In this document: one piece after another, positions 1-22,343 of the stretch | Layout of the letters: each line of letters opens with the position of its first letter | Position numbering within the stretch: the first letter of the stretch is position 1 | IMG/VR virus record: IMGVR_UViG_3300008110_005133 | Coordinates: 1-22,343 of that record | Origin: a virus | Strand: one strand, 5' to 3' | Length of the DNA: 22,343 nt | Notes under the pieces: generated by a model | What the model was told of the DNA's origin: nothing | Database searches by the model: none | Seen by the model: only the letters and a program-made list of their open reading frames with translations | Translations under genes and position numbers: made by a program

Positions 1-642
1 ACGTCTATTACTATTTCCTGCAATTGCCTGCGAAGTGATATTTGGAAAATCTGCTCGGGTCATTTTCCACGGAGCAGAGTTGTCTTCTCTACCCTGTTGT
101 CTACGTTGAGCAGCAAGTTTTACTCCTGCAAGGATGACTGCTGCAAGTCCTGCATATCTTGCTATAAGGTTTGCTGCTCCAGACGCTGTGAATGAGAGCA
201 ACCCACCACCGCCGGAGGCTGCTGTGCCACCGGAAGTTATTGCAAAGTTTAAAGACGAATTAAACGCTATAGCTCCTGCTGCCCCAAACCCTGCGGCACC
301 AACTACGCCAGCAGTTGCTAAATTTTCAAAATTGTTATTTGCTATTATTCGTTGAGCTTCTAGCTGTAAGTCATTTGCATATTTTTCAACTTTGTCAATT
401 TTAACCGCACCATCGCCAAAGAATTTTGGGTCAGTAAAACTGTCAAATATAATCTGTATTTTGCGTTTCGTTTCGAGCAAGTCAGCCGAATTAAAGAATA
501 TTTCGTTAAACTTTTGTCCTAACTCATCTATTTCCGTTGGACTTAATTCCGTAGGAACCCCTAGCCCAAACTGCACACCTTGTGCATTTTGGGTTACTCT
601 TTTATATGCTTCATTTTGAGTGTTAACAAATATTCTGGACAT
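1..642 (-). CDS. Tail-region protein of unknown function, 3' end outside window
   Basis: The frame is open from an ATG at 642 to the window edge, giving 214 residues with no stop, so the C-terminus is missing. It starts 5 bases after the stop of the Ig-like gene, so it continues the tail operon. The first 100 residues look helical and soluble. Residues about 109-127 and 158-178 are Ala/Gly/Val-rich hydrophobic stretches separated by a glycine-rich piece (four Gly near 144-147), and a basic segment follows (about 179-186). This resembles a protein that inserts into or crosses a membrane, but I do not recognise the family. A tail or baseplate role is inferred only from position. Confidence 0.8.
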   Translation of the reverse strand, partial: MSRIFVNTQNEAYKRVTQNAQGVQFGLGVPTELSPTEIDELGQKFNEIFFNSADLLETKRKIQIIFDSFTDPKFFGDGAVKIDKVEKYANDLQLEAQRIIANNNFENLATAGVVGAAGFGAAGAIAFNSSLNFAITSGGTAASGGGGLLSFTASGAANLIARYAGLAAVILAGVKLAAQRRQQGREDNSAPWKMTRADFPNITSQAIAGNSNRR

Positions 643-647
643 ATGAA

Positions 648-1370
648 TTAGGGTTGAGAAGTTGTATCGGTGTTGTTACTGCCATCATAGGACGGTTCTC
701 TAACTGTAAACCTAATAGTAGTTGTTCTACTGTCCCCAGCGTCAACAACCACAGTAGTTTGCCCCGGCGAAATTCCACGAACAATTCTTGGAGTATATGG
801 ATTATAATCAACTTGAGTATTTTGTGGTGGTTCTACTTGTACAATACTCATATTATTTGACTTCCACTCCACTATCGCAGATGTATCTTGGTTACCGTCG
901 ATATCGTAAACACAGATATTTACTTCTACGCGCTCACCTACGTCTATGGTATAAATATCGTTTTGTGTAACTATTACATTCTTAGGAAGTGCGGTAGAAC
1001 TTGGTAAAATAATAGGAAAGCTTCCAGACTTAATTTCTAGATTAATATTTGGATATAAAATAGATTCTGGTGTATTTTCTATGTCAGAAGGTAGGTCTAA
1101 CTTGACCAATACAACTGCACTACTACTTGGTTGTAAGACAACATTCCCAGTTGGATAGCGTAAATTGTTACCCGTATTTGGGTCTACAATACGTATCCAC
1201 GGTACGGTGGCAGTCATATTAACGGTAATTGGTATTTCACTATCAGAATTTGCCATAGACAACGGAATATCTGATACCGTCGCAGAATTAAAGTTATAGT
1301 TTCTGATGTAATCTATACTACTTGATGCGATTGCATAAGAAAACTTTTCACGGATATTATACGCACTCAT
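648..1370 (-). CDS. Structural protein with C-terminal bacterial Ig-like domain
   Basis: A 240-residue protein that I cannot name fully. The C-terminal half (about 130-225) looks like a bacterial Ig-like (Big2-type) fold: it opens with an I-x-V-G-E strand, has a W-K-S-x-x-x-S-I-V segment, and ends in a G-I-S-P-G-Q-T-T-V-V-V turn and strand typical of these domains. The N-terminal half is also beta-rich. Ig-like domains are common on phage tails and baseplates, where they are thought to help weak surface binding. Its ATG overlaps the stop of the upstream gene (ATGA), which implies translational coupling within the tail operon. A structural role is inferred from domain and context. Confidence 0.85.
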   Translation of the reverse strand: MSAYNIREKFSYAIASSSIDYIRNYNFNSATVSDIPLSMANSDSEIPITVNMTATVPWIRIVDPNTGNNLRYPTGNVVLQPSSSAVVLVKLDLPSDIENTPESILYPNINLEIKSGSFPIILPSSTALPKNVIVTQNDIYTIDVGERVEVNICVYDIDGNQDTSAIVEWKSNNMSIVQVEPPQNTQVDYNPYTPRIVRGISPGQTTVVVDAGDSRTTTIRFTVREPSYDGSNNTDTTSQP

Positions 1371-2239
1371 ATTAAATCAAACCGGTAACGTTGTGGATTA
1401 TTCTTTTCATCTTCTAATGCGATGTCGTATGCTATATCAATAGCTTCAATCACAATAGTATCTAATTGTGTTTCTGTAAATGATGTACTTCCCGAAGAAA
1501 TTAAAGTTTGAACTGATTTCAATGCCAGTGGATATGCGTTGTTTAATACATTTTGTGCAATCGTATTGATGCCTATTTGTGTGCCACTGTCCTCATCAAA
1601 CCCATACTGAACTAGCCGTTGTCCGGACCCACTGTCAAAGTTTTTATAGATAGTAGAACTATCAATTTTAACAGAGCTTGCCGGTACATTAAGTCCGTCC
1701 GAATTTGGTTGATTAAAGATTTGCTTCAATACTGGTTCTATCCAAGTTACGCTGATACGTGGAATAGCAAACTGTTCTAGCGTTGATTGCTTAGTTAAGT
1801 CAGTAAGTTTTAATTCTACTTCTTTTCTTGATGGTGAAATTTTATTTATTTTTAAAATTCGGTCATCATATGTACCGACTTCATTTGCAAAAAAGTTTAG
1901 TGTAACTTCATACTGCCCAACTGGTAGAAGTAACTCTGGTAGTTTTGAAAAGTCTATGTACAGTAGGTTACGTTTTGTATTGTCTGGATATTGTAATGTT
2001 TCTGTACGAATTGCTTGACTGTTGTTTGGGATAAAGTCAGAAAATATTAGACTATTATCTGCCAAACTATATACGTTAATTTCAATATTATTTTCTAATA
2101 AAGCTTCTGAAAAATCTGCGGGAACTTCCATATCCAACAAGTCATCTGCCTTGTTACCAATAACACGAGAAACAGTATATTTGCTATACTGTTGCAATAC
2201 TTGGTTGATATTAGTCTTAAAATTCTTTTGATTTGCCAT
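1367..2239 (-). CDS. Tail/baseplate operon protein, function unknown
   Basis: A 290-residue soluble protein with no recognisable catalytic motif. The N-terminus (about 1-25) is basic and helical, the middle is beta-rich, and the last 50 residues (rich in Thr, Ile, Asp, Glu) are probably helical. The start codon overlaps the upstream stop in a TAATG arrangement, and the 3' end overlaps the next start in ATGA. This coupling and the position between the gp6-like baseplate gene and the Ig-like gene suggest a baseplate or tail component. I do not recognise a family. Confidence 0.85.
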   Translation of the reverse strand: MANQKNFKTNINQVLQQYSKYTVSRVIGNKADDLLDMEVPADFSEALLENNIEINVYSLADNSLIFSDFIPNNSQAIRTETLQYPDNTKRNLLYIDFSKLPELLLPVGQYEVTLNFFANEVGTYDDRILKINKISPSRKEVELKLTDLTKQSTLEQFAIPRISVTWIEPVLKQIFNQPNSDGLNVPASSVKIDSSTIYKNFDSGSGQRLVQYGFDEDSGTQIGINTIAQNVLNNAYPLALKSVQTLISSGSTSFTETQLDTIVIEAIDIAYDIALEDEKNNPQRYRFDLI

Positions 2240-2508
2240 TAGTTAAGCTCTTGGAAATTTTTATTAATTCTACTAGCCCATACATTATAATCCAACTTTT
2301 CTTTGTATATTGGGGTATAGTAGGTACTACCCGTTGGATTTGAACTACCAACGACCACAACTTGACCAGTGGAGGAGTAGTTAGTCACTACCGACCCACT
2401 ATGTCCAGACGCGGACACATCAAACAAAGATATAGACAAATCTATAATTTCTTTGTTTGAGATACTAGAGCTATCTGGATTTGGTGTATTTACGATTGAG
2501 ATGGTCAT
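2239..2508 (-). CDS. Small tail-operon protein, function unknown
   Basis: An 89-residue protein rich in Ser, Thr, Val and Asn, with a low-complexity beta-prone middle and a more polar C-terminus carrying a W-A-S-R-I-N-x-N-F pattern. It begins 3 bases after the stop of the DNRLRE-like gene without a strong Shine-Dalgarno site, so it is probably translated by coupling, and it shares a TAATG overlap with the next gene. The composition fits a virion fibre or baseplate attachment piece, but this is inference from composition and neighbours. Confidence 0.75.
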   Translation of the reverse strand: MTISIVNTPNPDSSSISNKEIIDLSISLFDVSASGHSGSVVTNYSSTGQVVVVGSSNPTGSTYYTPIYKEKLDYNVWASRINKNFQELN

Positions 2509-2511
2509 AAA

Positions 2512-3558
2512 CTATTCAACTTTAAATAGTGTTTCTGTGTCAATTACTCTTGAATAATCCCCAGAGTTAATCTTTAATTTTAATGTATAGAATCTACCAG
2601 AGTATAATGGAGTGGTATCAAGTACGATATAAGACCCCGTGGCATCTGTACTAATCTTGCTGTAGTCATCAAACCCGATAACAGTAGTATTACTTTGTGT
2701 ATCCACAATGGAGTAGTACGATGATGTTGGAAGATAATATTTGTTCTTGTATCGTAACGTACTATCAAATGAACGTAATGGATATTCATCACGAACGACA
2801 AGATTTATTTTAGTAATGTCACCCTTGGTGTATGTTTCTTTTAAGTTTGTTGGAGCTATTTTAACATTTAAAGTAGACGGAATAGCTGCTAAACTTCCAG
2901 TAACAAAACTTTGATTATCCCATGCTACTTCCAATGTAGGTTGGTGAATCGTGTGTGTTTGGGTAGAGAATATTTTAATATTTCCCTTGTTTGTAGTATC
3001 TTGTTCATCCGTTGTCGGAAATTGTAAAGCCAATCCATAAAATGTGTTTTGGAGAGATTGACTGACGATTGGTTGGAGGATACTTGTAACGTCAAGTCGA
3101 ATGTCTTGTAATGGATATGTTGACAACGTTAAGCTTGCTGAAGTAGAGGTTGTTAGGAAGTCACCTCCTGCTAAACTCCATGACGTTGCAGTACCAAGTT
3201 GTCTCCATGTTGCACCATCATTTACATTTTCTACATTTTGATAGAAAAATCCACTACCTTCGTCCCACGATTGAGATACCTTATAAATGATAATTTTTTG
3301 ATTTCTTTTTACATTGTTAGCATTTGCTAGTTTTAAATTTAAAAAGAAATTAGCGGTAGCTGGTACCGTTTGTGTAGTTGGTAAATCAAAATAAATTAAG
3401 GAACGCGCCGACCCAGTAGCATATGCGGTAGAACTAGTAAAGTCTACACTAGTGTTGATAACTTTACCAATTTCTAAAATTTCATCTAACCCAGCATTAT
3501 TCGTTGGATATGCTTGATAAAGAGTCGTGTCCTTACTGGCAGTTAATATTTTTCTCAT
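2512..3558 (-). CDS. DNRLRE-type beta-sandwich protein in baseplate operon
   Basis: A 348-residue protein. The first 200 residues resemble DNRLRE/carbohydrate-binding-like beta-sandwich proteins: an opening D-T-T-L-Y strand, a later R-S-L-I-Y-F-D-L-P strand matching the family's 'R-x-L-x-x-F-D-L' signature, then V-S-Q-S-W-D-E-G and a W-x-x-x-G-G-D segment. The rest (about 220-348) is another beta-rich domain. Such domains are known from secreted and surface proteins, where they bind or scaffold. Here the gene starts in an ATGA overlap with the gp6-like gene, so it is likely a virion part, perhaps the base of a fibre. The function is inferred. Confidence 0.8.
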   Translation of the reverse strand: MRKILTASKDTTLYQAYPTNNAGLDEILEIGKVINTSVDFTSSTAYATGSARSLIYFDLPTTQTVPATANFFLNLKLANANNVKRNQKIIIYKVSQSWDEGSGFFYQNVENVNDGATWRQLGTATSWSLAGGDFLTTSTSASLTLSTYPLQDIRLDVTSILQPIVSQSLQNTFYGLALQFPTTDEQDTTNKGNIKIFSTQTHTIHQPTLEVAWDNQSFVTGSLAAIPSTLNVKIAPTNLKETYTKGDITKINLVVRDEYPLRSFDSTLRYKNKYYLPTSSYYSIVDTQSNTTVIGFDDYSKISTDATGSYIVLDTTPLYSGRFYTLKLKINSGDYSRVIDTETLFKVE

Positions 3559-5477
3559 TGTGTTGCGTTCCCTATAATGTCAGTTTGTGGATACTTCAAC
3601 TCAAATATACTTGGGTCAAGACTTGGGTAGATAACTCCGTTAATCGTGGCTTCATCAATGTCATATCGATAGTTTTGATAGTTTGCACCATCTCTAAATT
3701 GATACTTGTTGAAGATTCTAACACCACGAACCGATTGTACTCCATCTACTAACCCAATAGCATATGAGATATCAGCTAAAACAATTGGTTGGTTTATATT
3801 CCATCTATCAATATTAAAGAATTCTTGTACCGTGCCAATACTGCGTGCTAAAACATCGTTTACATTGTAGTTTCTAAGAACAGATATGTCAAATTGTACC
3901 CCAATATTAATTACGAACGCATCAAGAATGTTAACATCGTCTGTTAATAATCTAAATTGTTCTAAATATCGGGCCAAATTATCTTTTGTTACAGTATTCA
4001 GTGTTGCAAAATTACCGTTTGTATCGTACCCCAACGTGTATAAGTTGATAGAGTTGGGCTTTACTGGGTTTTCTACATATGTTCTTTCATTATTTGCTGC
4101 TAAAATTCTATTAATTTGTTCATCACGAATCGCATATGCCTTTGCAATACGGCCATATTTTGCTGGTAATGAGTATGCTCGTACTGCGTAATCTTCTGCG
4201 GTAACTGCACGATTTTGTGCGTTGAAGAACGCTAGTGCATTTTGTCGAATTTCGTCTAACGATTCACCGTCTCCACCACCAGTCGCAGGTAAATCATTTG
4301 TAATAGTTACTGTTTGCACTGCTGCGTTAAATGCACTAAGTTCAGCGGTAGAATAGTCTGTTGTATCGTTTAAGGTAATTAGCTCAGACACAACATTAAT
4401 TGTATTTGATGGAGTATTACTTTCCACACCACCACCAACCAAATATGTCACAGTTAATGTTGTATTTGCTGGTGATATTCCGTATGCATTACTTGTCAAG
4501 AAATTTACATTGTTGATTGCAACGTTACCCAGCGCACTTTCAATAGTTGTCCCGTATTGAGAAGTTGCCACTTGACGAGAATCAAGAGTTAAATCTAACT
4601 CTGCGGCATCGTCTGTGCCAGAACCAAATGATAATTCCATACGGAACTCTCTATTAACTCTGGTTACAAATCTCCGCGGAACTTTCTTTAAGCGCAACTT
4701 AGCAGATGGTAATGCACCAGTTTCACTGTTTGCAGTTACTTCTACATCACTCATAATAACGTCTTGTGCAAGATAATCGACTTCATACCACGTATTATTA
4801 TCGGAATCGACCACACTTTCTATTCCAATAACATTTTCATCTGGCATCAATACCGATGTGAACTTTTGAGCCGTTCCAAAGGTAAACTGTGTGGTCTTTT
4901 CTGTTGCTGCTACGAGTTTTGCCGTCTTACTTACAATGAATGTTGATGGATTTCCACCACTAAACGTATTAACAATGTAATTTTCACTAGTGATGTCAGT
5001 AAAGTTGACATCTTCAACCAATCTAAATTGAATTGATGATTGTCCCGAGGTTGTAAACGCACTACCTCTTGCAACTTTTAGGAGATATTTTGGGTCGGGA
5101 ACATATACTCCGTTTTGCAAGACCGCTGGTGCTAATTGGTATAGTGTTGCAACGACACTTGCTGGATAAATTAACTTTGGCTTATACCCCAAGAATTGTG
5201 CGATAGACACCACGTTTTCTGGTTGTTCTGCGTATGCTAATAGATTTTCCTTAAATTGGTTGTCAATATAAAATGACAATACGTCACCCACATACGACGC
5301 CATTTCAATAAACATCATACCAGGTGATGTTTCATTGAAGTCAGAGTACGTATTTGGATAATATGCCTTTGCAAACTCTATTAAGTTTTGCCGAAAGTCA
5401 GTAAATGTCTTTGAGATGTAATTAATCTGCTTGACATTCGGCCGAGGTTGTATAACTACCGGTTGATTACTTGACAT
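3555..5477 (-). CDS. Baseplate wedge protein, T4 gp6-like (gpJ family)
   Basis: A 640-residue homologue of the T4 gp6 / phage P2 gpJ baseplate family, which forms the inner wedge ring around the tail hub. The N-terminus (about 30-75) has the typical 'Y-P-N-x-x-x-D-F-N-E-x-S-P-G-M-M-F-I-E-M-A-S-Y' block followed by a G-D-V-L-S-F-Y-I-D-N segment. The centre (about 395-445) carries the G-G-G-D-x-E-S-L-D-E-I-R-x-N-A block and the R-A-V-T-A-E-D-Y segment seen in gpJ-like proteins. A GGAG lies 6 bases upstream of the ATG. It directly follows the gp25-like gene, the same order as in T4-like phages. T4 gp6 is of similar size (about 660 residues). Confidence 0.93.
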   Translation of the reverse strand: MSSNQPVVIQPRPNVKQINYISKTFTDFRQNLIEFAKAYYPNTYSDFNETSPGMMFIEMASYVGDVLSFYIDNQFKENLLAYAEQPENVVSIAQFLGYKPKLIYPASVVATLYQLAPAVLQNGVYVPDPKYLLKVARGSAFTTSGQSSIQFRLVEDVNFTDITSENYIVNTFSGGNPSTFIVSKTAKLVAATEKTTQFTFGTAQKFTSVLMPDENVIGIESVVDSDNNTWYEVDYLAQDVIMSDVEVTANSETGALPSAKLRLKKVPRRFVTRVNREFRMELSFGSGTDDAAELDLTLDSRQVATSQYGTTIESALGNVAINNVNFLTSNAYGISPANTTLTVTYLVGGGVESNTPSNTINVVSELITLNDTTDYSTAELSAFNAAVQTVTITNDLPATGGGDGESLDEIRQNALAFFNAQNRAVTAEDYAVRAYSLPAKYGRIAKAYAIRDEQINRILAANNERTYVENPVKPNSINLYTLGYDTNGNFATLNTVTKDNLARYLEQFRLLTDDVNILDAFVINIGVQFDISVLRNYNVNDVLARSIGTVQEFFNIDRWNINQPIVLADISYAIGLVDGVQSVRGVRIFNKYQFRDGANYQNYRYDIDEATINGVIYPSLDPSIFELKYPQTDIIGNATQ

Positions 5478-5501
5478 TTAAAACTCCAAAGTAGGTCTAT
5501 C

Positions 5502-5963
5502 TTATAATCTGTTTCTATTTCTAGGTGTGGTCGTACGTACTACAGAATTTGGTTCAAATGGAAACGCAACTGACGGTGCACCTAATGCTGCTGTGGATAT
5601 TGCTACCTGGTCCGTCACATTTGGATTACTTCTAAATCTATATACACAATTTATATTTAAAGAATTTTCTGCATCTGATTTAGTGATTTGAAAATCCGTG
5701 AGTTCAATAAATGGTAACCAACGATCTACAGCCTCTACCACAGCCAGTCTAGCACGTTCTAATGTATCATCAGTCATTGGTTCAAACAAAATTTTCCATA
5801 AATCGCATCCTAAATCAGGATGTCCCAACCGTTCTCCTTTTTTAGTAAGAATCAAATTTTTAAAATTTGACCGTACTTGTTGGATAACGGATGTGGATTG
5901 TTCAAACATTCCTGTTTGGCCAAGCCGTAACGGAAGAGTTACACCAATGAACTTTTGTGCCAT
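5502..5963 (-). CDS. Baseplate wedge protein, T4 gp25-like
   Basis: A 153-residue member of the gp25 / GPW / type VI TssE family, which joins baseplate wedges to the sheath. The diagnostic stretch is at about residues 38-57: a K-G-E-R-L-G-H-P-D-L-G-C motif followed by D-L-W-K-I-L-F-E-P, matching the family's 'G-E-R-x-x-x-P-x-F-G-x-x-L-x-x-x-x-F-E-P' signature. After it comes the expected helical piece (A-R-L-A-V-V-E-A-V-D-R-W-L-P) and a beta region. Length agrees with T4 gp25 (about 130) plus short ends. It sits between a small coiled-coil protein and the gp6-like gene. Confidence 0.93.
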   Translation of the reverse strand: MAQKFIGVTLPLRLGQTGMFEQSTSVIQQVRSNFKNLILTKKGERLGHPDLGCDLWKILFEPMTDDTLERARLAVVEAVDRWLPFIELTDFQITKSDAENSLNINCVYRFRSNPNVTDQVAISTAALGAPSVAFPFEPNSVVRTTTPRNRNRL

Positions 5964-5964
5964 A

Positions 5965-6294
5965 TTACTTACTCAACCCCATAGCCTTCATAACTTGGGA
6001 ATAATCTTTGTTAATTGCTTGAACTGCTGGATTGTCTTCTGTCATGCCAGGAGGAACTGGCATTATTTTACCAGTTTTTGCCACAATAGTATCTCCGTTA
6101 CGTTCTAATCCCATCATTTCAGCTAATTGAGAGCGTGAGAACTTTGACTTTTGTGATGGCGATGCTGTTTCTTGTAAAGTTTTTACTTCGGCAACAGCTT
6201 CTTCTAATAACTTAGGAAGAACCTTCTTTACTTCATCTTCCACAGCTTCCTTTACAAGTTCTTTGACATATGCCCGAAATAATGCTTTGTCCAT
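5965..6294 (-). CDS. Small coiled-coil protein upstream of gp25-like gene
   Basis: A 109-residue protein. Residues 1-45 are a Lys/Glu/Val/Leu heptad-like helix (many K-E-L-V-K-E-A-V repeats), likely a coiled coil, followed by a linker and a Met/Pro-rich C-terminus with a G-K-I-M-P-V-P-P-G-M segment. An AGAGGA site precedes the ATG by about 7 bases. Its stop lies 1 base before the gp25-like start. I do not recognise the family; an assembly or baseplate accessory role is inferred only from position. Confidence 0.8.
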   Translation of the reverse strand: MDKALFRAYVKELVKEAVEDEVKKVLPKLLEEAVAEVKTLQETASPSQKSKFSRSQLAEMMGLERNGDTIVAKTGKIMPVPPGMTEDNPAVQAINKDYSQVMKAMGLSK

Positions 6295-6304
6295 ATATTA
6301 TCCT

Positions 6305-6757
6305 CTATTTGGTATTAAATCTTCCGAGAACCACATTTTCCATCGTAGATTGTTTTGTAGTTTTAAGTGATTGTCTATAGGTAAATGGATTTTCTTGTGC
6401 TTTAAGCGTTTCCTTATGTGCAGTTACCGACTCTTGTTGTCGTTTAATGTTTATACTTTCTATTCTTGTTTCAACATAATTTTTAATTTCTGCGAACGAC
6501 GGCCGTTTTGGAGGAAACGCTGGAGTACTTAGTGGAAACGATGGAATCGTTGGGGCTGTAGGTAGCGAATTCGTATATATCTGAGCCGCATTTAGTGCTT
6601 TAGTTCTTGCTTCGTCCAAACTTCCACTTACAAATGTACTTGGTGGTACAATATTATCAAGCACAGATTGAAAACCTAATCTAATTTCTGCTGCCGACGC
6701 AGACGTATTTTGTAAACTGACTGCATTGTTTGGTAAAAAATTACTTGGTATTGCCAT
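6305..6757 (-). CDS. Baseplate-operon protein, function unknown
   Basis: A 150-residue protein with a mixed N-terminal part, a proline-rich linker (about 68-85, repeated P-x-x-P-x-F-P) and a basic, probably helical C-terminal half (about 86-150). No catalytic motif or membrane segment is visible. It starts 2 bases after the stop of the central spike-like gene, with no clear Shine-Dalgarno, so it is probably coupled to that gene. The position between spike and gp25-like genes suggests a baseplate component. Confidence 0.8.
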   Translation of the reverse strand: MAIPSNFLPNNAVSLQNTSASAAEIRLGFQSVLDNIVPPSTFVSGSLDEARTKALNAAQIYTNSLPTAPTIPSFPLSTPAFPPKRPSFAEIKNYVETRIESINIKRQQESVTAHKETLKAQENPFTYRQSLKTTKQSTMENVVLGRFNTK

Positions 6758-6759
6758 AA

Positions 6760-8136
6760 TCAGTCATTGGTTTTTGAAGTAAAATTACTTGTACTATTAA
6801 AAGACGCTCCCTTACCTAACGAGATGTCCGCTGTCAGCTGTGCTAATGTTGTTGCCAATCTTGTAGCAGACGCCGCGGCGGTTGGTGATGGTACAAATGA
6901 AATACTTATATCTCGTAAGGCAGATACCACGTTCTTTAAAAACACAGATAACTGTCCGCCCAAAACCATTGGTTGTGTTTCGTCTTGCCCCGAACCTATA
7001 AATATCTTTTTACCCGATATTATGTAGTTTCCTGACGTTCCGTAGGATATATCGTTTGACGCCACAACAGATACCGTACGTCCTTTAATCAAAACGTCGT
7101 TATATGCCTGTAGCTTAATATCTCTATCTGTCGTCATTCTTACCGATTCTTGAGAATCTAGCGTTATCGACTTTACTGCACTAAGGTTGATTTCTGCCTT
7201 AGAAAATAGGGAAATTTCATTAATTTTACTGTTTAGGACTAATCTATCGGAGTTTATGAATATCTGTGCTCCGGTGTAAACGTTTGAATTTTGGTTTTCT
7301 GATGACCTAAGGTGGGCCGGACTATCCAACGTTGCTGCCGCAAACCCCACCTGCTCATCGGTAACCATCCAAATAGTGCTTTTATCCTTATTAATATCCT
7401 CGTAGGTTAGTCCATACGTCCCACCTACTACGGTTTCTTGCGTACCATCTCTATTAATGTCTATCGATGTAATTTTATTAGGACTCTGCCCAACAGTTAA
7501 TAGTATATTTGGCTGTGGAGTGTTAGTGTTTGGATTACTAAACAGACTTGAACCAAATCTAATAATATTACCAAATCTACCTTGTACAATTAAATCACCC
7601 TCGTTCGGTCGAACCATACGAACTGTTGGGTTTTCGCTAAATTCATCACCCAAACTAAACTGTTGCTGACTTCCCCACGGTCTGTATGCGGTTCCACCTT
7701 GAGCCGCTAACTGGGCCGCATCACTCTGATTTTGACTTGGTTCGGTGGGCGAAAACCGTTGACTTAATCCAGGCCAAGAACTTTCAGTAATTTTATTGGT
7801 TGAATTAATTCTGCGAGTATAGAATAAACGACCGAGGGAATAAAATACCAATACCAGTTCATTTTTTAAGGGATATTCACGTATACTAGAATCAATCGGA
7901 GCCGCCCAGTTTAATTTTTCCTTCGGCACACCTCTATCACTGGGAATAAATCTAACTTGAACCATACCAACATTACTACCGTCTGCCGCATACTGTGAAT
8001 GTAGTTCGTTTAAAATCACATCTTCTACCAAGCCATCTTGATACGGTGTTGGTTGTGTGATAGAAAACCGTGGGAACTGTGACGCTCCCAGTTGGTTGAT
8101 ATCAATATTGTACGATATCGGTCCAAATGATGACAT
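6760..8136 (-). CDS. Baseplate central spike-like protein, T4 gp5-like
   Basis: A 458-residue protein resembling the gp5-type spike proteins of T4-like marine phages. Residues about 30-115 look like an OB-fold (a long V-x-x-x-L-x-x-Y opening, V-G-M-V-Q-V-R-F-I-P, then E-Y-P-L-K-N-E-L-V-L-V-F). Residues about 180-200 hold a G-D-L-I-V-Q-G-R-F-G-N-I-I-R-F-G block, which in this family precedes the trimeric beta-helix needle. Residues about 285-390 are short alternating strands (I-F-I-N-S-D-R-L-V-L-N-S type) that fit the beta-helix. No lysozyme domain like that of T4 gp5 is present. The start overlaps the upstream stop (TAATG). Confidence 0.8.
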   Translation of the reverse strand: MSSFGPISYNIDINQLGASQFPRFSITQPTPYQDGLVEDVILNELHSQYAADGSNVGMVQVRFIPSDRGVPKEKLNWAAPIDSSIREYPLKNELVLVFYSLGRLFYTRRINSTNKITESSWPGLSQRFSPTEPSQNQSDAAQLAAQGGTAYRPWGSQQQFSLGDEFSENPTVRMVRPNEGDLIVQGRFGNIIRFGSSLFSNPNTNTPQPNILLTVGQSPNKITSIDINRDGTQETVVGGTYGLTYEDINKDKSTIWMVTDEQVGFAAATLDSPAHLRSSENQNSNVYTGAQIFINSDRLVLNSKINEISLFSKAEINLSAVKSITLDSQESVRMTTDRDIKLQAYNDVLIKGRTVSVVASNDISYGTSGNYIISGKKIFIGSGQDETQPMVLGGQLSVFLKNVVSALRDISISFVPSPTAAASATRLATTLAQLTADISLGKGASFNSTSNFTSKTND

Positions 8137-8417
8137 TAGCTCTTCTCTGCAAACACATCATCCAAGTCCTTCACATCTTCTTGAAGTCCTTGGATTTCGA
8201 CGTTGATATCCTTTAACAGTGCATTCTTTTCTTCTTCTGACAATAATCCGTCTAGAGAAGCATTAGACTTGACGCCAACCGATACGATGCGTTGGGCAAT
8301 TTGTGCGACACGAACCAAGTGTTCATCGTTCTTGACATTCACTTCTAAGAATCCCTGCACAATTGGTCCAATCACAGCCGCATCTTCTGGAGTACGGATG
8401 AGTTGGACCATTTTCAT
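8136..8417 (-). CDS. Small helical protein between late sigma and spike genes
   Basis: A 93-residue acidic, mostly helical protein ending in a Glu/Asp-rich tail. Its ATG overlaps the stop of the sigma factor gene (ATGA), and its stop overlaps the start of the spike-like gene (TAATG). A second in-frame Met two codons later is possible, and neither has a strong Shine-Dalgarno. In T4 the late sigma gp55 works with a small partner, gp33; position and size would allow that, but I see no sequence signature for it. It could equally be a small tail protein. Confidence 0.75.
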   Translation of the reverse strand: MKMVQLIRTPEDAAVIGPIVQGFLEVNVKNDEHLVRVAQIAQRIVSVGVKSNASLDGLLSEEEKNALLKDINVEIQGLQEDVKDLDDVFAEKS

Positions 8418-9184
8418 AATAAACGAGTTGATTTGTGCCCGTTTACTGTCGGTATTTTTGTGAATTTCTGAGAAAATGGTCCGTTGCGTCTAAATTCTCC
8501 CAACATTCTAATAATATGCGGACGCATCTTATTGATGACCTTGGTAATGTGAGCAGTTTTATAATTAGTCATCTCCCGAACCATCAAATAAAGAGCTTTC
8601 TTGTTAAAATTATCGATATTATCAATACGTTCGATAAGTTTTACGATAGCAGAAGCAATTTCTATGTCACGCTTTTTCTTGAATATCTTTGTTGTGTTGA
8701 ATTCCCAATAGTCTACCAAAAGACGGAGAAATTCTTTCATATCTACCGTAGAGTCACGGGTTTCCGGCTCCACTATTAGCATTTCTTCCAAAGTAAACGA
8801 CTCTTCAGTTTGGTCTGAGAAGTACAATACTCGCTTTTCTTCCTTATATGAGTTATTGTTGTGTAATATAAGATAATTTTTTGCTATTACGCTGAAGTAT
8901 GAGAACGCTTTACCCTTATCTTCGGTAAATTTATGTAAATTGATAACCAGAAAGGAGACTACCTGCGCCTTAATTTCGTCGAAGGTACCCTCCATATATG
9001 GAAATTTGAACCGATTGATAACATTCTCTGCTAGTTTATCAAGCGGTCCTTGAATTTTACTTCTAAATATTTGTTCTCGTTCGTCTGAATCTGTAGACTT
9101 GTTGTATGCGATTATCGCCTTTTCAGTATCTTCTGTAAAATATACCTTATCGCTCTTCTTCTTCGTTGATGTTACTGTTGCCAT
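8414..9184 (-). CDS. Late-transcription sigma factor, T4 gp55-like
   Basis: A 256-residue protein resembling T4 gp55-type sigma factors, which direct host RNA polymerase to phage late promoters. It matches region 2 of sigma70-like proteins: an N-terminal helical part ('Y-F-T-E-D-T-E-K-A-I-I-A-Y'), a conserved K-x-K-A-F-S-Y-F-S-V-I-A-K-N-Y-L-I segment (about 100-120) typical of gp55, and a long basic C-terminus. I chose the ATG at 9184 because a GGAG sits 7 bases upstream; an ATG at 9208 is in frame but has a worse site. The start lies 38 bases inside the upstream gene. No T4-style TATAAATA late promoter stands out nearby. Confidence 0.78.
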   Translation of the reverse strand: MATVTSTKKKSDKVYFTEDTEKAIIAYNKSTDSDEREQIFRSKIQGPLDKLAENVINRFKFPYMEGTFDEIKAQVVSFLVINLHKFTEDKGKAFSYFSVIAKNYLILHNNNSYKEEKRVLYFSDQTEESFTLEEMLIVEPETRDSTVDMKEFLRLLVDYWEFNTTKIFKKKRDIEIASAIVKLIERIDNIDNFNKKALYLMVREMTNYKTAHITKVINKMRPHIIRMLGEFRRNGPFSQKFTKIPTVNGHKSTRLL

Positions 9185-9440
9185 TACGTATCTCCGTAAC
9201 GAATGCATAAAGTAAATCTGTGCATTCTACCAATTGTTTAAAAACGGCTCCTACTTCGTCGTCTTGTTCAAACATTTGACGACTATCTAAACTACGCATC
9301 AGTCTTACGGTAGCATTTGTGCGACCGTAAAACTGATTAATTGCGTCTTCCATCCTTTCGTTTTTCTTTAACAAGTTATATGTTGCGAAAGATAACGCTG
9401 TGACAAGAATTGTCAAGATCACGACCAAAAAAATTAACAT
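9147..9440 (-). CDS. Small membrane-anchored protein
   Basis: A 97-residue protein. Residues 1-22 form one hydrophobic transmembrane segment, followed by a K-K-N-E-R stretch, which by the positive-inside rule suggests a cytoplasmic C-terminal domain. The soluble part has a M-E-D-A-I-N-Q-F helix and a D-D-E-V-G-A-V-F-K-Q-L segment, similar to small anchored proteins I associate with T4-like marine phages. Its ATG overlaps the stop of the lysozyme-like gene (TAATG). It is not an obvious spanin because of its predicted topology. The function is unknown. Confidence 0.8.
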   Translation of the reverse strand: MLIFLVVILTILVTALSFATYNLLKKNERMEDAINQFYGRTNATVRLMRSLDSRQMFEQDDEVGAVFKQLVECTDLLYAFVTEIRNGNSNINEEEER

Positions 9441-9967
9441 TAGAAAGTTTCCCTTAGTTTATACTTGTTGAATTCCTGCAAGTAGTCCCGTATTGACGTA
9501 CCATTTGCATCCGTCCTACCGTGCATGTCCCCGTCCGTAAAATACTTTTTAACATTACCAGCACCAGCCAAATGAGCGGCAGCCAGAACACCAGAACGGG
9601 TGATTTTGATACCCTTAAACTTCCGACCTTCGTAATTTTCGATAATACGGTCCAGTAGAGAGTTATTTGCTCTCATATAGCTTACCATTACGCTGTCCTG
9701 TAATTGAGGATTACGCAGGAATTGATTCTTTGACACCCGAAACCCCAAGACCTTAACTGTTCTTGGGTCAAATTGATATTTACCCATCATCCCAAATTTA
9801 TTAACTACACTTGGTGTATTGTCACTTTCCCGTTGAGCCATATGGTCAAGAAACTTTTCCAATTCAGTCGGTTCTGACCGTACCACACCATCGGGAACAT
9901 ATACTGTCTTTGCTGTACCAGCTGCTATAACCATTAATGCTATTACTACCACAGAGAGGTATTTCAT
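9440..9967 (-). CDS. Exported lysozyme-like (lytic transglycosylase-type) protein
   Basis: A 175-residue protein with an N-terminal signal peptide (about 1-19, basic start then V-V-V-I-A-L-M-V-I-A-A-G, cleavage near T-A-K). The mature part resembles small goose-type/transglycosylase-like peptidoglycan-cleaving domains: an early R-E-S-D-N-T-P motif whose Glu (about residue 47) would be the catalytic acid, then a G-M-M-G-K-Y-Q-F-D segment and a later G-V-L-A-A-A-H-L-A-G-A-G-N-V block. It would act on peptidoglycan in the periplasm. A GGAGG lies 5 bases upstream of the ATG, after the IMPDH-like gene. It may be a virion- or lysis-associated enzyme; which one is not visible. Confidence 0.82.
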   Translation of the reverse strand: MKYLSVVVIALMVIAAGTAKTVYVPDGVVRSEPTELEKFLDHMAQRESDNTPSVVNKFGMMGKYQFDPRTVKVLGFRVSKNQFLRNPQLQDSVMVSYMRANNSLLDRIIENYEGRKFKGIKITRSGVLAAAHLAGAGNVKKYFTDGDMHGRTDANGTSIRDYLQEFNKYKLRETF

Positions 9968-9979
9968 AGGTTCCTCCGT

Positions 9980-11080
9980 TTAGAGTAAGTGAGGACGAGC
10001 CTCCGCCATGCCTGCGCCCGTGACCACCACATATTCGGGGAAGAATTCTTCAAGATTCCGTGCTCCGGCATAGGACAGAGCGGAACGCAATCCATCGGTT
10101 AATCCTTCCACAATAAACTTCACACCACCCTTAAAAGGAATTACTGTAGACTCCCCTTCAACATTTCGTTTTGCTTGACCGTGGACACTCTTCGTTTCCA
10201 ACGATGCAGCTCCACGATACCGCTTATATAAACCATTCTGCTTCTCAATGATTGCACCAGGTGCTTCTTTTGTTCCTGCCAAGAGTGACCCAAGGATTAC
10301 TGAGTTTGCACCAACTCCCAACGCCTTTGCAATATCACCACTACTACGGATACCACCACATGCGATAACAGGAACACTAACTGTTTGCGCACAATCTTGT
10401 AATGAGGTCACATTTGGAACACCGAAACCAGTCTTGATACGGGTGGTACAAAGTGACCCACCACCGATACCAACACGAATTGCATCAGCTCCCCAGTCTT
10501 GGAGTGCTTGCGCTGCTTTACCGGTCGCAACGTTTCCTGCGATAATATCAACATTAGACGGAAGTTCTTTTTTTAGTCTCATTAACGCATCACGAACAAA
10601 CGTGTGATATCCGTGTGCTACGTCAATCAAGATAATATTCGCACCCTTAGTAACCAACTCAAATGCTCGTTCAAAATAGTCACCGTTTGCACCGATTGCT
10701 GCGGCGATTGGAACTTGTCTCATTCTTTTAAAAGCAGCTTCCCATTCATCCATCCCACTCATATTATCTATGTTTGCAAAATAGGTCACCGCAATACCGG
10801 CATCAACAGCCATCTTTACACGATGTACTTGTGCACCTTGTTCTTCAATCGTCATAAACCGGTGAATGATACCCACTCCACCTAGTTCTGCCATTGCGAT
10901 TGCCATTTCACTATCACAAACCGTGTCCATAGGAGATGCGACGAATGGAACCCTAATACTATAATTAGTTGTTAGTTTAGTTGTGAGGTCAATATTCTGA
11001 CGAGATTCAATATCCGAAAACGCAGGGATAAGTTGGATGTCGTCGTATGTGAGAGCTTGTTTATCGTGTAATTGTGTCAT
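9980..11080 (-). CDS. IMP dehydrogenase / GMP reductase family enzyme, no CBS domains
   Basis: A 366-residue TIM-barrel enzyme that interconverts IMP with XMP (IMPDH) or GMP (GMP reductase). Residues 48-56 carry the S-P-M-D-T-V block, and residues about 205-222 the G-G-G-S-L-C-T-T-R-I-K-T-G catalytic loop with Cys211. The CBS pair usual in bacterial GuaB is absent. The C-terminal flap (about 285-320) contains Y-R-G-A-A-S-L-E-T and a V-E-G-E-S-T-V-I-P-F-K-G stretch more like GMP reductases. I chose the ATG at 11080, which leaves a 20-base overlap with the glycosyltransferase; a longer frame starting at 11188 has a non-homologous 36-residue tail. The IMPDH or GMPR assignment is open. Confidence 0.92.
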   Translation of the reverse strand: MTQLHDKQALTYDDIQLIPAFSDIESRQNIDLTTKLTTNYSIRVPFVASPMDTVCDSEMAIAMAELGGVGIIHRFMTIEEQGAQVHRVKMAVDAGIAVTYFANIDNMSGMDEWEAAFKRMRQVPIAAAIGANGDYFERAFELVTKGANIILIDVAHGYHTFVRDALMRLKKELPSNVDIIAGNVATGKAAQALQDWGADAIRVGIGGGSLCTTRIKTGFGVPNVTSLQDCAQTVSVPVIACGGIRSSGDIAKALGVGANSVILGSLLAGTKEAPGAIIEKQNGLYKRYRGAASLETKSVHGQAKRNVEGESTVIPFKGGVKFIVEGLTDGLRSALSYAGARNLEEFFPEYVVVTGAGMAEARPHLL

Positions 11081-11696
11081 AGTAATCGTTTTGTTTGCGT
11101 TGACGTTCAATATCCTTGATGTGATACAGCGACCACTCTTCTTCTGCTGGAAGTGGTGCGTGGGTTTGGTATCCAACAATCCGCTCATGCACCTTTCCTT
11201 CCCACTTGATATATTCTGCGTTCCGATACAGACGAGTCTGATAGTCGGGGAACATTACCCAACCCTTCTCGTTAATTCGCCATCCCCATCGTCTAATATC
11301 GTCGTCAGTCAATCCACTAACAACGTTGACGCGTGGAATAAGAAACACATCTATATTTTTGTTATTATCTACAATATCATGCAGATAAGTTAATAGATTG
11401 CCGTTAAACTTCTCATCCGCATCCACTTGGAAAATATATTCTCCATTACACTTACTATTTAAAAAGTTTTTATGTGCGGCAAAGTCGTGATTCAGTTCAT
11501 GCTGATATAGCCCAATCTTATCCTTGTCTGCATAATCGTATAACATAGACGAAGTGAATGGGTCGGTAGAATTATCATCCACAACCACAATCTCATCACC
11601 AGTTTGTTCACAATGTGGAATCAGCTGGTCGAGAAGGTCACGAATATATTCCCCTTCATTATGTGTAGTGATTGCAAAGGAAATCAACGGTGTCAT
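11061..11696 (-). CDS. Family 2 glycosyltransferase
   Basis: A 211-residue GT-A fold glycosyltransferase. It opens with P-L-I-S-F-A-I-T-T-H-N-E-G, the classic GT2 start, then has E-I-V-V-V-D-D-N-S-T-D (nucleotide-binding) and F-Q-V-D-A-D-E-K-F, the DxD-type metal site (near residue 92). Later comes a W-E-G-K-V-H-E motif seen in GT2 proteins. Possible acceptors are cell-surface glycans, phage proteins or modified DNA bases; the sequence does not say which. The ATG overlaps the stop of the small membrane gene (TAATG), so the two are coupled, and the end overlaps the IMPDH-like start. Confidence 0.92.
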   Translation of the reverse strand: MTPLISFAITTHNEGEYIRDLLDQLIPHCEQTGDEIVVVDDNSTDPFTSSMLYDYADKDKIGLYQHELNHDFAAHKNFLNSKCNGEYIFQVDADEKFNGNLLTYLHDIVDNNKNIDVFLIPRVNVVSGLTDDDIRRWGWRINEKGWVMFPDYQTRLYRNAEYIKWEGKVHERIVGYQTHAPLPAEEEWSLYHIKDIERQRKQNDYYDTITR

Positions 11697-11845
11697 TATA
11701 CCTTCCGTGTTAGAAAATTCTTAATTTCACGAACGACTAAAAAAATACCATATAGACCATATATAAACGAAAGTGTTATTGTTGTCAATAGAAAAAACAA
11801 AAACTGTACTACATCTTCGAAAAATGAAGTTATCTTTTCTGTCAT
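11696..11845 (-). CDS. 49-residue membrane protein linking UVDE and glycosyltransferase genes
   Basis: A 49-residue protein starting at ATG 11845, whose first bases overlap the UV endonuclease stop (ATGA) and whose stop overlaps the glycosyltransferase start (TAATG). Double coupling like this argues that the frame is real despite its size. Residues about 13-39 are strongly hydrophobic (Phe/Leu/Thr/Ile-rich), likely one transmembrane helix, followed by a basic C-terminus (R-E-I-K-N-F and R-K). It could be a membrane anchor for the glycosyltransferase, but no family is recognised and this is inference. Confidence 0.7.
   Translation of the reverse strand: MTEKITSFFEDVVQFLFFLLTTITLSFIYGLYGIFLVVREIKNFLTRKV
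11760..11788 (-). promoter_or_regulatory. Possible internal sigma70 promoter
   Basis: On the minus strand TTGACA (11788-11783) is followed by 17 bases and TATATA (11765-11760). Spacing and both hexamers are near consensus, but the site lies inside the 49-residue coding frame, so it may be chance. If active it would give extra expression of the glycosyltransferase and IMPDH-like genes. Confidence 0.35.
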
Positions 11846-12741
11846 ACCAACTCCCGATATTTGAATAGTGCTAGTTCTTTTGCCTTTGCTTCGAGGTCAA
11901 CATCCAACGTGAGTCCAAAATCGTCAATACGAGAAAACACATAATCAGCGTGAGCGCGAGGGTTGCCCGTAACGTTCTCATTAACATTTTTACTCTCGCT
12001 ATAGTGAAAGAGTGGAGTAATACCTTCCGGCCACGTACCAGCGGCGAGTTCCGCGGCTTCTTGGGTGGTCAGTCCATCGGGGTGAAACTGGTGATGGAAA
12101 TAGTCAAACGTAAGCGGGATACCTAGCTCTGCGTGAAGGTAGGTAAACAGTTGAACAATAGAGAATGAGTTTTCCTTGTCATCGTTCTCGACCACCATGC
12201 GTGCTTGAAGGTTCGGTGACAGCCTACGGAAATTATCAATCCACCGCTGTGCAGTCTCTTCGGAGAAGTTCATGCCAACGTGAATATTGATTGCGTTATA
12301 CGGACTAGCTTCCAGCCCCATATAGTCAAACACTTCGGAATGGAGTTCCAAGTCTTTGATAGAGTTCTCTACTGCTTTTGGATTGATTGAACCCAACTTT
12401 ACAAAGTGGTCGGGGTGCGCAGTAATACGTTGACCAGTTTGCTTGGCATAGTCACCGGCTGCTTTGAGAGTACTAACGATGGCGAAATAATCGGGGAGAC
12501 TCGTCGCCTTGTATTCAGTGCCCCACGGAAAAATACCAGACCCCATACGAAATACGGTCACACCGTTTTCGGCGTTCCATTTGAGGATTGTTAGAAGGTC
12601 TTTAGCGTTAGCTAACGCAAGTTCAGAGGCGTACTTTAGACCTTTAGCCTCGAACGTAGCCTTTCGCATGGCACGACCCGTGGTAATACCCTTGTCATTT
12701 AATAATGTATTAATACAACAATAACCAACATTAATAGGCAC
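11842..12741 (-). CDS. uvsE: UV DNA damage endonuclease (UvdE/UvsE family)
   Basis: A 299-residue TIM-barrel repair nuclease that nicks DNA 5' of UV photoproducts using metal ions. Visible family motifs include an N-terminal N-V-G-Y-C-C-I-N, then F-R-M-G-S-G-I-F-P-W, A-H-P-D-H-F (about residue 107), N-I-H-V-G-M (about residue 152), V-V-E-N-D-D (metal-binding Glu, near 187), F-D-Y-F-H-H-Q-F-H (near 220) and H-Y-S-E-S. Length agrees with bacterial UvsE. The start is GTG at 12741, with GGAGG 4 bases upstream. A sigma70-type promoter lies about 30 bases further up, so this gene begins an operon that includes the small membrane protein, the glycosyltransferase and the IMPDH-like gene. Such enzymes are unusual in phages. 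Confidence 0.93.
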   Translation of the reverse strand: MPINVGYCCINTLLNDKGITTGRAMRKATFEAKGLKYASELALANAKDLLTILKWNAENGVTVFRMGSGIFPWGTEYKATSLPDYFAIVSTLKAAGDYAKQTGQRITAHPDHFVKLGSINPKAVENSIKDLELHSEVFDYMGLEASPYNAINIHVGMNFSEETAQRWIDNFRRLSPNLQARMVVENDDKENSFSIVQLFTYLHAELGIPLTFDYFHHQFHPDGLTTQEAAELAAGTWPEGITPLFHYSESKNVNENVTGNPRAHADYVFSRIDDFGLTLDVDLEAKAKELALFKYRELV

Positions 12742-12767
12742 AAAGCCTCCAAGTAGAGAGTACAGTA

Positions 12768-12796
12768 AATATACTCAATTTTGGGGCAGTTGTCAA
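12768..12796 (-). promoter_or_regulatory. Sigma70-type promoter for the UV endonuclease operon
   Basis: On the minus strand TTGACA (12796-12791), a 17-base spacer and TATATT (12773-12768) give near-consensus -35 and -10 sites. Transcription would begin near 12761, just before the GTG start at 12741. The preceding CCCC and following A copy the tRNA-Val promoter (CCCCTTGACAA). Confidence 0.75.
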
Positions 12797-12802
12797 GGGG
12801 TA

Positions 12803-13714
12803 TTAAAATAAGTTAATATCTTTGTGCTTACTAATAGTCTTTTTCTTCCAAAATGTATCTAATACGTTCTCAGTTTCCTCTTTCGTCATATACTGCGGAA
12901 ACGGGTCATCGCTATTCAATCTAGCCAATAAATCTTCTGGTATTTGATTTACTACTGTAGGTTCTTCTGGTCGTTTCTCGTTTTCTAGCGGCTGAGTACG
13001 TTGGGTTTCCCCGTATATCTGATACTTCTTTTCTTCTCGTTTGGTTAAGAAATTGTATGCTAGTACTAAACAAATAGAAAGTGGGTCGAATACCAATACA
13101 ATAATTAAGATGAACCACTTGACTACAGTATCAAGTTCCACTCCGATTGCTTTGGAAATGTATACAAATGTTCCGATATCAGAGTTAGTGTTGATTTCCA
13201 CTTCCTTTGTTAAACTACGTGCTTTCAAACTATCACGTTGAGCGGATGTTTGGTTGATTTCTTTTTGTAATGCCGTAGCGGTTCTATTTAATTCATTCAA
13301 ACTATTTTGTGCTGACCGAACTGCTGAACTTGACCCCGTGGTGCTTTTACTGATGAGATTATCAATACGATTTTCTTGTTGACCACGGAGTGAAATGATT
13401 TGGTCCAATCGTGCAGTCTTACGTTTAATTTCTTCATCAAGTGTTTGTGCTTGTGAATTATAAATTTGAATATCAGCATTCATCTTTAATGGTTCTGCTG
13501 CAACCTTTGCATATGCTGAGGACAAGTATCCGTAGATACCTGCCGAAGTGATACCGATTAGTGTAATACTTGCGACCAGCATATAACTTTTTAATGCTTT
13601 TGGTATTTCAGACCAATAACGATAGAGGAATGAAACACCAACTAACTTACCTAATTCCAAAGCACTGGCCATTACCATCGCAGAGACGGCTGCTCCAGCA
13701 AACAGAGTATTCAA
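12803..13714 (-). CDS. Membrane protein with periplasmic or cytoplasmic coiled coil
   Basis: A 303-residue protein. Hydrophobic segments lie at about 4-30 (with an E-L-G-K-L-V motif) and 43-66, then a long helical coiled-coil region (about 75-165, Gln/Glu/Lys/Leu-rich), then a further membrane segment at about 196-224. A hydrophilic C-terminus of about 80 residues follows. This three-segment layout with a coiled coil recalls membrane proteins in other T4-like phages, but I cannot name a family; a DUF4407-like arrangement is possible. The start codon is TTG with AGGAG only 3 bases upstream, so a later ATG (residue 13) is an alternative start. Confidence 0.8.
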   Translation of the reverse strand: MNTLFAGAAVSAMVMASALELGKLVGVSFLYRYWSEIPKALKSYMLVASITLIGITSAGIYGYLSSAYAKVAAEPLKMNADIQIYNSQAQTLDEEIKRKTARLDQIISLRGQQENRIDNLISKSTTGSSSAVRSAQNSLNELNRTATALQKEINQTSAQRDSLKARSLTKEVEINTNSDIGTFVYISKAIGVELDTVVKWFILIIVLVFDPLSICLVLAYNFLTKREEKKYQIYGETQRTQPLENEKRPEEPTVVNQIPEDLLARLNSDDPFPQYMTKEETENVLDTFWKKKTISKHKDINLF

Positions 13715-13744
13715 TGTCTCCTAAATCTTAAAGGTTTGTACCAG

Positions 13745-13785
13745 ACATAACCGATGTCGATCACCTCCTAATTAATCGGTTATGT
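13745..13785 (-). promoter_or_regulatory. Hairpin with a Shine-Dalgarno sequence in its loop
   Basis: An 11-base perfect inverted repeat (ACATAACCGAT / ATCGGTTATGT, with 13745-13755 and 13775-13785 as arms) frames a 19-base loop. On the minus strand the loop reads TAATTAGGAGGTGATCGAC, containing an AGGAGGTGAT sequence that matches the anti-SD of 16S RNA almost fully. The 5' arm overlaps the end of the cysteine-rich mini-gene. No start codon sits at normal distance behind the loop SD, so it may be an RNA switch, a ribosome-binding element or a processing site. Confidence 0.6.
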
Positions 13786-13831
13786 GGTTTACACAGCAAC
13801 TACACGTACAACCTGCGGAACAACTGCACAT
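13772..13831 (-). CDS. 19-residue cysteine-rich peptide gene
   Basis: Minus-strand ATG at 13831, TAA at 13774-13772. A GGAGG lies 5 bases upstream of the ATG, an ideal spacing. The product has six cysteines in 19 residues (pattern C-x-C-x3-C-x-C-x-C-C) plus one His, like a metallothionein or small zinc-binding peptide. It lies 24 bases after the Hsp20 stop and runs into the following hairpin. Being so short, it could be a chance frame, but the SD and the cysteine density argue otherwise. No family recognised; metal binding is inferred. Confidence 0.5.
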   Translation of the reverse strand: MCSCSAGCTCSCCVNHITD

Positions 13832-13854
13832 ACATACCTCCGGTTGATGGTGAA

Positions 13855-14334
13855 TTACTTAATTGTAACCTTTGTACTTTCTGGCTCCTTTGTCAATTTT
13901 TGGATAGTAATTGTCAATAACCCATTATCAAACTTTGCACCGACTGCTGAGGCATCCAATTGGTCACCGAGCTTAAATGAACGACTGAACGAACTACGCT
14001 TGAGTTCACGAAGCAGATAAACGGATTTATCAGTTTGCTCGTTCAATTGTGATGCACCACCTGAAATAGTCAAGACGCCTTCCTTGACTTCAATATCAAT
14101 TTCATCCTTTTTGTAACCAGCGAGTTCCGCTTCAATAACTACAGCTTCGTCGTTCGTAATAACATTGACCTTTGGATATGCAGACTTTCCAAAAGGTTCT
14201 GCCCCAAAATGTTGAAAGAGTTCGGGGAAATCTCTCCGAGCGAATTCATCAAACATCTTGTCAAACGTGCTGATGAAGTTGTCCCGATTGTTCAAAACCG
14301 TTGACCCGAATGGGCGAAATACTAAATGAGTCAT
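13855..14334 (-). CDS. Small heat shock protein, Hsp20/alpha-crystallin family
   Basis: A 159-residue ATP-independent chaperone that holds unfolding proteins. The alpha-crystallin domain (about 45-145) starts with a Y-P-K-V-N-V-I strand, has E-A-E-L-A-G-Y-K-K-D-E-I-D-I (typical 'L-x-G-x-x-K-x-D-I-x-I'), G-V-L-T-I-S-G, and ends in N-G-L-L-T-I-T-I-Q-K. I chose the ATG at 14334 because GGAGG sits 7 bases upstream; an ATG at 14364 lacks a site. Hsp20 genes are common in marine T4-like phages. No heat-shock promoter is apparent. The gene follows a hairpin terminator, so it probably begins a new unit. Confidence 0.93.
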   Translation of the reverse strand: MTHLVFRPFGSTVLNNRDNFISTFDKMFDEFARRDFPELFQHFGAEPFGKSAYPKVNVITNDEAVVIEAELAGYKKDEIDIEVKEGVLTISGGASQLNEQTDKSVYLLRELKRSSFSRSFKLGDQLDASAVGAKFDNGLLTITIQKLTKEPESTKVTIK

Positions 14335-14414
14335 AAAATGACCTCCAATGTTATGTACCCTCACTATTGAGCGGTACGGTTTATTGACCCCGCATTGTGC
14401 GCAGGTCTAATATA

Positions 14415-14450
14415 AATATAACCGTCCAAGTCATTTTGAACGGTTATATT
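14415..14450 (-). terminator. Hairpin terminator after the HD hydrolase gene
   Basis: A stem of 13 pairs with one G-U pair on the RNA (arms 14415-14427 and 14438-14450) lies between the HD gene stop at 14463 and Hsp20. A U-rich but interrupted run (TTTATATT) follows on the minus strand. The stem is symmetric and A/T-rich at the base, so it could serve both strands. The U-tract is weak, so this is a probable rather than certain terminator. Confidence 0.5.
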
Positions 14451-14462
14451 ATATGTTAATTT

Positions 14463-15086
14463 TTAGAATCGTGAATTATCGTTTTCACATTGACTGGACA
14501 TATGGTCAGCCCAATGAATAATACGTGGAAGATTCGTTTTCATCGCGTACGGGGCGTAGTTGACTAAGTATGCTTTTGAACCATCATCATATAATCCGTC
14601 AGATAACTTAATACCCAACCATTCCTTTTGTGTGATTTCAATTCCATACTTTTGCAAGAGGAACAATGCGCGGTCGGGAACCTTCATATATTGAAGATTA
14701 TCATTCTGCTTGTAGAGTTCACCGCGTTTCCGATGCCAATCAGAATCTTGGTCAACATAGTACGGACCTTCGTTGGGATTTCCAAGCTTACCCAAATCGT
14801 GATGGATTGCGGCGAAAATAAGTTCCTGCTTGGTGAAGTCTACATCACCACCAATCTTCTTGTATACGGAAGAGAGATGTAGCGCTGTTTCCGTAACTCG
14901 AAGTACGTGGTCAAGATATCCGCCGGGAAACGCATTATGGAAATACGTCTTACCAGAAGCGGGAGCGGTTGACAACTCACCGTTAAAATCTTCATACATT
15001 ACCAAGAGCTTTTCCGCACGGGAATCAGCCTTGATATACTCCATAAACTTTTCGTACTTTTCTGCGAGCTGTTCTTCCGTAACCAT
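14463..15086 (-). CDS. HD-domain metal-dependent phosphohydrolase
   Basis: A 207-residue HD-superfamily protein. It has F-H-N-A-F-P-G-G-Y-L-D-H-V-L-R-V at about 49-64 (His60 as the first metal ligand), I-H-H-D-L-G-K at 94-100 (His96-Asp97 as the HD pair) and W-A-D-H at 192-195 (Asp194 as the last ligand), the complete H...HD...D set. The 'G-G-x-L-x-H' arrangement is like YhaM-type nucleic acid or nucleotide phosphohydrolases. The substrate is unknown; dATP triphosphohydrolase (DatZ) is possible because the window has a PurA/PurZ gene, but this is only a hypothesis. AAGGA lies 8 bases upstream of the ATG. Confidence 0.88.
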   Translation of the reverse strand: MVTEEQLAEKYEKFMEYIKADSRAEKLLVMYEDFNGELSTAPASGKTYFHNAFPGGYLDHVLRVTETALHLSSVYKKIGGDVDFTKQELIFAAIHHDLGKLGNPNEGPYYVDQDSDWHRKRGELYKQNDNLQYMKVPDRALFLLQKYGIEITQKEWLGIKLSDGLYDDGSKAYLVNYAPYAMKTNLPRIIHWADHMSSQCENDNSRF

Positions 15087-15101
15087 TGTGTGTATCCTTG
15101 T

Positions 15102-15791
15102 TTAATTTTGATATTGGCGTTTCTGTTGCCTAGTCCACAATTCAAATATAGTAGGTGCTGTCGGAATTTTCAAGAGGGTCATATTAATATCTTCTAATAG
15201 ATGATATGCCTTCTTGTTATTGCACGAATTACAGCACGTGACTACGTTTTCCCAAATATCCCGACCACCGATGTGACGCGGGAGTACGTGGTCACGGGTC
15301 AAGAATTCGGCAGACCGCATTTGTTGCTTATTTCGACCGCAGTACTGGCAAGTGTACTGGTCACGAATAAATAGATTTCGTTGTGTCAATAGTGCTTTAG
15401 TCCGAAATACCATACGACCCTTTACGAATTGCTTTAACACAATGCTCGTAGGAACAGGAAACGTCTGACTCGGTGACCGCACCACCAACTCTGGATGTTC
15501 TTCGACAATCATCTTCCACTTCTTTAACAAATCACGTGCGAATGCGGCGTATTCATATTCTTCTGCTTTCGAGAAATGCCCAATCGCATCTTCAATAACC
15601 TTTGCATAATCCGCTTTACGAACCATCGCTACGTTTTCATTGTTTCCGCCAAATGAGAACAATTCTGTCTTGTCCTTATTGTTCTTTATCGCGCTGGAAA
15701 TACTCAATACCATGTAGCGATATACCAAAATCTCGTTGTCCTTTAAAAATTGTTGAATGACGGGAAACGACTTGGTTGGTAATTTTAACAT
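15102..15791 (-). CDS. HNH endonuclease with N-terminal extension
   Basis: A 229-residue protein. Residues about 130-200 form an HNH nuclease domain of the McrA type: R-D-Q-Y-T-C-Q-Y-C-G (Cys pair), then T-R-D-H-V-L-P-R-H-I-G-G (catalytic His), N-V-V-T-C-C-N-S-C-N (second Cys pair, N of HNH) and K-K. Before it is a V-P-x-S-I-V-L-K-Q-F-V segment seen in stand-alone HNH proteins. The first 105 residues are helical and unrecognised, so the protein may be a fusion. The ATG at 15791 overlaps the zinc-ribbon gene's TGA, with GGAG 6 bases upstream. It may be a homing or packaging-linked nuclease. Confidence 0.9.
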   Translation of the reverse strand: MLKLPTKSFPVIQQFLKDNEILVYRYMVLSISSAIKNNKDKTELFSFGGNNENVAMVRKADYAKVIEDAIGHFSKAEEYEYAAFARDLLKKWKMIVEEHPELVVRSPSQTFPVPTSIVLKQFVKGRMVFRTKALLTQRNLFIRDQYTCQYCGRNKQQMRSAEFLTRDHVLPRHIGGRDIWENVVTCCNSCNNKKAYHLLEDINMTLLKIPTAPTIFELWTRQQKRQYQN

Positions 15792-16162
15792 CACTTTCTC
15801 CGCTTAGGACTCTTCTTTTTTACTACCTTCTTCTTTGTTGTAACTTTTTTTTCTTTCTTGGGTTTAGGAGCTTCTGGGGTAACTATTTCCCCGGTGTCCT
15901 TTCCCTTTATAAATACTCGACCGTCTGTATGAACGTACCGAGCCTTCAATGCCCAACCACGGGGAAACTTTTCACCGACTGACTTGGGTTTAATACCTTC
16001 TGGCGGAGCGACTTGTTTCTGTACACAATATGCACAGGTAACTGCTCTAATATCGCTTGCCACCGACACAGTAACAAGATTACATCCCTGACATACCAGA
16101 GCTTTACGTTCCATTACGTGTAACTTACCGCCTGTGAACTTTGTAACCTTTTTCTTTAGCAT
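15791..16162 (-). CDS. Four-cysteine zinc-ribbon protein with basic tail
   Basis: A 123-residue protein. Two C-x-x-C pairs (Cys24/Cys27 and Cys43/Cys46) form a zinc ribbon-like module, followed by a G-W-A-L-K-A-R-Y-V-H-T-D-G-R-V-F segment (about 67-84). The last 26 residues are almost all Lys/Arg/Pro/Val, fitting nucleic-acid binding. The start overlaps the preceding stop in TAATG. The family is not recognised; DNA or RNA binding is inferred from the ribbon and the basic tail. Both neighbours are coupled to it. Confidence 0.82.
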   Translation of the reverse strand: MLKKKVTKFTGGKLHVMERKALVCQGCNLVTVSVASDIRAVTCAYCVQKQVAPPEGIKPKSVGEKFPRGWALKARYVHTDGRVFIKGKDTGEIVTPEAPKPKKEKKVTTKKKVVKKKSPKRRK

Positions 16163-16449
16163 TATCTACCTCTGTGACGTTTCCAGTATTTGTACTTGAT
16201 TGTCCATACCCGATGTAAGTCCATCAGATAGGGGCGCGACCACGAATCTTCCCCAACATCTATTATACCTTGTTGGAAGTCTCTTATAAGTTTACGTGCT
16301 TCCAAAAGCTTTGTCAAGTCGTTAGCATTTCTTACTTGTTCAAATATAACTTTATATTCTTCAAGGATACATTGCCGACGAAGTGACGTATCATATCGCT
16401 CTTCCTTGAAAAAAAGTTTACGAATCTGTCCAAGAATTTTTTTGTACAT
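16162..16449 (-). CDS. Small helical protein of unknown function
   Basis: A 95-residue protein, rich in Lys, Arg, Leu and Glu, likely all-helical with a basic start and end (final K-Y-W-K-R-H-R-G-R). A GGAG lies 6 bases before the ATG at 16449, which follows the tmRNA by about 40 bases. The stop overlaps the next gene's start. No domain is recognised. A nucleic-acid-binding role would fit the charge, but that is speculation. Confidence 0.75.
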   Translation of the reverse strand: MYKKILGQIRKLFFKEERYDTSLRRQCILEEYKVIFEQVRNANDLTKLLEARKLIRDFQQGIIDVGEDSWSRPYLMDLHRVWTIKYKYWKRHRGR

Positions 16450-16488
16450 AGGCTACTCCAAAAAAATTGTGATTCGTAACTATTAGAG

Positions 16489-16822
16489 TGGACCTGCAGG
16501 GAGTCGAACCCTGGTCCGAGACTGCTTCTTCCTAAACTTTTATGTACGTAGTTCTTTGTATATTTTCGTCCCCCTCTCGACAAAGAACAAACGTAAGGTT
16601 GACTTAGGCTACGTTCCGTTTGATGTTAGTTACCAGCCGTCACCAACACTACACCACATCTATGAACGATAGTAACCCTATGTGGGTCAGATTACTTCGT
16701 CAGGCTGCTTACGCAGCGAGGGCTAATTGATTGCCAGTTGAAAATTTCGGTCTGTTTTACCAGTCTTACCAAACTGGGTACAAGATTTAAGCCTCTACAT
16801 CCCGTCGAAACCGGTCAGGCCC
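16489..16822 (-). ncRNA. ssrA: tmRNA (ssrA), tag ends in ...NQLALAA
   Basis: A complete one-piece tmRNA of about 334 nt, which rescues stalled ribosomes. The 5' end (GGGCCTG) pairs with CAGGTCC at the 3' end as a 7-bp acceptor stem. The 5' end is followed by the GGTTTCGACGGG motif typical of tmRNA, and the T arm (CAGGG, loop TTCGACT, CCCTG) is perfect. Helix 2 can form between CTTAAAT near the 5' end and GTTTAGG before the 3' end. The tag frame, 16735-16709, begins with GGC at nt 88 (E. coli resumes at nt 90) and encodes GNQLALAA followed by TAA. CCA is not encoded. Confidence 0.93.
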
Positions 16823-17268
16823 TATTTTACATCAAATACTTTGTCAGTTACCTTCCATATTCCTGTTATGCCGAACACTCGTTGATACATTGAGATATCT
16901 TTAATTCGTCTATTAGATGGGTCGTATACTGTTCCGTCTTTTAACATCACAACTGCATGCATTCCAGGCGGATTGCTTGACCATACATCTACTATGTGAA
17001 TTGGAGCGAATGGGTTGACGGGCCACTTCGGAATTAACAACTTATTAGGTTCGTATTCGTGACTGATTCGTTGTATTGCATATCCATTTTTTGATAGGTA
17101 CTGGTCAACGATACCATCTTCTACGCCTTGATATCGACCTTCATTTTCCCAATGTTCGTATATTTCTTTGATGACTCGTTGGAGAGTTTTGCCTGTGACC
17201 ATAGCGAGACACGCAGGGACACAACTATTTGTCAACGTTGCTTTTACGTATTTCGTTGGTTTCTCCAT
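16822..17268 (-). CDS. C39-like cysteine peptidase homologue
   Basis: A 148-residue papain-like fold protein resembling the C39 peptidase domain that trims leader peptides. The expected active site is present: N-S-C-V-P-A-C-L-A-M (Cys16 as nucleophile after the typical Asn/Gln position), G-M-H-A-V-V-M (His104) and V-Y-D-P-S (Asp116). The family's usual C-G-P-A motif is replaced by C-V-P-A. No transporter or leader-peptide gene is beside it, so its substrate is unknown. Start ATG 17268 with GGAG 7 bases upstream. Its TAG stop shares its last base with the first base of the tmRNA. Confidence 0.75.
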   Translation of the reverse strand: MEKPTKYVKATLTNSCVPACLAMVTGKTLQRVIKEIYEHWENEGRYQGVEDGIVDQYLSKNGYAIQRISHEYEPNKLLIPKWPVNPFAPIHIVDVWSSNPPGMHAVVMLKDGTVYDPSNRRIKDISMYQRVFGITGIWKVTDKVFDVK

Positions 17269-17314
17269 AACCGCTCCACAATAGACGTATATTTAAATAT
17301 CAAATATATAAGGT

Positions 17315-17446
17315 TTACTTCCGTTTTCCTTCCTTTTGACGGGAAATTTGTTCCTTCAACGCATCTACATAGCGTTGACCAAGTGCTTCAGCTTCCTTCA
17401 TAAAATCTTCTGTTTGTACTAATACATTTAATTCGTTCGGATGCAT
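17315..17446 (-). CDS. 43-residue protein of unknown function
   Basis: A short frame with an ideal AAAAGGAGG Shine-Dalgarno 5 bases before the ATG at 17446. It encodes an acidic N-terminus and a helical middle ending in a basic R-Q-K-E-G-K-R-K tail. The spacing of its ribosome site and its position directly after a clear terminator support a real gene. No family recognised. Confidence 0.68.
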   Translation of the reverse strand: MHPNELNVLVQTEDFMKEAEALGQRYVDALKEQISRQKEGKRK

Positions 17447-17463
17447 AATAACCTCCTTTTAGG

Positions 17464-17499
17464 TAAAAAGGGGACTCCATCTAACGACAGAATCCCCTT
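17464..17499 (-). terminator. Rho-independent terminator after the tRNA region
   Basis: On the minus strand AAGGGGATTC (17499-17490) pairs with GAGTCCCCTT (17477-17468) in a 10-bp stem, with a T-G and otherwise Watson-Crick pairs, followed by TTTA (17467-17464). It sits between the last tRNA-like element and the 43-residue gene, so it ends the tRNA/lipoprotein transcript. Confidence 0.82.
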
Positions 17500-17503
17500 G
17501 AAG

Positions 17504-17574
17504 AGCGGTTCCACGGAGTTGCACCGGACCTGTTGGCTGGACGCCAACCGTGCTATCTATTACACTAGAACCGC
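17504..17574 (-). tRNA. Aberrant tRNA-like sequence, Gly(UCC)-type anticodon
   Basis: Minus strand. A 7-bp acceptor stem (GCGGTTC / GAACCGC), a D stem (GTGT/GCAC) and a perfect 5-bp anticodon stem (GTTGG/CCAAC) frame the loop CGTCCAG, whose centre is TCC. Position 33, normally U, is G, and the T loop (TGCAACT) also has G at the normally U position 55. The T stem is imperfect. CCA is not encoded. It may be a degraded or unusual tRNA, since a normal tRNA-Gly(UCC) is at 18443. I am unsure whether it is charged. Confidence 0.55.
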
Positions 17575-17578
17575 AAAA

Positions 17579-17612
17579 AAGGTAGGGACCGGCGTTCAAG
17601 AGTATGTCCCAT
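17579..17612 (-). terminator. Possible weak terminator after the lipoprotein gene
   Basis: On the minus strand GGGAC and GTCCC can pair (5 bp) around a 16-base loop, with TTTTTT four bases after the stem. It lies between the lipoprotein stop and the tRNA-like element. The short stem and the gap to the T run make this weak, and it would block read-through to the tRNA-like sequence. Confidence 0.3.
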
Positions 17613-17613
17613 T

Positions 17614-17781
17614 TTAATTTCCCCGTTTTCTAGATTCGCCGTGGGAAACGTCAAGCTTTGCAGTCGAATCGGTAATTACAATCGGTGCGGCAGTGCTATC
17701 TGCTGCAACTTCGCCTTGTGTTTCCTTTGCTGCACATGCTGAAAGACTGATTACTGCGACTGCGAGAATGAACTTGTACAT
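17614..17781 (-). CDS. Small outer-membrane-type lipoprotein
   Basis: A 55-residue protein with a classic lipoprotein signal: M-Y-K start, hydrophobic F-I-L-A-V-A-V-I-S and the lipobox L-S-A-C, so Cys16 would be lipidated. The mature part is about 40 residues, acidic in the middle and basic at the end. GGAG lies 8 bases before the ATG at 17781. Placed between tRNA genes. Its size resembles Rz1-type outer spanins, which help in the last step of lysis, but it lacks their proline-richness and no inner partner is clear, so it may do something else. Confidence 0.7.
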   Translation of the reverse strand: MYKFILAVAVISLSACAAKETQGEVAADSTAAPIVITDSTAKLDVSHGESRKRGN

Positions 17782-17820
17782 TGTGTACGCTCCATAAAAA
17801 GTTAATGTAACCTACTTCGA

Positions 17821-17893
17821 GTTGCCCCCCGTGGATTCGAACCACGATTAGCGGATCCAAAGTCCGCAGTCCTGCCATTGAACGAGAGGGCAA
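17821..17893 (-). tRNA. tRNA-Gln (UUG)
   Basis: Minus strand. Acceptor TTGCCCT / GGGGCAA, an anticodon stem GCGGA/TCCGC with loop CTTTGGA (anticodon TTG, codon CAA), a T arm CGTGG-TTCGAAT-CCACG. CCA is not encoded. A promoter with TTGACG/TATATA lies upstream at 17934-17963. Confidence 0.92.
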
Positions 17894-17933
17894 TGCGGGG
17901 GATGTGTTGTGAGATATCAGCTCACTCATTAAA

Positions 17934-17963
17934 AATATATAGGCGGACACACCACTTCGTCAA
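17934..17963 (-). promoter_or_regulatory. Sigma70-type promoter for tRNA-Gln and the lipoprotein
   Basis: On the minus strand TTGACG (17963-17958) is followed by TATATA (17941-17936, 16-base spacer) or TATATT (17939-17934, 18-base spacer). An AGGCGG...CCGCCT inverted repeat (17941-17946 and 17975-17980) flanks the -35 and spacer, so the promoter might be regulated by a protein or by folding. Confidence 0.6.
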
Positions 17964-17980
17964 GCTTCCCCAAACCGCCT

Positions 17981-18003
17981 GCTAGTTTCCATACTAAACT
18001 AGC
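17981..18003 (-). repeat. 8-bp inverted repeat, hairpin
   Basis: GCTAGTTT (17981-17988) pairs perfectly with AAACTAGC (17996-18003) around a 7-base loop. It lies directly between the terminator hairpin at 18005 and the promoter's AGGCGG repeat. No gene is in this piece, so it is probably part of the leader or trailer structure. Confidence 0.6.
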
Positions 18004-18004
18004 C

Positions 18005-18033
18005 AAAAAGTCTCTAGGCCTAACGACCCTAGA
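18005..18033 (-). terminator. Probable terminator after the 30-residue gene
   Basis: On the minus strand TCTAGG (18033-18028) and CCTAGA (18018-18013) form a 6-bp stem with a 9-base loop, followed by GAC and TTTTT (18009-18005). It lies about 85 bases beyond the small basic gene's stop. Confidence 0.55.
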
Positions 18034-18038
18034 ACCCG

Positions 18039-18099
18039 CCCTATCATTTTAAAAGTCTTTCCATTCGCCCGAAGGCTATTTACGAGGTGAAAGGTAGGG
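18039..18099 (-). repeat. Nested hairpin with UUCG tetraloop
   Basis: Minus strand: TAGGG/CCCTA (arms 18095-18099 and 18039-18043) encloses a CTTTC/GAAAG stem, which encloses a GCC-TTCG-GGC hairpin with a stable UUCG loop (near 18068-18077). The layered structure suggests a folded RNA, perhaps a processing or stability element. No coding frame of note. Confidence 0.5.
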
Positions 18100-18117
18100 A
18101 AAAGGCCTCGGATAGAA

Positions 18118-18210
18118 CTAATGCTTACGTTTTCTGTTTTTCCAACGATTGTTTCGTTTCTTTGAGCCAATCTTACGACGACCCTTACCGCACTTTTTTG
18201 GATGTGGCAT
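18118..18210 (-). CDS. 30-residue highly basic protein
   Basis: A short frame from ATG 18210 to TAG, with AGGAG 6 bases upstream. Of 30 residues about half are Lys or Arg, with one Cys and three His-or-Asn turns, starting M-P-H-P-K-K-C-G. This resembles small ribosomal-type or nucleic-acid-binding peptides, but I do not recognise it. It lies between tRNA-Glu and the hairpin array, and shares the promoter upstream of tRNA-Glu. Confidence 0.6.
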   Translation of the reverse strand: MPHPKKCGKGRRKIGSKKRNNRWKNRKRKH

Positions 18211-18231
18211 ATACAGCTCCTTGAACGTTCA

Positions 18232-18303
18232 TACCGCGTACGGGAATCGAACCCGTCTTACCGGAGTGAAAGTCCGGCTTCCTAGCCGATAGAAGAACGC
18301 GGC
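18232..18303 (-). tRNA. tRNA-Glu (UUC)
   Basis: Minus strand. Acceptor GCCGCGT / ACGCGGT with a G-U first pair, an anticodon stem CCGGA/TCCGG with loop CTTTCAC (anticodon TTC, codon GAA), and T arm ACGGG-TTCGATT-CCCGT. Discriminator A. CCA is not encoded. A promoter lies at 18320-18348. Confidence 0.93.
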
Positions 18304-18319
18304 GTGGTATAGAAATATA

Positions 18320-18348
18320 AATATAAACAACACTTCCAAATTTGTCAA
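18320..18348 (-). promoter_or_regulatory. Sigma70-type promoter for tRNA-Glu
   Basis: On the minus strand TTGACA (18348-18343), 17 bases, then TATATT (18325-18320). Both hexamers are near consensus. It lies between tRNA-Leu and tRNA-Glu, giving tRNA-Glu and the 30-residue gene their own start. Confidence 0.75.
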
Positions 18349-18354
18349 GTCCCA

Positions 18355-18438
18355 TGCTCTCGGTGGGAGTCGAACCCACACGCCTTGAGGGGCGGCGGAT
18401 TTTGAGTCCGCTACGTCTGCCGATTCCGTCACAAGAGC
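18355..18438 (-). tRNA. tRNA-Leu (CAA)
   Basis: Minus strand, long variable arm as expected for Leu. Acceptor GCTCTTG / CGAGAGC, anticodon stem GCGGA/TCCGC with loop CTCAAAA (anticodon CAA, codon TTG), T arm GTGGG-TTCGACT-CCCAC. Discriminator A. CCA is not encoded. Confidence 0.93.
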
Positions 18439-18442
18439 AAAG

Positions 18443-18514
18443 AGCGGGTAGAGGGAGTCGAACCCTCGTCACCAGCTTGGAAGGCTGGGGTAATAGCCGT
18501 TATACGACACCCGC
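18443..18514 (-). tRNA. tRNA-Gly (UCC)
   Basis: Minus strand. Acceptor GCGGGTG / TACCCGC, anticodon stem CCAGC/GCTGG with loop CTTCCAA (anticodon TCC, codon GGA), T arm GAGGG-TTCGACT-CCCTC. Discriminator U, as in bacterial tRNA-Gly. CCA is not encoded. It lies 4 bases from tRNA-Leu and 3 bases from tRNA-Val, so the three are one transcript. Confidence 0.93.
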
Positions 18515-18517
18515 GTA

Positions 18518-18591
18518 TGGGTAGTGAGGGATTCGAACCCCCGACCCTCTCGGTGTAAACGAGATGCTCTAACCAACTGAGCTAACCACCC
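18518..18591 (-). tRNA. tRNA-Val (UAC)
   Basis: Minus strand. Acceptor GGGTGGT / ACTACCC, D arm with GCTCAGTTGG, anticodon stem TCTCG/CGAGA with loop TTTACAC (anticodon TAC, codon GTA), T arm with loop TTCGAAT. Discriminator A. CCA is not encoded. First gene of the tRNA run, right after a promoter. Confidence 0.93.
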
Positions 18592-18606
18592 GTGAACCAT
18601 ACACTA

Positions 18607-18634
18607 AATATATACGACCCGGCCAATTTGTCAA
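18607..18634 (-). promoter_or_regulatory. Sigma70-type promoter for the tRNA-Val/Gly/Leu run
   Basis: On the minus strand TTGACA (18634-18629), 16 bases, then TATATT (18612-18607). It lies 15 bases before tRNA-Val. The CCCCTTGACAA context is shared with the UV endonuclease promoter. Confidence 0.72.
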
Positions 18635-18652
18635 GGGGTACTTATTAATATA

Positions 18653-19663
18653 TTATATTCCGTTTGGGGTCATAGACCAAGTAATTTCTTCTATATCGGT
18701 ATTTTGATATAAAATATCGTTTATTTGGGAGGTGAACTCTTTTAGAGTAGATACCTCATGCAGTGTATTGTTGTGAATATATTTAAATACCCCAACCTGC
18801 TCCAATATATCTGCCTTGTTGATAATAAGGTCCGTGACCCCATTAATATTTGCTGCCTTAATGACCCCATCCATATCTAACCACCGAACCTTCCGCTTCC
18901 GACCCGTGGTTGCGCCAAACTCACCACCAGCTTCTTGAATCTTTTGAAGGTCAGCATCATTTTCATCTTGAAACGTAGTCTTGAATCCAGAATACGTTTC
19001 GTATGCCTTCATAATACCATACACATATCGTAACTTTTGTGGAGGAAGTCCGTTCAGAATAGCAGACCCAATCGTGCAATGCGAACTAGTCACGTATGGA
19101 TAATCACCCCAATCAATGTCAATTTGGAATCCTTGTGCCCCTTCACACAAAATACGCTTTTGATTTCCAGAAAATAATACTTCGTAGATGTCACAAACTT
19201 TAAAATCAGTAATTGAACTTAAATCTAAGTCTCCAATACGCGTTCCTTGTCGTGAATACTTATCACGATATGCTGGACCAATTCCTTGACGGGTGGTACC
19301 AATTCGTGAATCTTTACTATCTTCATCGAGGTGATATCCGAATACTACATGTGTTCGTTTGTCAACAAATATCAATCCATCGGTGTAAACACCTTGGGCT
19401 TGTAAGTCACGAATTTCTTCTACCAGCTTTTGGATATTAACAACACATCCCAATCCGATATAGCTTGGGATACCAAACAATACACCGATAGGAACTTGGT
19501 GGGTCACAATCTTTTTTCCATCGTGATATACCGTGTGTCCTGCGTTTGCTCCACCATTATACCGAAGAACCATATCATAGTTCTTGGCAAGAGCGTGAGC
19601 AACTTTACCCTTTCCCGTATCACCTGCTTGTAAATCTACGATTACATCAGCGTATTGAATCAT
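18653..19663 (-). CDS. Adenylosuccinate synthetase family protein (PurA/PurZ)
   Basis: A 336-residue GTP-dependent synthetase of the PurA fold. The P-loop is G-D-T-G-K-G-K (14-20), with Asp15, the PurA catalytic base position, kept. G-G-A-N-A-G-H-T (37-44) holds the catalytic His43. Later come I-G-T-T-R-Q-G-I-G-P-A-Y (about 121-132), E-G-A-Q-G (about 174-178), Y-P-Y-V-T-S-S and E-F-G-A-T-T-G-R. It is about 95 residues shorter than bacterial PurA and lacks the C-terminal S-T-G-P-x-R block, matching archaeal PurA and phage PurZ sizes. PurA makes succinyl-AMP from IMP; PurZ makes a 2-aminoadenine precursor from dGMP. Which one is not settled by the motifs. Confidence 0.92.
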   Translation of the reverse strand: MIQYADVIVDLQAGDTGKGKVAHALAKNYDMVLRYNGGANAGHTVYHDGKKIVTHQVPIGVLFGIPSYIGLGCVVNIQKLVEEIRDLQAQGVYTDGLIFVDKRTHVVFGYHLDEDSKDSRIGTTRQGIGPAYRDKYSRQGTRIGDLDLSSITDFKVCDIYEVLFSGNQKRILCEGAQGFQIDIDWGDYPYVTSSHCTIGSAILNGLPPQKLRYVYGIMKAYETYSGFKTTFQDENDADLQKIQEAGGEFGATTGRKRKVRWLDMDGVIKAANINGVTDLIINKADILEQVGVFKYIHNNTLHEVSTLKEFTSQINDILYQNTDIEEITWSMTPNGI

Positions 19664-19678
19664 AACCTTTATCCTCTA

Positions 19679-20182
19679 TTAGATACTATCTACTTTAATT
19701 CGTGTCATATCAAACAAGTCACCAGGATCTTTCTTTCGTGGTCGTGGAAACGCGACTTGTGCATGCGTATACAGTGGTTTTCCACGACTATCTGGGTATC
19801 GTTGGTGTAACATTGTAACCAACGATTGTAAACTTGCGTATTGTTTATCGGTGTATGGAGTAGTATTTCTACCTTGCAAACAAATACCGATACTAAAATT
19901 ATTCCAATTGACCAACCCATCAAACCAAGAAATTCCCGCATGTTTTGCAACATATTTTGGGTCAACAAATTGATATATCTTTCCACTTTTGTCTATAAAA
20001 TAATGATAAGACAATCTACGACGACGAAGAACTTGGTGTGTCGTTCTTGCATCCATATTTCCACCGTCATTATGTATAACAATTACGTTATTTGTTGTAT
20101 CTCGTAATGTTTTTGATGGAAGTGGTAATTTTGCGATAGGCACTGCTTGTAATGCTAGTGCAAATAGTAAAATTTTATACAT
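19679..20182 (-). CDS. Secreted N-acetylmuramoyl-L-alanine amidase (amidase_2)
   Basis: A 167-residue zinc amidase that cuts the peptide from peptidoglycan. Residues 1-16 or so are a signal peptide (M-Y-K, then I-L-L-F-A-L-A-L-Q-A). The mature part shows V-I-V-I-H-N-D-G-G (first zinc His), S-Y-H-Y-F-I-D-K-S-G-K-I-Y-Q, A-K-H-A-G and a final T-H-A-Q-V-A-F-P-R-P-R-K-K-D-P-G-D-L-F-D, the typical second zinc His and D-P-G. I chose the ATG at 20182 with GGAGG 5 bases upstream over a frame-start at 20194. A sigma70-type promoter precedes it, so it is expressed on its own. Confidence 0.9.
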   Translation of the reverse strand: MYKILLFALALQAVPIAKLPLPSKTLRDTTNNVIVIHNDGGNMDARTTHQVLRRRRLSYHYFIDKSGKIYQFVDPKYVAKHAGISWFDGLVNWNNFSIGICLQGRNTTPYTDKQYASLQSLVTMLHQRYPDSRGKPLYTHAQVAFPRPRKKDPGDLFDMTRIKVDSI

Positions 20183-20195
20183 AAGAACCTCCATA

Positions 20196-20225
20196 AATAT
20201 AAAATGGGGATTAACAGATTGTCAA
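20196..20225 (-). promoter_or_regulatory. Sigma70-type promoter for the amidase gene
   Basis: On the minus strand TTGACA (20225-20220) is followed by TATATT (20201-20196, 18-base spacer) or TTATAT (17-base spacer). The spacer's CCCC can pair with GGGG just upstream of the -35, so the region may also fold. It probably drives the amidase and PurA/PurZ genes. Confidence 0.65.
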
Positions 20226-20258
20226 CCCCCACCTATATAACTATCTTTTAAAAAGAAA

Positions 20259-20858
20259 TTACTTTACTAAATTATAGAATTCCTTAAAGTGCTTGATGCG
20301 GTCATCAAGTCCGATTGTTCCACCGTTTACCTTCTTGGTAATTGCGGTCACTTCTGCGTCGGTTGCTCCCTTATCTGCAATTTCATTTAACTTACGTGAG
20401 TTCCAGAACCATGCTGCTGAAAGAAGTGGATACTTGGTCGCTACGAGGTCTGGATTTGCGGTGATATCTTCTGCGACCACCTTATCAAATGCTGAATAGT
20501 TGTCCTTCCCAGTTAATTGAATATATCCACGACCACGGAACTTGTAACCTTCACCACTTGCTTCTGGACCGTTACCCATACGTCCGCCATAAATCTTGTT
20601 TGCAATCTTTTCTGGCTTACGTTCGTATTCTGCTGCGAGCGCATCGGTTGGAAAATACTTTGGGAAGATACCACGAAGTCCCTTTGCCCCATAATTCAAG
20701 TTTTCATTCACTGCCTTGAAGTTACCAGATTCGTGACCGCATTGTGCGAGGAAATGACAGAGACGAAGTGGAGTGTTGATTTGAAACTTGTCCATTACTT
20801 CTGGAATTTGAGCAATAACTGCGTCTGGAACGTGACCTTTGAGCTTACTGATGTCCAT
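20259..20858 (-). CDS. GH19-type endolysin (chitinase/lysozyme fold)
   Basis: A 199-residue phage endolysin of glycoside hydrolase family 19, which cuts the glycan strand of peptidoglycan. Residues 35-52 hold F-L-A-Q-C-G-H-E-S-G-N-F with Glu43 as catalytic acid, then N-E-N-L-N-Y-G-A-K-G-L (51-61), I-F-P-K-Y-F and the later G-E-G-Y-K-F-R-G-R-G-Y-I-Q-L-T-G-K-D-N-Y block (102-121), all family signatures. No signal peptide or transmembrane segment, so it needs a holin, which I do not see in the window. AGGAG lies 6 bases before the ATG; the lipase gene ends 17 bases upstream. Confidence 0.93.
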   Translation of the reverse strand: MDISKLKGHVPDAVIAQIPEVMDKFQINTPLRLCHFLAQCGHESGNFKAVNENLNYGAKGLRGIFPKYFPTDALAAEYERKPEKIANKIYGGRMGNGPEASGEGYKFRGRGYIQLTGKDNYSAFDKVVAEDITANPDLVATKYPLLSAAWFWNSRKLNEIADKGATDAEVTAITKKVNGGTIGLDDRIKHFKEFYNLVK

Positions 20859-20875
20859 ACGTTTCTCCTAATTGG

Positions 20876-21655
20876 TTAAGATTGTGATACATCATTCAAT
20901 GCCCAGAACATCAACTTTTGGGTATATAGTTCTGAGGAATGGTCTTGTGCGTCTCCCATAATTAACTTGAAAATGCCATGTGGCATTAACAAAGATAAGA
21001 TGCGAGTCCAACTAATTTTTCTATCATATTCAACCGTAACCTTTCCAGCACTACTAATATGATGCATGATACCACAGTGATAATAAAATGGTGAGAATGG
21101 TACTTTTGTTACAATGTCACCATCATTGACCCAACGATGATGTACCAATTGAGTATTAAATTCATCAATATACACACGATTACCAACACGTGGACTACCA
21201 TACGTAAATAATGTTGGAACTTTCATAGAAATATCAAGGACACAACGACGAGCCATCAAGGTTGCCATAGCAGCGCCTAAACTATGTCCCGTCATCCATA
21301 AGGTCTTCTCTTTTGTTCCTTTAATATGACTCTTGATTGGTTCCCAAATCTTATCAGTATAGTTTCTGAACCCACGATGAACCAATCCGATGCCTGTTCT
21401 GGATGGTACGCGGTCAATGTTTAAATCGGCTTTAATATCATTCCATTCTTTGACTTCAGTACCACGACAGACTACAACAACATCTACATCACTTTCAATT
21501 ACATATGCATTACTACCGTCATTTCCGTAATATGTGATTTCAGTAAATCCTGCTTTCTTAAATAACTTTTTTGCGTCTTCTGGTTTTTGATATGCTAAGT
21601 TACTGAGTCTTGCAAATAATGCACTTTGTTCTGAAAACGGTAAATCTTTAATCAT
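20876..21655 (-). CDS. Class 3 lipase (alpha/beta hydrolase)
   Basis: A 259-residue lipase_3 family protein. It has V-C-R-G-T-E-V-K-E-W-N-D (about 62-73, the oxyanion region), T-G-H-S-L-G-A-A-M-A-T-L (122-133) with nucleophile Ser125, T-Y-G-S-P-R-V-G-N (151-159) and a W-V-N-D-G-D-I-V-T-K-V-P block with catalytic Asp180. A His at 193, 198 or 199 would complete the triad. It cleaves ester bonds in acylglycerols or phospholipids. There is no signal peptide. It sits directly before the GH19 endolysin gene, suggesting a lysis or host-envelope role, although direct evidence is lacking. Confidence 0.92.
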   Translation of the reverse strand: MIKDLPFSEQSALFARLSNLAYQKPEDAKKLFKKAGFTEITYYGNDGSNAYVIESDVDVVVVCRGTEVKEWNDIKADLNIDRVPSRTGIGLVHRGFRNYTDKIWEPIKSHIKGTKEKTLWMTGHSLGAAMATLMARRCVLDISMKVPTLFTYGSPRVGNRVYIDEFNTQLVHHRWVNDGDIVTKVPFSPFYYHCGIMHHISSAGKVTVEYDRKISWTRILSLLMPHGIFKLIMGDAQDHSSELYTQKLMFWALNDVSQS

Positions 21656-21664
21656 AATAACTCC

Positions 21665-22343
21665 TTATAGTGTTACCCGAGAACCGATGAGTAAAAAGTG
21701 TAGAGGTTTTCCTGTTGACGGAACCATTACTCTGTGTGCGCCTGCCATACCAAATCGCTTGGTAATCTTATAGTCTACAGAGTTACCAATCATTGCACTT
21801 AATTGGTCACTAAAGGTAAACTTTGTCATATCGTTATATGAAACTGGTGCACCCAGTAAAAATACTTGTGGAGAAAGTGTTGCTCGTTCGTTTAATTGAA
21901 TTGGATTGTGCATCCAAAATGCCGCAAGTGATGTTGCATAACTGATTGCGGTTTTCTTTTCCATTTTGTCGGGAATTGCTAAAATAATTACGTTACCACT
22001 TACTCCAACCACGCCCCATTTTGGGTCGGGTTTAACCCACGTTGCGCCTGCCATATTCATCCATGTCCCTTTGAGATATGCGGTGGTGTTGGCATACGAC
22101 ATAATATGTTTTAGTTTACCTTTCTCAAACTTCATCTTAGAATAGGATGCGTTGATAGCTCCTTGGTCAAATGTCAACCAAAGAATACCAGTAACCCCAT
22201 AACTCTTATCACCTGCTAATGAAGATTGTGAAACACCCGTGGTCAACATTGCGGTCAAACTACCATCTGGATTTTGACCAGTTGTTAAATCGGATGCTAC
22301 CAATAATGGGTTAACATTTTCACCACCCTTTTTCTTTTCTTCT
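21665..22343 (-). CDS. Partial beta-strand-rich protein, possible outer-membrane barrel
   Basis: The frame is open to the window edge (226 codons here), so the N-terminus is missing; a TTG at 22303 gives no better start. The visible part begins with a charged Lys/Glu/Gly stretch, then alternating strands (e.g. G-V-T-G-I-L-W-L-T-F, V-I-I-L-A-I), and ends in a basic-turn-strand pattern closing with F-L-L-I-G-S-R-V-T-L, as in some beta-barrel proteins. A hydrophilic Asn/Asp-rich section lies in the middle. I do not recognise a family, and barrel status is inference. Confidence 0.6.
   Translation of the reverse strand, partial: EEKKKGGENVNPLLVASDLTTGQNPDGSLTAMLTTGVSQSSLAGDKSYGVTGILWLTFDQGAINASYSKMKFEKGKLKHIMSYANTTAYLKGTWMNMAGATWVKPDPKWGVVGVSGNVIILAIPDKMEKKTAISYATSLAAFWMHNPIQLNERATLSPQVFLLGAPVSYNDMTKFTFSDQLSAMIGNSVDYKITKRFGMAGAHRVMVPSTGKPLHFLLIGSRVTL

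Follow-up and report, generated by a model that had tools for sequence, protein, structure and literature searches.

A complete one-piece tmRNA gene with an eight-residue tag in a phage record, and the range of tags carried by related phages

The window, i.e., the whole stretch of DNA analysed here, is an entire virus record of 22,343 bases. Its minus strand carries a complete one-piece tmRNA gene at positions 16489-16822 (334 nucleotides without CCA), identified by the Rfam family RF00023 and by covariation among 15 distinct sequences. In a covariance-model search, positions 16822-16486 (-) match RF00023 with 114.6 bits for a cut-off of 47 (E 1.7e-44). The alignment covers model positions 1-374 of 374, hence it is full length and not cut off, and this is the sole RF00023 match above the cut-off in the search of the window record. 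The original prediction, which had placed a phage-encoded tmRNA at 16489-16822 and proposed RF00023 as the family to search, is thereby borne out. The gene ends that it gave are exact for the RNA minus its CCA, since G1 is position 16822 and the discriminator A is position 16489. The bases following the discriminator are CTC, so that the CCA is not encoded in the gene. The 7-bp acceptor stem and the T arm, both recognized from the letters at the outset, are found as described. The former pairs GGGCCTG (16816-16822, -) with CAGGTCC (16490-16496, -), and its third pair is a G-U (G3-U70) in all 15 distinct rows of the alignment presented below. G3-U70 is the alanine identity mark. The T arm (16497-16513, -) has 5 bp, with 100% of the alignment cells paired and two pairs changed on both sides.

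The tag frame had been predicted to start at nt 88 of the RNA. The resume codon GGC is indeed located there, and the frame GGC AAT CAA TTA GCC CTC GCT GCG TAA (16709-16735, -) encodes GNQLALAA, followed by the stop codon TAA. Four bases 5' of the resume codon, at the place of E. coli A86, stands an A (16739, -) that is present in 16/16 sequences, and the place of E. coli U85 is occupied by a C. In E. coli, A86 has been reported to be required and the U85 to C change to be tolerated (PMC2481249). The stop codon sits in the loop of helix 5 (GCTGC/GCAGC, 16704-16717, -), the cells of which are 100% paired; being almost invariant, this helix yields little covariation. Pseudoknot 1 (16747-16777, -) is made of CCAGT/ACTGG and TTGGT/ACCGA, for which the compensatory versions CTCGT/ACGAG and TTAGT/ACTAA are found in relatives. 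Pseudoknot 2 (16654-16700, -) comprises ACGA/TCGT, AGTAA/TTACT, and CCACAT/ATGTGG (helices 7-9 of the structure alignment), and pseudoknot 3 (16607-16648, -) comprises TGTTGGT/ACTAACA and GGCT/AGCC, with six of the seven pairs of its first stem changed on both sides. Pseudoknot 4 (16551-16603, -) combines GTC/GAC and CCTT/AGGG with GTTCTTTGT/ACAAAGAAC. Its second stem is paired in 90.4% of the cells, four pairs being changed on both sides, and its first stem in 64.8% only, making it the weakest covariation-supported pseudoknot part. A long P2 stem is also present. The RF00023 score, the tRNA-like domain, the resume A with its frame, and pseudoknots 1-4 place the RNA in the tmRNA class. Its order is not the permuted, two-piece one, as the window scores 19.6 bits at best with RF04321, for a cut-off of 47.

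The 3' end of an ORF of 148 residues (16822-17268, -) coincides with nucleotide 1 of the tmRNA. This ORF has a weak match to a PHROG of unknown function and none in Pfam or NCBIfam. Six tRNA genes (Gly, Gln, Glu, Leu, Gly, Val) are located upstream of the tmRNA at 17503-18591, on the same strand. On the 3' side are found an HD-like ORF (14463-15086, -), which reaches 21.4 bits with PF01966 for a cut-off of 22, and a baseplate wedge gene (3555-5477, -), a relative of which is so annotated in Flavobacterium phage immuto and which served as an anchor for finding relatives. A scan for transcription signals returned no terminator and no promoter near the tmRNA, the promoter count being 5 versus 6.9 in shuffles.

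Close relatives came from two IMG/VR scans, one using the upstream ORF as query (9 loci) and the other the purA-like gene located at 18653-19663 (36 loci). Together these amount to 41 records, 16 of which harbor a tmRNA above the RF00023 cut-off. All nine records reached via the upstream ORF have one, a biased sample since this ORF touches the tmRNA. Of 12 records in which the purA-like gene shares 68% identity or more with that of the window, 10 have a tmRNA, the remaining two being mere fragments (5.1 and 7.1 kb). The alignment assembles the window and 15 of these 16 relatives, L063 (from a 261-kb record) being left out as too different. The tmRNA of L060 is identical to that of the window, and the covariation statistics bear on 15 distinct rows and 79 base pairs. 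Pairing is observed in 91.8% of the cells, versus 81.5% in shuffles and 34-44% after displacing the partners by 1-3 columns, the latter a comparison biased in favour of the structure because it was drawn from the window's own sequence. Changes on both sides with pairing kept affect 33 of the 79 pairs (22.7 in shuffles), with all four pseudoknots represented, and the covariation score is about twice that of the shuffles (0.388 vs 0.189). None of 500 shuffles reached the observed values of pairing, both-sided change, and covariation. The count of further standard pair types, 67, is not above that of the shuffles (74.8). Misalignment explains some of the missed pairs, e.g., those of the L048 acceptor stem and of the outer stems of pseudoknot 2 in L048, L049, L052, and L054. 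Both the pseudoknots and the tag frame are maintained among related phages, and neither of the two outcomes that the original prediction had named against itself, the lack of any tmRNA-model match and the lack of such conservation, is observed.

At a larger distance, a search of IMG/VR with the baseplate gene provided at least 599 relatives, of which 80 were kept. RF00023 exceeds its cut-off in 11/79 of these records (31 + 48 searched), the majority of the contigs being too short to extend to the tmRNA place. As a function of the reach upstream of the baseplate gene, the tmRNA is present in 8/9 contigs at 12 kb or more, 9/10 at 10 kb, 9/11 at 9 kb, and 10/14 at 8 kb. The contig of L205 has no RF00023 match despite 24 kb of sequence upstream of its baseplate gene. 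In the five distant relatives inspected (L335 to L339), the order on one strand is that of the window: the tmRNA, the HD-like gene, which is the first recognisable gene 3' of the tmRNA common to all five, ORFs 8414-9208, 8136-8417, 6760-8136, and 5502-5963, the baseplate gene, and ORF 2512-3558. The IMP dehydrogenase-like gene, Hsp20, and ORF 15791-16162 are variable in position. The baseplate proteins of these phages are just 42-49% identical; the same tmRNA locus is therefore common to distantly related phages. This conservation bears on the idea that the gene is a captured host gene or the remnant of an attachment site, left to drift, which would fit reports that ssrA is an integration site of prophages (PMC9004378, PMC3029335). 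The compensatory changes in 15 distinct sequences and the locus common to distant phages argue against drift. Furthermore, a profile search among 33 cellular tmRNA loci revealed no close relative (33.6 bits at best, for L093 from a Phocaeicola plasmid), and no integrase is found among the annotated ORFs of the window, which are part of all its ORFs. We regard such an origin as most improbable.

ARAGORN reports the six tRNAs of the window and not its tmRNA. Over 17 loci (L001, L048-L063), it read the tag correctly in 5, gave a wrong one in 1, and reported no gene in 11, a miss that is a trait of the program and not a defining feature of the tmRNA. Surveys built on ARAGORN hence undercount phage tmRNAs. 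Phage tmRNAs, initially described as known in only some large phages, are in fact familiar: PMC9004378 counts them, by ARAGORN, in 402 of 18,146 phage genomes. In addition, ten tmRNA-bearing phages are listed in PMC4131195, huge phages with a tmRNA are described in PMC7162821, and PMC11915505 has 79 unique sequences from phages in a total of 97,179.

The window tmRNA is one more case of a known kind of RNA. With the standard form of RF00023 it shares the full-length match, the acceptor and T arms, G3-U70, the resume A, the ALAA end, helix 5, and the four pseudoknots. It differs from it by the lack of an encoded CCA, by a tag of 8 residues, and by a score below those of 57 of the 58 full-length tmRNAs over the cut-off in Bacillota genomes (94-220 bits). 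The tmRNAs of Bacillus sp. 165 and B. methanolicus carry the tag GNQKLALAA, one residue longer than that of the window, the search pattern having been built on such tags; these RNAs score 207.7-213.1 bits and are weakly similar to the phage profile (L094, 19.5 bits; L095, 14.9 bits). As the cellular tmRNAs compared are nearly all from Bacillota, closeness to Bacillus tags is no evidence of the host. Mycobacteriophages (Bxz1, Wildcat, and others) and Bacillus phage G, as reported in PMC4131195, possess their own tmRNA beside tRNA genes, as does the window, although they are other phage groups. The marine phage Melnitz and its relatives also provide a tmRNA in phages from water samples, proposed to sustain host translation; it is, however, two-piece, permuted, and associated with a glutamine riboswitch (PMC9004378), whereas that of the window is one-piece. 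The huge phage LR756508 (484 kb) has a baseplate gene as in the window (39% identity over 8-637), preceded at 12 kb by a tmRNA of the same orientation. Its tag, read by eye, has 36 residues and is different from the marine long tag described below, and that of LR756500 has 10; the RNAs of these huge phages are longer than the window's.

Based on its sequence, structure, frame, conservation, and locus, 16489-16822 very probably encodes a functional tailed-phage tmRNA of the one-piece form, which would rescue stalled ribosomes with host factors. It was first suggested that this RNA may tag proteins for a phage-specific proteolysis, or act in rescue on mRNAs cleaved by the phage. Once transcribed, it would probably be processed by excision from a longer phage transcript, and charged after host enzymes have added CCA and alanine. 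Host SmpB and EF-Tu would then bind it and allow its entry into ribosomes stalled on broken mRNA, where the nascent chain would be tagged with Ala-GNQLALAA before translation ends at TAA. The ALAA end, reported to be what ClpX and ClpA recognise (PMC3985003), would pass the tagged product to the host Clp proteases for proteolysis. The phage may benefit from a free ribosome pool and from recycled amino acids during mRNA destruction. Other authors have proposed the upkeep of the hijacked machinery or amino-acid recycling (PMC9004378), and in mycobacteriophage Wildcat the tmRNA is, according to PMC7474061, the most highly expressed lytic gene. In E. coli, tmRNA is inhibited by a short tmRNA-like RNA from phage DS6A (PMC11915505, PMC4131195), and the window RNA might likewise be a decoy, tying up SmpB or AlaRS and thereby blocking the tmRNA of the host. 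Yet a decoy would have no use for the tag frame, the resume A, helix 5, or the four pseudoknots, all of which this RNA retains, and we find this improbable.

The rescue of ribosomes proposed above relies on SmpB (PF01668), which was found in 1 of the 19 records searched, many of which are fragments, and not in the window; a host SmpB is therefore assumed. The record with SmpB is G036, a 261-kb phage record (L063, L092) with a tmRNA of 83.2 bits, a 22-residue tag read by eye, and an SmpB of 158.4 bits. As to the host, a tag starting with G points to Bacteroidota as a first guess. A Flavobacterium-like host is disfavoured by the ribosome-binding-site motifs, which are found for 12 of 23 chosen window ORFs (2.4 expected) versus 1 of 48 in phage immuto. 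The corresponding count in Microcystis phage Mel-JY01 is 18/49.

Tags were read in the close relatives starting at the codon placed four bases past the invariant A. GNQLALAA is the tag of the window and recurs in six relatives (L055-L060), GNYTLALAA is that of three others (L050, L051, and L053), GNYNSPALALAA of two (L048 and L049), and GNSYSQPLALAA of two (L052 and L054), while GNTQLALAA (L061) and GTQEFALAA (L062) occur once each. Their lengths shift by whole codons (8, 9, and 12 residues), and the ALAA end is found in 16/16. In the 33 cellular loci, ARAGORN reads 32 tags of 9-19 residues. GNQLALAA is, as originally noticed, shorter than the 10 residues of E. coli, but a tag of eight residues is nothing special, since PMC11915505 gives 10 as the commonest length and has tags of 2 residues on record. 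The tag is thus unremarkable, its eight residues being short yet not extreme.

The divergence between these RNAs is unevenly distributed. Compared to L055, the window is 100% identical in the tag and helix 5, 98% in pseudoknot 2, 55% in pseudoknot 3, and 45% in pseudoknot 4. L058 is 95-100% identical to L056 at the two extremities and within the tag, but 38-76% across pseudoknots 2 to 4, the region where L058 and L062 are 83-98% alike. Trees of the tmRNA parts conflict, the grouping obtained with the tag and pseudoknot 2 being rejected on pseudoknots 3 and 4 (p-AU 9.6e-7) and the reverse grouping being rejected with less strength (p-AU 0.0195), with groups that were picked after inspection of the data. 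In the simplest reading of these sequences, the pseudoknots and the tag (16551-16735; L048-L062) seem to be swapped as modules among related phages. Such an exchange is in line with PMC2481249, in which the pseudoknots of E. coli were reported to be replaceable with activity retained. Like the long-tag branch presented below, it is unexpected to the specialist.

The first long tags at the tmRNA locus, of 36-39 residues, came from four marine-type records. With these tags as bait, 168 stretches were matched, of which 123 encode relatives and 80 were kept (L255-L334, e.g., L306:1409-1819 and L282:1411-1826). Using a reading script that demanded GGC, AGC, or GAC together with an A at -4, a closed tag was found in 79 of the 80 loci, 76 having 35-40 residues, one 34, and two 49; the latter two seem to have lost their stop. 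The resume codon is GGC in 63 loci, AGC in 14, and GAC in 2. The constancy of the A at -4 is imposed in this 79-locus set, but an earlier script without that requirement found it in all 65 rows, of which 59 also display a matching 7-bp acceptor stem at the right spacing. The RF00023 cut-off is passed by 76 of the 80 loci (18, 18, 20, and 20 per 20), and in the four others (L264, L268, L280, and L289) the tag is near one end of the available stretch.

These long tags possess a core, SLxGLxIDWHLA, and an end, QPTYAYA. Their 58 distinct sequences have a median dN/dS of 0.35, and differences at the three codon positions affect 0.215/0.163/0.348 of the comparisons, with pairs that are not independent and a conserved core favoured by the search, the tag having served as bait. 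Many long tags contain a hairpin, TTGGC...GCCAA, that may account for part of the constraint, as RNA. IDWHL or VDWHL is nonetheless kept in L328, L329, and L333, where the hairpin is weak or gone. The long tag has no match in PHROG, a single chance-level match in Pfam (E 0.11), three matches only in the PDB (E 0.17-1.1), and none by tblastn in 50,697 phage records, and its predicted structure is of low confidence (pLDDT 58.9). No description of a long conserved tag was found in the open-access literature, motif strings included, a scope outside which most subscription papers lie. The tag of Bxz1 has about 25 residues, and long tags are thus not wholly unprecedented. The long-tag branch looks apparently new and would be unexpected to a specialist.

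The same locus therefore accommodates tags of 8-12 residues near the window, of 9-10 residues in L237, L238, and L240, and of 35-40 residues in 76/79 long-tag loci. This wide range, the purifying selection on the long peptide, and the persistence of its IDWHL core irrespective of the hairpin could mean that the tmRNA acts mainly through a phage-chosen tag that decides the fate of chains, via a protease, an adaptor, or otherwise, with 8 residues as the trimmed form and the marine 35-40 as the full one. However, the window's tag bears only the ordinary ALAA end, the hairpin present in many long tags could explain part of their conservation, and the long tag resembles no protein family or structure, so that we hold this possible but rather doubtful. 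Rescue of stalled ribosomes remains the preferred function, and we tentatively add to it a scheme, which we find plausible without leaning towards it, in which the tmRNA is old and fixed and the tag is a phage-evolved effector. The marine [GS]DxSLxGLxIDWHLA...QPTYAYA (35-40 residues), placed on every rescued chain, would recruit a specific partner, beyond a Clp degron; the window's 8 residues would be one end of the range, and the pseudoknot ring would be renewed by module exchange. One tmRNA locus is kept from freshwater-type to marine phages, and the tags encoded there span 8 to 40 residues. Should the long tag have a partner of its own, phages could use trans-translation to label unfinished proteins for a chosen fate, and why phages carry a tmRNA would then become testable through tag change alone.

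Besides the one-piece form, a two-piece tmRNA exceeds the RF04321 cut-off in 11 of 42 IMG/VR records, none of which (0/11) has a one-piece tmRNA over the cut-off. These loci (L064-L074; records G018, G019, G021-G023, G025-G027, G032, G034, and G040) have the purA-like gene in common with the window; 6/11 pass the beta_tmRNA cut-off and 4/11 the alpha_tmRNA cut-off. Their tags include DNNYMSFATSYALAA and GTYNTPLALAA, the latter resembling GNYNSPALALAA. A permutation within one phage lineage was considered and rejected, as the two-piece records, although they share the purA-like gene, lack the close baseplate gene: a search of 10 of them returned nothing but short matches in five (E 1.8e-7 to 1.7e-4) and no match in the other five. 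They are thus other phages. A mini tmRNA in relatives was likewise rejected, the short RF00023 matches being halves of two-piece genes or tRNAs. In the huge phage LR756508, a second RF00023 match of 112 nt and 58.2 bits (L087, LR756508:414804-414915), beside the full tmRNA, looks like a tRNA-like domain alone.

The purA-like gene (18653-19663) encodes a short PurA/PurZ-like protein, with 244 bits for PurA and 116 bits for PurZ, both below the NCBIfam cut-offs, and the same phage encodes an IMP dehydrogenase-like protein at 9980-11188. From their sequences, these two proteins may be part of a possible modified-base pathway. In record G001 (L004, L014, and L060), the tmRNA is identical to that of the window and the baseplate protein is 100% identical, despite which the purA-like protein is only 75% identical, suggesting a local replacement.
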